From positions 310,001 to 374,000 of the forward strand of contig NZ_JARBWD010000001.1 in the NCBI RefSeq assembly GCF_030140925.1: DNA of 64,000 nucleotides, in the 5' to 3' direction. This document shows, in pieces, positions 1-64,000 of the stretch (within the stretch, counting starts at the first letter, position 1; every line of letters begins with the position of its first letter). Below the pieces are notes generated by a model, which saw nothing but the letters and a program-made list of their open reading frames with translations, ran no database searches and was not told where the DNA came from. Both the position numbers and the translations under genes were made by a program. Source of the DNA: Parerythrobacter aestuarii. GTDB lineage: Bacteria > Pseudomonadota > Alphaproteobacteria > Sphingomonadales > Sphingomonadaceae.

Positions 1-1
1 C

Positions 2-613
2 GCCGGCAATGATGCCTTGCTGCGCGAAGCCTTTGCCTTGCCGGCGGACGATGGCCTTGATGCCGGATTGCTCGAGCGGATGGGATTGGCGGACCGGGAC
101 ATGGCAACCACGCCGGTTTCCGCGCTCCCGCCGCTGCCGGCCAACGACAACCCGCCATTCTGGCGGCGCTGGCAGGTCCCGCTGGGTGGTGCCATCGCCG
201 CAGGCCTGGCCCTGGCGTTGACGATGACGCTTATGGGGAGCGGGACAATGAGTCCGATCGGCTCTGCGCTAGAGCAAACCCCTTCGGGTCAGATCGCCCA
301 CTTGAAAGGCGATACCGCGGTCACCCCATTGCTGACTTTCCAGTCGGGCGATGGACGATACTGCCGTGAGTTCAATTATGCCAACAGCGGCCGGGAGCGC
401 AGCGGGATTGCATGCCGGGGGCAAGCCGACTGGACCGTCGAGGCCTGGGGTGAAGGGGCTGCAGCAATACCCGACCCCAGTGAAATCGCACTTGCCAGTG
501 GGGCCGCCGAGGGATCGCTGGATGCAACATACCAGCGCCTCGCGGCTGGTGACCCTCTGGCAATGACGCTGGAAAAATCGTTGATTTCAGGTGGTTGGAA
601 GAAATCTCCGTAA
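2..613 (+). CDS. Anti-sigma-factor-like membrane protein (5' truncated)
   Basis: The reading frame is open from the window edge, so the N-terminal part (any sigma-binding domain) is missing; about 203 residues are visible. A Pro-rich linker leads into one hydrophobic segment (VPLGGAIAAGLALALTMTLM, roughly visible residues 63-82), then a domain of about 120 residues with two cysteines (YCREF, GIACRG) that would be periplasmic. This cytoplasmic tail/single helix/periplasmic domain plan is what FecR- or RskA-type anti-sigma factors show, and alphaproteobacterial versions usually follow an ECF sigma gene, which would lie off the left edge. The assignment is inference from architecture; I see no diagnostic zinc motif because the N-terminus is absent. 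The exported RG-repeat protein begins 90 bases downstream and may belong to its regulon. Confidence 0.55.
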   Translation, partial: AGNDALLREAFALPADDGLDAGLLERMGLADRDMATTPVSALPPLPANDNPPFWRRWQVPLGGAIAAGLALALTMTLMGSGTMSPIGSALEQTPSGQIAHLKGDTAVTPLLTFQSGDGRYCREFNYANSGRERSGIACRGQADWTVEAWGEGAAAIPDPSEIALASGAAEGSLDATYQRLAAGDPLAMTLEKSLISGGWKKSP

Positions 614-703
614 ATTTTCCTGAGGGAGGGAATAAGCCCCTCATCGCGCCGTTGTCGTGCAGTCCGGGGGATGGACCGCCTCAAGGCAACGGAGAACCAG
701 ACA

Positions 704-1213
704 ATGAAACCGATCACTTACTTTGGCGCAGCATCCCTAGGCCTGAGTGCCGCCCTGCTCCTTGTTTCACCGGTACAGGCACGCCCTGATCGCGACCGCA
801 GCAGCGACCGGGCCGGCGAAGTGCGCCAGTGCCGTGGCTGCGACGATGGCCCCGGCGACATGCGCCGTGGTCGCGGGTCCGACGACCGGGGAGCCGAAGA
901 TCGCGGCCGTGGACGCGGTGCTGACGATCCGGCGGGCCATATCCGCCGTGGTCGGGGAGCGGATGACGGGCCGGGCGATGTAAGCGGCCGCCGTGGTCGC
1001 GGTGCCGATGATACGGGCGCTGACGATCGCGGACGCCGGGGTCGCGGCGCTGATGACGGGCCCGGTGACGATCACGGTCGTCGTGGCCGTGGAGCTGACG
1101 ATTCGACCGACCGCGCCGGGGACGACCACAGCGTGGACGATACCCCCGGACAGGGCCGTGGTCGTGGGCGCGGTCGCGGCCGCGGCGGGGATGACTTCCC
1201 TGGCGGGCTGTAA
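704..1213 (+). CDS. Secreted RGRG-ADD repeat protein
   Basis: Predicted 169 aa. The start is the ATG at 704, because it opens directly into a good signal peptide (MKPITYFGAASLGLSAALLL, cleavage near VQA-R) with GGAG nine bases upstream; an in-frame ATG at 671 would bury it. The mature protein is almost entirely Arg, Gly and Asp: six copies of R/G-RGRG-(A or S)-DD spaced 10-20 residues apart from about residue 54, then an uninterrupted RG run ending GGDDFPGGL. One CxxC (QCRGCDD, about residues 43-46) precedes the repeats. Such a polyampholyte is probably disordered outside the cytoplasm. I recognise no family and assign no function. The downstream barrel gene carries a shorter RG run plus an acidic stretch, suggesting the two are related or interact. 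Confidence 0.75.
   Translation: MKPITYFGAASLGLSAALLLVSPVQARPDRDRSSDRAGEVRQCRGCDDGPGDMRRGRGSDDRGAEDRGRGRGADDPAGHIRRGRGADDGPGDVSGRRGRGADDTGADDRGRRGRGADDGPGDDHGRRGRGADDSTDRAGDDHSVDDTPGQGRGRGRGRGRGGDDFPGGL
863..1192 (+). repeat. Degenerate in-frame repeat coding for RGRG(A/S)DD units
   Basis: Six imperfect copies of a short coding unit (cgtggtcgcggtgctgatga-like) plus a terminal RG run lie inside the RG-repeat gene. Copies differ mainly at third codon positions and are spaced irregularly, so this is a coding repeat and not a CRISPR or a satellite. Confidence 0.7.
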
Positions 1214-1237
1214 GTCCGGTCGGGTCGCAAGGGGCAG

Positions 1238-1270
1238 CCCCGGTGGGTCCGCAGTCCGCCGGGGTTGTTC
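1238..1270 (+). terminator. Possible terminator or attenuating hairpin between RG-repeat gene and barrel gene
   Basis: A 9-bp stem (CCCCGGTGG at 1238-1246 with CCGCCGGGG at 1256-1264, one G-U pair, 9-nt loop) is followed by a weak T-rich stretch (ttgttc). It lies 25 bases past the stop of the RG-repeat gene and could reduce read-through into the barrel gene. The T tract is poor, so this is tentative. Confidence 0.4.
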
Positions 1271-1331
1271 CCGCTCACATGAATTGACCAGCAGTATTTG
1301 GAATGCAAAAGAATTGTCCGGGGGAAGAACG

Positions 1332-2309
1332 ATGAAGTTTTACGGGAAATCACTGCTTTTGCTTGCCGGCGCAGGCATGTTTGTTCTGCCGCATACGGCA
1401 ATGGCGCAGGAAGATGACGGCGCTGCGGAGAAGAAGTCGAGCGATGGTTCGATCCGGCTCAGCACCGGCATTTCATACTCGAGTGGTGAATATGGCGAGC
1501 TGGAAGATACAGACGTCATCGCCATCCCGGTTAGCCTGACGTACAAGAAAGACGGGTTCAAGCTGCGCGTCTCGGTTCCGTGGGTGAAGATCGATGGCCC
1601 GGGCTCGCTTCTGGCGACGCCGGAAGGGCGCGATGCATTCTTCGGCGATAGCGGCGGCCAGGGTCGAGGGCGCGGCAGGGGACGCGGAGGCGATAGCGAC
1701 AACTCCGGATCGGGATCGTCGAACTCCGGTTCGGGCAGCAATGACGTCGAGGTTGAAGATGAGCTCGACGATGACATTGTCGATGATGACGATATCACCG
1801 ATGCGGACGGCTTTGCCGGACTCGACAACCAGCGCAGTGGCTTTGGTGACGTCAATGTCTCAGCGCTCTATTCGTTCAAGCTTGGTAGTGGAACCTATCT
1901 CGAACCGCAGGTGAAGCTCAAGCTGCCCACCGCTTCGCGGGCCAAGCGGCTGGGCACGGGCGAGATCGATGTAACCGTCAGTGCCGACCTGGTGCAGGAA
2001 GTAGGTGATGCCACTTTCTATGTCCACGGACGGCGCAAGTTCGCGGGCAAGCCGGAAGGATCGACCCTGCGATCGACTTGGGGCGCGGGTGCGGGTGCCA
2101 GCGTAAAGGCAACCGACGGTGTCTACATCGGGGTCGATTATTTCTGGCAGCAATCGGCGTTTCAGGGCCGTCCTGCGGCAAGCGAAGTGTCGGCCTGGGC
2201 GAGTACGCGCGTTGGCGGAGGTTTCAGCTTGACGCTGTACGGTGGCACCGGCCTCAACGACAACAGCGCTGACGTATTTGGCGGCCTCGCTATCGGAAAA
2301 CGTTTCTGA
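1332..2309 (+). CDS. Outer-membrane beta-barrel protein with RG and Asp-rich insert
   Basis: Predicted 325 aa from the ATG at 1332, which opens into a signal peptide (MKFYGKSLLLLAGAGMFVLP, cleavage near AMA-Q); GGGG lies 8-11 bases upstream. The body shows alternating amphipathic strands (RLSTGISYSSG, SLTYKKDGFKLRVSVPW, YLEPQVKLKLP) and ends in Phe (AIGKRF), typical of an outer-membrane barrel such as the MetA-pathway/transporter-like barrels. Between strands lies a striking insert: an RG run (about residues 111-120), a Gly/Ser linker (121-137) and an acidic stretch of some 20 residues (138-160, EDELDDDIVDDDDITDADG). The insert would form an extracellular or periplasmic loop able to bind cations or the basic RG protein encoded just upstream. 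Barrel assignment is inference from pattern; substrate unknown. Confidence 0.7.
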   Translation: MKFYGKSLLLLAGAGMFVLPHTAMAQEDDGAAEKKSSDGSIRLSTGISYSSGEYGELEDTDVIAIPVSLTYKKDGFKLRVSVPWVKIDGPGSLLATPEGRDAFFGDSGGQGRGRGRGRGGDSDNSGSGSSNSGSGSNDVEVEDELDDDIVDDDDITDADGFAGLDNQRSGFGDVNVSALYSFKLGSGTYLEPQVKLKLPTASRAKRLGTGEIDVTVSADLVQEVGDATFYVHGRRKFAGKPEGSTLRSTWGAGAGASVKATDGVYIGVDYFWQQSAFQGRPAASEVSAWASTRVGGGFSLTLYGGTGLNDNSADVFGGLAIGKRF

Positions 2310-2423
2310 GGATGCGGCACGACTGACCCCGGTTCGGGATCGAAGGTCTGCGAGGGTAGAGACGTTAAGGAGCTGATAGTCAGACAATCCTCTCTGGTGC
2401 GCGTCTACCCGCGCAACACACCA

Positions 2424-3962
2424 TCAGTTCACCGCCCGCTCTTTCCCGTCCCAGTACGGTGCCCGCAGTTCCCGCCGCAGGATCTTGCCTGACGGGTTGC
2501 GGGGCAGTGCTTCGACGAAATCGATCGACTTGGGGCATTTGAACGCGGCGATGCGTTCGCGTGCATGGGCGATGATGCTGTCGGCGTCGGGGGTGCAGCC
2601 GGGTTTGGCGACGACAATCGCCTTGACCGCTTCGCCCCATTTCTCGTCCGGCACGCCGATCACCGCGACATCGGCGATATCGTCATGCCCGAACAGCGCG
2701 CTTTCGACTTCGGCCGGATAGACGTTCTCGCCGCCGGAGATGATCATGTCCTTGATCCGGTCCTGGATGTAGAGATAGCCCTCTTCATCGAGGATCCCGG
2801 CATCGCCCGTACGCAGCCAGCCGTCGCCGATCAGGGTCTTGGCGGTCTCTTCCGGCCGGTTCCAGTATTCCAGCATCACCGACGGGCTCTTGATGGCGAC
2901 CTCGCCGATCTCGCCGGGCGGGAGCGGCTCCAGGTTTTCATCGAGGATACGGATTTCGTTGCCCGGCAGAGCCTTGCCGGCGCTGCGCATCACTTTCTCG
3001 CGCCCGGGCTTGTGGTCCTCGGGCGGCAGGCTGACGACGGTGCCATAGGTCTCGGTCATTCCGTACATCTGCGCGAAATCGCACTTCAGCCGCTCGACGC
3101 CTTCTTTCAGCAAGTCGAGCGGGATGGGGCTGGCGCCGTAGTTGAGGCCCTTGACCGAGCTGAAGTCGGCGGTTTCGGCGTCGGGATGCGACAGCACGAT
3201 GCGGATCGCGGCAGGGACGAGGAAGATATATTCGACACGGTAATCGCGGATGTCGCGGATCGTCGCCGCCGGATCGAATTCGGCATGGATGATGAGCTGC
3301 TGTCCGGCAATCACCGCTCCGCCTGCCAGCCCGACCCCCGCGATATGTCCGTAGGGCATCGCCAGGATGATCGAGGTACCGGGATCGGCACTGGCCCATT
3401 CGAGCCCGGAAGCGCGCAATATCGGGCGCATCGCGGTGGCGTTGGCGTGGCTCAGCACGACCCCCTTTGGCAGGCCGGTGGTACCCGAAGTGTAGAGCTG
3501 GAGCATCGGGTCATCGACAGCGACTTCGGTCGTCACGGGCTCATCGCTTTGGGCGTCGCGCCAGTGGGCGAACTCGCGCTCCATCACGATCTTGCGGCCT
3601 TCGAACGGCACGCTCTCGAAACCTTCCTCTACGAACAGGACGGTCGAACCAGCGTCCTTGGTGATGAAGTCGATTTCGGCCGCTGCCAGCCGCCAGATGA
3701 TAGGAACGAAAACCATCCCCGCGCGAACCGTGCCAAGGAACAACTCCACGGCCAGGTCGCTATTCTTGCCGAGATAGGCAATGCGGTCCCCCTTGCCGAA
3801 ACCGAGCGCCGCGAGCCCATTGGCGATCTGCGTGGCGTGCCGATCGTACTCGGCATAGCTAGTGATGCGATCGCCGAAGCGCAGTGCAATCTGGTCGGGA
3901 CGCTCTTGCGCTTGCGCGGCAAGTGCATGGCCCAGGGTCACGGGGCCGGGAAAATCTGGCAT
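2424..3962 (-). CDS. Acyl-CoA ligase (AMP-dependent synthetase family)
   Basis: Predicted 512 aa, cytoplasmic; activates a carboxylic acid with ATP through an acyl-AMP to the CoA thioester. Diagnostic ANL-superfamily motifs are present: the P-loop-like LQLYTSGTTGLPKGVV, the A5 motif YGMTETYG, the GWLRTGDAG core with the ribose-binding Asp, and the C-terminal hinge DRIKDMIISGGENVYP; PSGKILRR near the end supplies the catalytic Lys. The start is the ATG at 3962, preceded by a strong GGAGAGGAT ribosome site; a longer open frame upstream has no family similarity. Length matches medium/long-chain fatty-acyl-CoA synthases. Substrate cannot be read from the sequence. It is divergent from the diacylglycerol kinase gene. 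Confidence 0.9.
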   Translation of the reverse strand: MPDFPGPVTLGHALAAQAQERPDQIALRFGDRITSYAEYDRHATQIANGLAALGFGKGDRIAYLGKNSDLAVELFLGTVRAGMVFVPIIWRLAAAEIDFITKDAGSTVLFVEEGFESVPFEGRKIVMEREFAHWRDAQSDEPVTTEVAVDDPMLQLYTSGTTGLPKGVVLSHANATAMRPILRASGLEWASADPGTSIILAMPYGHIAGVGLAGGAVIAGQQLIIHAEFDPAATIRDIRDYRVEYIFLVPAAIRIVLSHPDAETADFSSVKGLNYGASPIPLDLLKEGVERLKCDFAQMYGMTETYGTVVSLPPEDHKPGREKVMRSAGKALPGNEIRILDENLEPLPPGEIGEVAIKSPSVMLEYWNRPEETAKTLIGDGWLRTGDAGILDEEGYLYIQDRIKDMIISGGENVYPAEVESALFGHDDIADVAVIGVPDEKWGEAVKAIVVAKPGCTPDADSIIAHARERIAAFKCPKSIDFVEALPRNPSGKILRRELRAPYWDGKERAVN

Positions 3963-4128
3963 TGCTATCCTCTCCGTCTGCTTCTCCGTGCCCGAATCGG
4001 GCCGGAGATATCTCTCTGCCGAAAGACTGTGTCTTGAAGGCGGGTGCCAGTCAAAGCCCGCGTTAATTCGAGCATTACGCCGGATAGGGGCTGGTCCCCT
4101 GCGGGATTTGGCGGCATGGCGGTGTGCG

Positions 4129-5109
4129 ATGACCGAGCAGGCGCCCATCAAGCTGTCCGATATGCCCGGCCTGCCGGTTACGGGCGTGCTGTATAATCCG
4201 CGCAGCCACCGCAATCGCGACGCCTCGATCGTAGAGCCTGACTACCCCGTGATCCGGGTCGAGCAACCGCAGCGGCGGCGCGAGCTCAAGGACGCCATGC
4301 AGCGCTTCGTCGATAGCGGAGTCGAGCTGCTGGTGATCAATGGTGGCGATGGCACGGTGCGCGATGCGCTGACCGGCGGGGCGATGGTGTTCGGCGACAA
4401 GTGGCCGGATATTGCAGTGCTGCCACGTGGCAAGACCAATGCGCTGACGATCGATCTCGAAATGCCGAAGCACTGGAGCCTTGAAGAGGCGATCATCGCC
4501 CACCGGGACGGCCGGCGGGTGCAGCGCCAACCGATGGTGCTCAAGCCGATGGACCGGGAAGACATCACAAGACTTGGCTTCATCCTGGGGGCCGGGGTTT
4601 TTCTCGCAGCGATCGATTCCGGTCAGGACGCGCACAAATGGGGGGCATTCGACGGGCTGGCGGTCGGTGTCACCACCGTGTGGGGTGTGGCGCAGGCGCT
4701 TTTTGGCAATGACGCCAACCCGTGGCGCCGCGGAGCCAGGGCCCGGATATTGTTGGGTGAAGCGTTGGAAGAACTGCCGCGCTCGCCGTTTGGCGACCCG
4801 GCATCGAGGGCAATGATCTTCCTGTCTTCGCTGACGCGGTTTCCAGCTGGCCTGCGCCCCTTTGGGGAATGCGAAGGCCCGTTGCGGCTGGCGGTGATCG
4901 ACCACCTTCGCCGCCGCGTAGTAGCGCAGATGCCGTGGATCCTGCGCGGCTATCATTCCGATAAGCTGGCGGGGGCTGGGATGCACCGGCGCGGCACTGA
5001 CCGGATCGAGCTCGACCTGGGCGACCGGTTCATCCTGGATGGGGAGGTGTTCAAGCCCGGGCGGTACTGCGTGACACCGGGGCCAATGCTGAATTTCGTG
5101 GTCCCATGA
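4129..5109 (+). CDS. Diacylglycerol kinase-type lipid kinase
   Basis: Predicted 326 aa. The DAGK catalytic signature is clear: VINGGDGTVRDALTGG near residue 66, preceded by a phosphate-binding-like GVLYNPRSHRNR, and LPRGKTNALTIDL corresponding to the conserved Gly-rich GTxN-type segment of YegS/DgkB-like kinases. These enzymes phosphorylate diacylglycerol or sphingoid lipids with ATP, giving phosphatidate. The ATG at 4129 is chosen because family similarity begins immediately; the upstream extension is not conserved-looking. The stop overlaps the next gene by four bases (ATGA), so the two are translationally coupled. With the neighbour resembling CDP-diacylglycerol synthase, a DAG to PA to CDP-DAG route is plausible. 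Lipid substrate not proven. Confidence 0.82.
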   Translation: MTEQAPIKLSDMPGLPVTGVLYNPRSHRNRDASIVEPDYPVIRVEQPQRRRELKDAMQRFVDSGVELLVINGGDGTVRDALTGGAMVFGDKWPDIAVLPRGKTNALTIDLEMPKHWSLEEAIIAHRDGRRVQRQPMVLKPMDREDITRLGFILGAGVFLAAIDSGQDAHKWGAFDGLAVGVTTVWGVAQALFGNDANPWRRGARARILLGEALEELPRSPFGDPASRAMIFLSSLTRFPAGLRPFGECEGPLRLAVIDHLRRRVVAQMPWILRGYHSDKLAGAGMHRRGTDRIELDLGDRFILDGEVFKPGRYCVTPGPMLNFVVP

Positions 5110-6020
5110 GCGGGGGGTTGGCGACCCGCATCGCGCATCAGCTTGAGCGCGAAGTGCGATCCGAAGTGGCGGAATTCGCGCGAGTCCTCGCTCAAGATGC
5201 AGGGGCGATGGCGGCGCTGTTTTATGGCTCCAACCTGCGCACTGGCTCGCTTGAGGGCGTGCTCGATTTCTACCTCTTGCTCCCGGGAAAGCAGCGCGAG
5301 AGGATCTGGCCTCGCGTCAGCTATCATGAGCACGACGTGGCGGGTATGACCTTGCGGGCCAAGGTCGCCACCATGAGCCTTGAGCAGTTTGCCAGGGCGT
5401 GCCGGGGCGAGAGCCGCGACACGACGATATGGGCGCGCTTCGTGCAGCCCAGCACGCTGGTGTGGCTGGCGGGCGAGCCGCTGGTCGATACAGTGGTCGA
5501 AGAGATTTCACACGCGGCACGCACGGCCGCGCGACTGGCGGTCGCACTGGGCCCATCCGAAGGCGCGGCAGAAGAGTATTGGCGGGCACTCTTCCGGGCG
5601 ACCTACCAGGCCGAGTTCCGGGTCGAAAAGGCAGGGCGAGAGGATGCCATCCTGTCGGCCAATGCCGCCCATTTTGACGGGCTATTGCCGCTCGCGCTGG
5701 AAGCGGAGAGTATTGGCTTCGAACGTCGCGGCGAAATTCTGGTGCCGCAAATGCGAGACGCGGAGAAACGCAGGATCAGGGCCTGGTGGACGCCGCGCCG
5801 GCGGATTGGCAAGGCGCTCAACCTGCTGCGACTGGCGAAGGCGACGACGACCTTCGAAGGCGCGGCGCGCTATGCGGCGTGGAAGGTCGAACGGCACACC
5901 GGCGTCGCCATCGAAGTGACGCCGTTTCGTGAAAAGCACCCGCTGCTGGCGGCACCGGGCGCATTGATTGAAGTGCTGCGCGCGCGCCGTAGCGTGCAGG
6001 CAATGCCCGATCAGAAATAA
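5106..6020 (+). CDS. Nucleotidyltransferase-like protein resembling Tam41 CDP-DAG synthase
   Basis: Predicted 304 aa, no signal peptide. Near residue 39 is FYGSNLRTGSLEGVLDFYLL, which fits the Tam41/Mmp37 signature (YGSG...followed by I/L-DF with the metal-binding Asp), and about 60 residues later MSLEQFARACRG...WARFVQPSTLVW lines up with the Tam41 segment that ends in GRLxKPV. Tam41 is the peripheral mitochondrial enzyme making CDP-diacylglycerol from phosphatidate and CTP. The gene overlaps the diacylglycerol kinase by ATGA, whose product would be phosphatidate, so the context agrees. This is my recognition by eye; the similarity is remote and the biochemical role is inferred. The 3' end overlaps the convergent DUF2141 gene by ten bases. 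Confidence 0.55.
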   Translation: MSGGLATRIAHQLEREVRSEVAEFARVLAQDAGAMAALFYGSNLRTGSLEGVLDFYLLLPGKQRERIWPRVSYHEHDVAGMTLRAKVATMSLEQFARACRGESRDTTIWARFVQPSTLVWLAGEPLVDTVVEEISHAARTAARLAVALGPSEGAAEEYWRALFRATYQAEFRVEKAGREDAILSANAAHFDGLLPLALEAESIGFERRGEILVPQMRDAEKRRIRAWWTPRRRIGKALNLLRLAKATTTFEGAARYAAWKVERHTGVAIEVTPFREKHPLLAAPGALIEVLRARRSVQAMPDQK

Positions 6021-6508
6021 CGCATGTTGATGCTGATCGAAGTAACGCCCGAGCCAACGCTGAAGGCGGTCTTCTTGTAGCTTGGCTTGCCGAGGTTCCA
6101 GATGTTGATCGAGGGATTGTTAGACATCGCTCCGCCATCCGACCGCAGGTCCGTCTTGCCATTGCCGTTGGCGTCATGGCGCACCGCAATGCCATAGGTC
6201 CCGGCCGTAGGAACGGGCATGCAGAAGCTCATCGTACCCGCGCGGGCGGGAGCTTCCATGCGGTAGATCCACTTGCCCTTTTCCAGCCAGTCTTCCTTGG
6301 TCCCGCGATAGGATTGCACGCGGATCGTGCCGGACGATGACTTGATGCCGCTGACGGTGACCTTGACCGCCGGGCCTGCACCGCCGCTGCATTTGGACAT
6401 GTCGTTGCTGATCTTCTGGCGATACTGCGCCGCAGCCGGGACCGCGATCCCGCCAAGCGCCATGGCCAGTGCCGCAGTGGTTGCGGCAATTGTTCCAGAC
6501 TTGTTCAT
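6011..6508 (-). CDS. Exported DUF2141 family protein
   Basis: Predicted 165 aa with a classical signal peptide (N-terminus MNKSGTIAATTAALAMALGG, cleavage near AAA-Q). The mature part has the DUF2141 look: a beta-rich small domain with VTVSGIKSSSGTIRVQSY, a single long loop with FCMPVPTAGTYGIAVRHDAN, and GNGKTDLRSDGGAMSNN, where the family has a Asp/Asn-rich turn. DUF2141 proteins are periplasmic or secreted and of unknown function. Two cysteines (SKCSG, SFCMP) could form a disulphide. It lies downstream of the RiPP exporter on the same strand but 139 bases away, so common transcription is uncertain. Confidence 0.85.
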   Translation of the reverse strand: MNKSGTIAATTAALAMALGGIAVPAAAQYRQKISNDMSKCSGGAGPAVKVTVSGIKSSSGTIRVQSYRGTKEDWLEKGKWIYRMEAPARAGTMSFCMPVPTAGTYGIAVRHDANGNGKTDLRSDGGAMSNNPSINIWNLGKPSYKKTAFSVGSGVTSISINMRYF

Positions 6509-6647
6509 TCCGTTTCAGCCGGTGCGTTTCTCACACCGGTTCCCTTGATCTCGTTTTCGCGGATGTGCCCCGCAGTGTTGTCCTGTCACTAGGGATATGT
6601 GGGTGAATTGCCGCTGAATTCATTCTGTTCCCAATTGAAAGCCAGCC

Positions 6648-8399
6648 TCACCGGGATGGGCGGTCGGCAGCGATCCGGCCCTGCTCCAGCGTCACTACGC
6701 GCTCGGCGGTCTGGGTAAGGGCACCGCGATGGCCAATGATGAGGATGGTGCGCATGCCGCGCATGGCAGTAATGGCCCGGGCGACAGCCTCGTCTGCGGC
6801 GCGATCAAGCGCGCTGGTGGCTTCATCGAGGATCAGTAGCGCCGGGTCGCGCAGCAGCGCGCGGGCCAGCACAATGCGCTGCCGCTCGCCGCCCGAAACA
6901 TGCTGCCCGGCATCGCCGATGGGGCAATCCAGCCCATTCGGCAGGTCGAAGACGAAACCCGCCGCCGCTTGCTCGAGCACCTGCCCCAAGCGCTCATCCG
7001 AAGCGTCGGGATCGGCCCACAGCAGGTTCTCGCGGACACTGCCATGGAACAGCGCCGGCCGCTGGTCGACATAGGCGACTTGCCGCCGCCACGCGTGTCT
7101 CATAGCTGGGTCAAGCAGGACGCCGTCGATCGCGATAGAGCCGCTGTCGGGCGCAATCAGGCCGCCGAGGATGTCTGCCAGCGTACTTTTGCCGGCCCCC
7201 GAATGACCGATCAGCGCCACAGTTTCGCCGGCGCGCAATTCGAGGTTGATATCTGAGACAGTAGGCGTGCCTTCGCGATGCGACAGGCTGACACCCCTGA
7301 GCGCGATCGACTGCTTGAAAGCGGGTGCTGCAGCCAATTCTCCGGGCGGATGTTCTGCCGCTGCCTCGGCTTCGCGGATCAGGCGATCCGCTGCGATGAC
7401 GGCGGGTGCGGCATGCGCCCACAGCTGCCAGCTGTCGAGCCAGGCCCCGAGCTGGGGCAACGCGCGCGCGAACAAGGCAACCAGCGGCAAGGCGACCATA
7501 GCGGGTACGTTCCAGCGGGTCAGCGCGAACCACACCAGCACTGCCGCCAACACTGCCGAGCCGACCTGAAGCAGCGCCCGGCCGCGAGCGTTGTCGGCAG
7601 CAAATCCCACGCGGACATCGCGCAGGCGGCGGAACCCCTCTACGACCTTGGCATGCACGGCGTCTTCGCGCCCGAAGCTCTTGATCGAGCGCAAGCTGTC
7701 GAGGTTCTCTTCCAGCAGGCCGTGGATCCCGCGATACTGCGTGCTGAGCGCTTCCCCCAGGCTGCGTGCCCGCCGCCGTAGGCTGCCGTAAAGAAGGAAC
7801 ACCACGGCCCCGATGGCTGCCCCGACCACTGCCACTACAGGCGATATCGCCAGGGCGGCCAGGCCGATCGCGACCAAGCCGACGCCGATCCGCGCCAATG
7901 CGCCCAGCATGTCGATCGCGATGGCGGTCCGGTCGATCTCGGAGATCAGCAATGCGCGACTTTCGCTCTGCCGCATGGCGGACAGAGCTCTCCAGTCGGC
8001 TGCGAGCAAGGCTGCCAGGGCCCTGGCGCGCAGGCCGTCGACGATAGCAATCGATTGCCGCATGGAGATCACCAGCCGGGCATAGTCCGCTGCGGCCCGC
8101 AGGATCACAAGCCCGGCGAACACTGCCAGCAGCACTCCCAGCGACGGCTCCCAGTTCATCGCATCGAACCAGCGATAAACCGGTGACAGGAGACCGCCAC
8201 CGTCCTCCTCCCCGACCACCAGCGCCAGCAGCGGCACCAGCAGCACGAAGCCGATTCCTTCCGTCAAAGCACCCAACACCGAAAGCGCTACGACAAGCGC
8301 TATCCGGCGTCGGTCGGCGAGTTCCAGCAGGATGGCGAATGTCTGGCGCGGCATGATGCACGGCGGGCTAGCAGGGATAGCGACGCTTGTCTCACCCAT
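6648..8399 (-). CDS. ABC exporter (fused permease-ATPase) of the RiPP locus
   Basis: Predicted 583 aa half-transporter: an ABC transmembrane domain with about six helices over residues 20-320, then a nucleotide-binding domain with Walker A GHSGAGKSTL, signature VSGGERQRI, Walker B LLILDEATSALD and the switch His in ILIIGHRG. There is no N-terminal C39 peptidase domain, so it can export but not cleave a leader. It starts nine bases after the asparagine-synthetase-like gene, and the order PqqD, precursor, synthetase, exporter matches lasso-type loci where the D protein exports the mature peptide and gives immunity. Substrate is inferred from this context; a general lipid/peptide exporter cannot be excluded. 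Confidence 0.85.
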   Translation of the reverse strand: MGETSVAIPASPPCIMPRQTFAILLELADRRRIALVVALSVLGALTEGIGFVLLVPLLALVVGEEDGGGLLSPVYRWFDAMNWEPSLGVLLAVFAGLVILRAAADYARLVISMRQSIAIVDGLRARALAALLAADWRALSAMRQSESRALLISEIDRTAIAIDMLGALARIGVGLVAIGLAALAISPVVAVVGAAIGAVVFLLYGSLRRRARSLGEALSTQYRGIHGLLEENLDSLRSIKSFGREDAVHAKVVEGFRRLRDVRVGFAADNARGRALLQVGSAVLAAVLVWFALTRWNVPAMVALPLVALFARALPQLGAWLDSWQLWAHAAPAVIAADRLIREAEAAAEHPPGELAAAPAFKQSIALRGVSLSHREGTPTVSDINLELRAGETVALIGHSGAGKSTLADILGGLIAPDSGSIAIDGVLLDPAMRHAWRRQVAYVDQRPALFHGSVRENLLWADPDASDERLGQVLEQAAAGFVFDLPNGLDCPIGDAGQHVSGGERQRIVLARALLRDPALLILDEATSALDRAADEAVARAITAMRGMRTILIIGHRGALTQTAERVVTLEQGRIAADRPSR

Positions 8400-8407
8400 C
8401 GGTGTTC

Positions 8408-10285
8408 TCAGAGTTCGTTGAGCCCTTCGACAACACCGACGAATTGCGCTGCCAGCAGGCCCCGCGCGAGGCCCTGGGTATAAGGCAGGTTGTCGAACTC
8501 GTCGCTGCTGTCGCTTGCGGGGAAATTTTCCAACATGCTTTTCATGCGGGCTGTGTCGAGCAGCAGGGCGAGCTGTGGATGCCGTTCGATCCGCTCGAGA
8601 TAATCAAGCAATTCGCTTTCTCGCGGGGCCATGTGGGCATGCCAATCTGCGCCGTGCCGACCATAGCGGCTTTCGAGCCGTTGCTCCTCCGGCATCCTGC
8701 CCTTCGCCAGTTCGCGCGCCAGCCAGCGGTGAACGCCATCGCGAACAAACATCCTTGTCGGCAGTCTCATGCAGTATTCGACCAGCGGTCGATAGGCCGT
8801 CACGTCGCGATAGCGCAGCCCATAGCGCAGCTCGAGCGCCAGAGTGATTTCGGCGCATTCATGGTCCTGTTCTGCGAGGTCGCGCCTGGCCGCCTCAGCC
8901 CGGCTTCTGGCAAAGGCAAAGCCTTCCCATGCCGGTGCCGAACCTCGATCCCTTGCTCGCCGCCGATAGGCGACCCTCGCGCGCGCAGAGAGCGGTGAAT
9001 TCCACGCGAGTACGTCGCCACGAGCAGGTCTTACCAGTCGCTTGACCCAGACCCGCAAGGCGCGCGGCAGGTTGGGCAGCAATCCGAGTGCGAGAAACTT
9101 GCGCCAGAAGGGGCGCGGATCGTTGGCGCGACCGTGCAAATTGCTGGCCAGTCGCTTCCAGCGCAGCCCGCGAAAGTCCTCGGCATAGGACCAGCGCCCG
9201 TCGGCGCTGAAAGACTGGTTGCCAAGATCGGCCCCGAACAACCAGTCGCAGCCCAACGACCGGGCGGCTTCCCACACGCCATGGTGAGCGCCAAAATGTG
9301 CCAGCCCCGGATTGAAAGTGCCTGCCAGCGTAGCGATCTCGCGGAAGCGGTGATCGAAGCCGCCTTGGGCGGGCTCGGTGCGGTGGACGCGCAGCTGCTC
9401 ATGCATCTTTGCGAACCGCTCGACCATCGGCCATTCCCTGTCGAACATGCCGGGCATGGTGCCCGTGCTATCTGGCGAGGAAGCATCGAATGTAACGCCA
9501 TGCAACACTTGCCCGCCATCCATTTGACGCAGCAGCTCGTCTGCAACGGTGGAGGAATCTAGTCCGCCAGAGAGCGCGAGGGCAGGTTGGTTTGCAGGCC
9601 TCAGCGCCGCGTCGCAGGCATCGGCTAGCAACTGCGAGACCCGCTTGAGCACTTCGTCGTCGGTTGCCGTTTCGGTGGCGGGAATGCCACGCCTCGCATA
9701 CCAACGATCCATGTGAGTGCCGCTGCTGCAGAGAGTAACAATGCTACCCAGCGGCACTCGCGAGATACCGGCGAAACCGCTGCCGGCAGGGTCGATGGCG
9801 ATATCCATTGCCAACCGGTCGGCGATCTGCTCCCAATCAAGAGTCTGGGGGTACCCAAGGGCAAAGAATGCGCCCGGGAGACTGGCAGCCATCAAAGTTG
9901 TACCGATCCGCCCGTGCAGGAGAGGCGGGGCGCCCAGCGGTGAACGGGCAAGGCGGAGCGCCCCGTCCGGCAACGCTGTAATGGCTGCGTAGTGGCCGAT
10001 GATATGTTCGTCAGCGGTCGCCCCCCAAGCGTCGATGGCGGCATCATAGAGCGCTGCGGGGTCGTCCTGGTCTACGCCCAATAGATCGGCCAGCTCCAAA
10101 TTATTGTCGATCCAGCCGTCGAACAAGGTGCGCCTCGCGAAACCGCATCGTTCGCGCGCACCGACCAGCACGGCCTTGCCATATTCCTGCGAACCAGGTT
10201 CGAGGCCGTGTTGACCGATCCAGCGATTGAGAATGCCCAGCGCTGTTGCCGGGATATGCAATGGGTCGAGAACAGCCGCCAGCAT
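8408..10285 (-). CDS. Asparagine-synthetase-like enzyme (lasso cyclase-type, C protein)
   Basis: Predicted 625 aa. The C-terminal half has the PP-loop of the adenylating synthetase domain, LALSGGLDSSTVADEL, and later helices typical of AsnB/beta-lactam synthetase/lasso cyclases (WLFGADLGNQ, YRPLVEYCMRLP). The N-terminal half resembles the Ntn glutaminase fold (GHYAAITALPDGALRLARS) but the first residues are MLAAVLD, so the catalytic Cys2 of glutamine-hydrolysing AsnB is absent, as expected for an enzyme that uses an internal amine. In lasso pathways this protein activates an Asp/Glu side chain and closes the ring. Here the presumed precursor just upstream has no acidic residue after its leader, so the actual chemistry is open. 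Gap to the exporter is eight bases. Confidence 0.85.
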   Translation of the reverse strand: MLAAVLDPLHIPATALGILNRWIGQHGLEPGSQEYGKAVLVGARERCGFARRTLFDGWIDNNLELADLLGVDQDDPAALYDAAIDAWGATADEHIIGHYAAITALPDGALRLARSPLGAPPLLHGRIGTTLMAASLPGAFFALGYPQTLDWEQIADRLAMDIAIDPAGSGFAGISRVPLGSIVTLCSSGTHMDRWYARRGIPATETATDDEVLKRVSQLLADACDAALRPANQPALALSGGLDSSTVADELLRQMDGGQVLHGVTFDASSPDSTGTMPGMFDREWPMVERFAKMHEQLRVHRTEPAQGGFDHRFREIATLAGTFNPGLAHFGAHHGVWEAARSLGCDWLFGADLGNQSFSADGRWSYAEDFRGLRWKRLASNLHGRANDPRPFWRKFLALGLLPNLPRALRVWVKRLVRPARGDVLAWNSPLSARARVAYRRRARDRGSAPAWEGFAFARSRAEAARRDLAEQDHECAEITLALELRYGLRYRDVTAYRPLVEYCMRLPTRMFVRDGVHRWLARELAKGRMPEEQRLESRYGRHGADWHAHMAPRESELLDYLERIERHPQLALLLDTARMKSMLENFPASDSSDEFDNLPYTQGLARGLLAAQFVGVVEGLNEL

Positions 10286-10330
10286 ATCAGGAGGGCAAGG
10301 CTAGCAAGAACTTCCGACTGGACCGATCGA

Positions 10331-10483
10331 TCAGGATTTCCCGGCTACCGGCGTATTTCCTCCCGGATTGACCTGGGTCAATGGCGCCGGGCTGCCGGCG
10401 ACATCCGAAAGATCGCCAAGGCACACCAGCTGCGGCCTTGTCCAGGCCGTGCGTGCGCCCTCCAGAGGTCGTTTCGAATGCAT
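10331..10483 (-). CDS. Candidate RiPP precursor peptide with lasso-type leader
   Basis: Predicted 50 aa from the ATG at 10483; AGGA lies four bases and GGAAGAAG about 13 bases upstream, better than a TTG 30 bases earlier. The leader contains W14-x-x-P-x-L-x-x-L-G-D (WTRPQLVCLGD), a variant of the YxxPxL...G recognition motif read by PqqD-like RRE proteins. The following segment, SPAPLTQVNPGGNTPVAGKS (residues 31-50), is rich in Gly, Pro, Asn and Thr. The last acidic residue is Asp27, inside the leader-like part, so no Asp/Glu is available at ring position 7-9. Position between the PqqD gene and the synthetase gene supports the precursor role; the mature structure is unknown. Confidence 0.7.
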   Translation of the reverse strand: MHSKRPLEGARTAWTRPQLVCLGDLSDVAGSPAPLTQVNPGGNTPVAGKS

Positions 10484-10612
10484 TGTCCTAGCTTCTTCCA
10501 GCAATCCGATCAAAGACTTGTTTCCGTGACGTCATACCATATAGCTTATGAACGCGAAGTTGACGCCTAAAAGTCTCAAGAATCCCCGAAATTTTACAAG
10601 GTTTGGCAGCTG

Positions 10613-10879
10613 TCACGATCGGCAGATGAAGTCGGCGGTTTCCAGCTGGTGAAGAAAAGCGTCGAGGTCGGCCTCCAATTCTGCAGTGGATGCGTCGAAT
10701 TCTGCTGCAAGCTCCTCGAGGAGCGCACCCCTGTCGCGCGTTCCATCAATCTTCTGCCAGATGGCGAGCCCGGTATCCTTGAGCGAGAAGAACTGTCCCT
10801 TGTCGAGGCTGACGATCACGATTTCGTCATCGACCATGGTCTCGATGAAAGTTGACGTACATTTTTCTATTCCGGGCAT
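10613..10879 (-). CDS. PqqD-family RRE protein (leader-binding, B1)
   Basis: Predicted 88 aa from the ATG at 10879; an in-frame GTG extends to 10975 but adds residues not typical of PqqD and neither start has a strong ribosome site. The fold signature is complete: ETMVDDEIVIVSLDKGQFF, then SLKDTGLAIWQKIDG, and a C-terminal helical part with LLEELAAEFD. PqqD/B1 proteins bind the leader of a RiPP precursor and present it to the modifying enzyme. In lasso pathways B1 acts with a B2 transglutaminase-like protease, which is not encoded in this window. It is the first gene of the minus-strand set and is separated from the precursor by 129 bases that probably hold the precursor's own control region. 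Confidence 0.85.
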   Translation of the reverse strand: MPGIEKCTSTFIETMVDDEIVIVSLDKGQFFSLKDTGLAIWQKIDGTRDRGALLEELAAEFDASTAELEADLDAFLHQLETADFICRS

Positions 10880-11045
10880 GGGTCGGCACTTAGCCCGCCC
10901 GCTAACACTTGCAAAGCAGTGCGAGACCAAGCCCTTTGTGGATAAGGGCCCGCTCTGCCTGTCGGGCGATTCCACGCCGCGCTAGAGGTGGGCGAGTAGC
11001 CCCAAGGTGGATTTGCACCCGCAAGCACGGCCTCGAGACCCGCAC

Positions 11046-11711
11046 ATGCCCACGCCGCTTATTTCCCCCTCAATCCTGTCGGCCGATTTTGCCCGGCTGG
11101 GGGAAGAAGTGCGCGCGATCGACGAGGCCGGGGCGGACTGGATTCATGTCGATGTGATGGACGGGCATTATGTCCCCAACATCACGATCGGCCCGGCGGT
11201 GGTGAAGGCGCTGCGCCCGCATACGAAGAAGCCGTTCGACGTCCATTTGATGATTTCGCCAGTCGATCCCTACCTCGAGGAATTCGCCGACGCCGGGGCT
11301 GACATCATCACTGTCCACCCCGAGGCCGGCCCGCATACCCACCGCACGCTGCAGGCGATCGCCAAGCTGGGCAAGAAGGCCGGCGTGGTCCTCAATCCCG
11401 GGACGCCGGTCGAAGCGCTCGACTACCTGATCGATCTCGCAGACCTGGTGCTGGTGATGAGCGTCAATCCGGGGTTCGGAGGGCAGAGCTTCATCGACAG
11501 CCAACTGAAGAAGGTTGAAGCGATCCGGGCGCTGATCGAGCAGACCGGAAAGTCGATCCATCTCGAGGTCGATGGCGGGGTCAATCCGGAAACGGCGCGG
11601 CAATGCGTCGATGCCGGGGCTGATGTACTGGTGGCTGGCTCTGCCACCTTCAAGGGCGGCCCGGGCCAGTATGCAGCCAATATACGGGCGCTGAAGGGAC
11701 TCGGCGGATGA
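11046..11711 (+). CDS. rpe: Ribulose-phosphate 3-epimerase
   Basis: Predicted 221 aa TIM-barrel enzyme interconverting ribulose 5-phosphate and xylulose 5-phosphate in the pentose phosphate pathway. Family motifs are all present: [16 protein letters not shown] at the N-terminus, [18 protein letters not shown] with metal-binding His/Asp, the metal-binding His of [20 protein letters not shown] and the phosphate-binding [18 protein letters not shown]. The ATG at 11046 fits the family start; an upstream in-frame ATG would add 13 unconserved residues. The stop overlaps the heparinase-like gene by four bases. Confidence 0.97.
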
Positions 11712-13567
11712 CTGACGTCACGACCCGCACTCCCGACATCGAAACGACAGGGCAAGTCGGCGAGCAGATAGCGATCCCGCTTGGCGATGGGCCTGAAGAG
11801 AAAGCGCTCGCCCGCCCGCACGAGCACATGGTCACCGAGCGTGTGCTGGAACCTTCGCGTGCACTTGTCCCGCTTGACCTGGCTGCCCCGCGGCTCAGCC
11901 CGGCTGAGCGGCTGATGCGGCTGGCCTACCGCGTTGGTGTGCCGGGCAAGACGCTGGCCGCGCCGTTCCGCAAGGCCAACGGCCTGCGGCTGCTGGCGAC
12001 GGTCGAAACCCCGCTCGCGGGCGAACGCGCCGCGGGAGTGGCGCTGAGGGCCGGGCATTTTCTTGTCCATGGCGTCAAGGCACCGATCGGACAGGTCGAT
12101 TTTGCTTCGGCCAGTGCCAAATTGACGCCGCCGTTCGAACGGGTGGTGCATGGCTATGGTTGGTTGCGCGACCTTGCCGGATGCTGCCCGCGCGAACAGG
12201 CTGCGCCGGTTGCGCAGCGAATTCACGCGGCCTGGCTGGAGGCCAATCCCAAGCCAGGCAAGGCAGCTGCCTGGGATGTCGAGCAAGTCGGCCATCGGCT
12301 CCTTGCGTGGCTGGTCAACGCACCACTGCTGATGACCGAAGAGCCGCTGCGCGGGAAGACACTGGCAGCCATCGAAGAAAGCGCCCGCTGGCTCGATCGC
12401 AATGTTACCAAGGCGAGCGACAGGCTGGGCGAAGTCGCCGGCTGGACTGCGCTGGCCGCCGCCGGGCTGCTGCTGTCCGACGGCAAGCCCCGGCGGCTGT
12501 ATGCCGAAGCCGGCCTGGCCCGCGCGCTGGGTGACCTGATCGCCGAAGACGGTGGGGTGCTTTCACGCAGTCCGCTGGCACAGATGGATGCGCTGGCGCT
12601 GCTGGTCGAACTGACTGCCTGTTACCACGCCATGAAGCTCGATCCGCCGGACGCGCTCGCAACGATGATGGATCTGCTGGTGCCGCCCTTGCTGACCCTT
12701 ATGCATGGCGAAGCCGGGCTTGGCAGCTGGCAGGGAGCCGGTGCGGTTTCGGCAGAGAAGGTCGCCGGGCTGATCCGCGCCAGCGGCGTGCGGACACGCC
12801 CGCTCAAGGATGTCCGTCAATGGGGCTTCCAGCGCGCCACCGGCGGCAAGACCATCCTGCAGTTCGACGCCGCCCCGCCGCCGCTGCCGCGCCATGCCCG
12901 CGCTGGCTGCGCTTCGACGCTGGCGTTCGAGCTGTCGAGCGCCGGCCAGCGCATAGTGGTCAATTGCGGCGGCGCAGCTTTCGCCGGGGGGCAGGTCCCG
13001 CACCGGATCGAACAGGGCCTGCGCGCCACGGCAGCGCATTCGACGCTAGTGCTCGACGACGCCAATTCCACCGCCGTGCTGATCAAGGGCAAGCTGGGCG
13101 CCGGGGTCAATGAAGTCGAAGTCGATCGTCGCGCCATCGGCACCGGCCGTGGCAGCGCGACTCGGCTCGAGGCCAGCCACGATGGCTATGCCCAGCGCTT
13201 CGGCCTGATGCATCGCCGCATCCTTGTGCTGCGCGACGATGGCAGCGAGCTGCTGGGTGAAGACGTGCTTCTCCCAGTCGGCAAGCGCGGCAAGACCGGC
13301 AAGATCGGCTATGCCATCCGCTACCATATTGGGCCGGGCATCGAGCTCAAGCTCTCGGAAGATCGCAAGGGTGCGGGCCTGGCCCTGCCCGACGGCACCT
13401 ATTGGCAATTCCGGGTGGGTGGTGAATTCACCGGTGAAGTGGCGATCGAAGAAAGCCTGTGGGTCGATGGCAATGGCCGCCCGCAGCCGATCGAACAGCT
13501 GGTGGTACAGGGCATGACGTCACGCAGCGGGGGCTCGTTCTCCTGGCTGCTCAAGCAAATGGGGTGA
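11708..13567 (+). CDS. Heparinase II/III-family protein
   Basis: Predicted 619 aa. An alpha-helical N-terminal half (residues 80-350, with [17 protein letters not shown]) and a beta-rich C-terminal half ([44 protein letters not shown]-like segment) match the alphaproteobacterial heparinase II/III family, where the central His and Tyr residues act in polysaccharide lyase activity. No signal peptide is apparent. The family commonly sits between rpe and rsmB/purH in this class, as here: ATGA overlap with rpe and an 8-base gap to purH. Substrate unknown; a role in an acidic polysaccharide is inference from family. Confidence 0.85.
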
Positions 13568-13574
13568 TTTTCAC

Positions 13575-15161
13575 GTGAGCGATGTTGTCATCAAGCGGGC
13601 GCTGCTCTCGGTGTCCGACAAGAGTGGTTTGGTCGAGCTGGGCCAAGCGCTGGCCGGGCATGGGGTCGAGCTGGTCTCGACAGGGGGGACGGCCAAGGCG
13701 TTGCGCGATGCCGGTCTCGACGTGAAGGACATCTCGGAGGTGACCGGTTTTCCCGAGATGATGGACGGGCGGGTCAAGACACTGCACCCCAAGGTTCATG
13801 GCGGCCTCTTGGCAGTGCGCGACAACCCCGAACATGCCGCCGCCATGGCCGAGCACGCGATTGGCGCGATCGACCTGGTGGTCGTCAATCTCTATCCCTT
13901 CGAAGCCACCGTGATGCGCGGGGCGGAGCGCGACGAGATCATCGAGAATATCGATATCGGCGGCCCGTCCATGGTCCGCTCTTCGGCCAAGAACCACGCC
14001 TATGTCACCATCGTCACCGACCCGGCGGACTATGACACGCTTCTAGCGGAGATGGCGGATGGCGGCGCGACGTCGCTCGACTTCCGCAAAGCGATGGCGG
14101 CCAAGGCCTTTGCTGCCACAGCGGCTTACGATTCCATGATCAGCCAGTGGTTCGGTTTCGCCGACCAGCAGCAGCTGTTCCCCGATTTCCTCGCCGTCAA
14201 TGGCAAGGCCCCGGTGACCTTGCGTTATGGCGAGAACCCGCACCAGAAGGCCGCGCTCTATACCCCGGTCGGCCCGCACGGACGCGGGATCGCGCAGGCC
14301 GAACAGGTGCAGGGCAAGGAGCTTAGCTACAACAATTACAACGATGCCGATGCTGCGCTCGAGCTGTGCGCCGAGTTCAAGGGCGGCGATCCGGCAGTCG
14401 TGATCGTCAAACATGCGAACCCCTGTGGTGTGGCGCAGGCTGGCACGATGCTGGAGGCATGGGAAGCAGCGCTGGCGTGTGACAGCGTGTCAGCATTCGG
14501 CGGGATCGTCGCAGTCAACCAGCCGCTCGACGGCCCGACGGCAGAAGCAATCTGCAAGATCTTTACTGAAGTGGTTGTCGCCCCCGCTGCCGACGATGCT
14601 GCGCGGGCAGCTTTCGCCGGCAAAAAGAACCTGCGGCTGCTGTTGACGGGCGACCTGCCCGATCCCCGCCGGGGCGGGCTCTCGGTCAAGCCGATCACGG
14701 GAGGGCTGCTGGTCCAGAGCCGCGACAACGGTGCGATCACGCAGGAAGAGCTCAAGGTCGTCACCGAGCGCGAGCCCACGGAGCAGGAGCTCAAGGACTG
14801 CCTGTTCGCCTGGACCGTGGCGCGGCACGTGAAATCCAATGCCATCGTCTATGCCAAGGACGGCGCGACCGCCGGCATCGGCGCGGGCCAGATGAACCGC
14901 CGCGACAGCTCGCGCATCGCAGCCATGAAGGCTGCCGAGGCTGCGGAAAAATACGACTGGTCACAGCCCAAGACAGTCGGCAGCGCGGTTGCTTCAGACG
15001 CCTTCTTCCCGTTCGCCGATGGCTTGCTCGCCGCAGCCGAAGCGGGCGCAACCGCAATCATCCAGCCAGGCGGCTCGATCCGCGACGATGAAGTGATCGA
15101 GGCCGCCAACAAGGCCGGCCTCGCCATGGTCTTCACCGGGATGCGTCACTTCCGGCACTAA
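13575..15161 (+). CDS. purH: Bifunctional AICAR transformylase/IMP cyclohydrolase
   Basis: Predicted 528 aa, the usual PurH length, catalysing the last two steps of IMP synthesis. The N-terminal IMP cyclohydrolase (MGS-like) domain shows [48 protein letters not shown]; the C-terminal transformylase domain shows [37 protein letters not shown] and the end motif [17 protein letters not shown]-like and [11 protein letters not shown]. The start is GTG at 13575, which begins the conserved [12 protein letters not shown] region within a few residues. It closes the rpe-heparinase-purH run. Confidence 0.97.
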
Positions 15162-15185
15162 TCGGCAATCGATCGGGATGATCCA

Positions 15186-15770
15186 CTAGCAATTGGGATC
15201 GTTTGACGGGCAAACTTTCTGGTTTCCAGCGGGTGATTGGGTTTTCGTTGGCGCGGGCATGTCGAACCGGCAGCCCTGGTAGAGGATTGTCTGACCATTC
15301 TGGGCAGAAGCAACAGGTCGGCCGCCCGGGCTACTCGAAGAACGGACCTGGCAGGATACATCGCGATAATAGCGGAACACCGCCTTCCCATTCGGCTGCT
15401 GCCAGTTTGACACGGGCCCGGTGTACCAATCTGCCGGTGCCTTGTGCGACGGGCAGTAGGAGAGAGCGAAATCCTCATCAATTTTTGCAGGGCTGTTTTG
15501 TGTAAAATACGATGGGGATTTCGACTGCTCGAAAGCGTAGTAGTCCTGCTCGACCAGAACGGTGGCAGTCGCATATGTCGCACCCCTGTCATCGCACGAA
15601 AGCAGTGGAGGCGGGGCCGCTTCGCCCGATGCTGTGCTATCTGCGACAGCCTCTTCTTGCTCTTCAGCCCCGCTACTGGCCGGAGAACTGCCGGAATCGG
15701 TGCAGCCAGTAACAAAGACTGTGGCAAGACACATCGATAGAGCAATACTATTGTTCAAATGACCCTCCAT
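15186..15770 (-). CDS. Putative cysteine-rich lipoprotein, orphan
   Basis: Predicted 194 aa with a lipobox (ATVFVTGC, Cys23) after a short hydrophobic signal, then a Ser/Ala/Glu-rich linker and a domain with seven more cysteines (LSCDD, SYCPSH, VSCQV, QGCRFD, KVCPS, final NC). I do not recognise the family. Codon choice is visibly more AT-rich and Ser/Gln/Lys-rich than neighbours, and the flanking 230 bases upstream (15771-16002) are also AT-richer, which hints at recent acquisition. Stop lies 25 bases from the convergent purH stop. Confidence 0.65.
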   Translation of the reverse strand: MEGHLNNSIALSMCLATVFVTGCTDSGSSPASSGAEEQEEAVADSTASGEAAPPPLLSCDDRGATYATATVLVEQDYYAFEQSKSPSYFTQNSPAKIDEDFALSYCPSHKAPADWYTGPVSNWQQPNGKAVFRYYRDVSCQVRSSSSPGGRPVASAQNGQTILYQGCRFDMPAPTKTQSPAGNQKVCPSNDPNC

Positions 15771-16002
15771 TCTTCTGATTTATTAGAGAAGAGTATTAAT
15801 TCCGATGTGTCAAGTTGGAGATGATCTAAGGTGCAACTCGACCCTTACACTCCATCAAGTTTTACAAATGCCCCGTTCGCCTTGTAACCTCGCTCGCTCT
15901 CCGCTCGAATGAACGGAAGGCAACGGCAGCATTAACCGCGTTGCAAGAGCTTATGGTTTACACGGGGTTTCAATCGGACATTTCCAATGACGGACACTCG
16001 GC

Positions 16003-16140
16003 ATGCGCCTCATCAAATCGGACCTTTCGCAGAACTTCGCTATCGGCTTCGCCATTGGCGCGCTGATGGTAGCCGTCCAGATCGCACCGCTCGAACTGTC
16101 GAGCCTGCCGCAGGCGCTCGCCGCGATCGTCGCGGGCTGA
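16003..16140 (+). CDS. Small single-helix membrane protein coupled to msrA
   Basis: Predicted 45 aa (MRLIKSDLSQNFAIGFAIGA then a second hydrophobic stretch with ALMVAVQIAPLELSSL). About 37 of 44 sense codons end in G or C, as expected for coding DNA here, while the overlapping msrA-frame extension over the same bases has only about 22 of 49. This marks the small ORF as the real gene. One transmembrane helix is predicted around residues 11-28. Its TGA overlaps a CTG (CTGA) that opens the lipoprotein signal of MsrA. No family recognised; function unknown. Confidence 0.6.
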   Translation: MRLIKSDLSQNFAIGFAIGALMVAVQIAPLELSSLPQALAAIVAG

Positions 16141-16814
16141 CGCGGCTCTTCCCGCTCCTTGCCGCCGGCAGCCTCGCACTGGCGGGCTGCAATGCCCCGC
16201 TGACGGCGGCTGAGAACCACTTCCTCGCCCCAGCGCCCAAGGTCACCGCGAAGGAACGGCCTGGCCTCAAGACGGCGATTTTCGCCGGGGGATGCTTCTG
16301 GGGCATCGAAGGTATCTTCAGCCACACCAGGGGCGTGCAGAGCGCCGTCTCCGGCTATCATGGCGGGAGCAAGCGGCAGGCCAGCTACAACCTGGTTGCC
16401 AGCGGCATGACCGATCACGCAGAAGCGGTGAAGGTGGCCTACGATCCCAAACTCGTCAGCTATGACCAGCTGGTGCGGATCTTCTTCTCGGTCGGGGCCG
16501 ATCCTACGTTGAAGAACCGGCAGGGCCCCGATGTCGGGACGCAATATCGCGCTGCCCTGGTCCCCATGAACGGCGAGCAGCGCAAGGTCGCCGCAGCCTA
16601 TCTCAAGCAGATGCAGGCATCGGGCAAATGGTCGCGCCCGATCGTCACGCAGATCGAAGACTACAAGGCGTTCTACCCGGCCGAAGAGTACCACCAGGAC
16701 TTCATGGCAAAGAACCCCAACCAGGGATATATCGTGCGCTGGGACAAGCCCAAGGTCCGCGCGCTCGCAAAGCTCTTCCCCCAGCTCTATCGCCCGACTT
16801 TCAAGCGCGACTGA
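16137..16814 (+). CDS. msrA: Peptide methionine (S)-S-oxide reductase MsrA, exported lipoprotein form
   Basis: About 225 aa from the CTG at 16137; an ATG at 15987 in the same frame is the only conventional start but its 50 extra residues are Arg/His-rich, show non-coding third-position composition and would put the signal peptide internally. The N-terminus LTRLFPLLAAGSLALAGC is a lipoprotein signal with lipobox LALAGC. Catalytic motif FAGGCFWGIEGIF, then GYHGGSK, and NPNQGYI are the MsrA core. The enzyme reduces methionine-S-sulfoxide in proteins; here it should act in the periplasm, tethered to a membrane. Start choice is the main doubt. Confidence 0.88.
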   Translation: MTRLFPLLAAGSLALAGCNAPLTAAENHFLAPAPKVTAKERPGLKTAIFAGGCFWGIEGIFSHTRGVQSAVSGYHGGSKRQASYNLVASGMTDHAEAVKVAYDPKLVSYDQLVRIFFSVGADPTLKNRQGPDVGTQYRAALVPMNGEQRKVAAAYLKQMQASGKWSRPIVTQIEDYKAFYPAEEYHQDFMAKNPNQGYIVRWDKPKVRALAKLFPQLYRPTFKRD

Positions 16815-16867
16815 TCCGGGCCAGCCAGAGATTGGCAAAAGCGCGTCATGCGCCATATATGGGCGTC

Positions 16868-17326
16868 ATGAGCGAGCATAAACATCACGAGCACAGCGGG
16901 CACGACCTGGTCCAGGCCGCCGAAGCGGCGCTGACGCAGGCCGGCGAGCAATGGACCGGCATGCGCGAATCCGTGTTCACCGAGCTGGCGAAGCACGATT
17001 GCCCGGCCTCGGCCTATGACATAGCCGACAACCTGTCCAAGTCGCGCGGCAAGCGGGTCGCCGCCAACAGCGTCTACCGCATCCTCGACCTGTTCGTGGC
17101 CAATAACCTTGCCATGCGGGTCGAGAGCGCCAACGCCTATCTCGCCAATACCCACCCGGGCTGCGAGCATGACTGCATCTTCCTCGTCTGCGACGAATGC
17201 GGTGAAGCAACCCATGTCGACCATGACGGGGTCTCACGCGAAGTGCGCGGTGTTGCCAAGGCCAACAAGTTCCAGGCCCGCCGTCCCATCATCGAAATCC
17301 GGGGTATCTGCGCCGCGTGCCGATAA
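16868..17326 (+). CDS. Fur-family regulator, probably Zur-like
   Basis: Predicted 152 aa from the ATG at 16868; an ATG nine bases upstream (16859) is an equal alternative. A His-rich N-terminal tail (EHKHHEHSGHD) precedes the winged-helix domain (TELAKHDCPASAYDIADNLS, VAANSVYRILDLF) and the dimerisation/metal domain with FLVCDECGEATHVDHDG and the C-terminal CAACR. The two CxxC pairs form the structural zinc site of Zur/Fur. The His-rich tail and lack of the usual Fur iron-site spacing favour zinc sensing, but this is inference. The 3' end overlaps the CHASE2 cyclase gene by ten bases, so both are likely co-transcribed. Confidence 0.75.
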   Translation: MSEHKHHEHSGHDLVQAAEAALTQAGEQWTGMRESVFTELAKHDCPASAYDIADNLSKSRGKRVAANSVYRILDLFVANNLAMRVESANAYLANTHPGCEHDCIFLVCDECGEATHVDHDGVSREVRGVAKANKFQARRPIIEIRGICAACR

Positions 17327-19365
17327 GCGCAGCGAGGGGGCAAGCGCAGGTGCGGGTGCTGCCTCGCCTGCTGCGTGCGCTTCCCTATCCACTTTGGCCC
17401 CTGCTGTTACTTGCCTGCCTGGCGCTGCCTTTTGCCACCCGCGCGCTGCCGTTCACTGACGGGATCGAGCGCGCGATCCACGATCTCTATCGCTTCGCTC
17501 TGGCGCCGACCGTCCCGGAAGAAGGCAGCGATCCCGACATCGCCATCGTTACATATGACGACGCCGTCGCCCGTGCTTCCGGTAAGCTGAACCCGGTCGA
17601 CCGGGCAACGTTGGCCGAGGCGCTGGGGGCGATCGAGGGTGCCGGGGCCAAGGCCATCGCCATCGACATGATCTTCACCCTGCCGACCAAGGACCAGCAG
17701 GTGCTGATCGACCGGTTGCGGTCCATGACCATCCCTGTCTACCTCGCCTACGCCGACCCGGAGCGCGACCGCGTGACCTATTGGGCCCCTGAGGTCGATA
17801 GCGAAGCGAGGCCTTATCAGGATTCGTTCTTCGCCAGCCTTGCCGGAGGCAAGGTCGAGCCGGTATCTCCTGCAGTAGGGACCGATGAGGCCGGCATTGC
17901 CCGGCGCTGGCCCCGCTTTGGCGAAGGCGGGAAGCCTCCGCTGGCATTCGCCATGGCCGACCTTCCCCGACAGTCCTACTCCGGCGGGATCGGTTTCACG
18001 CGGCTGACCTCGGAAGCGGCAGCAGGCGAAGGCGTCGAATACAGCCATGTTTTCCCGACCTTGCCGATGGACCTCACGGTCGACCCTGACCTGGCCGATA
18101 TCTTCCTCCCGACCCTGACCGGCAAATATGTCCTGGTCGGTGCCGATACCTTCAACGACGACCAGCATGCGACGCCGATCACCCGTATCGCCGGTGACGT
18201 GCAAACGCCGGGCGTGACAATCCACGCGCAGATGCTGCGGCAGGCGCTCGATGGCCGTTTCCCGGTGCCGCTGTCGTCGTGGCTGGTGGCGCTGGTGGCA
18301 GCGCTGGCTACCATCGCAGGCGTGGCAAGCGCCATGATCGAGCGACGCGCGGCGCTGCTTTGGGCTCTTGCGCTGGCGCAGTTCGCAACGCTTGCCGCAT
18401 TGCCGCTGGCGCTCAAGGCCGCGAATATCGATTACCTTGGCCTGCCACTTTTCGGCTTTGCTCTGTCCTGGCTGCTGGCCTTTGTCACGGTCGGCTATGC
18501 GTTGCGCAGCCGCACCTCCATCGAGCGCGCTTTCGCGCGTGGCGCGCTGGGCAAATTCCTGCCTGAGAAGGTGGCGAAGCAGATACTCGATCAGCCAGCC
18601 CTGCTCGACCTGACCGGCGAACAGCGCGACCTGTGCATGATGTTCACCGATCTCGAAGGCTTTACCCGCTTCAGCCACGGGCGCGAACCGCAAGCGACAG
18701 CGGCTATCCTCAACCGCTACCTCGAACAGATGAGCGGGATCGTGCTCGATCATGGCGGCACACTCGACAAATATGTCGGCGATGCGCTGGTCGCGTTCTG
18801 GGGCGCGCCCATCGCAAGCGACGATGATGCCGAGCAGTGTGTTGCCTGCGCAATGGCGCTGCATGCGGCGTCCGAACGGCTGCGGGCGGAGATCGCGGCG
18901 GAGTATGGCGATACGCTGGGCCGCACGCGGATCGGCCTCCATTGCGGCAGCGTGGTGGTCGGCAATTTCGGCGGCACGCGGCGGATCCAGTACACCGCGC
19001 TGGGCGATGCGATGAATATCGCGGCACGGCTGGAAGGAGCGAACAAATATCTCGGCAGCGACATCCTCGCTTCGGGCCAGATGCGCGCACGGGCACCGAA
19101 TTTCGCCTGGCGTCCGCTCGGCAGGGTTGCGGTATCAGGGGTCGATACTGCACTGGACCTGTGCGAGCCGGTGGCCGGGGAACGCGCCGCTTACACCGGG
19201 GATTGGATAGCTGCTATGGGCCAAGCGGAGCGAGGCGACGATGCAGGCGCCCATGCCTTGCGAAAGCTGGCATCGGCCCATCCCGGGGATGCTGCCTTGC
19301 AGGCGTTGGCAGGACGGCTCGACGCGATAGCAGGAGGCGGGATCCATGCCCTTGAATCGAAGTAA
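17317..19365 (+). CDS. CHASE2-domain class III adenylate/guanylate cyclase
   Basis: Predicted 682 aa, start GTG at 17317 (other GTGs follow at 17350/17356). One helix (about residues 25-45), a CHASE2 extracytoplasmic sensor (about 50-310, with IAIVTYDDAVARASG and KYVLVGADTFNDD), three closely spaced helices (about 315-395), then a class III cyclase domain (from about 430). The domain keeps both metal-binding Asp (MFTDLEGFTRFS and DKYVGDALVAFW) and YTALGDAMNIAARLEG, so it should be active, making cAMP or cGMP. It overlaps the Zur-like gene upstream and a lipoprotein downstream (20 bases), so the sensor and the repeat-module lipoproteins form one transcription unit. Confidence 0.93.
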   Translation: MPISAARGQAQVRVLPRLLRALPYPLWPLLLLACLALPFATRALPFTDGIERAIHDLYRFALAPTVPEEGSDPDIAIVTYDDAVARASGKLNPVDRATLAEALGAIEGAGAKAIAIDMIFTLPTKDQQVLIDRLRSMTIPVYLAYADPERDRVTYWAPEVDSEARPYQDSFFASLAGGKVEPVSPAVGTDEAGIARRWPRFGEGGKPPLAFAMADLPRQSYSGGIGFTRLTSEAAAGEGVEYSHVFPTLPMDLTVDPDLADIFLPTLTGKYVLVGADTFNDDQHATPITRIAGDVQTPGVTIHAQMLRQALDGRFPVPLSSWLVALVAALATIAGVASAMIERRAALLWALALAQFATLAALPLALKAANIDYLGLPLFGFALSWLLAFVTVGYALRSRTSIERAFARGALGKFLPEKVAKQILDQPALLDLTGEQRDLCMMFTDLEGFTRFSHGREPQATAAILNRYLEQMSGIVLDHGGTLDKYVGDALVAFWGAPIASDDDAEQCVACAMALHAASERLRAEIAAEYGDTLGRTRIGLHCGSVVVGNFGGTRRIQYTALGDAMNIAARLEGANKYLGSDILASGQMRARAPNFAWRPLGRVAVSGVDTALDLCEPVAGERAAYTGDWIAAMGQAERGDDAGAHALRKLASAHPGDAALQALAGRLDAIAGGGIHALESK

Positions 19366-20227
19366 GTCTGTCCGTCCGATCCTCTTGCCGCTCGGCCTCA
19401 TGATCCTGTCGGCATGCGCCACAACCGGAGCGACTGATGCGAACGGCGCCGAGACTGAGGAATTCACCGCCCCCATTGTGCTCTCCGCCGATACGCATGA
19501 GCCGCGATTTGCTGTCGGCGAAGCGCTCGCGCCAGATGCCGAAATCTGCCTCGTGCAAGGCGAAGCGCTGACGCTGCTCGATGCCGATGGCGAACATGTC
19601 CTGGCAGGGCCGGGCTGCAAGACGCCGGTGGCCGGCAATTTCCGCGAGGACGAGCCGCCTGAGCCGGAAACGATCGAGGTCGAAGATCGCGCGATCCGCG
19701 TCGCCGGGGGCAGCAATTCAGCGCTGGCACGATATCCCGCCGGGTCACTCGTCGACGAGAAGGATATCTGCCTTGAAGAAGGCGAGCAATTGTCAGTCGA
19801 AGGGCCCGACATCTCAGTCAGCCTCTCTGGCGCAGGTTGCTTCGGGCCTGCCGAGGTTGCCGCTCGGCTCGAAAGGGCCAAGATGCGCCGCGCACGAACC
19901 CAACAGACGCGGCAAGCCAGTGCTGGCAGAAATTTCAGCCTGCTCGGCCTTCAGCCGCGACCCGAGGACATGTTCGTCTATCGCGGGAGCAAGAGCGCGC
20001 TTGCGCGCTATCCACGCGGCACGCGCAAGGCGCAGTACCGGCAAATCTGCCTGAGGGGCAGCGAACGACTGACGCTGGTGAGCAAGAGCGGCCGCAAGCT
20101 GACATTGGGCAAGGGATGCGATAAACCGCTTGCACCGGATGAGGGTGGCAATTCGGGCGCAACCACTATCGGTCGGCTGGACCGGCGGTCGGGTGGTGGC
20201 GACTGGGCAACGGGGGCAGGGGAATGA
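19346..20227 (+). CDS. Lipoprotein with three repeated ICL-type modules
   Basis: Predicted 293 aa, start overlapping the cyclase by 20 bases. Lipobox LMILSAC (Cys24). The body has three divergent copies of one 40-45 residue module: about residues 50-91 (FAVGEALAPDAEICLVQGEA to AGPGC), 118-165 (SNSALARYPAGS, KDICLEEGEQLSV, to SGAGC) and 212-260 (SKSALARYPRGT, RQICLRGSERLTL, to GKGC). The core is Ala-Arg-Tyr-Pro-x-Gly, then ICLxxGExLTL and a closing G-x-G-C, so each module likely holds one disulphide. The next gene has one more copy. No family recognised; the module recalls the beta-strand repeats of FecR-like proteins that accompany CHASE2 proteins, but this is inference. Confidence 0.75.
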   Translation: MPLNRSKSVRPILLPLGLMILSACATTGATDANGAETEEFTAPIVLSADTHEPRFAVGEALAPDAEICLVQGEALTLLDADGEHVLAGPGCKTPVAGNFREDEPPEPETIEVEDRAIRVAGGSNSALARYPAGSLVDEKDICLEEGEQLSVEGPDISVSLSGAGCFGPAEVAARLERAKMRRARTQQTRQASAGRNFSLLGLQPRPEDMFVYRGSKSALARYPRGTRKAQYRQICLRGSERLTLVSKSGRKLTLGKGCDKPLAPDEGGNSGATTIGRLDRRSGGGDWATGAGE

Positions 20228-20598
20228 GACATTCGAAGGGAGCGGCTGCGGCCCTGGTGTTTGCTTTGGCTGTGGCCGGGTGCCAGGCCACCAGCCCGGG
20301 CGGGGCGGAACCCGTGGCTGTGCCGCCGCCCCCACCGCCGCCGCCGCCTCCACCGGCGATTGGAACTGCGTCGACCACGCCCTATGTCGTGGTGCGGGGT
20401 TCGGCCAGCGCGCTCGAGCGCTTTCCGCGGGGGACGAGGAAATTCCTCAACCAGCAAATATGTCTCAATGAGGGCGAAACGCTGACGCTCGTCCATCCCA
20501 CCAGCGGGCGGAAGGTGACCTTTGGCGGTGCCGGCTGCAACAAGCAGGCGCAGACCCCGGATGATGCACAGAGCGGTGCCACCAGCGTCGGCGAGTAG
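20224..20598 (+). CDS. Small lipoprotein with one ICL-type module
   Basis: Predicted 124 aa, ATGA overlap with the preceding lipoprotein. Signal and lipobox are clear (ALVFALAVAGC, Cys20), followed by a run of eleven prolines within residues 34-44 that looks like a spacer through the cell wall layer, and then a single copy of the module found three times upstream (GSASALERFPRGTRKFLNQQ, ICLNEGETLTLVHP, FGGAGC). Identity with the third copy upstream is high around the ARYP/ERFP and ICL segments. Same unit as the CHASE2 cyclase; the module plausibly contacts the sensor's periplasmic domain, which is inference. Confidence 0.75.
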   Translation: MRHSKGAAAALVFALAVAGCQATSPGGAEPVAVPPPPPPPPPPPAIGTASTTPYVVVRGSASALERFPRGTRKFLNQQICLNEGETLTLVHPTSGRKVTFGGAGCNKQAQTPDDAQSGATSVGE

Positions 20599-20691
20599 CG
20601 GTTCGGGCGCTTCTATTGGCAGGTCCGGCCAAACGGTTTCAGCGGCAACCTCTTCATCGACAAGCCAGATTCGAGCGTGTAACCCGAAGTC

Positions 20692-22614
20692 ATGAGTTCA
20701 TCACCTGAGACACCGCTCCTCGACACAGTCAAATACCCGGCCGACCTGCGCAAGCTGGAGAAGGAGCAACTGCGGCAGCTGGCAGACGAGCTGCGCGCTG
20801 AAATGATCAGCGCCGTCGGGGTCACCGGCGGACACCTTGGCTCAGGCCTCGGCGTGGTCGAGCTGACCGTGGCGATCCATTATGTCTTTAACACGCCCGA
20901 CGACCGGCTGATCTGGGATGTCGGCCACCAGTGCTATCCGCACAAGATCCTGACAGGGCGGCGCGACCGTATCCGCACCCTGCGCCAGGGCGGCGGCCTC
21001 AGCGGTTTCACCAAGCGCAGCGAGAGCGAATACGATCCCTTCGGCGCTGCGCACAGCTCGACGTCGATCAGCGCCGGCCTCGGTTTCGCCGTCGCCAACA
21101 AGTTGCAGGGCCAGCCGGGCAAGGCCATCGCCGTGATCGGCGACGGGGCGATGAGCGCAGGGATGGCCTATGAGGCGATGAACAATGCCGAAATCGCCGG
21201 CAACCGGCTGGTGGTGATCCTCAACGACAACGACATGTCGATCGCGCCGCCGGTGGGCGGGCTGTCGGCTTATCTTGCGCGGCTGATGTCCTCCAGCGAG
21301 TACCTCGGCCTGCGCAGCCTCGCCTCGCGCATGACTGCCAAGCTCAGCCGCCGGGTGCACAAATCGCTCGGCAAGGCCGAGGAATATACCAAGGGCATGG
21401 TCACCGGCGGGACGCTGTTCGAAGAGCTGGGCTTCTATTACGTCGGCCCCATCGACGGGCACAATCTCGACCATCTGATCCCGGTGCTGGAGAATGTCCG
21501 CGACGCCGAGGAAGGCCCGATCCTGATCCATGTCCGGACCGTGAAGGGCAAGGGCTATGCCCCGGCCGAAAACAGCGCCGACAAGTATCACGGGGTTGCC
21601 AAGTTCGACGTTGTGACGGGCGAGCAGAAAAAGAGCGCCGGGGGGCCGCCAGCCTACCAGAACGTGTTCGGCGAAACGCTGGCCAAGCTGGCCGACAGCG
21701 ATCCGCGCATATGCGCCATCACCGCCGCCATGCCGAGCGGGACGGGCGTCGACAAGTTCGCCAAGGCGCATCCGGACAAAGCCTTCGATGTCGGCATTGC
21801 CGAGCAGCATGGCGTCACCTTCGCCGCCGGGCTGGCGGCGCAGGGCATGCGGCCTTTCGCGGCGATCTACTCGACCTTCCTGCAGCGCGCTTATGACCAG
21901 GTCGTGCATGACGTCGCGATCCAGAACCTGCCGGTGCGTTTCGCTATCGACCGCGCCGGGCTGGTCGGTGCCGACGGCAGCACCCATGCCGGCAGCTTCG
22001 ACATCACCTATCTCGCGACCCTGCCCAACATGGTGGTGATGGCGGCGGCCGACGAGGCCGAACTGGTGCACATGACCTATACTGCGGCGGAATATGACGA
22101 TGGCCCGATAGCCTTCCGCTATCCGCGTGGCGGCGGCATAGGCATCGACCTGCCCGAGACACCGCAGAAGCTGGAGATCGGCAAGGGCCGGATCGTCAAG
22201 CAGGGCACCAAGGTCGCGCTATTGAGCCTCGGCACGCGACTGGAAGAAGCCCGCAGGGCCGCCGACCAGCTCGAAGCCAAGGGCCTCAGCACCACCATCG
22301 CCGACATGCGCTTCGCCAAGCCGCTCGATACCGATCTGATCGAAAAGCTGATGAAGACCCACGAGGTCGTCGTCACTGTGGAGGAAGGGAGCATCGGCGG
22401 CCTCGGCGCGCATGTGCTGACCTATGCCAGCGACGAAGGGCTGACCGATGCGGGGCTGAAAATCCGCACGCTTCGCTTGCCCGATAGCTTCATCGAGCAG
22501 GACGCGCCCGAGAAGCAATACGACCTCGCCGGCCTCAACGCCCCGCAGATCGTCGATTGCGTGCTCAAGGCACTGCGTCACAACAGCGCGGGCGTGGAAG
22601 AGGCGCGGGCTTGA
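20692..22614 (+). CDS. dxs: 1-deoxy-D-xylulose-5-phosphate synthase
   Basis: Predicted 640 aa, the normal Dxs length. First enzyme of the non-mevalonate isoprenoid pathway: pyruvate plus glyceraldehyde 3-phosphate gives DXP with thiamine diphosphate. Motifs: [38 protein letters not shown], the ThDP-binding [17 protein letters not shown], and the transketolase-like central region [18 protein letters not shown] and [18 protein letters not shown]. In this clade it feeds carotenoid, quinone and, where present, bacteriochlorophyll synthesis. The TGA overlaps a TTG opening the next gene. Confidence 0.97.
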
Positions 22615-23237
22615 GTTCCTTATTGCTCGCGTTGGCATTGCAAGGTGCGGCACCACCGGAGCCCGTTCCCTCATTCGAGGCCCAGCGAGCGGAGTTGCTT
22701 GCTGCAGCGCAAGCGTGCGGATTCTCTGAGTTCCAAGAGACACCCGACGATGATTACGGGTTGAACGTTATCGTCATCGCAGCCTCGGACGCCAGCGATG
22801 ACATGTTGAGATGCCTTGCGGAGCGTGAACTGGAAAGCGGGGGTTTTGTCACGTTCGCTGGACAGTCAGGCCCGGATACGATCCATCATCGCTACCAGCA
22901 TTTCCAGAACGAGGCCTATCGACCGAAGCTGGAAATGGATGCACGAGAATGGTTCGCCGCACGTCCAGAGTATGGCGAACCGCCTGTATTTGATCCAAAT
23001 ACCGATGACGGAGAAGAGTTTGCGCCTAGGCTCACCGAATTCTGTGGTGCCGCCAAGTGGATGACCTTCTCCTACTCCAATGGCACCTTCGTGCTCACAC
23101 CAGTCGGAGGTGCGGTCATCGATGTGGCCAACGAGCAAAATATGAAGGCGGTGTCCTGCGTCCTGCGCCTTGCGCATCTGACTGGGGCGCCAATCGGATT
23201 CATTGGCAATGAACTGGACGCAGACAGCGCGAAGTGA
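22611..23237 (+). CDS. Exported hypothetical protein
   Basis: Predicted 208 aa from the TTG at 22611, which overlaps the dxs stop (TTGA) and opens directly into a signal peptide ([18 protein letters not shown]). The mature part has two short Cys-containing segments ([34 protein letters not shown]). I recognise no family. It lies between dxs and the alpha/beta hydrolase and overlaps the latter by GTGA, so it is probably cotranscribed with both. Codon use is a little less GC3-biased than dxs. Confidence 0.65.
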
Positions 23238-24019
23238 TCCGCACCCTTCTGATCCTTGTAGCGCTCTACGCCTTTGCCGCGCTGGGACTGACCCTGTTCC
23301 AGCGCAGTTTTCTCTATCCGGCACCGAGCGGCTCAGGCGGTGTTCCGTCGGGATTCGAAGTCAGCGAATATCCGACCGATGATGGCCTGACCTTGCGCGC
23401 CGGCTATCGCGCGGCGGCCAAGGGCAAGCCGACCATCGTCTATTTCCATGGCAATGGGGCGGACTGGCAATCGTCGGTCGTTGCGACGGACCGACTGGTG
23501 CCGCAGGGATATGGCGTGCTTGCGGCGGAGTATCGCGGCTATGCCAGCAATCCGGGCAGCCCGAGCGAGGAAGGTCTTTATGCCGATGGCCGCGCAGCGC
23601 TGGCGTGGCTGGACGAACGGGGACTGAGCCCCAAAGACATTGTCATCATCGGTAATTCGATCGGGTCGGGCGTAGCGGTGCAAATGGCACAGGAAGTGCA
23701 GCCCGCTGCGCTGGTGCTGATCTCGCCCTTCAACAGCCTCGAGCAGCTGGCGGGCGAGAAAGTGTGGTGGCTGCCCACCTCGCTACTGCTACGCGATCGC
23801 TATCGCAACGATTTGAAGCTGGGCACGATCGAAACGCCGATCCTTATCCTGCATGGCGAGGCGGACACAATGATCCCGGCGGCGCACGGGCGCCAGCTCG
23901 CCGCCGCCAATCCGCGCACTGTCCTGCAAACTTTCCCGCGCGCCGGGCACGAGCTGGCCTGGCTCGACCCGGCCGAGCAGCGGACGCTGGAGTTCCTCGA
24001 CGAGGTGCTTGCTCGCTAG
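23234..24019 (+). CDS. Alpha/beta hydrolase, membrane-anchored
   Basis: Predicted 261 aa, GTG start overlapping the previous stop (GTGA). An N-terminal helix (LLILVALYAFAALGLTLF) anchors it; the family resembles BEM46/ABHD-like serine hydrolases: oxyanion IVYFHGNGADW, nucleophile elbow IIGNSIGSGVA (Ser), acid LILHGEADTMIP (Asp) and FPRAGHELAW (His). The catalytic triad is complete. Substrate unknown. Its stop overlaps the convergent NnrU gene by four bases. Confidence 0.88.
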   Translation: MIRTLLILVALYAFAALGLTLFQRSFLYPAPSGSGGVPSGFEVSEYPTDDGLTLRAGYRAAAKGKPTIVYFHGNGADWQSSVVATDRLVPQGYGVLAAEYRGYASNPGSPSEEGLYADGRAALAWLDERGLSPKDIVIIGNSIGSGVAVQMAQEVQPAALVLISPFNSLEQLAGEKVWWLPTSLLLRDRYRNDLKLGTIETPILILHGEADTMIPAAHGRQLAAANPRTVLQTFPRAGHELAWLDPAEQRTLEFLDEVLAR

Positions 24020-24696
24020 AGCCAGCGCCACACACCGGCGGCCCAGCCGCTGGGGTGGATATGCGCCCAGCTTGCCGCCAGCCAGATGACGGTACCGATG
24101 GCCCAGGTCTTCCAGCCGATCGCACCGATGTTCCCGAGTTTCGGCCAGTAGCTGGTCTTGCTCTCCCATGCCGCCCAGGCCTCGCCCATCAGCACTTCCT
24201 TCTTGCCGTCCTGCAGCCTAGCTCCGACCAATGCGAGGATTGCCAAAGCGATGGTTACAACCAGCGTGCGCGCTGTCGGTGCAGCGATGGCATGCGCCAG
24301 CGCCCATAGCGCAAAGCCCCACATCATCGGGTGGCGGGTGATGCGGAACGCGCCGTGTGGCTCCTTGAGAGCGGCTTGCTCTGCGCCCGGCGCAGAGAGT
24401 GCGGGATTGCCGACGAAGGACCCGGCCAGCAGCACCATCGCCAGCAGGGTCAAGACGCTCGCAACGGCCCAACTGGCATCGTCGAAGCCGGTCCACAGCG
24501 GCGTGGTGACCGGTGCCGCCTTGAAGGCGAAATACATCCATCCGATCGCACCGAAGCTGACCACGCTATAGGCGATCTGGAAGCCGTTAGCCCCCAGCGC
24601 CTTGACCATGGCGGCGCGCAGCGGATGCGACATCAGGAAGTGCGTGCCGACGAAGGTCGCACTGGCGGCGATCAGGGAAGCAAGTTCGGTACTCAT
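24016..24696 (-). CDS. NnrU-family membrane protein
   Basis: Predicted 226 aa with five or six hydrophobic helices. The conserved block FRITRHPMMWGFALWALAHA is the hallmark of the NnrU/isoprenylcysteine-methyltransferase-like fold, with the preceding GNPALSAPGAE. NnrU was named in denitrification but the family is broad and mostly uncharacterised; homologues occur with isoprenoid metabolism. A GGAGGAGGG site lies just before the ATG at 24696. Monocistronic here apart from a 4-base convergent overlap with the hydrolase. Confidence 0.85.
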   Translation of the reverse strand: MSTELASLIAASATFVGTHFLMSHPLRAAMVKALGANGFQIAYSVVSFGAIGWMYFAFKAAPVTTPLWTGFDDASWAVASVLTLLAMVLLAGSFVGNPALSAPGAEQAALKEPHGAFRITRHPMMWGFALWALAHAIAAPTARTLVVTIALAILALVGARLQDGKKEVLMGEAWAAWESKTSYWPKLGNIGAIGWKTWAIGTVIWLAASWAHIHPSGWAAGVWRWL

Positions 24697-24733
24697 AAGC
24701 CCTCCTCCCGATAAAAGGTTAGGCCATTAAGTA

Positions 24734-24754
24734 GCTATTTGCAACTTAAATAGC
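24734..24754. terminator. Inverted repeat between amidohydrolase stop and NnrU start
   Basis: Seven-base arms GCTATTT and AAATAGC flank a 7-base spacer, two bases after the stop of the upstream minus-strand amidohydrolase. It could act as a weak terminator or as an operator for the NnrU gene. No T tract follows, so the role is undecided. Confidence 0.35.
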
Positions 24755-24756
24755 CG

Positions 24757-26067
24757 TCACCAGTCATATGCCTTGGGCAGGTCGCTCTCGTCGAGGTCCT
24801 TGTAGCGATCGCGTAGCCCGGTCTGGTGGTTGTCCTGCGGCTGCTCGATCCCGTCGATGAAGACGCGTGTCACTGCGCTGGAAACCTCCAGCGGGTCGCC
24901 GTCCCAGATCACCACGTCGGCGATGGCACCAGATTGGAGCACGCCGTAACGACCGCCATAGCCGGAGATCTCCGCCGGAACCGAAGTGATCGCCGCCAGC
25001 GCCTCGCCCCATGTCAGGCCCGTCGCACCCGGCACCTTGGTCAGAGCCACGAGATTACCCGCGAACTGCGCGGCGTTGCGCGGCTGCTCGCCGGTCCCGC
25101 CGCCGAGACCGCCAATGGCGACCTTGACTCCGGCCTTCGCCATGCGTCCGGCATTGCTCTGTGTTGCGCCGAGCTGTTCGAAGCTGACCGGCAGGTCTTC
25201 CATCGGATCGACGATCACCGGCACCCCTGCTGCGGCGATTTCGCCTGCTACCATCCATCCTTCGGCCACGCCCACCAGCACCAGCTTGAGCCTGGGATAG
25301 CTGCTGCGCAGGCCCAGCACCGAGCGGATATGCGCCGCCCGGTCGACCCGGACATAAAGCGGCTGCTCGCCCGAGATCACATTGCCCAGCGCTGCGGCAT
25401 CGGCTTGTGTCAGCAGATTGTCTTCCCCGCTCCAGCGCCCGGCGGCATAGTCGGCCGCTTCGCGCAGGGCGTTGGCGAATTCGAGGAACGCCGCCGCGCG
25501 GCTGCCACCGGCGATCTGCCCGCCGCGCTCGCCCAGCGTCACGACCTGGAACGCGCGCGGCTTCATCACCGCCCGCGGGTCGGCGCCGGTGTCGATCATT
25601 GCGCCTTGGCCACCAAAGATCGCACTGCCCGGATTGGGTGCAACCGATGCGCGGGTAACCCCCGCGTTGCGGCCGACCGCCATATGCTGCGACGAAGGAT
25701 TGACCGCGGTGGAGATGTCGAGCGCGGCGTTGAAGCGCGCGCCGCGTGCACTGGTATCGTTGCTCTCGCCGACTGCGCCGACATCGTAGAGGCCGAGGTC
25801 GGTCACCGGCATGAAGATGCCCGGCGTGACCCACTGGCCATTGACGTCATAGACGGTGTCGGTGCTCAAGCTGCCTGCGCCCGCCCGTGGCCCGGCGTAG
25901 GCAATCTTGCCGTCATCGACGATTACTACGCCATCCTCGACCGGGGCGCTGCCGTCACCGGTGGCGACAGTGGCGTTGACGATCACGAAGTCCTGCGCCG
26001 CCACCGGGGCGGCAAGGGCGAGGCTGGCTACTGTGCCGAGCGCGAGCGTGGTCAGGAGGCGGTTCAT
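24757..26067 (-). CDS. Amidohydrolase-like exported protein lacking metal ligands
   Basis: Predicted 436 aa with a signal peptide (MNRLLTTLALGTVASLALAA, cleavage AAPVAA-Q). The amidohydrolase frame is recognisable: N-terminal composite domain with VDDGKIAYAGPRAG, GQWVTPGIFMPVTDLGLYDV at the place of the metal motif, and the C-terminal IADVVIWDGDPLEVSS. The HxH of the active family is replaced by P-V-T, and I find no His in the later strand positions (KLVLVGVAEGWM, GVPVIVDPMEDLP, VAIGGLGGG). It is therefore probably catalytically dead or altered. It overlaps by ATGA with an intact paralogue, suggesting a heteromeric partner. Confidence 0.85.
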   Translation of the reverse strand: MNRLLTTLALGTVASLALAAPVAAQDFVIVNATVATGDGSAPVEDGVVIVDDGKIAYAGPRAGAGSLSTDTVYDVNGQWVTPGIFMPVTDLGLYDVGAVGESNDTSARGARFNAALDISTAVNPSSQHMAVGRNAGVTRASVAPNPGSAIFGGQGAMIDTGADPRAVMKPRAFQVVTLGERGGQIAGGSRAAAFLEFANALREAADYAAGRWSGEDNLLTQADAAALGNVISGEQPLYVRVDRAAHIRSVLGLRSSYPRLKLVLVGVAEGWMVAGEIAAAGVPVIVDPMEDLPVSFEQLGATQSNAGRMAKAGVKVAIGGLGGGTGEQPRNAAQFAGNLVALTKVPGATGLTWGEALAAITSVPAEISGYGGRYGVLQSGAIADVVIWDGDPLEVSSAVTRVFIDGIEQPQDNHQTGLRDRYKDLDESDLPKAYDW

Positions 26068-27455
26068 TTGACGTCTCCTTCACCCGGTTGGCCGAGCTCG
26101 AAATCGCTCACCGGCCGCCGCTTGGGGTCCATCGCGTCAAACATCAGCGCACCGTCGATCCAGACCTTCTCGGGCCGCGAATAGACGCTCAGCGGATTGC
26201 CGTTCCACAGCACCACATCGGCCATCTTGCCTGTCTCGAGGCTGCCGGTCATGCTGTCGATGCCCATCGCCTTGGCCGGGTTGAGCGTGATCCAGCCGAT
26301 CACCGTGGCATCGGAAATGTCGATCCCCACACGTCGTCCGGCGGCCTGCGCCTTGGCGGCTTCCTGGTTCAAGCGCTGGATGCCGTTCTCGTCATCCGAG
26401 TGGATCACTACACAGGCCCCCTCGCGCTGCAGGAATGCGGCGTTCTCCTGGATCCCGTCGTAGCTTTCCATCTTGAAACCGTACCAGTCGGCCCAGATCG
26501 CGCTGCACACGCCGTTGGCCTTGAGCAGGTCGCCGATCTTGTAGGCTTCGACCGCGTGATGGAAGGTTGAAACCTTGTAACCCATCTCCTTGGCCATATC
26601 CATTACCAGCGCCATCTCGTCGGCGCGGTAGCAGTGATTATGGACCAGGATCTCGCCGTCGAGCACGCCCTTGAGCGTCTCCTTGGCGAGGTCGCGCTTC
26701 TTGCCATCATAGGCCTTGGCATCGAGCCAGGTCTGGCGGTTGACGGCAAAGTTGCCCATGCGCGTCGAGGGCATCCGCCCGCGATTGCCATAGACCCGCT
26801 TCGGGTTCTCGCCGCAGGCCATCTTGAAGCCATAGGGCGCACCGGGGAACTTCATGCCCTGCACCGTCCGTGCCGGGACATTCTTGAGCGTCACCGAACG
26901 GCCGCCCATGAGGTTCGCCGAGCCGGGCAGGATCTGCAGGGCGGTGATCCCGCCATTGGCCAGTGCGCGGCTGAAGCCCGGGTCCTGTGGCCAGACCGAA
27001 TGTTCGGCCCAGACTTCAGGAGTGGTCGGGCTGGTCGCTTCATTCCCGTCCGAATGGGCGTCGACCGAGGGGGTCGGGTAATCGCCCAAATGGCTATGGA
27101 TGTCGATGATGCCAGGGGTGACGAACTTGCCGGTGCCGTCGAACACCGCGATGTCGGCCGGGATCGGCGTATCCGGTCCGCCTACCGAAACGATCTTGCC
27201 GCCGCTGAAGAAGACGACGCCATTGTCGATCCGGTTGCCCGCCCCATCGAACACCGTCGCCCCGACGAGCGCGGTCGGGACGCCAGGATAGGGCGTGTAG
27301 GTCGAAGGGAAAGGCGCTTGGCCATCCTCGCCGACCGGAGCGCTCCAGTCGGTGTCGGCCGCCGAGGCAGAGTTGACGTCCTCTGCCGTACCTGTGGCGG
27401 AACAGGCGGCCAGCGCCAGCGCGCCTCCGCAAGTGAGTAACGCGCTTAGTCGCAT
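26064..27455 (-). CDS. Amidohydrolase, exported lipoprotein, metal site intact
   Basis: Predicted 463 aa from the ATG at 27455 (GAAGGGG about 12 bases upstream; a TTG six codons earlier is less likely). Signal with lipobox-like LALAAC (Cys17). Family motifs: GKFVTPGIIDIHSHLGDYPT with the HxH metal ligands, VHNHCYRADEM, STFHHAVEAYK, VVIHSDDENG and the C-terminal KMADVVLWNGNPLS. It resembles imidazolonepropionase-like/Xaa-Pro-type amidohydrolases; substrate not fixed. It lies 36 bases after a peptide transporter gene and overlaps a metal-less paralogue, forming a three-gene peptide-use unit. Confidence 0.88.
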   Translation of the reverse strand: MRLSALLTCGGALALAACSATGTAEDVNSASAADTDWSAPVGEDGQAPFPSTYTPYPGVPTALVGATVFDGAGNRIDNGVVFFSGGKIVSVGGPDTPIPADIAVFDGTGKFVTPGIIDIHSHLGDYPTPSVDAHSDGNEATSPTTPEVWAEHSVWPQDPGFSRALANGGITALQILPGSANLMGGRSVTLKNVPARTVQGMKFPGAPYGFKMACGENPKRVYGNRGRMPSTRMGNFAVNRQTWLDAKAYDGKKRDLAKETLKGVLDGEILVHNHCYRADEMALVMDMAKEMGYKVSTFHHAVEAYKIGDLLKANGVCSAIWADWYGFKMESYDGIQENAAFLQREGACVVIHSDDENGIQRLNQEAAKAQAAGRRVGIDISDATVIGWITLNPAKAMGIDSMTGSLETGKMADVVLWNGNPLSVYSRPEKVWIDGALMFDAMDPKRRPVSDFELGQPGEGDVK

Positions 27456-27491
27456 GGCCCTGTGCCCCTTCAATTGGTCTCTGGTGTCGTC

Positions 27492-29264
27492 TTACGCCTT
27501 GGAGGTCGGGTGTGTGCCACCTTCCATGGCTTCGAGCCCGGCTTCCTTGGCACCTTCGAGATCTTCGTCTTTCAGCGTGTCGAGATGCATCAGCTTCTTG
27601 ATCAGCGGGCTGATGATGAAGACCGCCACGCCGACGCCGATCGCGACCCAGCCGATCTGACTATAGACATCGAGCACCACCTGTTTGCCCGCGCCTTCAC
27701 CCGAAGCCGCTTCGGAGCCTGTCGCCGCAGCGATCAGGCCGGCGACGAAGTTGCCGGTGGCCGAGGCGAAGAACCAGGTGCCCATGATCAGCGACGCCAT
27801 ATGCGCCGGGGCCAGGCGGTTCATCGCCGACAGGCCAACCGGGCTCAGGCACAGCTCGCCGGTGGTGTGCATCAGGTATATCAGGAAGATGAACAGAACA
27901 GGGGTCAGGTTGCCACCCAGTGCCGAACCGGCCACCAGCACCAGGAAGCCGCCGCCGAGCTGGATCAGCGCGAGGCCGAACTTGGCCGGGGTTGACGGTT
28001 CAAGGCCCCGACGGCCCAGCCATGTCCACAGCCACGCAAACAGCGGTGCCAGGAGGACGATATAGATCGCGTTGATCGACTGGAAGGTCGACGCGGGCCA
28101 TTCGATGCCGAGGAATTCCCGATCCACGTGACGGTCGGTGAACAGGTTGAGCGAAGACCCGGCCTGCTCGAACAGTGCCCAGAACAGGATCGAACCTACG
28201 ATCAGGAACATCGCGGCAAAGATGCGGTCGCGGTCTTCGCTGCGGTTGAGGAAGGACTGCCACACGACCACCACGAGCGACAGAGCGAAACCGCCCAACG
28301 CCAATTTGGTTGCATTGCTTTCATCGATGCTGCCGAGGAACATGCCAACAAAGGCAGCAATGGCCAGCAAGCCGCCCAGACCGAACAGAGCCACCGGCAG
28401 TGTCGGTGCCGCAGAATAGGAGCCATGGACGAAACGGAAAGTCGCCTCGCCCAGCACGTAGAGGATCAGGATGGTACCGCCCACGCCGAGAAGCGTCCCG
28501 ACCACGGCCTGGTTTTGCACCAGCCACCAGCAGGTAATGACAGCAATCAGGCCGACGACATAGAGCAGCCATTCGAGCTTGATGCCCATGACCGGAGCGG
28601 CGAGCGCTTCGGGATTGCTCGATTCACCGCGGCCGAGCAGCAGCGGCTTGAACACAACGAACACGATCAGGCCCAGCAGCATGCCGACGCCGGCTGCGCC
28701 GAAACCGTAGGCCCAGCCGTACGTCTCGCCGAGATAGCCGCACAACAGCGAGCCCAGCGCGGCACCGAGGTTAATCCCCATGTAGAAGATCGTGTAGGCC
28801 CCGTCGCGGCGCACATCGGTGCGCGGGTAGAGCTGGCCGACAATCACGGAGATATTGGCTTTCAGGAAGCCCGAACCGACGATGATGAAGGCCAGAGCCA
28901 GCCAGAAGATATTGAGCGAGGCCGGATCTTGCCCGCCCGCTCCTTCAAAACCCATCAGGAAGTGGCCGAAGGTCAGGAGTATGGCACCATAGAGCACGGC
29001 TTTTCTTTGCCCGAGCCAGCGATCCGCCAGATAGCCGCCCAGCACCGGAGTGATGTAGACCAGCGCAGTGTAGGCACCATAGATGATGCCGCTCTCGCTG
29101 TCGGAAAACAGCCAGTGCTTGGTGAGGTAGAATATCAGCAGCGCCCGCATCCCGTAGTAGGAGAAGCGCTCCCACATTTCGGCGAAGAACAGGACGAACA
29201 GCCCCTTCGGATGTCCAAGGATGGTTCCCGCAGAATCGCCGTGCGGAAGTGATTGCGTAGCCAT
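27492..29264 (-). CDS. POT/PTR-family proton-dependent oligopeptide transporter
   Basis: Predicted 590 aa with about 12-14 helices. N-terminal ExxER-type motif in FFAEMWERFSYYGMRALLIF, and the family loop GGYLADRWLGQRKAVLYGA and FYMGINLGAALGSLLCGYLG, identify a di/tripeptide/H+ symporter. The ATG at 29264 is chosen since similarity begins a few residues later; an upstream frame extension is not conserved-looking. It heads an operon with two amidohydrolases, consistent with uptake and processing of peptides. Divergent from the GntR gene over 205 bases. Confidence 0.95.
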   Translation of the reverse strand: MATQSLPHGDSAGTILGHPKGLFVLFFAEMWERFSYYGMRALLIFYLTKHWLFSDSESGIIYGAYTALVYITPVLGGYLADRWLGQRKAVLYGAILLTFGHFLMGFEGAGGQDPASLNIFWLALAFIIVGSGFLKANISVIVGQLYPRTDVRRDGAYTIFYMGINLGAALGSLLCGYLGETYGWAYGFGAAGVGMLLGLIVFVVFKPLLLGRGESSNPEALAAPVMGIKLEWLLYVVGLIAVITCWWLVQNQAVVGTLLGVGGTILILYVLGEATFRFVHGSYSAAPTLPVALFGLGGLLAIAAFVGMFLGSIDESNATKLALGGFALSLVVVVWQSFLNRSEDRDRIFAAMFLIVGSILFWALFEQAGSSLNLFTDRHVDREFLGIEWPASTFQSINAIYIVLLAPLFAWLWTWLGRRGLEPSTPAKFGLALIQLGGGFLVLVAGSALGGNLTPVLFIFLIYLMHTTGELCLSPVGLSAMNRLAPAHMASLIMGTWFFASATGNFVAGLIAAATGSEAASGEGAGKQVVLDVYSQIGWVAIGVGVAVFIISPLIKKLMHLDTLKDEDLEGAKEAGLEAMEGGTHPTSKA

Positions 29265-29469
29265 TGTTGTGAAAGCCTCTTTGTCTCGTACCCGAACCAG
29301 CAGGCCGCGTTCCCCCCCGGCCCTGTGCAATGTCGGGCACCCTAGCGCCTCATTTCGCGTTGTGAAGAATTTGTTTCAGGCGAAACCACCTTTATCGGCG
29401 CTGAAGCGCGGTTTGCAGATTGGCGACAGCGCTTGACCTGACACGCTGTATTATGGCACTGATGCACCT

Positions 29470-29826
29470 ATGAGTACAGCAAATCGACCCGTTTACCTGC
29501 GCCTGCGCGACATGATCGCCGCCGCCATCATGGATGGCCGCTACCGCGAAGGCGAGATGTTGCCCTCGGTTCGCGCCTTCGCAGCCGAACAGGGTGCCAA
29601 TCCGCTGACTGTGGCGAAAGCCTACCAGCAATTCCAGGCCGACGGGCTGGTGGAAGTGCAACGCGGGGTCGGCATGTATGTGGTTGAAGGCGCGGCGGAG
29701 AAATTGCGCCGGGCCGAATGCGATAACTTCCTGGCCGAGGAATGGCCGGAGATTCGCGATCGAATCCAGCGGCTTGGCATCGAGGTCGAGCAACTTTTGT
29801 CGCGTTCCGCCAAGGAAACCGCCTGA
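29470..29826 (+). CDS. GntR-family regulator, short YtrA-like type
   Basis: Predicted 118 aa: a winged HTH with YLRLRDMIAAAIMDGRYREG, LPSVRAFAAEQGANPLTVAK and QFQADGLVEVQRGVGMYV, followed by only about 40 residues (an amphipathic dimer helix). Absence of an effector domain is typical of the YtrA subfamily, which usually controls ABC transporters and itself. Here no ABC genes adjoin; divergent peptide transporter (29264) is the obvious possible target. Inference only. Confidence 0.85.
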   Translation: MSTANRPVYLRLRDMIAAAIMDGRYREGEMLPSVRAFAAEQGANPLTVAKAYQQFQADGLVEVQRGVGMYVVEGAAEKLRRAECDNFLAEEWPEIRDRIQRLGIEVEQLLSRSAKETA

Positions 29827-30008
29827 ACTGCCAGCGGTTTATGCAATTTTCCTGCGCGAGGGTTTGCGCGTTTTGTAGATTTCTGCCACTGTTTCCATCG
29901 TCTTGACGGTTGGGCGCGTCGTTGATGACCAAGTTGGGGGCTTGCCACGGAGGAGCTCTCGCCAACCAATCATGCCGCGGCTATTCCAGCGCGGCGCGGA
30001 GGGAAGTC

Positions 30009-30287
30009 ATGATCCGATCAGAACTGCTGCAGGCCCTTGCGCGCGACAATCCGGAATTGCGCGCCGAAGAAGTCGAACAGGTCGTCGATACCTTCTTCAA
30101 CGAGATTGCCGAACGCCTGGCCGAAGGTGGCCGGGTCGAGCTGCGCGGTTTTGGCGCATTTTCCACCCGCGAGCGTGAAGCGCGACAAGGTCGCAACCCG
30201 CGTACCGGCGAGCCGGTCGACGTCCCGGCCAAACGCGTGCCCTATTTCAAGCCCGGCAAGGAAATGCGCAACGCGCTCAACAGCTGA
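30009..30287 (+). CDS. ihfB: Integration host factor subunit beta
   Basis: Predicted 92 aa from the ATG at 30009, with GGAGGGAAG just upstream; an upstream in-frame start at 29910 adds unconserved residues. HU/IHF fold signatures: [35 protein letters not shown], and [23 protein letters not shown] with the Pro that intercalates in DNA. IHF-beta pairs with IhfA to bend DNA for recombination, replication and transcription. Length and motif favour IhfB over HU. Confidence 0.93.
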
Positions 30288-30356
30288 GCTGTTTCCGACA
30301 CAATATCCTGCGTTTCCTGTGGCATGAATTGCCGCTAGGGGGCGTTCTTGCGCCTT

Positions 30357-30441
30357 GCGGGTGTGGCGGAATGGTAGACGCCGGGGACTTAAAATCCCCT
30401 GAGCTTTGCTCGTGTGGGTTCGAGTCCCACCACCCGCACCA
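30357..30441 (+). tRNA. tRNA-Leu (anticodon TAA)
   Basis: An 85-nt cloverleaf with encoded CCA. Acceptor stem GCGGGTG (30357-30363) pairs with CACCCGC (30431-30437). The anticodon arm has GGGGA and TCCCC stems around the loop CTTAAAA, with TAA at 30390-30392. A variable arm (class II) and T-loop GGTTCGAGTCC complete it. Reads UUA/UUG leucine codons. Confidence 0.95.
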
Positions 30442-30490
30442 GTTTCTCGCGACTCAATCCAGTCCGGGGGACTGGATTGGCCGAGAAACT
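30441..30490. repeat. Long imperfect inverted repeat after tRNA-Leu
   Basis: Outer arms AGTTTCTCG and CGAGAAACT (9 bp) enclose an 11-bp perfect stem CAATCCAGTCC/GGACTGGATTG with a 3-base loop. The outer left arm begins with the last A of the tRNA CCA. No T tract follows. It may be a tRNA terminator/processing structure or a relic of a small mobile element; see finding. Confidence 0.65.
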
Positions 30491-30618
30491 CCCAAGCGAA
30501 GCGCTAGAAGCGCAACGCCCGGTCTCACTTACCCCTAGGGAAACTTACTAGGTCAGGCTTGGCAATTTTCTCGCCATTGTCGGGCTAGGCATTCCTTCGG
30601 CAACGATGGGAATACCGT

Positions 30619-31242
30619 ATGGCTACCGCTCAGTTCGCCCCCGATGGAGGGCCCCAGTACCATGATGCAACCGCTTCGGTCGAACAGCGCGCCGCGCCGC
30701 GGTATACGCTGCTCCTGCGGCAAGCCCGGTTGCATTGCCGCACCGGTGAGTTCCTGTGCGTTATCCGTGATGTTTCGGAGACCGGGCTCAGCATCCGGAC
30801 ATTCCACCCGCTCCCGCCCGACCACCGCATGGCAATCGAGCTGGTTGAGAAGCGTCCACACCTGATCGAGAAGGTGTGGGAGAAGGAAGGGGAAGCCGGC
30901 TTTCGTTTCAAGGACGCAGTGAGCCTGGACGAGCTCTTGGCCGACGATGCCCGTTTCCCCCGCCGCCAGTTCCGGATCGAAATCGACTATCCGGTCGAGA
31001 TGTGCGCCGACGGTGTCATTAGCCGGGCGAGTTTCACCAACCTGTCGCAACAGGGTGCCTGCCTGCGATGCGATCGGCTCCTCGCGCGTGACCAGTTGTT
31101 GAGCCTGCGCTCACCGATGCTGCCCGGCATTGAGGCAAAGGTGCGCTGGCGGCGCGACAATATCCACGGGCTGGTGTTCGAACAGACCTTCAGTTTCCGC
31201 GATTTCGCTAACCTGGTGGCGCGGATCCAGAGCGTTGCCTGA
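30619..31242 (+). CDS. Tandem PilZ-domain protein
   Basis: Predicted 207 aa, two PilZ-like domains. The first has R-AAP-R (QRAAPRYTLL) and DVSETG (IRDVSETGLSI); the second has RFPRR and NLSQQG (FTNLSQQGACL). Both RxxxR and D/N-x-S-x-x-G, the c-di-GMP contacts, are thus present in each, which makes c-di-GMP binding likely. No output domain. The gene has its own region upstream and lies 136 bases before the flavoprotein/GtrA cassette. Possible regulator of envelope or motility functions; inference. Confidence 0.88.
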   Translation: MATAQFAPDGGPQYHDATASVEQRAAPRYTLLLRQARLHCRTGEFLCVIRDVSETGLSIRTFHPLPPDHRMAIELVEKRPHLIEKVWEKEGEAGFRFKDAVSLDELLADDARFPRRQFRIEIDYPVEMCADGVISRASFTNLSQQGACLRCDRLLARDQLLSLRSPMLPGIEAKVRWRRDNIHGLVFEQTFSFRDFANLVARIQSVA

Positions 31243-31291
31243 TTGCCTGCAGGCACACTCCATTTGTAGGCCGGTGTTTTTGAGGGCGGTG

Positions 31292-31307
31292 TTAACACCT
31301 CCCTAAC
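31292..31307 (+). promoter_or_regulatory. Possible CtrA-type box
   Basis: TTAA-N7-CTAAC matches the CtrA full-site consensus TTAA-N7-TTAAC at eight of nine fixed positions. It overlaps a 12-bp palindrome GGTGTTAACACC (31288-31299) and lies 72 bases before the flavoprotein start. A single match by eye; chance cannot be excluded. Confidence 0.35.
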
Positions 31308-31378
31308 CATTTTCCTTCACTCCCCAGTCACGCGTCAAGCACGCAACAGATCAATACCTGGTTGTCTTGGGGGCAAGA

Positions 31379-32977
31379 ATGAACACCGCCACTTCTCGTG
31401 AACTGAATGTAGACGTCGCCATTGTCGGGGCCGGTCCCGCAGGCCTGACCGCCGGCTACCTGCTGACCAAGGCGGGCAAGACTGTCGCCATTATTGAGAA
31501 AGACGAGACCTATGTCGGCGGCATCAGCCGCACGGTCGAACACGAGGGCTATCGCTTCGACATCGGCGGGCACCGCTTCTTCTCTAAGAGCCAGCAGGTC
31601 GTCGACCTGTGGAACGAGATCCTGCCCGACGATTTCATCCAGCGCCCTCGCATGAGCCGCATCTATTACGAAGGCAAGTTCTACAGCTACCCGCTGCGCG
31701 CCTTCGAAGCGCTGTCGAACCTCGGCATCCTGCGCTCTACCGCATGCATGGTGAGCTACCTTTGGTACAAGGCGTTCCCGATCAAGAATGTGAAGAGCTT
31801 CGAGGATTGGACCACTAACCAGTTCGGCCAGAAGCTCTATTCGATCTTCTTCAAGACTTACACCGAGAAGGTGTGGGGCATGCCCTGCAACGAAATGAGC
31901 GCCGACTGGGCCGCCCAGCGCATCAAGGGCCTGAGCCTGTGGAGCGCCGTGGTCGACGGCCTCAAGCGTTCGCTCGGCCTCAACAAGAAGCCCAATGACG
32001 GCATGGAAACCAAGACCCTGCTCGAAACCTTCCGCTATCCGCGGCAGGGCCCGGGCATGATGTGGGAAGCCGCGCGCGACAAGATCGTCGCCACCGGCAA
32101 GGGCCAGGTGATTATGGGCTATGGCCTCGAACAGCTCGCTTCGGATGGTGAAGGCGGCTGGCGCATGTCGGCCACCAACAAGGACGGCGAGAAGATCGTC
32201 GTCAAGGCAGGCCACGCCATCAGCTCGGCACCGATGCGCGAGCTCGGCGCACGCCTGCACCCGCTACCCGAAACCAGCTGGAACGGTACCAAGCTCAAGT
32301 ATCGCGACTTCCTGACGGTCGCGCTGATGGTCGAAGGCGAAGACCTGTTCCCCGACAACTGGATCTACATCCACGACAGCAAGGTGCAGGTCGGACGCGT
32401 GCAGAACTTCCGCAGCTGGTCGCCGGAGATGATCCCGGACGAGAAAATGGCCTGTGTCGGGCTCGAGTACTTCTGCTTCGAAGGCGACGGGCTGTGGGAT
32501 ATGGCCGATGCCGACCTTGTCGATCTCGCCACCACCGAAATGAAGACGCTCGGCCTCGTCGATCCGAAGAAGGTCAAGAGCGGCGCTGTCGTGCGGCAGG
32601 AGAAAGCCTACCCCGTCTATGACGAGGAATATGCCGCCAACGTGGCGGCGATGCGCGGCGAGCTGGAGCATAAGTACGAGACGCTGCACCTTGTCGGTCG
32701 CAACGGCATGCATCGCTACAACAACCAGGATCACGCCATGATGACGGCGATGCTGACGGTCGAGAACATCCTCGCCGGCGAGCGCGTCTACGACATCTGG
32801 TGTGTCAATGAAGACGCCGAGTACCACGAGGCAGGCGACGAAGGTGCCGAAAAGGCGCTGCCGGCCCGCGAGGCGGTGACAGAAGATCAGGCAGCTGCGC
32901 TGAACTCCATGCGCGATGTGCCGGAGCGGATTGTTGCTGGAGACGACTCGGATGGCGAAGACCGCCGCGTTGCATAA
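31379..32977 (+). CDS. FAD-dependent oxidoreductase, UDP-galactopyranose-mutase-like
   Basis: Predicted 532 aa from the ATG at 31379. Rossmann FAD motif VAIVGAGPAGLTAGYLL plus the downstream acidic VAIIEKDETYVGGIS, then SRTVEHEGYRFDIGGHRFF, YEGKFYSYPLRAFEALS, which resemble UDP-galactopyranose mutase and related NAD(P)-binding protoporphyrinogen-oxidase-like flavoproteins. The C-terminus (GRNGMHRYNNQDHAMMTAML) is typical. Cytoplasmic or membrane-peripheral. It is the first gene of a run with a GtrA flippase-like protein and a GT-C membrane protein, which argues for a sugar-nucleotide or polyprenyl-sugar role. Reaction not proven. Confidence 0.82.
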   Translation: MNTATSRELNVDVAIVGAGPAGLTAGYLLTKAGKTVAIIEKDETYVGGISRTVEHEGYRFDIGGHRFFSKSQQVVDLWNEILPDDFIQRPRMSRIYYEGKFYSYPLRAFEALSNLGILRSTACMVSYLWYKAFPIKNVKSFEDWTTNQFGQKLYSIFFKTYTEKVWGMPCNEMSADWAAQRIKGLSLWSAVVDGLKRSLGLNKKPNDGMETKTLLETFRYPRQGPGMMWEAARDKIVATGKGQVIMGYGLEQLASDGEGGWRMSATNKDGEKIVVKAGHAISSAPMRELGARLHPLPETSWNGTKLKYRDFLTVALMVEGEDLFPDNWIYIHDSKVQVGRVQNFRSWSPEMIPDEKMACVGLEYFCFEGDGLWDMADADLVDLATTEMKTLGLVDPKKVKSGAVVRQEKAYPVYDEEYAANVAAMRGELEHKYETLHLVGRNGMHRYNNQDHAMMTAMLTVENILAGERVYDIWCVNEDAEYHEAGDEGAEKALPAREAVTEDQAAALNSMRDVPERIVAGDDSDGEDRRVA

Positions 32978-33005
32978 ATCGGGGGCCAGAGGGGGAGTAT
33001 TGTCG

Positions 33006-33416
33006 ATGATGGCACTCGTCCATCGGCTCAAGGACATCGTGCTGGTGCGCTACCTGCTCGCCAGCGTCGGGGCCCTGGCCGTCGATCTCGGCAGTTTCCT
33101 CGCCCTGCTTTCAGCCGGTACGCCTGCCGTTATCGCGTCGGCGATCGGCTATACACTGGGCATACTTGCGCATTGGCTGCTTTCCAGCCGGACGGTGTTT
33201 ACCGGGCGCGTGGCCGAACGCGGTATCGCGCGGACCAAGCAGAAAGCAATGTTCGTGATCTCAGCCCTGGCCGGTCTTGCCCTGACCACCGCGATTGTCG
33301 GGGGCGGCGACCTTGCCGGGATTGATCCGCGTATCGCCAAGCTGGTAGCCGTAGGTGCAAGTTTCGCCCTGACCTGGCTCCTGCGCAGCAAGGTCGTGTT
33401 CCGCCACGGGGAATAA
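33006..33416 (+). CDS. GtrA-family membrane protein
   Basis: Predicted 136 aa. The start is taken at 33006 because an excellent AGGGGGAG ribosome site lies eight bases upstream; a longer frame to 32952 overlaps the previous gene and lacks such a site. Four helices and the family signature GYTLGILAHWLLSSRTVF near the middle and LTWLLRSKVVF at the end mark GtrA, linked in other bacteria to flipping or transfer of polyprenyl-phosphate sugars. Fits the neighbouring flavoprotein and GT-C protein as one glycosylation unit. Confidence 0.85.
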   Translation: MMALVHRLKDIVLVRYLLASVGALAVDLGSFLALLSAGTPAVIASAIGYTLGILAHWLLSSRTVFTGRVAERGIARTKQKAMFVISALAGLALTTAIVGGGDLAGIDPRIAKLVAVGASFALTWLLRSKVVFRHGE

Positions 33417-33420
33417 TTCG

Positions 33421-35196
33421 ATGCCCGGCACTGATGAAGACCGGCGCTTGCGCGAGGGCGAGTATCCGCTGCGCCGCATCCTGCTGGTGTGGCTGGCGGT
33501 CTCGGCCCTGCTGGTCCTGACCGCGCTGCAAAGCATCGCCACCCGCCGCTTTCCCGACCCCGACGATGTCTTGCGGCTGGTACAGGTGCGCGACTTGCTG
33601 GCCGGACAAGGCTGGTTTGACCTCAACCAGTACCGCCTCGACCCCGCCAACCCGGTGCCGATGCACTGGTCGCGGCTCATCGACCTGCCGCTGGTCGCGG
33701 TCATTGGCGGACTGACGCCATTGCTGGGCCAGCCGCTGGCCGAACAGGTCGGAACTGTGCTGGTTCCGCTGCTGACCCTGCTGGCGGCCATGCTGTTCGC
33801 AGGGCGGATGGCGTGGCGGATGTTCGATGTCGAGACCGCCGGGCTCGCCTGCCTGACGATCGGCTTCCTGCCGCTGCTGGTGTTCCAGTTCCAGCCGCTC
33901 AGGATCGACCACCACGGCTGGCAGATCTGCGCTGTCATAGCCGCGATGTGGGCGATCAACGCGCGACACGGCTGGAAGGGCGGCGCACTCGCCGGCCTCG
34001 CTATCGGCGCGGGGATCACCATTTCGCTGGAGCTCATCCCCATTGCCGCGCTTTTCGGGGGCGTGCTCGCGCTGCGCTGGCTGCGCGATGCCCAAGGGCG
34101 GTTCTGGCTGGTCGGTTACCTGCAGGCGCTGGCTGCCACGCTGGCTGTGCTGTTTGCCGCCACGCGCGGCTTTGACGACCTGACGCCCTATTGCGACGCG
34201 ATGACACTGCCGCATGTCGGCTTCTTCGCCGTCGTTGCCGCCGGGGTGACCGTGCTGGCCTATGCACCGCGCCTGCCTTGGCCCGCCACCTTGGCGGGCC
34301 TGGGCCTCGCCGGCATGGCCGGGGTCGCGGTGTTCGGCCTGGCCTCGCCCGATTGCCTACGCACGCCGTTCGGCGCACTCGATCCACTGGTCCGCGACTA
34401 CTGGTACGCCAATGTCCTCGAAGGCCGCCCGATCTGGGACCAGTCGGCGCTGGTCTATCCGCAATTGCTGCAGATCGTTGTCGGCCTTGCTGTCGGTATC
34501 CACCTGTGGCGCGGTGCCCGCGACTGGAAGCGAAGTTGGTGGGGAGACTACCTGCTGGTTTTCGTCGGGACCTTTGTGCTTGGCTTGCTGGTCTGGCGCT
34601 CGATGGCTTTCGCTTCGATCCTTGCGGCCCTGCCACTGGGTTATGTCCTCAAGCGCGGACTGGAGGCATTCCGCACGCTGGAGAAGCCGGTCCAACGCAT
34701 GGGAGTGGCGCTGGGCATGCTGCTGGTGCTGGTGCCGTCCACGCCCTATCTCGCGATCCAGCGCTTGCTCGCTTCGTCCGGTGGCAGCGACGCCGGGGGC
34801 ATGTCCATCTCCAGCTGCGACCTGTTCGACAGCGCCGACAAGCTCGGTACGCTGCCGCAAGGCACGATCTTCGCCCCACTCGATATCGGTCCGGCGATCC
34901 TGCAGCGTTCGCCGCATGCGGTGGTCGCGACTGGGCATCACCGGGCGGAAAAGGCCATGCGCGACGTGATCCTTGGCTATACTGGCACGCCGGATCTGGC
35001 GCATGACCTCGTGCGCAAGCATGGTGCCCAATATGTCGTGATGTGCACCGACCTGGTCGAGCCGGAGATCTATGTCACGCAGGGGGTCAAGGGCAGCTTC
35101 GCCTACCGGCTGCGCGACGGGACTGCGCCGGATTGGCTCGAGCCGGTCGATCTCGGCACGCCGGAGACCTTTCGCGTCTGGCAGGTCAAGAACTAG
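33421..35196 (+). CDS. Multispanning GT-C-like membrane protein
   Basis: Predicted 591 aa with about 11 helices, then a C-terminal soluble domain (from about residue 450). The first loop after helix 1 carries RRFPDPDDVLRLVQVRDLL and WFDLNQYRLDP, with acidic residues where GT-C enzymes bind metal and lipid donor; a later loop RIDHHGWQI recalls the DHH of oligosaccharyltransferases of the STT3/AglB type. These features suggest a polyprenyl-linked sugar transferase. The precise family is not one I can name; homologues in this clade are often left hypothetical. Gap to GtrA is 4 bases, so cotranslation is likely. Its stop overlaps the convergent msrB gene by four bases. Confidence 0.65.
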   Translation: MPGTDEDRRLREGEYPLRRILLVWLAVSALLVLTALQSIATRRFPDPDDVLRLVQVRDLLAGQGWFDLNQYRLDPANPVPMHWSRLIDLPLVAVIGGLTPLLGQPLAEQVGTVLVPLLTLLAAMLFAGRMAWRMFDVETAGLACLTIGFLPLLVFQFQPLRIDHHGWQICAVIAAMWAINARHGWKGGALAGLAIGAGITISLELIPIAALFGGVLALRWLRDAQGRFWLVGYLQALAATLAVLFAATRGFDDLTPYCDAMTLPHVGFFAVVAAGVTVLAYAPRLPWPATLAGLGLAGMAGVAVFGLASPDCLRTPFGALDPLVRDYWYANVLEGRPIWDQSALVYPQLLQIVVGLAVGIHLWRGARDWKRSWWGDYLLVFVGTFVLGLLVWRSMAFASILAALPLGYVLKRGLEAFRTLEKPVQRMGVALGMLLVLVPSTPYLAIQRLLASSGGSDAGGMSISSCDLFDSADKLGTLPQGTIFAPLDIGPAILQRSPHAVVATGHHRAEKAMRDVILGYTGTPDLAHDLVRKHGAQYVVMCTDLVEPEIYVTQGVKGSFAYRLRDGTAPDWLEPVDLGTPETFRVWQVKN

Positions 35197-35687
35197 GCCG
35201 GAATGAAGTCCAGCGCTACGCCGTTGATGCAGTGCCGATTGCCGGTCGGCTTCGGCCCATCGCTGAAGATATGGCCCAAATGTCCGCCGCAATCGGCGCA
35301 GTGCACTTCCGTGCGCGGATAGCCGAGCTTGTAGTCGGTCGATGTACCGACCGCCCCGCGCTCGATCGGTTGCCAGAAGCTGGGCCAGCCGGTGCCCGAA
35401 TCATACTTGTGGCGCGAGGAATAGAGCCGGTTATTGCAACCGGCGCAGACGAAGGTTCCGGCACGTTTCTCCTTGTCCAGCGGGGAGGAATAGGCCCGCT
35501 CGGTCCCGGCTTCGCGCAGGATCCAGAATTCCTGTTTCGACAGCTCCTTGCGCCACTGCGCTTCGCTCTTTCGGATGGGAAAGCTCTTGGCTTCGACTGG
35601 ATCGGCCCCGCAGGCCGTCAGCGCACCAAAGGACGCTCCAGCTCCCAGCCAGCCGAGCATCTGGCGGCGGTTCGGGTTAGTGATCAT
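35193..35687 (-). CDS. msrB: Peptide methionine (R)-S-oxide reductase MsrB, exported Tat lipoprotein
   Basis: Predicted 164 aa from the ATG at 35687, six bases after GGAG; an in-frame ATG at 35702 is possible. The N-terminus has a twin-arginine (NRRQMLGWLGAGASFGALTAC) signal with lipobox LTAC. The core has two CxxC zinc motifs (CAGCN, CADCGG), the substrate loop YDSGTGWPSFWQP and the catalytic RHCINGVAL Cys. It reduces methionine-R-sulfoxide, complementing the exported MsrA, so both isomers are covered in the periplasm. Convergent with the GT-C gene. Confidence 0.95.
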   Translation of the reverse strand: MITNPNRRQMLGWLGAGASFGALTACGADPVEAKSFPIRKSEAQWRKELSKQEFWILREAGTERAYSSPLDKEKRAGTFVCAGCNNRLYSSRHKYDSGTGWPSFWQPIERGAVGTSTDYKLGYPRTEVHCADCGGHLGHIFSDGPKPTGNRHCINGVALDFIPA

Positions 35688-35776
35688 GGCGTGCTCCGTC
35701 ATTCGGATAAGATTGCTCTCACCCGATAATACGAAGCGGCGGGCCAAAAGGTTTCAGCCCGCCTGCGCCAAAAACA

Positions 35777-37114
35777 TCAGAATTCGGTGATCTCGACTTC
35801 GAGCTTGCGGAAGCCGTGGACGAAGTTCGCCCGCACCCGCTCGATATCGCCCGCGACATGCACCCGCATGCGGCGCTTGTGAAGCTCTTCCAGCAGCACG
35901 CGCAGCTGCAGTTCGGCCAGCCGTGCACCCACGCAGCGGTGGATGCCATAGCCGAAAGCGATGTGGCGGCGGGCGTTCTCGCGCTCGATGTCGAGCTTGT
36001 CGGGGTTCTCGAACACTTCCTCGTCGCGGTTGGCCGAGATGTACCACAGCACGACCTTGTCACCCTTCTTGATGGTCTGGCCGAACACTTCGGTGTCTTC
36101 GGTGCAGGTCCGGCGCATGTGTGCAAGCGGGGTCTGCATGCGCAGGATTTCCTGCACCGCGTTGGGGATCAGCTCGGGCTTCTGCTCGAACAGCTTGCGC
36201 TGGTCGGGGTTCTTGTCGAGCTGGTAGATGATCCCGCTCATGGAATTGCGGGTGGTGTCGTTGCCGCCGACGATCAGCAGCACAAGGTTGCCCATGAATT
36301 CCTGCGGGCTCATCTGGTTCATCGCCGGCGAATGGATCATCATCGAGATGAGGTCGTCGCCCGGCTCCTTGTCATGCGTGCGCTCGATCCACAGCGACTG
36401 GAAATAGGCACCCATTTCTTCAAGAATGCCCCAGCGCATTTCGTCGAGTTCGCGCACGGTGGCGAGCTCGGTATCGCCCGACCAGTCCGACCAGTAGGTC
36501 AGCAGACGGCGGTCTTCCCACGGGAAGCCGAACAGGATGGCGAGCATGCCGGTGGTGAGTTCGATCGAAACCTTGTCGACCCAGTCGAATACTTCGCCGC
36601 GCGGCAGCGTGTCGAGCAGTTCGCCGGTGCGCTGGCGGATTTCGCCTTCCATCTCGGCCATGCCGGAAGGGGTGAACTTGGGCGCGACAGTGCGTCGCTG
36701 GCCGGTGTGCTGCGGTCGGTCCATGGCGATGAACATCGGCAGTTCGCGCCGTTCCCGGCCCATTTCCTCAAGCTGCTCGTCATCGAGCCGGTTGAGGATG
36801 GTGATCCCGCCGTGCTCCCAGCTGGAAGAGAAAGTCTCGGGCAGTGCTTCGATATGCTGGATCGCCTTGTGGCCGACCACTGCCCAATAGGGGCCGAACG
36901 GGCTGTCTTCGATATAGTGCAGCGGCCCGGCCTCGCGCATCTCCTTGAAGATCGGCTGCCAGGTGTTGTTGTAATAGATGTCGCTCCGACTCACGTCCCA
37001 CTTGTCGGGGTGCTCCAGCCGGTCTTCCGGATGCTCCTTGAGGTGCTCCTTCAGCGCTTCATAGGCCGTGGGGGAACGGCGGCATTCCGGGCGTTTCGGG
37101 GCAAGGGTGGCCAT
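35777..37114 (-). CDS. Cytochrome P450, CYP153 family (alkane/terpene hydroxylase)
   Basis: Predicted 445 aa. Alignment by eye with CYP153A is strong: NTWQPIFKEMREAGPLHYIE, GITILNRLDDEQ, FDWVDKVSIELTTGMLAILF, GNLVLLIVGGNDTTRNSMSG (I-helix with the acid-alcohol T), QTPLAHMRRTCTEDTEVFG and the haem loop FGYGIHRCVGARLAELQL (Cys ligand). CYP153 enzymes add a hydroxyl to the terminal carbon of alkanes and fatty acids, using a ferredoxin and its reductase. A ferredoxin gene is not seen nearby; the ferredoxin-type reductase at 41802-43028 may serve. A palindrome lies in its upstream region. Confidence 0.93.
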   Translation of the reverse strand: MATLAPKRPECRRSPTAYEALKEHLKEHPEDRLEHPDKWDVSRSDIYYNNTWQPIFKEMREAGPLHYIEDSPFGPYWAVVGHKAIQHIEALPETFSSSWEHGGITILNRLDDEQLEEMGRERRELPMFIAMDRPQHTGQRRTVAPKFTPSGMAEMEGEIRQRTGELLDTLPRGEVFDWVDKVSIELTTGMLAILFGFPWEDRRLLTYWSDWSGDTELATVRELDEMRWGILEEMGAYFQSLWIERTHDKEPGDDLISMMIHSPAMNQMSPQEFMGNLVLLIVGGNDTTRNSMSGIIYQLDKNPDQRKLFEQKPELIPNAVQEILRMQTPLAHMRRTCTEDTEVFGQTIKKGDKVVLWYISANRDEEVFENPDKLDIERENARRHIAFGYGIHRCVGARLAELQLRVLLEELHKRRMRVHVAGDIERVRANFVHGFRKLEVEITEF

Positions 37115-37176
37115 GGCTGTCTCTCCTGTCGCGGGCGAATCTCCGGGCCGCCCGTCTTGGTGCGCTATCCTGACGT

Positions 37177-37196
37177 TATTGACAGCAGTGTCAATA
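37177..37196. promoter_or_regulatory. Palindromic operator candidate upstream of CYP153
   Basis: A perfect inverted repeat TATTGACA-GCAG-TGTCAATA lies 63-82 bases before the P450 start. It contains the -35-like TTGACA in both directions; on the P450 strand a weak CAGGAT sits 16 bases after it. The shape matches a TetR- or AraC-type operator. No regulator gene adjoins. Confidence 0.55.
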
Positions 37197-37269
37197 GTAG
37201 GTTTCGTTTCGCGACCTATTCTTGCTGTGAGGCTACCACTGGCGTGGGCCTGCAACAATGCTGTCGTTT

Positions 37270-38508
37270 TCAGGCCGCCGCTGCTTTGCCCCGTCCGAAC
37301 AGGCCGCGCTTCTTCGCCTTCCCGCCAGGGCCGGATTGCATCACGCGCTTGCGGAACAGCGTTGCGCCGACGCGAACGAAGATAGTGACGGCGAATGCTT
37401 GCCAAGCCAGCGCCACCAGGTGCTGCATGATCCCTTCCTGCATCGCCGCGCGGGCGAGCATGGCGAAAGGCGAGCTGAACGGGAAGATTACTGCGCCCCA
37501 TTCGAAGGCCGAGCCCTGGTCCGCGACGGCAAAGCTGGCGGCGAAGAACACGATCAGCTGCAGCATGGTGGCCGGCATCGACAGGGTCTGCACTTCGCGC
37601 ACGGTCTTCGCCTGCGAGCCGATGGTCAGGAAGACCGAGCCCAACAGCAGGTAGGCCATGGCGAAATAGGCGATGCCGAGGGCGATGAAGAGCGGCCAGC
37701 CGACCGCCGGCTCGGGCAGTTGTTCGAGGCTCACCCCGCCCCCGAGCATGACCAGCCCGATCGCGCTGGCCCACACCGCGATGCCGACAAAGGATACGCC
37801 GAGCATGGCGAACAGCTTACCGAAGAACACCGCATCCATCGGGATCGACGCAGCGAGGATCTCGATGATCTTGTTGGCTTTCTCTTCGACGAGGTTGGAC
37901 AGCACCATGCCGGCGAGCAGCATGGTGAGCAGGAACAGCAGCATCTGGCCCGCCTGCGCGGTCAGCACACGGGCCGATCGTTCGCTGGCCCCGCTGGTGA
38001 CGACCGTCGACGTAGCGATCTCAGGGAACTGGCTCGGTGCATTGCCCATGGCCGTTGCCGCGAGCAGCGCGGCCCGGCCACGCATGCGCTCGAGTTGGTC
38101 TTCCGGCGCAGTCAGCACTGGCTGCTCCAGCGAGCCGGACAGCACGGCAGCAATATTGCCGCGTCGCTCGGCCAGGATGCTGGCCGGGTCGGTCGTAAGC
38201 GGGTCGTCGAGCGTCACCAGAGGCGGAAGGCTTTGACCCAGTTGCCCTCCCAGCGCGCGGTGCGCTGATACCATGGCGTCACGTTCGGCAGGCGCCATCA
38301 GCACGGCGAGTTCCGGGTTGGCGACTTCCTGCTTGACCTGGCTACCGATCCCCCCGGCGAGCGCGCCGACCACGATCGGGAACAGCGGACCGAGCAGGAA
38401 AAACAGGAAGGCGCGGCTCAGCAGGATGGCAAAGAAATCGCGCCGAGCGACGACCAGCGCGGCGGCCATCAGCGACAGGCGCGAATTGGGTGTGGCTTCA
38501 GGGCTCAT
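37270..38508 (-). CDS. ABC-2 type permease (NatB-like) of the 38.5 kb exporter
   Basis: Predicted 412 aa from the ATG at 38508. Architecture of an ABC-2 permease: one N-terminal helix (residues 25-48, RAFLFFLLGPLFPIVVGAL), a large extracytoplasmic domain (about 55-200), five or six C-terminal helices (GQMLLFLLTMLLAGMVLSNL onward) with EEKANKIIEILAASIPMDA, the NatB/YhaP-type coupling helix. A Lys/Arg-rich tail ends the protein. ATGA overlap with the ATPase gene. Exports an unknown substrate, perhaps Na+ or a peptide/lipid. Confidence 0.88.
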   Translation of the reverse strand: MSPEATPNSRLSLMAAALVVARRDFFAILLSRAFLFFLLGPLFPIVVGALAGGIGSQVKQEVANPELAVLMAPAERDAMVSAHRALGGQLGQSLPPLVTLDDPLTTDPASILAERRGNIAAVLSGSLEQPVLTAPEDQLERMRGRAALLAATAMGNAPSQFPEIATSTVVTSGASERSARVLTAQAGQMLLFLLTMLLAGMVLSNLVEEKANKIIEILAASIPMDAVFFGKLFAMLGVSFVGIAVWASAIGLVMLGGGVSLEQLPEPAVGWPLFIALGIAYFAMAYLLLGSVFLTIGSQAKTVREVQTLSMPATMLQLIVFFAASFAVADQGSAFEWGAVIFPFSSPFAMLARAAMQEGIMQHLVALAWQAFAVTIFVRVGATLFRKRVMQSGPGGKAKKRGLFGRGKAAAA

Positions 38509-39536
38509 CGGGCGTCTCCCGCATTGTCCGCTTCGAGCGCGCGGGCAGCGGCTTCCCCGGCGATATGGACGAAGGCATCGTGCAGCCCGGCGCGCTCGAT
38601 GGAGAGCGAGAGGATGCCCGCTTCGCCTTCGATCAGCGCGCGCAGCAGCGGCTCGATGCCGCTTTCGGGCAGCGAGAAGTTCCAGAAGTCGCCGACCTGG
38701 CGGGCGTCCGCGGGAAGCGCGGCGCGCCACTGGCCATCGCGCGCCTTGGTTTCCAGCCGCACTTGCGCCGGGATCCGGTCACGCGCCACTTCGACGCTGC
38801 CGGCATAGGGCACCTTGCCCCCGGCAATGATGGCGACATCGTCGCACAGCCGCTCGGCATGGTGGATGACATGGGTCGAGAAGATCACTGTCGTGCCGTT
38901 GTCGGCCAGGCGGCGGATCAGCTGCTCGAGCTTGCCCTGGTTGATCGCGTCGAGCCCGCTGAAAGGTTCGTCAAACACCACCAGTTTCGGGTCGTGCACC
39001 AGCGTGCCGAGCAACTGGACGGTCTGCGCCATGCCTTTCGAGAGCTGGCGGATCTGCTTGTCGATGGCGTGGCCGAGCCCGTGCCCTTCGAGCAATTCCT
39101 TGCCCTTTTCCCGCGCGTCGTGGAGCTTCATCCCGCGCAGCGCGCCCATGAACCCGATCGCTTCATAGCTCTTCATCGACGGGTAGAGCCCGCGTTCCTC
39201 GGGCAGATATCCGATCAGGCGACCGATCTCGTGCGGGCGATCATGCCCGAACACCCGGCGCACGCCTTCGTCGGGGTCGATGATGCCCAGCAGCATTCGC
39301 AGCGTGGTGGTCTTGCCCGCGCCATTGGGGCCGAGGATGCCGTAGATCGCGCCTGCGGGGACAGAAATATCGACCCCGTCGACCGCGAGCTGGCCGTCGA
39401 ACCGCTTGACGAGACCCCTTGCCTCAATCGCGAGCGGGCGCGTCTCGCCAGCGCCGGATTGATCCCCGAAGTGATTCATGCCGGATGCAAACCCATCATT
39501 GCCCGCGAGAGGGGCTTCGCTTAGCGCAATATCCAT
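38505..39536 (-). CDS. ABC exporter ATPase (NatA-like)
   Basis: Predicted 343 aa from the ATG at 39536 (no ribosome site; ATG 39479 is an alternative). Walker A LGPNGAGKTTTLRML, Q-loop region GYLPEERGLYPSM, signature QLSKGMAQTVQL, Walker B KLVVFDEPFSGLD and switch FSTHVIHH define an ABC ATPase of the NatA/CcmA type. The C-terminal 100 residues are an extension of unknown role. Coupled to the permease by ATGA; divergent from queG over 44 bases. Confidence 0.92.
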   Translation of the reverse strand: MDIALSEAPLAGNDGFASGMNHFGDQSGAGETRPLAIEARGLVKRFDGQLAVDGVDISVPAGAIYGILGPNGAGKTTTLRMLLGIIDPDEGVRRVFGHDRPHEIGRLIGYLPEERGLYPSMKSYEAIGFMGALRGMKLHDAREKGKELLEGHGLGHAIDKQIRQLSKGMAQTVQLLGTLVHDPKLVVFDEPFSGLDAINQGKLEQLIRRLADNGTTVIFSTHVIHHAERLCDDVAIIAGGKVPYAGSVEVARDRIPAQVRLETKARDGQWRAALPADARQVGDFWNFSLPESGIEPLLRALIEGEAGILSLSIERAGLHDAFVHIAGEAAARALEADNAGDAR

Positions 39537-39580
39537 GCCGGCGCGTTAACCGCCGCCAGTGAACGGGAGCGACCATAAGC

Positions 39581-40633
39581 GTGGTTAACGCCGCTGCAAC
39601 CAATGACCTGAAAGCGCGGCTCGTCGCCAAGGCGAAGGAGCTGGGCTTCGTCGCGGTCGGCGTGGCTCCGGCCGAGACTGATCCCGAGCGGGCCCGGCGG
39701 TTGCATGACTGGATTGCTGCAGGCCATCACGGCTCGATGGGCTGGATGGAAGACCGCGCCGATGTGCGCGAAGGCCCGCATTCGATGTGGCCCGAAGCGA
39801 AGAGCGTGATTGCGCTGGGCATGGCCTATACGCCCGAGCATGATCCGCTGGCGCTGGAGGAGCATCCCGACAAGGCGCGGATTTCAGTCTACGCGCAGGG
39901 CCGCGATTATCACGACACGGTCAAGAAAGCGCTCAAGGCGCTGGCCCGCTGGCTGGTCGAACAGGAACCCGAAACAGAGCTCAAGGTGTTCGTCGATACC
40001 GCCCCGGTGATGGAGAAGCCGTTGGGCGAAGCGGCCGGGATCGGCTGGCAAGGCAAGCACACCAATCTCGTCAGCCGCGAGCATGGTAGCTGGCTGTTCC
40101 TTGGTTGTATCTATTGTACCCTCGATCTGGCGCCGGATGCGCCGCATCCGGACCGCTGCGGGAGCTGCAATGCGTGCCAGGCGGCGTGCCCGACCGATGC
40201 TTTCCCAGCGCCCTACCAGCTCGATGCGAGGCGCTGCATTTCCTACCTCACCATCGAGCATTCAGGCCCGATTCCCGAGGAATTCCGAGGCCCTATCGGC
40301 AACCGTATCTACGGCTGCGACGATTGCCTGGCGGTCTGCCCGTGGAACAAGTTTGCCGATGCTGCCGCCCGTCACAAGGCCTTCGCCCCGCGCGAGGAAT
40401 TGGTTGCACCGCCGCTGGCAGACTTCCTGGAACTCGACGATGCCGGGTTCCGGACACTGTTTACCGCCTCCCCGATCAAGCGGATCGGGCGAAACCGGTT
40501 CGTGCGTAATTGCCTGATTGCAGCGGGAAATTCGGGTGACGCCGAGCTGCGCGCACCAGTCGAACGCCTGCGCGCCGATCCCGATCCGGTGGTGGCCGAA
40601 GCCGCCGAATGGGCTGCCGCCCGCCTCGGCTAG
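39581..40633 (+). CDS. queG: Epoxyqueuosine reductase
   Basis: Predicted 350 aa, GTG start at 39581 with GGGAG nearby. QueG is the cobalamin- and two [4Fe-4S]-dependent enzyme reducing epoxyqueuosine to queuosine in tRNA. The C-terminal ferredoxin-like domain has both clusters: [16 protein letters not shown] and [14 protein letters not shown]; the N-terminus shows [14 protein letters not shown] and [19 protein letters not shown]. The 3' end overlaps the convergent CoA-transferase by four bases. Confidence 0.97.
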
Positions 40634-41805
40634 CCCTTTTTTTTCACCTGTTCGCGCAGTTCCGCGCCATGTTCGTCGAGCAGCGGTGCATGCCCTGTAA
40701 GCTCATGTTTCCAATCGGAAAACGTGCTGGGCTCGCGCATCTCGACCACTCCGCCTTCGCTGGGATGCGTGGTGCGCTGGATGAAGCCTGTGTCCGCCAG
40801 ATGCGGGTCGTCGATCACTTCGGTAAAATGGCTCACCTTCATTGCCGGGATGCTGTTGTCGCGGCAGATTTTCTCCAGCTCCGCCACGGTGAAATTGGGG
40901 CTCAACTCCATCGCCCGCTCCTGCAGCGCGGCCTGGTTGAAGAACAGCCCGCGCCGGTCGGCAAATCGTTCGTCGCGGGTGAATTCTTCGTCGCCCAGCA
41001 GCACCACAAGGTCCCGGAATCCTTCCAGTCGCGAGGGTGCAATGGCGACGTGACCGTCCTTCGCTGCAAACGGCTTCTGCAAAGGATCGAGCTGGCGCAC
41101 GAACCCCGGCGGGCCCTTGGGCGGATCGAAGGTCAGCCCGCCCATATGCTCTTTCATCATGAAGCTGGTGAAGAGTTCAAACATCGGAATTTCAATATGT
41201 TGGCCGCGCCCGGTGCGCAGGCGGTGGATCACCGCCGCCATGATGGCGTAGGCCCCGTGCAGGCCGGACACCTTGTCCGCCACCAGCGACGGCAGGAAGC
41301 GCGGCGTGGGATCGCCATCGACTTCGCTCAGTAGCGTGACAGTCCCGGTCGCGGCCTGGATGGTATCATCAAACGCCTGCAACCCGGCATAGCGTCCGCC
41401 CGAGCCGTAACCGACACAATGCGCATAGATGATCTCTGGTGCGATTTCCCGCACCGCGTCATAGCCGAAACCGAGCTTCTCGATGGAGGCGCCGCGGATA
41501 TTGTGGACCATGACATCGGCATCGGCCAGCAGGCTGCGCAGGACCTCGGGGTCCTCTTCCTGCTTCAGGTCGAGCACGATCGACTTCTTGCCCCGGTTGA
41601 GCGCGATATGCGTCGCGCTCATCCCGCGATTGACGGCGTATTTGCTGGTGTGCCGCTGGTTGTCGCCGCCCGGGTTCTCGACCTTGATCACTTCGGCCCC
41701 GAAATCGGCGAGGATTTGCGTGCAATAGGGGCCGAACACCATGCTGGTGAGATCGACGACTTTGATGCCTTCGAGCATCGGCTTGCCATCAGCGGGGGCG
41801 ATCAT
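40630..41805 (-). CDS. CaiB/BaiF-family CoA-transferase
   Basis: Predicted 391 aa from the ATG at 41805. Family III CoA-transferase: [39 protein letters not shown] at the N-terminus, [12 protein letters not shown]-like segment, [20 protein letters not shown] with the catalytic Asp of the family. These enzymes move CoA between acyl-CoA and carboxylate donors. Translationally coupled (ATGA) to the upstream ferredoxin-type reductase, an unusual pairing, and 3.5 kb from the CYP153 gene. Possible role in degradation of a hydroxylated or carboxylated hydrocarbon; inference. Confidence 0.92.
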
Positions 41806-43028
41806 AGCATTTCCTTGAGCTGTTTCTCCGCATCGGCCAGTTCTTCCGGGTCGATCATGCTGCGCGCTTCGACCAGCTTGCGGCCCTGGACATAGTCCTT
41901 GGTGCGGTTGACACAATCGAGCGCGATCACCCGGCCATCCTTGAGGTAGACGACGGAGAACGAGCGCTCGCCCGGATCGCCGCGCAGCACGGTGTGATCG
42001 TAGCCCATCGAAATGCCAACGGTCTGAAGCCTGAGATCATACTGGTTGGACCAGAACCATGGGGTCGCCGCATAGGGCTTGGGATCGCCGGTGATGGATA
42101 GCGCCGCGGTGGTCGCCATGTCATTGGCGTTCTGGACCGATTCCAGGCGGATAACCGCGCCGTCGGCAAAGCCATTGGCGTGCGCCGCGCAGTCACCGAT
42201 GGCGTAGACGTCTTCCAGCGAGGTGCGGCAGAACTCGTCGACATCGACGCCGTTGGAGCCCGAAGCGCCGGCAGCGATCAACGGGCCGATCGACGGGACG
42301 ATACCGATCCCGACGATGACGAGATCCGCGGGCAGCACTTCGCCGCCCTCCAGCCGAACGCCGGTGACCTTGGAGCCATCCCCTTCGAGCGCTTCCACCA
42401 TGGCTCCGAGCCGGATATCGACCCCGGCCTCGCGGTGAACGTCCTGGTAAAAGGTCGACAGCTCCTCCCCGGCCACGCGGGACAGCACGCGCTCGAGTGC
42501 TTCGAGGACGGTGACTTCGCAGCCGAGCTTGCGCAGGACGGCCGCCGCTTCGAGCCCGATGTAGCCGCCGCCGATCACAACGGCCCGCTTCGCACCGGCG
42601 TCGAGTTCGGCCATCAGCCGGTCGACATCGGGCTTGTTGCGGATGGCATGAACCCCCGCCAAGTCTGCTCCCGGGCAGGACAGCCTCCGCGGGTCGCCGC
42701 CGGCGGCCCAGACCAGCGTACCGTAGGTCATGGCTGCGTCGTCGGCGAAAGCGAGGCTATGCGCCGCCGGATCGATCGCGACGACGGCGCGGCCCAGCTG
42801 CAAGTCGATTCCCTTGTCGGCCCAGAAAGCCTCTGGACGGATCATGATCCGCTCGAACGGCTTGTCGCGGGCGAGATACTCCTTCGACAGCGGCGGGCGT
42901 TCGTAGGGCGGGTCTTTCTCCCGCGTCAGCAGTGCTATGCTGCCCTCGAAGCCTTTCTGCCGCAGCGCAATGGCAGCCTGCGCGCCGCCGTGCCCCGCTC
43001 CGACGATTACGATATCCGCATGGTCCAT
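41802..43028 (-). CDS. FAD/NAD(P)-dependent ferredoxin-type reductase
   Basis: Predicted 408 aa from the ATG at 43028. FAD motif [40 protein letters not shown]-binding [20 protein letters not shown], and second FAD motif [13 protein letters not shown] match bacterial class-I ferredoxin (putidaredoxin/rhodocoxin) reductases, which supply P450s. It could serve the CYP153 enzyme, although no ferredoxin gene is adjacent. Overlaps the CoA-transferase by ATGA. Confidence 0.88.
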
Positions 43029-43068
43029 TGCTGCCGCATGGGGCGGGCAGCGCCTGATCGTCAAGCGT

Positions 43069-46000
43069 TTAGCGCGACAGCACGTTGCGGGCCTGGCTAG
43101 CGATTTGCGCAAGCATGGCTGGGGCCACCGGAGTGTGCGCCTGCGCCCGCGTGATCATCGCGCGGAACTGGCGAATGGCCGGCTTGTTGTCCTCGATCCA
43201 GGCTTCGACCACCTTGGCGGGGTTCTCTTTCATCCCCTTGCGCCGGGCGATCCGCTCGAGGAAATCGAGCCGCATCTGCTGGAAATCGCGCGCGAGGCCT
43301 GCAACGAGCAGGCGCTCCCAGACATCCGACGGGTTCATCAGCGCCGCCGTGCCCTGCGCCCAGGTCAGGCCAAGCTCGGCCCCGAGCATGGTGAAGGCGC
43401 AGGTCAGCTTGGGTGGGTCGATTTCGGCAAAGCCGGAGAGCTTGGCGAGGCCGACCGATCCATCGAGATCGAACAGGTGGGTGATGCGCTTGCCGATCTT
43501 GTCGGGGAGGCCGCCTTCGGCGAATTCCTTGCGCAAGCGCTCGGACAGGGCGCGGCTTTCATCGGCCAGCAATGTTGCCGTACCTTCGGACAGGATCTTC
43601 ACACCTGCACCCAGCTCTTCGACCACCTTGCTCGGCTTCTTGAAACCGGCGCATTCGCGCAGCAGGTCGGCCATCTGGATGCGCATGGCAACGGCAGCCT
43701 TGTCGAAGGCGAGGATGCGGGTCTGCTCGGGCATCTTCGCCGCGTCGATATCCTCCCAGATGGTGTGGACGTCGAACAATCGCTCGGCCGCGACGAAGGC
43801 AGTGGCGACTTCTGCCAGCCCTACGCCTTCCTCTTCCGCCAATTCGAACGGATGGACGAGGCCCAGCCGGTTGACGATGCGGTTCGAAAGATCAGTGGCG
43901 ATGATCTCGCGCCGCAGCCGGTGATCGGCGATCTCGGCCTTGAATTTCGCGCGCATCGGGGCGGGGAAATATTCGCTCAAGTTGCGCTCGAGCGTCGGGT
44001 CATCGGGCAGCTCGCTGGCTTCGATCGCATCCTGCAGCGCCAGCTTGGCATAGGACAGCAGCACGGCCAGCTCGGGCCGGGCGAGGCCGACGCCATCGGC
44101 GGCGCGGCGGGTGAGCGTCTCGTTGTCGGCGAGACCTTCGGTGCGGCGATCGAGATAGCCCATGTCCTCGAGCGTGTCGGAAACCCTGAGCAGCGAGGCG
44201 GTGGCTTCGCAGCCGCCATATTCAGCGATCGACAGCGCCAGCGCCTGCAGGCGGTTGTCTTCCAGCACGATGTCGGAGACTTCGTCGGTCATCTCCGCCA
44301 GCAGGTTGACGCGCTTTTTCTCCGACAGTCGGCCCGAGCGCCGCGCGGCCGCGAGCGCGATCTTGATGTTGACTTCGTTGTCCGAGCAATCGACCCCGGC
44401 CGAATTGTCGATGAAGTCGGTGTTGATGCGGCCGCCGGCGAGCGCGAATTCGATCCGCCCCGCCTGCGTGACGCCCAAATTGGCACCTTCACCAATCACC
44501 TTGACGCGCAAGTCACGGCCATCGACGCGCATGGAATCGTTGGCCGGATCGCCGACCTGGATGTTGTTTTCACGCTCGGCCTTCACATAGGTGCCGATGC
44601 CGCCGAACCACAGCAGGTCGACCGGGGCCTTGAGGATGGCGGTGATCAGCGCTTCGGGCTCGATGACCGCGTCTTCGATGCCCAGCACATTGCGCGCCGG
44701 CTTGGAGAGCTTGATGCTCTTGGCGTCGCGCGAATAGACCCCGCCACCCTTGCTGATCAGCGAAGCGTCGTAGTCCTCCCAGCTCGAACGCGGCAGGTCG
44801 AACATGCGCTTGCGCTCTTTCCAGCTCTTCGCCGGATCGGGATCGGGATCGATGAAGATGTGGCGGTGGTCAAAAGCGGCGACCAGCTTGATCGCTTTCG
44901 ACAGCAGCATGCCATTGCCGAAGACGTCGCCCGACATGTCGCCGCAGCCAACGACCTGCACCGGCTCGGTCTGCACATCGGTGCCCATCTCGAGGAAGTG
45001 CCGCTGCACGCTGACCCACGCGCCCTTGGCGGTGATGCCCATGGCCTTGTGGTCATAGCCGTTGGAGCCGCCGCTGGCGAAAGCGTCGTCGAGCCAGAAG
45101 TCCTGCGACTGGGCAATGCCATTGGCCACGTCCGAGAACTTGGCCGTGCCCTTGTCGGCGGCGACCACGAAATAGGGGTCTTCCCCGTCGCGGATGGTGA
45201 CGCTCTCAGGGTGCACGATCTTGCCGTTGGCGATGTTGTCGGTGACCGACAGCAGCGTACGGATGAAGACCTCGTAGCTGGCCTGCCCTTCGGCGGCCCA
45301 TCCATCGCGGTCGCGGGCGGGATCGGGCAGTTGTTTGGGATAGAACCCGCCCTTGGCACCCGAGGGAACAATAACCGCGTTCTTGACCTTCTGCGCCTTC
45401 ATCAGGCCGAGGATTTCGGTGCGGAAGTCGTCGCGCCGGTCGGACCAGCGCAGCCCGCCGCGGGCGACCGGGCCAGACCGCAGGTGGATGCCCTCGACAC
45501 GGCGCGAATAGACGAATATCTCACGCCACGGCACCGGCTTGGGCAAGTTGGGGACGAGCGCGGATTCGATCTTGAAGGCCAGCGCTTCCTGTCCGGCCGG
45601 GGCAAAGGCATTGGTGCGCAGGATCGCGTCGATGACCGCGCGGTATAGCCGCAACAGGCGGTCATCGTTGATAGCGGCGACCTTGGCGAGACCGCTCTTG
45701 ATCCGCGTGACGGCGTCGCTTTCGGATTCAGCGCGATTGCCGCCAAATTTCGGATCGTGCCGCGCAATAAACAGCGCGATCAATGCTTTGGTCACTTCGG
45801 GCGCGCGGGCCAGTGCATCGACCACTGTGTAAATCGTGAAGCTGACCCCGGTTTGGCGCAGGTAGCGATAGAAGGCTCGCAGCCATTCTGCTTCCCGCGC
45901 GGCCAGCCCTGTCGAAACCACCAGCCGGTTGAAGGGGTCGTCTTCTGCCTCGGCGTTGAGCACGGCAGAGATCGCCAGTTCGATACTGGCAGCTTGCCCG

Positions 46001-47781
46001 AGGATGCTGGCCTGGGCTGCCCCGTCTGGCAGGCTCAGGGTAAAGTCATGGACTGTTCCGAGCGTGCCCTTGGCGAGCGGCGCCGGCACTTCTGCCATGA
46101 CGCGGAAACCGAAATTCTCGAGCGCCGGGACTGCATCGGAAAGGGGCAATGCCCCTTCATGCTGGTAGACCTTGAGCCGCAGTTGATCAGACGGGTCGGT
46201 GTCTATGCGATAGAGCCGGGCATCGCGGTGCGCCGCAGTTTCGCTCTCATCGCCCGAATGGCTCGCCAGTTTGCGAATCCGGTCAATGTCCATCGCCGCT
46301 TCGGCCGGGCCATAGCCGGTGCGATAGAAGGCCGGGAAAGCCTCGGCATAGCGAGCGGCCAGGGCGGCGGCGCGACCGGCCTCGATGGTTTTCGCCAGTT
46401 CACCTTCGACCGCTTCGCCCCAACCGCGCAGCATGTCCTGGAACTTGTCCTCCAGCGCATCTTCGTCGAACGCGGACTGCGATTCGCGAAAGTCGAGCAC
46501 GAAGCGGATCATCGCCAGCGCCCCGCCTTCGACTTCAAGGCTCCAGTCGAGCAGGCTGGAACCGGTGTCTTCCTCCAACATGGCCTGGATCCGTCGCCGC
46601 AAGTCAGTCGAGATCAAGTCGCGCGGCAACCAGGCGAAGGCGAACAGGTGGCGCGCCAGCGGTGCTTTGACAATGGCGAGGCGTGGCCGCGGGCGGTCGA
46701 CAAGGCTCATCATGGTGGTCGCAAGCCGGGTGATATCTTCCTGCTTGAAACCGATGATGAGGTCGTGCGGCAGCGCGGTCATGGCATGGACCAGCGCCTT
46801 GCCGGCGTGACCCGCCGGGTTGAAGTCGAATGCCTCCATCAGCTCGCTGAGCTGAGTGCGCAGGCGCGGGACATGGTGCGGCTTTGTTGCCAACGCGGCG
46901 CTGGTCCACACCCCGGCATGGACCGACAGCGCATCGACCTTGTTGCCGTTCATGCGCGGTACGATGAACAGGTCGAGCGGCACGCGGCGATGAACATTTG
47001 AGACGCGGTTGGCCTTGACGATCAGCGGCAGCTGGCGCTCGCCTGGTTTGGCCTTGTCGAACCATTCGAACGCGCGGTCATACGACGCGTCGGCAAGGAT
47101 CTGCCTAGCGCTCTTGCGGCAGATGCCCTGGACATCTTCGACAGTGCCATCGCGCTTGCGGGTCACATGGCCCAGCTGGGTCAGCATGTTGTCGTTGAAC
47201 CAGCGCAACAGTTCGGCTCCCTCGGCGTCGACAGCGGCCACGGCTTCGGCATCGGCGGCCATTAGCGCCTGCGCCTTGGGCCAGTCATCGACCGCCGCTT
47301 TCACGTCGGTCAGCGTCGCCTTGAGCGCTTGCTCCAGCTCGCGGCGCTGGCGGGCATCGACGCGTTCAGTCTCGAGGTAGATCAGGGATTCGGCGGGCTC
47401 GCCCGATGCCTTTCCCGGGAAGTCGAGGATATTGCGGGCCTCGTCGCGGCTGACCCGCAAGACGGGATGGACCAGTCGGTCGATGGAAAGGCCATGGGCT
47501 GCGATGGTCGCCGCTACCGAGTCGACCAGGAACGGCATGTCGTCATTGTTTAGCGAGATCCGCAAGAATCGCTTCTCGCCCAGCGCCGATTGCAGTGTCA
47601 CCGCCGCTTCGCCTGCCTTGCGCTGCGCCGCCGTCGCCAGCATGAACCGCGCCGCCTCTTCGAGCTCGCCCTTGGCGAAGGGATCGTCCCCCGGCAGCAG
47701 TACGTCCCTGAGTTTCTTCGTCAGGGTCTTGAGGAGTTTGGAATCGACGGCCTGTGCCGCAGCGTCGTCTTTGGTGCTCAT
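43069..47781 (-). CDS. NAD-specific glutamate dehydrogenase, 180-kDa type
   Basis: Predicted 1570 aa, the length of the large (class L_180) enzyme that oxidatively deaminates glutamate with NAD. Long N-terminal regulatory region; the catalytic block around residues 770-1150 includes [34 protein letters not shown] with the active-site Lys, [20 protein letters not shown] and [12 protein letters not shown]. The C-terminal helical domain completes it. It supplies 2-oxoglutarate and ammonia in glutamate catabolism. Single large gene, 40 bases downstream of which lies the reductase on the same strand. Confidence 0.95.
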
Positions 47782-47911
47782 CCTGCGAGCGCTCCTTTAC
47801 TGAGCTATCGCTACGCCGCGGCGCTTATATGATTGCCGTCTTGCGCAGTATTATTTCGCCGTTACGCCTTTGCCCGAGTCGCCGCAAGCTCCTGCGTGGA
47901 AGGGTTTACAC

Positions 47912-48907
47912 TTATTCTGCAGACACCTGTTCGAGTGCCTCCATGGTCCATTCCAACGAGCGGCAGCGCGCCGCCGGATCGAATGTCGAACCCGCTACGA
48001 TGATCTCATCGGCCTGCGTTCGCTCGATGAACGCGGCGATCCTTTCTCGCACGGTGACCGGGGAACCCACCGCAGCGGCTTGCTCGAGGTGCGCGAGCAT
48101 GGCCTGCGCAGGAGCAGGGAGGCTGGCGCGATAGTCTCTGATCGGCGGCGGCAACTTGCCCGGCTGGCCGGTACGCAGCCGCACGAAGGCCTGCGCCTGG
48201 CTGGACGCAAGATAATGCGCTTCGTCGTCGCTTTCGGCGCAAATTACCTGCATTGCCGCCATTACATGCGGGCCATCCAAGGCTTCGGACGGCTGGAAAT
48301 CCCGGCGATATATCTCCAGCGCTTCGTCGAGGTGGTCGGGCGCGAAATGCGAGGCGAAGGCATAGGGCAGGCCGAGCTTGGCGGCGAGCTTTGCGCCGAA
48401 CAGGCTCGAGCCAAGCATCCACAGCTCGACATCGGCGCCAAGGCCTGGAGTCGCCTTGATCGGCAGCTCGACATCCCCGATCAGCAGCGCACGCAGCTCG
48501 ATGACGTCCTGCGGAAAATATTCCGAGGCTGCGCGCAAGTCCTTGCGCAGGGCTCTCTGCAGTTCCGGCCCGGCACCGGGCGCGCGGCCCAGGCCGAGAT
48601 CGATCCGCCCGGGGAACAGTGCATCGAGCGTGCCGAACTGCTCGGCGATCTGGAACGGGGTGTGGTTGGGCAGCATGATGCCGCCCGCGCCGATGCGGAT
48701 GGTGCTGGTGGCGCTGCCAATATGCCCGATCACCACCGAGGTCGCGCCGCCGGCGATGCCGTCCATAGCGTGATGCTCGGCTATCCAGAACCGCTTGTAC
48801 CCGGCTCGCTCGGCGGCCTGTGCCAGCTCGCTGGTAGCGGTAAAGGCTTCGGAGAGCGTGCCGCCTTCGCGCACCGGTACCAGGTCGAGGACGGACAGCG
48901 CGGTCAT
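47912..48907 (-). CDS. LLM-class flavin-dependent oxidoreductase
   Basis: Predicted 331 aa, luciferase-like TIM barrel. Family pattern: [18 protein letters not shown] at the start, [56 protein letters not shown] and the C-terminal [12 protein letters not shown]. Uses reduced flavin and oxygen; substrate unknown. ATGA overlap with the preceding hydrolase gene. Confidence 0.92.
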
Positions 48908-49635
48908 GAAAACTCTCCGACAATATCAAGCAGGCGTGCGATGTCTTCGTTACGTGACAGGCGGTGATCGCCGTCCTTGACCAGTGTCACGACCACATCG
49001 TCTGAGGCGAGCTTGTCGGCCAGCTGCAAGCTGATCTGCCACGGCACGTCGGTATCGCGCTGGCCATGGAGCAACCGCACGGGGCAGGCCAGCGGTATCG
49101 CCTTGTCCAACTGGCGGTGGCTCTCGGCATCGGCCCAGAACCTGGCATGGGTCGGCATTGGGTCATAGCCATAGTCGCTGTCTTCGTAGACCGTTTCCCC
49201 GGCGCGCAGCCGCGCCTTCTGGTCTTCATCGAAGCCCCAATCGGAAAAGTCCGGCGCGCTGGCGATCCCGATCAATCCGGCCAGCCGCGGACCGAGCGCG
49301 GCACCGACCAACAGGTTGAGCCAGCCACCCATCGAAGAACCGATCAGCACGGCTGCCCCGTCAACCACTGAATCGATCAACGCGAGAACTTCATCGCGCC
49401 AGGCGCTCAGAGTTCCATCAGCGAAATCGCCATCGCTTTGCCCGCAGCCGGAATAGTCGAGCAGTAGGCAGGCGCGCCCTTGCGCCCGGGCCCAATCGAA
49501 TAGCGCCGTCGCCTTGCCGCCGTCCATGTCGGACATATATCCCGGCAGGAAAACCAGCGTAGGGCCGCTCCCCGCCGTGTGGCGATGGGCGATCCGAACG
49601 CCGTCGGGCATTGTATGGAACTGGATGTCGCTCAT
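48904..49635 (-). CDS. Alpha/beta hydrolase
   Basis: Predicted 243 aa. Oxyanion [16 protein letters not shown], nucleophile elbow [14 protein letters not shown] (Ser), acid loop [12 protein letters not shown] (Asp) and [11 protein letters not shown] (His) give a complete triad. It resembles short serine hydrolases of the BAAT/prolyl-oligopeptidase-like group (palmitoyl-thioesterase ABHD10 style). Overlaps the LLM oxidoreductase by ATGA and follows the small lipoprotein by 40 bases. Confidence 0.9.
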
Positions 49636-49675
49636 TGCCAGGCGTCATGCCCGCATCGGGGCGAGTCTGGCAAGT

Positions 49676-49783
49676 TCAGTAGGCGGCGGGCAGCACCAGT
49701 TCCTCAAAGGCCTCTTCGCATTGCGCCTTGGCGCAGCCGCCCAGCGCCAGCGCCAGCAATGCCAGGGTGAGAAACCGTGTCAT
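49676..49783 (-). CDS. 35-aa lipoprotein
   Basis: Too short for automated callers: MTRFLTLALLALALGGC then 18 residues (AKAQCEEAFEELVLPAAY). The signal and lipobox (LGGC, Cys17) are convincing and the third-position composition is coding-like. Start overlaps the XRE stop (ATGA). Size recalls entericidin-like peptides but I see no toxin/antitoxin logic beyond the neighbourhood. Function unknown. Confidence 0.6.
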   Translation of the reverse strand: MTRFLTLALLALALGGCAKAQCEEAFEELVLPAAY

Positions 49784-49980
49784 TCTTCCGCCTCCCTTTG
49801 GAAGATGTCCTCGATAGCCAGCGCGAATACATCGGCAATCCTGAACGCCAGTGGAAGCGACGGGTCGTAGCGACCGGTTTCGATGGCGTTGACGCTCTGG
49901 CGAGAGACGCCGAGCCGCTCGGCCAGATCCTGCTGGCTCCAGTCGCGCTCGGCGCGCAGGACTTTTAGGCGGTTCTTCAT
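49780..49980 (-). CDS. XRE-type small DNA-binding regulator
   Basis: Predicted 66 aa from the ATG at 49980 (longer frame upstream is not conserved). A single HTH_3: MKNRLKVLRAERDWSQQDLA, ERLGVSRQSVNAIETGRYDP, SLPLAFRIADVFALAIEDIF. This short YgzD/cro-like type is often encoded beside membrane DUF2178-like proteins. ATGA overlap on both sides ties it into the operon. Probable autoregulator; targets unknown. Confidence 0.92.
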   Translation of the reverse strand: MKNRLKVLRAERDWSQQDLAERLGVSRQSVNAIETGRYDPSLPLAFRIADVFALAIEDIFQREAEE

Positions 49981-50600
49981 ACCGCCCCCCAAGCGCCGTA
50001 CTGGATACGATTGAACACCGCGCCGACAGCTAGGCCGAGGAACCACGTTACCGCCCACCAATAAGCGGGAACATGCGGCACGATGTCAGCGCTTTCGAGA
50101 AAGCCCCAGATCGTGGCAATGCTGAGCGCGAAACCGGTCGCCACCAGTGATTGCCGGACGATGAGCATGCGCAGGAACTCGTCCTGCTCTTCGACGATAA
50201 GCCTGCCGATGGCCCAGAAGACACCAATGACCGCCAACCCGGGTAGCAAGGCGACGCCCAACCTCAGTGCGGGGTCGGGCTCACCTCCTTTGAGGGTAAA
50301 GGTCATGAGGCCGATAGCGACGAGATAGACCGACGAGGATATCGCGACGCGCTTGATGTATCGTTTCTGTGCTTCGCCCTTGCCCATGCAGGCTGCGCCG
50401 CCTGCATCGCTGCGACGACTGGCCGAAACCAGGAGCGGGGCGAGCAGGACGGTCGGAGCAAGCATGAGGATGATGGCTGCAGCGCCTTCGATCGCACCGC
50501 TCATAGACAGGCCGGCAGCGAGGCCATAGCCGCCCAGCATCAGTCCGGCCCAAAAGCCCGGCCCGCGCCCCAGGACGCCCGGTCTTGCGGTATCGCTCAT
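49977..50600 (-). CDS. Membrane protein next to XRE regulator
   Basis: Predicted 207 aa from the ATG at 50600, six helices (GFWAGLMLGGYGLAAGLSM, AAAIILMLAPTVLLAPLLVS, SVYLVAIGLMTFTL, LGVALLPGLAVIGVFWAIG and others). No recognised domain; the arrangement with a small XRE is common for DUF2178-like proteins. Overlaps both neighbours by four bases. Confidence 0.8.
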   Translation of the reverse strand: MSDTARPGVLGRGPGFWAGLMLGGYGLAAGLSMSGAIEGAAAIILMLAPTVLLAPLLVSASRRSDAGGAACMGKGEAQKRYIKRVAISSSVYLVAIGLMTFTLKGGEPDPALRLGVALLPGLAVIGVFWAIGRLIVEEQDEFLRMLIVRQSLVATGFALSIATIWGFLESADIVPHVPAYWWAVTWFLGLAVGAVFNRIQYGAWGAV

Positions 50601-50791
50601 GCCGCGTCTCGCTTGCCGGCCAGGCGGCACACCTTCCGCGGTTGGATCGTGGCCCATATCAGTGCGGGCAAGGTGATAACCAGTACCTGCAACTGCTTGT
50701 CAGACGCTACACCGGAATACGCGAGCCCCGCGACAAGCGCGACGAAGGCCAAGGAGAGGATGGCGGCGAGTTTGATTTTCGATTCGGTCAT
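50597..50791 (-). CDS. Small two-helix membrane protein
   Basis: Predicted 64 aa from the ATG at 50791, with GGGAG seven bases upstream; a longer frame to 50830 lacks such a site. Two hydrophobic helices (KLAAILSLAFVALVAGLAYS, LQVLVITLPALIWATI). First gene of a six-gene minus-strand run (this, membrane protein, XRE, 35-aa lipoprotein, hydrolase, LLM oxidoreductase). Confidence 0.75.
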   Translation of the reverse strand: MTESKIKLAAILSLAFVALVAGLAYSGVASDKQLQVLVITLPALIWATIQPRKVCRLAGKRDAA

Positions 50792-50823
50792 TTCAAGCTC
50801 CCTTTGCTTTATGGAAAGGGTGT

Positions 50824-50849
50824 TTGACATGATTCGAGCTCATTGTCAA
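50824..50849. promoter_or_regulatory. Imperfect palindrome in the divergent region, possible XRE operator
   Basis: TTGACATGA and TCATTGTCAA face each other around a 7-base spacer (one extra T in the right arm) 33 bases upstream of the two-helix protein. Two TTTACA elements lie further on. A plausible binding site for the adjacent XRE protein; by-eye only. Confidence 0.35.
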
Positions 50850-50949
50850 CGACACTTTACAAAAAGGATGGGTCGCTTTCCGTTTACAATATGCGGCTTG
50901 CCGCTGTCATCCTTCGAGCGCATGGATGCAGCCGGACGAGGAGAGCACC

Positions 50950-52605
50950 ATGATTCCCACAGAACCCGCTGTTGCCAGCCCCGGCGTTCTCGATCGCCGT
51001 CGCTTGCTCAAGGGATTGGGGCTCGGTGCCGGCCTTGCCGCGGCTCCGCTTTCCGCTCAGCTCGGCCAGCACGGCTTCACTCATGGCATTGCCAGCGGCG
51101 AGCCTTCCTCGAATTCGGTCCTGCTGTGGACGCGCTATGTTTCGGACCAACCGGCAACGGTCTTGTGGGAGATGAAGGAGGCCGCGACGGGACGCGTGGT
51201 CGCAGGCGGTGAGATAGAAGCGCATCCCGATCGCGATTGGTGCGTGAAGCCTGTCGCCAGTGGTCTCGAACCGGCAACCTGGTACCTCTACCGATTCCGC
51301 GACGTGCAAGGGAATGTCTCAGCCGAAGGGCGGACGCGTACTTTGCCCGAAGGTGAGACAGATCGCTTCAGCATGGCGGTATTCTCGTGTTCCAACATGG
51401 GTTTCGGCTGGTTCAACGCCTATCGCCATGCCGCCGATGCCGACGAATTCGACCTGGTCGTGCACACCGGCGATTATTTCTACGAATACCAGCCCGGCAA
51501 TTACCCGTCTGCCGAGGAGGCCGTACTGGGTCGTGTGCTCAATCCGGAGCACGAAATAGTCAGCCTCGCCGATTATCGCATGCGCCACGCGATATATCGG
51601 CAAGATCCCGACCTGCAGCGACTGACCCAGCTCTATCCGATGATCATGGTCTGGGACGACCACGAGACCGCCAACGATAGCTATTCCGACGGTGCCGAGA
51701 ACCACCAGCCGGCAAGCGAGGGTGAGTGGTCGGTACGCAAGGGCGTCGCGATGCGGGCCTATCGCGAATGGCTGCCGGTCAGCGACGACAACTGGGCCAG
51801 CTATGAGATCGGCGATCTCGCGTCGATCTTCCGGCTCGAGACCAGGCTGACTGCCCGTTCCAAACAGTTCAGCATTGCCGATGTGCTCAAGGGGAAGAAC
51901 TCCCCTGAAGAGGCCATGCAAGCCCTGCTTGCCTTCAAGCATGGCGATTATCTCGATCCTTCACGTAGCATGATGGGTGCGGAGCAGGAGCGATGGCTTG
52001 CGACAGGCTTGCGGGCTTCACGTGCGGCCGGCAAGCCATGGCAAGTGCTGGCCCAACAGGTTCTGATGGGATCTTCGCGCGCGCCGTCGGCCATTGCCGA
52101 TGCCATGAATGACAGCGTTCCCGATTTCGCCCGCCGGCGGATCATGGCTGCCATCATGGCAAGCAAGGCAGGAATCCCGTTCAACATGGATGCGTGGGAC
52201 GGTTATCCGGCAGCGCGCGAGCGGCTGTTCCAGTCCTCGCTTGAGGCCGATGCAAACCTCCTTGTCCTTGCAGGTGATACGCATAACGCATGGGCGTTCG
52301 AACTGGACCATGGGGGTGCGCGGGTCGGCGTCGAATTCGGCGGGCAAAGCGTGACCTCGCCCGGCGCGGAGGGCTATCTTTCAGCCGTAGCGCCAGAACG
52401 GTTCGCAAAGGGCATTGTCGAAGAGAACCCCCAACTCAAATGGGCAGACACCGCACAGCGCGGCTATATGGCGGTGGAACTGACCCCGGCGCGGGCGACG
52501 AGCGAGTATCGTTTCCTGGAAACCATCCGACACCGCAGCACGCAGCTTGCCGGAACGAAGCGGATTTCCTCTTCGGCAGGCAGTCGCACGCTCGAGCTTG
52601 GTTGA
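50950..52605 (+). CDS. phoD: Alkaline phosphatase D family enzyme, Tat-exported
   Basis: Predicted 551 aa from the ATG at 50950 with GAGGAGAG just before. Tat signal (DRRRLLKGLGLGAGLAAAPL). PhoD metal site residues: VHTGDYFYEYQPG, MVWDDHETANDSYSDG, VLAGDTHNAWAFEL; FSCSNMGFGWFNAYR at the start of the catalytic part. Fe/Ca-dependent phosphomonoesterase/phosphodiesterase outside the cytoplasm. It is separated from thrS by the attenuator region. Confidence 0.95.
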   Translation: MIPTEPAVASPGVLDRRRLLKGLGLGAGLAAAPLSAQLGQHGFTHGIASGEPSSNSVLLWTRYVSDQPATVLWEMKEAATGRVVAGGEIEAHPDRDWCVKPVASGLEPATWYLYRFRDVQGNVSAEGRTRTLPEGETDRFSMAVFSCSNMGFGWFNAYRHAADADEFDLVVHTGDYFYEYQPGNYPSAEEAVLGRVLNPEHEIVSLADYRMRHAIYRQDPDLQRLTQLYPMIMVWDDHETANDSYSDGAENHQPASEGEWSVRKGVAMRAYREWLPVSDDNWASYEIGDLASIFRLETRLTARSKQFSIADVLKGKNSPEEAMQALLAFKHGDYLDPSRSMMGAEQERWLATGLRASRAAGKPWQVLAQQVLMGSSRAPSAIADAMNDSVPDFARRRIMAAIMASKAGIPFNMDAWDGYPAARERLFQSSLEADANLLVLAGDTHNAWAFELDHGGARVGVEFGGQSVTSPGAEGYLSAVAPERFAKGIVEENPQLKWADTAQRGYMAVELTPARATSEYRFLETIRHRSTQLAGTKRISSSAGSRTLELG

Positions 52606-52629
52606 TCCTTTACGCTTTGCCGCTATATC
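52602..52629 (+). promoter_or_regulatory. Promoter candidate for the thrS leader
   Basis: TTGATC (52602-52607) and TATATC (52624-52629) are spaced by 16 bases, four of six matches to each consensus. Transcription would begin near 52636, that is at or next to the ATG of the leader peptide, so the mRNA may be leaderless. The -35 overlaps the phoD stop. Confidence 0.5.
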
Positions 52630-52636
52630 GCAGGCC

Positions 52637-52708
52637 ATGGCCAAGCTGATCGCCACGACCACACCCACCACTACCCCCGGGTTCCGGGGGCGGTCGGTCG
52701 TGGGTTGA
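52637..52708 (+). CDS. Threonine-rich leader peptide of the thrS attenuator
   Basis: Predicted 23 aa: [18 protein letters not shown] followed by RSVVG. Six of residues 7-13 are Thr, encoded by acg, acc, aca, acc, act and acc, broken only by one Pro codon. Leader peptides with runs of the cognate amino acid are the classical sign of transcription attenuation. It lies 134 bases before thrS and overlaps the first hairpin region. No clear ribosome site; the promoter suggests a leaderless start. Confidence 0.75.
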
Positions 52709-52740
52709 ACCCGACTGGCTGCCGCCCGGGATCGGGCGGC
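52674..52740 (+). promoter_or_regulatory. thrS attenuator: mutually exclusive hairpins
   Basis: Region 1 CCCCCGG (52674-52680) pairs with region 2 CCGGGGG (52684-52690); region 3 (GCCGCCCG, 52721-52728) pairs with region 4 (CGGGCGGC, 52733-52740) in an 8-bp stem with a 4-base loop, extended by a T-A pair. Alternatively GGGCGG of region 2 (52688-52693) pairs with CCGCCC of region 3 (52722-52727). A ribosome stalled on the Thr codons covers region 1, frees region 2, so 2:3 forms and the 3:4 hairpin does not. No T run follows 3:4. Confidence 0.65.
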
Positions 52741-52842
52741 ATGCGGCGCAGCTTCCCGATAAATTCCTGCGAACATCACCGCCGCCCCTTTCAGCGCGCG
52801 CCTGCTTGTGCAAAAGGCCCGCGCAAAGCAGACGGACTGAAT

Positions 52843-54843
52843 ATGATGACGGAACTTCTCAAGATCAGCCTGCCCGATGGCTCGGTGCGCGAAATGGAAC
52901 GCGGTTCGACGCCGGCCGATGTGGCCGCAGCGATCGGCCCGGGCCTTGCCAAGGCAGCACTCGCCGCGCGCGTCGATGGCGAAGTGCGCGACTTGAACCG
53001 CCCCTTCGAAGGCGATGCCGAGCTGGCGCTGATCACGTCGCGGGATGAAGCAGAAGCGCTGGAGCTGGCGCGGCACGACTATGCCCATGTGCTGGCCGAA
53101 GCGGTGCAGGCGCTCTGGCCAGGCACGCAAATCACCTTCGGCCCGGCGACCGACGACGGCTTTTATTATGACGTCAAGGCTCCCGAGGACCGCGATCCCT
53201 TCTCGATGGACGACCTTCCGGCGATCGAAGAGAAGATGCGCGAGATCATCACGGCCGACAAGCCGCTGCGCCGCGAAGTCTGGAGCCGCCAGCAGCTGAT
53301 CGACAAGTGGACCGCTGAAGGCGAGACCTTCAAGGCCGAGTGGGCCCAGGAGCTGCCCGAGGATGAGGAACTGACGGTCTACTGGTCGGGTGACGACTGG
53401 CTCGACATGTGCCGCGGCCCGCACCTGGCCTCGACCGGCAAGCTCGACCCGCAGGCGTTCAAGCTGATGCGCGTCGCCGGGGCCTATTGGCGTGGCGACC
53501 AGAAGAACGCGCAGCTTACCCGCATCTATGGCACCGGCTGGCTCAACAAGAAGCAGCTCAACGCGCACCTCATGCGACTGGAAGAGGCTGCCAAGCGCGA
53601 TCACCGCAAGCTGGGCCGCGAGATGGACCTGTTCCACTTGCAGGAAGAAGCGCACGGCTCGGTTTTCTGGCACCCGCAGGGCTACAAGATCTGGCGCGAG
53701 CTGGAGAGCTACATGCGCCGCAAGATGGACGGCGCGGGCTATCGCGAGATCAAGACGCCGCAAGTGATGGACGCGCGCCAGTGGGAGAAATCCGGCCACT
53801 GGGGCAAGTATCGCGAAAACATGTTCGTCATCCCCGACGAGATCCCCAACACCGAGGATGACGGCGACCTGGTGTCGAAGGATGCCGACTGGATGGCCTT
53901 GAAGCCGATGAACTGCCCGGCGCATGTGCTGGTGTTCAAGCAGGGCATCACTTCCTATCGCGACCTGCCGATCCGGCTTGGCGAGATGGGCTGCTGCCAC
54001 CGCAACGAGCCGCATGGCGCGCTGCACGGCCTGATGCGGGTGCGCCAGTTCACGCAGGACGATGCGCACATCTTCTGCACCGAAAGCCAGGTGGTGAGCG
54101 AAGTGCGCGCTTTCATCGAGCTCGCCCACCGCATCTACAAGGACTTCGGCTTCACCTATGCCATCAAGCTGGCGCTGCGGCCCGAGCAACGCTTCGGCAG
54201 CGACGAGGACTGGGACAAGGCCGAGCAGGAACTGCGCGACGCCGTGGCCGAGGCCGGCATGGCCAATGACGACTACGGCTGGGAAGAGCTGCCGGGTGAA
54301 GGCGCGTTCTATGCCCCCAAACTCGAATGGCACCTGACCGATGCGATCGGCCGCACCTGGCAGGTCGGCACGATCCAGGGCGACCGCGTGATGCCCGAAC
54401 GGCTCGATGCGACTTACATCGGCGAGGATGGCGAGAAGCACCGACCGGTCATGCTCCACCGCGCGATCTTCGGTAGCTACGAGCGCTTCATCGGCATACT
54501 GATCGAGCATTTCGCCGGTCGCCTGCCGGTATGGCTGGCGCCGACCCAGGCGGTGGTGGCGACGATCGTTTCGGACGCCGACGATTATGCGAACGAGGCG
54601 GTTGCCAAGCTCAAGGCCGCGGGCATTCGCGTCGAGAGCGACCTGCGCAACGAGAAGATCAACTTCAAGGTGCGCGAGCATTCGGTCGCCAAGGTCCCGC
54701 ACCTGCTGGTGGTCGGCAAGCGCGAGGCCGAGGAAGGCACGGTGGCGGTCCGCACGCTGGGCGAGAAAGAACAGCAGGTGACGAGCTTGGACGAGGCGAT
54801 TGACATGCTCAAGACTGCCGCGACCGCACCGGACCTCGCCTGA
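52843..54843 (+). CDS. thrS: Threonyl-tRNA synthetase
   Basis: Predicted 666 aa, class II synthetase. N-terminal TGS domain ([20 protein letters not shown]), editing domain with [17 protein letters not shown] and the [11 protein letters not shown] loop, catalytic domain with [20 protein letters not shown] (motif 2) and the C-terminal anticodon-binding domain ([14 protein letters not shown]). It charges tRNA-Thr. Start at 52843 (tandem ATG at 52846 equal). Upstream lies the threonine-rich leader and attenuator. Confidence 0.98.
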
Positions 54844-54844
54844 G

Positions 54845-55588
54845 GTGGAGCTGTTCGCCAGCTATAGCTGGATCCAGATTGCTGTCGCAGTAGCGGCGAC
54901 ATTGGGGGCGGCGTTTATTCGCGGACTGACGGGGTTCGGCTTCGGCATATTGCTGGTGCCGATCCTCGCGCTAGCGCTCACACCGGTTGAGGCGGTGCTG
55001 GCGCTCAACGTGATGGCGGGCCTGCTTGCGCTCATTGAAATCCGTTTCGTACTGCGGGAAGCAGAGCGTTCGGCGCTGACCATCAGCGCGCTGCTGGTGC
55101 TCACGACGCTTCCCGGGCTGCTATTGCTGCATGCGCTGCCTGCCCCGGTGGGGCGATTGCTGATTGCTCTCGTAGCGCTGTCGGCCTTCTTCGCGATCCT
55201 GCTGCCGCGCCGGCCCGGTCATGTTCCGGGGAAGGTGGCTACCGGCTTTGTCGGACTTTCGGCGGGAATCCTGACCGGCTTTGCGGCCATGCCGGGCCCG
55301 CCGGTAGTGCCTTATTACGTCGGGCGCGACATCCCGCGCGTCACTGCAAAGGCATCGATGATCGGTATCTTCGGCGTGGCTTCGCTCGCGGGGATTACGT
55401 CTGGTGCGGTGTCGGGCTTGCTTGAATGGAAAATCCTGGCGCTTGGGCTGACGCTCTTCCCGCTCGTTGTCTTGGGCAACTGGATCGGTTCGCATGCCTT
55501 CGGCAAGGTCAGTGATCCGCTTTGGCGCGGTTTTGTCGGTGTCGTCCTGGGTACAGCCGCGCTCGCCGCGCTGCTCAAACTCGTCTAG
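54845..55588 (+). CDS. TauE/SafE-family anion/sulfite permease
   Basis: Predicted 247 aa, GTG start one base after thrS stop. Seven to eight helices with the TSUP family signature GAAFIRGLTGFGFGILLVPI near the N-terminus and a second copy, GLSAGILTGFAAMPGPPVVP, in the middle. The family exports or imports sulfite, sulfoacetate and related organosulfur anions. Likely cotranscribed with thrS. Confidence 0.9.
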   Translation: MELFASYSWIQIAVAVAATLGAAFIRGLTGFGFGILLVPILALALTPVEAVLALNVMAGLLALIEIRFVLREAERSALTISALLVLTTLPGLLLLHALPAPVGRLLIALVALSAFFAILLPRRPGHVPGKVATGFVGLSAGILTGFAAMPGPPVVPYYVGRDIPRVTAKASMIGIFGVASLAGITSGAVSGLLEWKILALGLTLFPLVVLGNWIGSHAFGKVSDPLWRGFVGVVLGTAALAALLKLV

Positions 55589-55639
55589 CGAGCCCGGCGC
55601 ACGCCGGGACGTTCCTTAGCGATCCGTAGCGGTGTTCGA

Positions 55640-55756
55640 TCAGAAGGGCTGCCAGGTGGCGGCGAAGACCAGCGCGAGCGCACAGGTGCTTACGATCATG
55701 CCACGCAGCTCTTCGGCTGCTGTTTCGGCAAGGGCGATGGCGCGGGCTTTGGTCAC
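55640..55756 (-). CDS. Small hydrophobic protein, possible
   Basis: Predicted 38 aa (GTG start), with a helix GMIVSTCALALVFAATW and end QPF. About 28 of 37 codons end in G/C, compatible with coding. No ribosome site is evident and no family is known, so this is tentative. Nothing else is visible in the 200 bases between TauE/SafE and agmatine deiminase. Confidence 0.35.
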   Translation of the reverse strand: MTKARAIALAETAAEELRGMIVSTCALALVFAATWQPF

Positions 55757-55790
55757 GCTGCGAGAGTGCGCCCCGCACCCTAAGAAAGCG

Positions 55791-56771
55791 TTAAGGCGCT
55801 GGTTCAAGCGTTGGCATCTGCTGGCTTGCGCAATGGAAACCGCCGCCGCCGGCCAGTACTGCACTGCCGGGAAGCCCCACGGTCTCGCGATCGGGGAACA
55901 GTTCTGCAATGGCCGCAACCCCTGCTTCGTCGTGAGGCGACCCGAATGTCGGGACCACCACGAGGTACGAAGTGATGGCGAAATTGACGTAGCTCGCCGG
56001 TTCGACCTGCCCCTCGCGTTCAATCCTGCCCGGCGAAGGTATTTCAGCGACATCGACGCCCGCCGCTTCGGCGCGCGCCCTGGCATCGGCATAGATTGCC
56101 GCGTTGGGATCGTCTTGGCCGGTCGCATGCGGCAGGCACAAGCGGTTCGGGGCGACGAAGCGGGCAAGGTTGTCGACATGGCCGTCGGTGTGATCGTTGA
56201 CCAGCCCGTCGCCGAGCCACAACACGCGGTTGAAGCCAAGGTCACGGCTTAGCGCATCTTCGATGTCTCCGCGCGACATATGCGGATTGCGGTTGGGGTT
56301 GAGCAGGCATTGTTCAGTCGTCACTGCCTGCCCGGTACCGTCGCCATCGATGGCCCCACCTTCCAGCACATAGTCGCGCGGGACAACAGGCATGCCGGCA
56401 GAACGCGCCAGCTCGGCACCGATAGTTTCGTCGCCTGGCATCTCGTATTTCCCGCCCCAGCCGTTGAAACCGCAGCGGAGGGCTGAACCGTCGCCGCGCA
56501 CCAGCGGGCCGGTATCGCGCAACCAGATATCGCCATAGGCACGCCGCTCGAGGATCACATCGCTCGAGACCAGCGCGCGGGCGCGGGCTTCGTTGGCTTC
56601 GTCGCGCACCAGCAGCCGCACCTGCTGACCGCTTTCGGCGACGGAGCTGGCAAAGGCAGCGATCTGCTCTTGTGCAGGTTCCAGCCACCCCGGCCATTCA
56701 TCGGCCAGATGCGGGAAGCCGATCCACAGCCAATCCTGCGGAGCCCATTCGGGCGGCATCAGGATGGACAC
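55791..56771 (-). CDS. aguA: Agmatine deiminase
   Basis: Predicted 326 aa. Hydrolyses agmatine to N-carbamoylputrescine and ammonia (porphyromonas-type peptidylarginine deiminase fold). Motifs: PPEWAPQDWLWIGFPH at the N-terminus, WLRDTGPLV, and the C-terminal GGGGFHCASQQMP with the nucleophile Cys; HTDGHVDNLARFV holds catalytic His/Asp. Putrescine or agmatine use. 33 bases upstream of the M28 peptidase stop on the same strand. Confidence 0.95.
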   Translation of the reverse strand: MSILMPPEWAPQDWLWIGFPHLADEWPGWLEPAQEQIAAFASSVAESGQQVRLLVRDEANEARARALVSSDVILERRAYGDIWLRDTGPLVRGDGSALRCGFNGWGGKYEMPGDETIGAELARSAGMPVVPRDYVLEGGAIDGDGTGQAVTTEQCLLNPNRNPHMSRGDIEDALSRDLGFNRVLWLGDGLVNDHTDGHVDNLARFVAPNRLCLPHATGQDDPNAAIYADARARAEAAGVDVAEIPSPGRIEREGQVEPASYVNFAITSYLVVVPTFGSPHDEAGVAAIAELFPDRETVGLPGSAVLAGGGGFHCASQQMPTLEPAP

Positions 56772-56804
56772 GGATCGGCTCCAATCACGGGGCGAGTGAG
56801 AGGC

Positions 56805-58484
56805 CTAACAGCCTTCGCCCGCAGCGCAGCTATCGTCACGCGTGGCCTTGAACTCGTCGCCTTCGACCCAGTTGGGCCAGCTGGTGCTGTCGGCCAGCAT
56901 CCGGCCGATACGATAGAACAGCTGCAGGTCCTGCATCACGCCGGACCAGTCCCAGTCTTCGCTGAATTCGTCCTTGGGGCCGTGATAGCGGTTGGCGCGA
57001 TACTCGTCTGAAAGCGCCTCGCCAGCCTCGCGTCCGCCATCGACGAGATCTTCCCCGCCGTCGACATAAAGCATCGGCACGCCGCGCTTGGCGAAGGCGA
57101 AGTGGTCGGAGCGGTAGTAATAGCCGGCTTCCGGCGCGGGATTGGGCGTTGCCACCCGGCCATCGGCAGTCAGAGCCGCGCTGAGGAACTCGTCGAGCTG
57201 CGACTTGCCCGGGCCGACCACAGTCACATCCTTGGACGGGCCGCCGACAAGGAACGCATCCATGTTGATCCCGCCGACGGTCTGGCTGAGCGGGAAGACC
57301 GGGTTGGCGGCATAATAGTCTGCGCCCAGCAGGCCCTGTTCTTCCGCCGTCACCGCCAGGAACACCATGCTGCGCTTGGGTGCACCGGCCTTGGCCTGCG
57401 CTTCAGCAAGCGCGACAAGCGCCGCGGTCCCCGTCGCATTGTCGACCGCGCCGTTGCAGATGTCGTCGCCATCGGGTGCCGGGGTGCAGCGGCCCAGGTG
57501 ATCCCAGTGCGCAGTATGGATGACATACTCATCCGGGCGCTCTGTCCCCGGGAGCACGCCGATCACGTTCTTCGAATCGTATTTGCGAATATCATTGCCG
57601 AAAGCGGTCGAGACAGTCAGGCCCAACGGCACCGGCTTGAAGCCTGGCTGCTTGGCGGCTTCCAGCAGCGCATCGAAATCCTGCCCTGCGGCTTCGACGA
57701 TCTGGCGCGCGGCATCTTTCTGCACCCACCCGTTCATCTGCGTCATCGGCGGCGCATTGTCGCCGCGCTGGGGATAGGCCTGAGGGCCCGTCCACGATGA
57801 TTCGACGACGTTCCAGCCATAGGATGCGGGCTCGGTATCATGGATGATCAGCGCCCCCGCCGCGCCCTGCCGGCCGGCTTCTTCATATTTGTAGGTCCAG
57901 CGACCGTAGTAGGTCATGGCCTTGCCGTTGAAGGTGCCTTCGAGCCCCGCAGTGTCGAAATCCGGGTCGTTGACGAGGATGACCGCCGTCTTCCCTTTCA
58001 TGTCCATTCCGGCGTAATCGTTCCAGTCGCGCTCGTCGGCCTTGATGCCGTAACCGACGAAGACCAGCTCGCTGGCTTCTATGCTGGTCTGGTCCTGCTC
58101 CTGATAGGTCACACCGACCCAGTCCTTGGAAAAGGCGAAGGAAAGATCAACACCTGTGCCCTGCACGGTCAGCGGCTGGAAATCCTTGCCGGTAATTTCG
58201 ACCAGCGGCACATCCTGCACCCAACTGTCGCCGTTGCCCGGCTGCAGGCCGGCTGCCTTGAACTTCTCGATCAGGTAAGCGACGGTCTTCTCTTCGCCGG
58301 CACTCCCAGGCATGCGGCCTTCGAACTCGTCGGACGATAGCATTCTGGTGACATCGATCATTGTCTGCTGCGAGATATCGCCCGCTTCAGCCGTTGGAAT
58401 ATCGAGCGGTGCATCATCGCCGGGCAGCGCTTCGCATGCTGCCAGCGAGAGTGCTGCAGTGGCAGCAAGAATCAGGTGTTTCAT
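56805..58484 (-). CDS. M28-family metallopeptidase, lipoprotein
   Basis: Predicted 559 aa from the ATG at 58484. Lipobox LSLAAC (Cys17). A PA-like insert (about residues 150-280) precedes the M28 catalytic domain: VIHTAHWDHLGRC, NGAVDNATGTAALVAL, VTAEEQGLLGADYYAAN, GGINMDAFLVG, YYRSDHFAFAKRG hold the two-zinc site and the catalytic Glu. Aminopeptidase-type enzyme acting at the cell surface or periplasm. Confidence 0.93.
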   Translation of the reverse strand: MKHLILAATAALSLAACEALPGDDAPLDIPTAEAGDISQQTMIDVTRMLSSDEFEGRMPGSAGEEKTVAYLIEKFKAAGLQPGNGDSWVQDVPLVEITGKDFQPLTVQGTGVDLSFAFSKDWVGVTYQEQDQTSIEASELVFVGYGIKADERDWNDYAGMDMKGKTAVILVNDPDFDTAGLEGTFNGKAMTYYGRWTYKYEEAGRQGAAGALIIHDTEPASYGWNVVESSWTGPQAYPQRGDNAPPMTQMNGWVQKDAARQIVEAAGQDFDALLEAAKQPGFKPVPLGLTVSTAFGNDIRKYDSKNVIGVLPGTERPDEYVIHTAHWDHLGRCTPAPDGDDICNGAVDNATGTAALVALAEAQAKAGAPKRSMVFLAVTAEEQGLLGADYYAANPVFPLSQTVGGINMDAFLVGGPSKDVTVVGPGKSQLDEFLSAALTADGRVATPNPAPEAGYYYRSDHFAFAKRGVPMLYVDGGEDLVDGGREAGEALSDEYRANRYHGPKDEFSEDWDWSGVMQDLQLFYRIGRMLADSTSWPNWVEGDEFKATRDDSCAAGEGC

Positions 58485-58588
58485 GAGGCATCCCGTTATG
58501 ATGATTATGTTGGCGGCCTTGTTGCAAAGCCATCGGGGCGGCGCAAGGGCGCTTGCGCGGTGCCGCCATGCAAGGCAGGGGCTGTCAT

Positions 58589-61276
58589 ATGACCGGCGAC
58601 TGGCAATCGGCATTGGAACGCGCGCGGGCGCATGCGCCGTTCCTCGCTCGCGGTCTGGAGCGCCAGCCGGAACTGGCGCAACTGCTGGCAGAGGGCAATG
58701 GTGAAGCATCCCTTGCCTGGGCGCACGCACAAGGACAGTCCGGCGCGCCCGGCCCTGCCTTGCGCAAGGAAAGGCTGGGCTATGCGATTGCCCTCGCGAT
58801 AGGAGACCTGGCCGGGGCCTACCCGGTTGCCCGGGTAACACGCGAATTGTCCGACCTTGCCGACCGGTCGCTGGACCGGGCGATTTCGGCGGCGATCGCG
58901 CGCCGCGTCGAAGGGGCGGGCAGCGACGGCTTTTATGCCTTGGCGCTGGGCAAGCAGGGCGCAGGCGAACTCAACTACAGCTCGGACATCGATCCGATCC
59001 TGCTGTTCGATCCGCAGCGGCTGGCCCGGCGCGAGCGTGATGAGCCCGGCGAAGCGGCCCAGCGTTATGCCCGCGAAGTGGTCAAGCTGCTCTCCGAAGT
59101 CACCGACGAAGGCTATGTCTTTCGGGTCGACTTGCGGCTGCGCCCGGCTTCCGAAGTCAGCCCGCTCGCGGTGTCGCAGAATGCGGCGCTGACACACTAC
59201 GAAAGCTCGGCGCTGGCGTGGGAGCGGGCCGCCTATATCCGCGCGCGCTCCTGTGCCGGCGATATCCCGGCGGGAGAGACATTCCTCGAGGCGATCACGC
59301 CCTTTGTGTGGCGGCGGAGCCTCGATTTCGGCGCTATCGAGGAAATCGGCAGGCTCACTTCACGCATTCGCGAAGCCTATCGCGGCCCCCAGCGCCCGGG
59401 GCCGGGTTTCGACCTCAAGAAAGGGCGCGGTGGCATACGTGAAATCGAGTTCTTCGCTCAAACCCACCAGCTTATCCACGGGGGGCGCAATCCTGGCTTG
59501 CGTGTTCGCGGCACTCGCGCAGCGCTCGATGCCTTGGCCGAGAACGGGCTCATCGCTGCAGATGACGCCCAATTGCTTGGTGATTCCTACGACCGATTGC
59601 GGATCCTCGAGCACCGCTTGCAGATGGTCAACGACCGCCAGACGCACGCCCTTCCCGAAGGGCAGGCACTGGAAGATGTCGCACGCCTCGATGGGCTGGC
59701 TGGGGCGAAGGAACTCGTGGCTGAAGTGGAAAGCGTGACGGAAGCGGTGGGCGTGCGCTTCGACCAGTTGCTTGAGACGACAACCAGCCCGGACCGCGCG
59801 CGACCCGTGGCAGAGGTGACCGCTGAGCTGGTGGCAGACGGCGAAGAGGAAGCCCAGCGCCTGGCCGACCGGATCGAAGGCTGGCTCGACGGTCGCTATC
59901 GCACCTTGCGCTCGCCCAGTGCACGCGATGCCTTTCGGGCCATCCTGCCGCAACTGGTCGGCGCTCTTGGCAGCGCACCAGAGCCGGACCGCGCCATTCT
60001 CCGTTTCGAGCGGCTGCTGGAAAACCTGCCAAGCGCCATCAACCTGTTCCGCCTGCTGGATGCGCGGCCCGGCCTGCTCGACCAGCTGCTCAGGATCCTC
60101 GCCTTTGCGCCGCCGCTGGCGGATGAGCTTGGGCGCAACGCCACCTTGCTAGATACGTTGATCGACCAGACGGCACTGGACCTGCCCCCGACGGTCGAAG
60201 AGCTGGCTGCCAAGATGCGGCGCAGCGATCCGCAGTCATCCTATGAAAAGCTGCTCGACCGCATTCGCATCGTTACCGCTGAACATCGGTTTGCGCTTGG
60301 AGTACAGCTGATCGAAGCGACGCACGATCCGCTTGAGATCGCCGCTGGGCTGTCACGCGTCGCTGAGGCGGCGCTGCAAGTGGCGGTGGAAGAAGCGAGC
60401 CGCGAATATGCCCGTATTCACGGAACCATCGCCGGGGGAGAGATGCTGGTGCTGGGCCTCGGCAGACTTGGCGGTGAAGCACTGACCCATGCCTCCGACC
60501 TCGACCTGATCTATCTTTTCACTGGGGATACTTCCACCGAATCGAACGGCGATCGCCCACTAGGAGCGACCCACTACTTCAACCGCCTCGCCCAACGTAT
60601 CAGTGCAGCGCTGAGCGTGCCGACAGCTGAAGGAGCGCTCTACGAAATCGACACTCGCCTGCGACCACAGGGCAACCAGGGACCGCTGGCCGTCAGCGTC
60701 GAGAGCTTCGCCAAGTACCAGCGCGAAGCGGCATGGACATGGGAACATATGGCCCTCACCCGTGCGAGAGTAGTGGCCGGGCCGGAGGCTGCCGCGCGCG
60801 AGCTCACTGCAACACTGCGCGATGTACTCGGTGGGGCTCGCGATGCTGGCAAGCTGCGCGCCGACGTGCTGGACATGCGGGCGGAAATGGCGTCCCACAA
60901 ACCGCCCAAGGGTCCGCTCGATGCCAAGCTGTTGCGGGGCGGTCTCGTCGACCTCGAATTCATCATCCACTATCTGCAGTTGCGCGAGCGGACGGGGCTT
61001 GTTCCCCGTCTCGGTGAAGCGTGCGAAGCGCTGGTGGACGCCGGATTGCTGCCCGCAGCACTGATCCATGCACATGATTTCCTCACCCGGCTGATCGTCG
61101 GGGGCCGCCTGTTGGCACCCGACCTTGCCATGCCTGAAGGGCGGGCGGGTGAAATCCTGGCCGGGGCCTGTCACTGTGCCGGAACCGCTGACCTGGATCG
61201 GGCATTGATCGAAGCACGCCAATGCGTCGCCGACGCATGGCACACCGTATTTGACGAGAAACTGGAGATCGAATGA
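58589..61276 (+). CDS. glnE: Glutamine synthetase adenylyltransferase/deadenylase
   Basis: Predicted 895 aa from the ATG at 58589 (AGGGG upstream; in-frame ATG 58568 possible). Two nucleotidyltransferase domains: LGKQGAGELNYSSDIDPILL (first) and LGRLGGEALTHASDLDLIYL (second), each GSxxxL...SDID/L type with catalytic Asp pair. It adds and removes AMP on glutamine synthetase in response to PII. Overlaps bcp by ATGA. Confidence 0.96.
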   Translation: MTGDWQSALERARAHAPFLARGLERQPELAQLLAEGNGEASLAWAHAQGQSGAPGPALRKERLGYAIALAIGDLAGAYPVARVTRELSDLADRSLDRAISAAIARRVEGAGSDGFYALALGKQGAGELNYSSDIDPILLFDPQRLARRERDEPGEAAQRYAREVVKLLSEVTDEGYVFRVDLRLRPASEVSPLAVSQNAALTHYESSALAWERAAYIRARSCAGDIPAGETFLEAITPFVWRRSLDFGAIEEIGRLTSRIREAYRGPQRPGPGFDLKKGRGGIREIEFFAQTHQLIHGGRNPGLRVRGTRAALDALAENGLIAADDAQLLGDSYDRLRILEHRLQMVNDRQTHALPEGQALEDVARLDGLAGAKELVAEVESVTEAVGVRFDQLLETTTSPDRARPVAEVTAELVADGEEEAQRLADRIEGWLDGRYRTLRSPSARDAFRAILPQLVGALGSAPEPDRAILRFERLLENLPSAINLFRLLDARPGLLDQLLRILAFAPPLADELGRNATLLDTLIDQTALDLPPTVEELAAKMRRSDPQSSYEKLLDRIRIVTAEHRFALGVQLIEATHDPLEIAAGLSRVAEAALQVAVEEASREYARIHGTIAGGEMLVLGLGRLGGEALTHASDLDLIYLFTGDTSTESNGDRPLGATHYFNRLAQRISAALSVPTAEGALYEIDTRLRPQGNQGPLAVSVESFAKYQREAAWTWEHMALTRARVVAGPEAAARELTATLRDVLGGARDAGKLRADVLDMRAEMASHKPPKGPLDAKLLRGGLVDLEFIIHYLQLRERTGLVPRLGEACEALVDAGLLPAALIHAHDFLTRLIVGGRLLAPDLAMPEGRAGEILAGACHCAGTADLDRALIEARQCVADAWHTVFDEKLEIE

Positions 61277-61749
61277 TGAGCAGTCGCCCGCATGAAGGGG
61301 ACAAGATGCCCGACATCGCCATGGAAACGCCGGATGGCGGCAGCGTGAAGCCTTCCGATTTCAAGGGTCGGAAACTGGTGGTGTTCTTCTACCCCAAGGA
61401 CAACACGCCTGGCTGCACCACCGAAGCGACCGACTTCTCCGCTGCCAAGGCTCACTTCGAGACGGCGGGTTGCTCGCTCCTTGGCGTCAGCAAGGACTCG
61501 CCCAAGAAGCACCTGAACTTTATCGCCAAGCATGGGCTGACGGTCGACCTGGCAACCGATGCCGAAGAAAGCGGGTTGTCTGATGTGCTTGGCATCTGGA
61601 CCGAGAAGAGCATGTATGGCCGCACCTACATGGGCATGGTCCGCACGACCTACCTTGTTGACGCTGACGGCAAGATTGCCCGGGTGTGGGACAAGGTAAA
61701 GGTCAAGGGCCACGTCGAAGAAGTCCTGGCGGCCGCGCAAGCCCTTTGA
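61273..61749 (+). CDS. bcp: Peroxiredoxin, Bcp/thiol peroxidase type
   Basis: Predicted 158 aa (tandem ATGs at 61273 and 61276). Peroxidatic Cys in FFYPKDNTPGCTTEATDFS; the resolving Cys expected five residues later is Thr. A second Cys, TAGCSLLG about 25 residues on, could resolve instead, as in some Bcp enzymes. Reduces hydroperoxides. Overlaps glnE by ATGA and the DUF455 gene by TTGA. Confidence 0.95.
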   Translation: MMSSRPHEGDKMPDIAMETPDGGSVKPSDFKGRKLVVFFYPKDNTPGCTTEATDFSAAKAHFETAGCSLLGVSKDSPKKHLNFIAKHGLTVDLATDAEESGLSDVLGIWTEKSMYGRTYMGMVRTTYLVDADGKIARVWDKVKVKGHVEEVLAAAQAL

Positions 61750-62549
61750 TCGAACCGCGGCCTTCTCTAGCCGGGGCCATCCGGGCAGCACTGCTGACAG
61801 CGGATCCGAAGGCCAAGGCCTTTGCCGCCCGCGATGTGGCGCGCGGATGGCGGCTGGGCAGGCTCGACTGGCGCTTTGATGTTGCCATGCCGGACCGGCC
61901 CGGCTGGCCGGACGCGCCCCAGCTGCTGCCGCCGAACCGCATGCCCAGGCGTGGCAAGGGCGGCTCGGAACGTGGACGGATCGCGCTGTGGCATGCGCTG
62001 GCCCATATCGAATTCGTAGCGATCGACCTCGCGCTCGATATCGTCGGGCGGTTCGGGGCTCAGATGTCGCGCGCCTTCACAGACGACTTCCTCTCGGTCG
62101 CAGCTGATGAAGCAATGCATTTCGCGCTGCTCGACCGCAAGCTGAGGACACTGGGCAGCCACTATGGCGCGCTGCCTGCCCATGCCGGGCTGTGGCAGGC
62201 GGCAGAGGCGACCGCACATGACGTCACGGCACGGCTAGCGATCGTGCCGATGGTGCTCGAAGCGCGCGGGCTCGATGTCACTCCCGCCACGCGCGACCGC
62301 ATTCGCGCGCAAGGCGACGAGCATGGTGCGAGAATCCTGCAACGCATACTTGACGACGAAATCCGCCATGTCGGTTTCGGCACCAAGCACTTTGTCGCTA
62401 GCGTCCAATCCCTCGGGGAATCACCGCAGTATCACTGGAAACGCTTGGTCGAGTCGCACTTCAAAGGGGCTGTTAAGCCACCGTTCAACGACTCAGCGCG
62501 TCTTGAAGCCGGACTATCGCGCGACTTCTATGATGCTATTGCCTCGTAA
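61746..62549 (+). CDS. DUF455 ferritin-like protein
   Basis: Predicted 267 aa from the TTG at 61746, which overlaps the bcp stop. The DUF455 core has carboxylate/His helices: ALWHALAHIEFVAIDLALDI, VAADEAMHFALLDRKLRTLG, LDDEIRHVGFGTKHFV, suggesting a ferritin-like di-iron four-helix bundle. Homologues include a UPF thought to act in tRNA modification (MiaE-like) or unknown. Cotranscribed with glnE-bcp. Confidence 0.85.
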   Translation: MIEPRPSLAGAIRAALLTADPKAKAFAARDVARGWRLGRLDWRFDVAMPDRPGWPDAPQLLPPNRMPRRGKGGSERGRIALWHALAHIEFVAIDLALDIVGRFGAQMSRAFTDDFLSVAADEAMHFALLDRKLRTLGSHYGALPAHAGLWQAAEATAHDVTARLAIVPMVLEARGLDVTPATRDRIRAQGDEHGARILQRILDDEIRHVGFGTKHFVASVQSLGESPQYHWKRLVESHFKGAVKPPFNDSARLEAGLSRDFYDAIAS

Positions 62550-62648
62550 ACTTTTGTCCCGTTAACGCACGATCACACAAGGTTCGGGAACCAATCCCTC
62601 ACCAAACCGGGCGCCGCAGCCCTGGCTGCGCAAAACCAAGGACGGGCC

Positions 62649-63341
62649 GTGATCGCACTGCCAAAAACGATTTTCAAAGGCCTGGCCGTAGCCTTCGCCG
62701 CTGCAATTACCCTCGCTGCCACTCCCGCCCAGGCCAACACGGCCACCAGCGCGGCTGTCGAAGTGAAGAAGCCGGTCGATGAGACCGATTCGCCGCTGGG
62801 CAAGGGTGACGAGCAATTCCAGGAACTGTTTGCCAAGTGGGAACAGCTCGATCTCGATACCGGCTCCAAGCCGATCCAGGTCGCTGTGTCGATCCCATCG
62901 CGGATGCCGCTGGAAGATGCCACCCTGACCAGCAGCTATGGCATGCGCAACCACCCGGTGCTGGGCGGACGCCGTGCGCACAAGGGTGTCGACCTGGCCG
63001 CGCCCACCGGTACACCGGTCTACGCCACGGCTGACGGTCTCGTGCAGATGGCACAGTGGTTCTCCAGCTATGGCAAGTTCATCAAGATTGGTCATGGCAA
63101 CGACCTTGAAACCCGCTTTGCCCACCTGTCGCGGATCGTCGTCGAGAAGGGTGCAATGGTGAAGAAGGGCGACCTGATCGGCTATGTCGGCTCGACCGGG
63201 CGTTCGACCGGCCCACACCTGCATTATGAAGTGCGCATCGGCGGGGTTGCAGTGAACCCGATTCCCTATATGGTTGAGAGCGACGCGCAGATTGCCTTTG
63301 CCAAGGCGACCGGTCGTGATGTCGCGGTAGGCGGCGAGTAA
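62649..63341 (+). CDS. M23 (LytM) peptidase, exported
   Basis: Predicted 230 aa from the GTG at 62649; signal peptide IALPKTIFKGLAVAFAAAIT... cleaved at AQA-N. LytM zinc motif: HPVLGGRRAHKGVDLAAPTG (HxxxD) and GRSTGPHLHYEVRIGG (HxH), plus HGNDLETRFAHLSR. Glycyl-glycine/peptidoglycan endopeptidase acting in the wall. All catalytic residues are present. Confidence 0.95.
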   Translation: MIALPKTIFKGLAVAFAAAITLAATPAQANTATSAAVEVKKPVDETDSPLGKGDEQFQELFAKWEQLDLDTGSKPIQVAVSIPSRMPLEDATLTSSYGMRNHPVLGGRRAHKGVDLAAPTGTPVYATADGLVQMAQWFSSYGKFIKIGHGNDLETRFAHLSRIVVEKGAMVKKGDLIGYVGSTGRSTGPHLHYEVRIGGVAVNPIPYMVESDAQIAFAKATGRDVAVGGE

Positions 63342-63399
63342 TTACGAGTTAGTCCGCCTGGAAGCGGATTTGGACACTGGGAGAGGGTGTCCTGACAAT

Positions 63400-63428
63400 G
63401 GCGGCGGGCTAGTCCCGCCGCCTTTTTT
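63400..63428 (+). terminator. Rho-independent terminator after the M23 gene
   Basis: GGCGGCGGG (63400-63408) pairs with CCCGCCGCC (63414-63422) around a 5-base loop and is followed by six T (63423-63428). A clear intrinsic terminator, 58 bases after the peptidase stop. Confidence 0.95.
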
Positions 63429-63523
63429 CATGGATTGAGTCGGTCCAGAGCCGCCGATAGTCCGGATTCTCCTTGCTCCCATCCGGTTGCTGGATAAAAC
63501 TTTCCTTTGAGGAGAGAGATTTC

Positions 63524-64000
63524 ATGCACCCGATACAGCACGCCAAGACGCGCCCGGACCACGCGGCCATCATCATGGCCGGGAGTGGCGAGACGGTCAG
63601 CTATGGCGCCATGGACGATTACGCCAACCGGTTCGCGCAACTGCTTCGCGCTCGTGGCTTTGCTCCGAACGATGCATTTGCGGTGCTGATGGAAAACAAT
63701 GCCCACTACCTGCAGATGGTGTGGGGTTCACAGCGCGCCGGCACCATGTTTGTCCCTGTTTCGACCCGGCTAACGGCACCTGAAATTGCCTACATCCTGG
63801 AGGATTCCGGGTCCAAACTCCTCATCACTTCGCCCAAGTTTGCCGAAGTGATGGAAGGCATTCGTGAAGCCTGCCCCAGCTTGCCGGTGCTCATTGCCGG
63901 AGGTGATGGCGAAGAGAGCCTCGAGGCAGCGTTGGCTGCCCAGCCAGCCGAACCGATCGCTGACCAGGCACCGGGCCTGACCATGCTCTACAGCTCCGGC
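63524..64000 (+). CDS. Acyl-CoA ligase, 3' truncated by the window
   Basis: ATG at 63524 after GGAGAGAG; 159 codons are visible to the edge without a stop. N-terminal ANL-family character: YGAMDDYANRFAQLLRARGF, FAVLMENNAHYLQMVWGSQR, TMFVPVSTRLTAPEIAYILE, and the edge breaks in LTMLYSSG, the start of the conserved P-loop motif. CoA ligase of the fatty/aromatic-acid type. Preceded by the strong terminator, so it is a separate unit. Confidence 0.85.
   Translation, partial: MHPIQHAKTRPDHAAIIMAGSGETVSYGAMDDYANRFAQLLRARGFAPNDAFAVLMENNAHYLQMVWGSQRAGTMFVPVSTRLTAPEIAYILEDSGSKLLITSPKFAEVMEGIREACPSLPVLIAGGDGEESLEAALAAQPAEPIADQAPGLTMLYSSG

Follow-up and report, generated by a model that had tools for sequence, protein, structure and literature searches.

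A probable ribosome-mediated threonine attenuator of thrS, with a probably leaderless leader, in Parerythrobacter aestuarii

Is the short, threonine-rich open reading frame (ORF) that precedes thrS in Parerythrobacter aestuarii the leader of an attenuator, and if so, how would the RNA beyond it act on the gene? The locus lies in a stretch of 64,000 nucleotides (here called the window; contig NZ_JARBWD010000001.1, positions 310,001 to 374,000) of a genome of 3.0 Mb. A preliminary description of the same DNA had proposed a threonine attenuator controlling thrS at this place, and the proposal is supported by the Thr run and the compensatory changes kept in relatives. Judging from sequence comparison and folding, we consider it highly probable that the region forms a ribosome-mediated threonine attenuator of thrS, probably with a leaderless leader ORF.

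The leader ORF and its promoter

The argument starts from four features of the window.

52602..52629, + strand: leader promoter, with -35 TTGATC at 52602-52607, -10 TATATC at 52624-52629 and a spacer of 16 (sequence and conservation)
52637..52708, + strand: leader ORF of 23 codons, predicted to be leaderless with transcription starting at or beside 52637 (sequence and relatives)
52655..52675, + strand: regulatory codons ACG ACC ACA CCC ACC ACT ACC (sequence)
52843..54843, + strand: thrS, threonyl-tRNA synthetase, the start being possibly the second ATG at 52846 (Pfam domains)

The leader ORF begins with an ATG at 52637 and ends with a stop codon at 52706-52708. Its codons 7-13 read Thr Thr Thr Pro Thr Thr Thr, so that the 23-codon ORF with six Thr in seven codons noted earlier is indeed seen at 52637-52708, and the distance from its stop codon to the thrS start at 52843 was measured as the 134 bases previously given. 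The thrS product (P0002) carries the Pfam domains TGS, tRNA_SAD, tRNA-synt_2b and anticodon-binding; its closest relatives among named records are in Qipengyuania, Parerythrobacter and Aurantiacibacter, and a thrS homologue is present in 97 of 98 genomes searched. The upstream neighbour is a PhoD-family gene that ends at 52605 and whose stop codon is overlapped by the -35 TTGATC. A phage collection gave no match, leaving a phage origin unsupported.

A chance or low-complexity ACC repeat might be suspected in such a GC-rich region, where the window-alone fold surpasses shuffles by a small margin (z -1.34 and -1.69). We rejected this explanation, whose probability is practically negligible, since 2,000,000 simulated draws at the Thr frequency of thrS put six Thr in seven codons within 23 codons at about 1e-6 and the leader is kept in relatives. 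The mildness of the window-alone z-scores means, therefore, that the case rests on the relatives.

For the promoter, 195 leaders were reduced to 170 by removing near-identical ones and then to the 123 that have only one candidate ATG and extend far enough upstream. Here, a -35/-10 pair stands at a near-fixed spacing to the ATG, with conservation at -35 to -31 and -13 to -11; counted from the ATG, T occurs in 68% at -35, A or T in 99% at -12 and C in 77% at -1. No Shine-Dalgarno or purine-rich block between the -10 and the ATG was seen in the 123 leaders. The promoter claimed earlier at the leader holds as regards its position, which these relatives keep; a strict consensus scan listed no sites at all, the leader promoter included. 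In the window, 7 bases separate TATATC from the leader ATG. Since the -10 box ends about 7 bases before the ATG, the predicted transcription start is the A of the ATG, and the leader mRNA is probably leaderless. This predicted start matches that of the rnTrpL transcript of S. meliloti, which is described as starting with the trpL ATG (accessible text of PMC7298713 and PMC10117765).

Occurrence of the leader in relatives

The survey covered 110 thrS loci, 80 from named genomes and 30 from relatives, the window's own included. A Thr-run ORF lies at most 300 bases from thrS in 66 of the 110 loci, or in 65 of 108 after identical upstream stretches are merged. Among the 44 loci without a near leader, two (L015 and L090) come from one Alteriqipengyuania genome, in which a leader lies about 590 bases upstream of thrS. 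The named loci, with a near leader in 52 of 80, include Qipengyuania (3/3), Porphyrobacter (4/4), Erythrobacter (15/18), Croceicoccus (3/4), Novosphingobium (11/19) and Altererythrobacter (2/3). A near-thrS leader was not found in the four named Aurantiacibacter loci (0/4), nor in the single loci of Sphingomonas, Sphingopyxis, Sphingobium, Sphingorhabdus, Stakelama, Caenibius and Alteraurantiacibacter.

A covariance model built on 59 leaders matched 143 of 397 genomes of the family, in 40 of 96 genera, and left 254 of the 397 without a match, both counts being subject to filters that lose weak matches. In the window's genome it found a single site with a meaningful E-value, and among 385 genomes drawn from the class it matched four, all of the same family as the window. 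The Thr run stands in an open frame in 129 of 130 loci found by the model (128 with ATG), partly by construction because the model covers the Thr region. Homologues without Thr codons had been named in the preliminary description as evidence that would speak against the attenuator; what the relatives display is a run kept in 66 of 110 loci and 129 of 130 model matches. One member of the window's own genus (G002, the same as L094) has no model match and only a poor Thr ORF, and its leader has perhaps decayed. At the level of sequence comparison, the leader, its Thr run and its promoter spacing are established by these relatives.

The composition of the leaders is itself regular. Across 169 leaders there are 4-12 Thr codons per leader (mean 7), of which 22% are ACT and 20% ACG, against 5% and 39% in the thrS coding sequence. 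In about 90% of leaders, ACC or ACT fills the last four Thr positions. The usual peptide is M, a few residues, 4-8 Thr, about 3 residues, RGR, often SVAA or LVAA, and then the stop.

Thr leaders were also sought farther away, in 80 further thrS loci (72 outside the family and 8 distant ones inside it). Seven passed a loose Thr-leader test as against five on the opposite strand, and for this reason only two cases with good anatomy were followed. In a second alphaproteobacterial family, a Thr leader precedes thrS in 7 of 9 loci scanned (L364, L365, L366, L367, L368, L370 and L371); six of the seven leaders are followed by a GACCCTCC...GGAGGG-TTTTTT hairpin, that is, a T6 terminator, and five of the seven have a GATATT box 7 bases before the ATG and look leaderless. 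These leaders share the Thr-run ORF before thrS with the window clade, but their RNA sequence differs. In a third family, one member (L315, the same as L394) has a Thr leader before thrS without a T tract, and the 22 other loci of its family that were scanned have no Thr leader.

Alternative helices and their coordinated changes

The RNA beyond the Thr codons is divided into the following segments.

52674..52679, + strand: arm 1, pairing with the first half of arm 2; the weakest helix, with 74% of cells paired
52684..52703, + strand: arm 2, the end of the ORF, pairing either with arm 1 or, at 52709-52729, with arm 3 plus the bases preceding it
52719..52729, + strand: arm 3, pairing with arm 2 (ON) or arm 4 (OFF)
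52730..52741, + strand: 3:4 loop and arm 4, pairing with arm 3 or segment 5
52743..52748, + strand: b, the 5' strand of b:b', GCGGCG (covariation)
52755..52761, + strand: segment 5, complementary to the loop and 3' strand of 3:4
52780..52785, + strand: b', the 3' strand of b:b', CGCCGC, followed by CCCTTTC and no T tract

The 1:2, 2:3 and 3:4 arrangement claimed earlier is present in the sequence and in the folds: 1:2 (weakly supported) joins the arm at the Thr codons to the end of the ORF, 2:3 joins the end of the ORF to 52709-52729, and 3:4 joins 52720-52728 to 52733-52741. The 4:5 pairing has six pairs in the window and up to nine in relatives. Both 4:5 and the b:b' hairpin lie beyond the classical four segments and were absent from the preliminary description.

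Pair counts were made on two alignments and compared with shuffles and slid partners. The first (A1) was a MAFFT alignment without structure of 59 of the 66 leaders, leaving out L021, L024, L031, L032, L048, L087 and L097 as near-duplicates, for long insertions or, in L031, for missing structure. Here 4:5 was paired in 89% of cells, with changes on both sides in 41 cells against 15 in shuffles; the values were 94% for 2:3 (9 against 1.6) and 87% for 1:2, 3:4 and b:b' taken jointly (66 against 25). The second (A2) aligned 100 of 124 representatives to the model, without L021, which has a long insertion, and without 23 further sequences that were mostly weaker matches. Pairing in A2, which leans towards 3:4 and b:b' because the model was built with both, reached 94% of cells for 4:5 (both-side changes 43 against 15 in shuffles), 94% for 2:3 (11 against 2) and 99.5% for b:b' (36 against 7).

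Under a phylogenetic null applied to all column pairs, only one pair was significant, and it lies in b:b'; the next five best of the 9,180 pairs (E 0.2 to 1.9) all fall within b:b', 3:4 and 4:5. A 170-sequence MAFFT alignment gave no significant covarying pair because b' was apparently misaligned in a variable stretch, and it was replaced by the model-based alignment. Furthermore, 14 variable pairs of 2:3, 3:4, 4:5 and b:b' were followed on a tree of thrS coding sequences, with 1:2 outside the test. Changes on the same branch reached p<0.005 in 5 of these 14 helix pairs and in 0 of 198 background pairs; two of the five lie in b:b' and at least one each in 3:4, 4:5 and 2:3, and the other 9 of the 14 were not below p 0.005. 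The best pair of b:b' has 9 same-branch changes, its columns changing 9 and 10 times (expected 1.2, p 0.00025). The best pairs of 3:4 and 4:5 have 7 (expected 2.1, p 0.00075) and 6 (expected 1.2, p 0.00025), and in 2:3, where one of three tested pairs was significant, the best has 3 (expected 0.4, p 0.0035). A lack of compensatory changes in homologues had likewise been named as contrary evidence; both the pair counts and the thrS tree show that such changes occur.

Folding agrees with the helices being alternatives. Compared with shuffles, 100 leaders have mean z-scores of -3.4 from arm 2 to arm 3, -3.5 from arm 3 to arm 4 and -1.5 from b to b'. With a ribosome placed at the stop codon, the mean pair probabilities in the 100 leaders are 0.87 for 3:4 and 0.86 for b:b', with no 2:3, and with the ribosome on the Thr codons they are 0.63 for 2:3, 0.42 for 4:5, 0.22 for b:b' and 0.19 for 3:4. 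In the window's own predicted stall fold, a long 2:3 hairpin runs across the stop codon, and the 3:4 loop and arm 4 (52730..52741) pair with b', 4:5 not being predicted; b:b' is excluded whether arm 4 takes segment 5 or b'. As in an attenuator, a short ORF with many Thr codons stands before the Thr-tRNA synthetase gene, and the RNA that follows the ORF has 2:3 and 3:4 pairings that exclude each other and have support in relatives. The geometry also fits: arm 3 starts 13 bases past the first base of the stop codon, and if a ribosome covers about 12 bases, as assumed here, it masks arm 2 when standing at the stop and leaves it free when standing on the Thr codons. The helices and, in folding, their exclusivity can be regarded as established by this comparison of sequences.

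From this arrangement we infer that the leader is translated, that the response depends on threonine and that control runs in the following direction. Transcription would begin at the leader ATG, with a ribosome following. With enough Thr-tRNA the ribosome would reach the stop codon and cover arm 2; 3:4 would then pair, segment 5 would be left free of arm 4, b:b' would form and thrS would go down (OFF). With scarce Thr-tRNA the ribosome would wait on the Thr run, covering arm 1 and freeing arm 2, so that 2:3 would form, and the released arm 4 would capture segment 5 (or b'), block b:b' and let thrS go up (ON).

Single loci bear on parts of this scheme. In L031, a metagenome assembly, arm 3 through b' is missing and the leader is present; either a leader can exist without the hairpins or the assembly is at fault. 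L021 carries, as seen by eye, a long inverted repeat inside the b:b' loop and keeps both b strands intact. In one genus (9 genomes with model matches), the ORF adjoining the leader is not thrS. In the three loci of sufficient length it has 168 codons, starts 86-87 bases past the leader stop (spacing measured in L197, L199 and L201) with the b' strand directly before its start, and is followed by thrS. The 168-codon ORF had no Pfam match; it may resemble exonucleases. L021 and this genus both fit a role of b:b' that is independent of its loop and of closeness to thrS.

An ordinary leaderless micro-ORF that senses no threonine, with hairpins that only shape the 5' UTR or RNA decay, would be in keeping with the abundance of leaderless mRNAs reported for alphaproteobacteria (375 in Caulobacter and 171 in S. 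meliloti, in the accessible text of PMC4117421). We regard this as very unlikely, given a Thr run kept before thrS across 40 of the 96 genera searched, the Thr leader with a canonical terminator before thrS in another family, and helices that change in a coordinated way and are mutually exclusive in folding.

The stopping step and its place among known systems

The missing T tract after 3:4 that had been noted in the window is borne out for the whole clade: none of 100 leaders has at least 5 T in the next 8 bases, and only 2 of the 100 do so after b'. A canonical terminator after 3:4 or b' is rejected across the clade by these counts. Between the leader stop and thrS, 5 T in 8 bases occur in 16 of 66 leaders and TTTTT in 1 of 66, at scattered places. 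With no T tract, the classical output step is therefore missing, and the stopping step is atypical when set against the classical form, as an intrinsic terminator was tested for and is not there. A scan of the window except 40001-44000 found terminator-like sites no commoner than in shuffles (12 vs 13.1, 15 vs 13.5 and 10 vs 14.8) and thus says little on how common canonical terminators are. A strong canonical terminator site, with nine GC pairs and T6, was observed at 63400-63422.

We favour an OFF step in which transcription would terminate at the tandem hairpins, probably with the aid of Rho or another factor. If Rho itself stops transcription, its loading site would be the Thr run, which is rich in C and poor in G (ACC/ACT); the site would be freed once ribosomes clear the run and hidden under a waiting ribosome, and 3:4 and b:b' would act as pause hairpins. 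This has a real chance of being right, although we lean slightly against it. The absence of a T tract in the clade and the codon bias of the Thr run speak for Rho, as does its suggestion as the output of mycobacterial Cys leaders without terminators (accessible text of PMC1262725). However, the C-rich stretch is short, the RNA beyond it folds strongly in both states, and the ACC/ACT bias may serve pairing or the choice of tRNA.

A further stretch of conserved sequence, distinct from the leader and unseen by the preliminary description, lies next to thrS.

52787..52818, + strand: separate conserved element before thrS, CTTTCAG...TGTGCAAAAGG in the window (sequence conservation)

In relatives this element reads CTTYCGG-N12-TGTGCCATGG and lies roughly 31 to 70 bases upstream of thrS. 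Of 239 loci, 178 gave a match, 176 of them with the same inner spacing; the element also occurs in 15 of the 44 loci that have no leader near thrS. The exact consensus has 4 matches in 40 genomes, every one directly before thrS; matches with one mismatch lie mostly elsewhere, and a reversed control pattern also yields some. Covarying pairs gave no sign in the element, whose conservation is of sequence only. Its role may be that of a second promoter or of an operator.

If the output were translational, the OFF hairpins would hinder ribosome access to the downstream start and the ON state would open it. The genus with the 168-codon ORF lends this some colour, as b' there stands just before the start of an ORF other than thrS. 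In the window, however, b' ends 57 bases before the thrS start codon, the thrS-proximal element stands at varying distances from the start, and the same 168-codon ORF separates leader and thrS in that genus, where translation of thrS could not be controlled directly. We consider a translational output unlikely.

The whole may work as a relay, in which the position of a ribosome on a leaderless leader is passed from 2:3 to 4:5 to b:b' through six or more segments instead of four, and in which the OFF hairpins stop transcription by means of Rho or another factor and need no T tract; a large share of one alphaproteobacterial family would have this relay. We hold this picture tentatively, as one somewhat more apt to need revision than to stand entire.

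The leaders of trp, his, thr, leu, ilv and pheST are classical ribosome-mediated transcription attenuators. They share with the window a leader ORF with a codon run (PMC1262725 and PMC1183508, as far as accessible), as well as the alternative 1:2, 2:3 and 3:4 helices and the decision by ribosome position also proposed here. The window leader differs in being probably leaderless, in having no T tract after 3:4 and in the extra 4:5 and b:b' pairings. The trpL terminator of S. meliloti has a T tract. In the accessible text of PMC7298713 and PMC10117765, a figure legend draws this trpL attenuator with a terminator hairpin; trpL/rnTrpL is also alphaproteobacterial but concerns Trp and trpE(G). Closer in the type of gene is uORFC-8-2 before cysS in Rhodobacterales, also a proposed alphaproteobacterial tRNA-synthetase attenuator, which differs in its Cys codons, its two stems and a 3'-end U run in all cases (accessible text of PMC8632094). 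Caulobacter trpS has a small leader CDS before a tRNA synthetase gene, as here, for which the accessible text of PMC4117421 describes no structure, and attenuators of pheST, trpS and leuS are known in other groups (PMC1262725, likewise).

No Rfam match at the gathering score was found in the stretch (best sub-threshold 19.6 bits vs 62) or in nine related loci, and a known RNA family (Thr_leader and all other Rfam families) is rejected on this basis. The Rfam library includes a T-box model, and there was no T-box match in the stretch. At the E. coli thrS operator, ThrRS binds tRNA-like hairpins, a translational autoregulation through the 5' UTR. Control of thrS through its 5' UTR would be shared, whereas the sensor proposed here is the Thr leader. 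An operator of the E. coli kind is conceivable for the thrS-proximal element; mimicry of the anticodon for ThrRS by this element was a weak candidate and was set aside, because the G of the needed GU is replaced in 23% of 149 distinct elements.

The accessible text of PMC4833913, PMC2965389 and PMC10117765 names no thrS Thr leader, although in PMC10117765 a leader rich in Thr and Lys is mentioned, which precedes a different gene. More generally, no description of a Thr-leader attenuator of thrS was found in the open-access literature, subscription papers lying mostly outside the scope, which agrees with the earlier remark that attenuation of thrS was not known as described in this clade. Attenuators of tRNA synthetase genes are already known; a thrS case, probably leaderless and without a T tract, was not found in print.

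These results emphasize that thrS would join cysS and trpS, for which an attenuator and a leader, respectively, have been published, among the alphaproteobacterial tRNA synthetase genes under ribosome-mediated attenuation; for the window clade, the open-access literature yielded no described attenuator. Given the T6 terminators of the second family, Thr attenuation of thrS seems canonical there, and the window clade does without the T tract; the two side by side would offer a natural comparison for the stopping of RNA polymerase free of a U run. Since the leader and the switching RNA are conserved together, the cells probably raise ThrRS when Thr-tRNA is low.

Threonine leaders and codon choice

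A Thr leader also precedes thrS at six loci of another alphaproteobacterial family (L364, L365, L367, L368, L370 and L371), and in these genomes it is accompanied by a canonical terminator, consisting of a GC hairpin and a T6 tract. In a third family, a single genome (L315, identical to L394) carries the Thr-run ORF MRTHPVLRSTATTTTTATGGRWRMRA upstream of thrS; no Thr-run ORF was found before thrS at the 22 other scanned loci of that family. Across 169 leaders, the Thr runs use ACT roughly four times as often as thrS does and ACG half as often, and the last four codons of the run were ACC or ACT in about 90%.

Variation between the leader and thrS

Three loci of one genus of Sphingomonadaceae hold an additional ORF, without a Pfam match, whose start is directly preceded by the b' strand (the 3' side of the b:b' hairpin, window 52780-52785):

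L197:274-780 (also in L199 and L201), 168-codon ORF between the Thr leader and thrS

At L021, a long inverted repeat is inserted between segment 5 (window 52755-52761) and b', that is, in the b:b' loop, and both hairpin strands are intact. The metagenome assembly L031 retains the leader ORF, 50 bases before thrS, and lacks everything from arm 3 (window 52719-52729) through b', which may reflect a deletion or an assembly collapse.

Promoter-proximal and thrS-proximal sequences

The leader promoter's -35 box (window 52602-52607) shares bases with the stop codon that ends the PhoD-family gene upstream. Next to thrS lies a conserved element:

52787-52818, conserved element before thrS, CTTYCGG-N12-TGTGCCATGG in relatives

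Among the relatives, no covariation was seen within this element, and it occurs both with and without the leader. It may constitute a second promoter or an operator of thrS.
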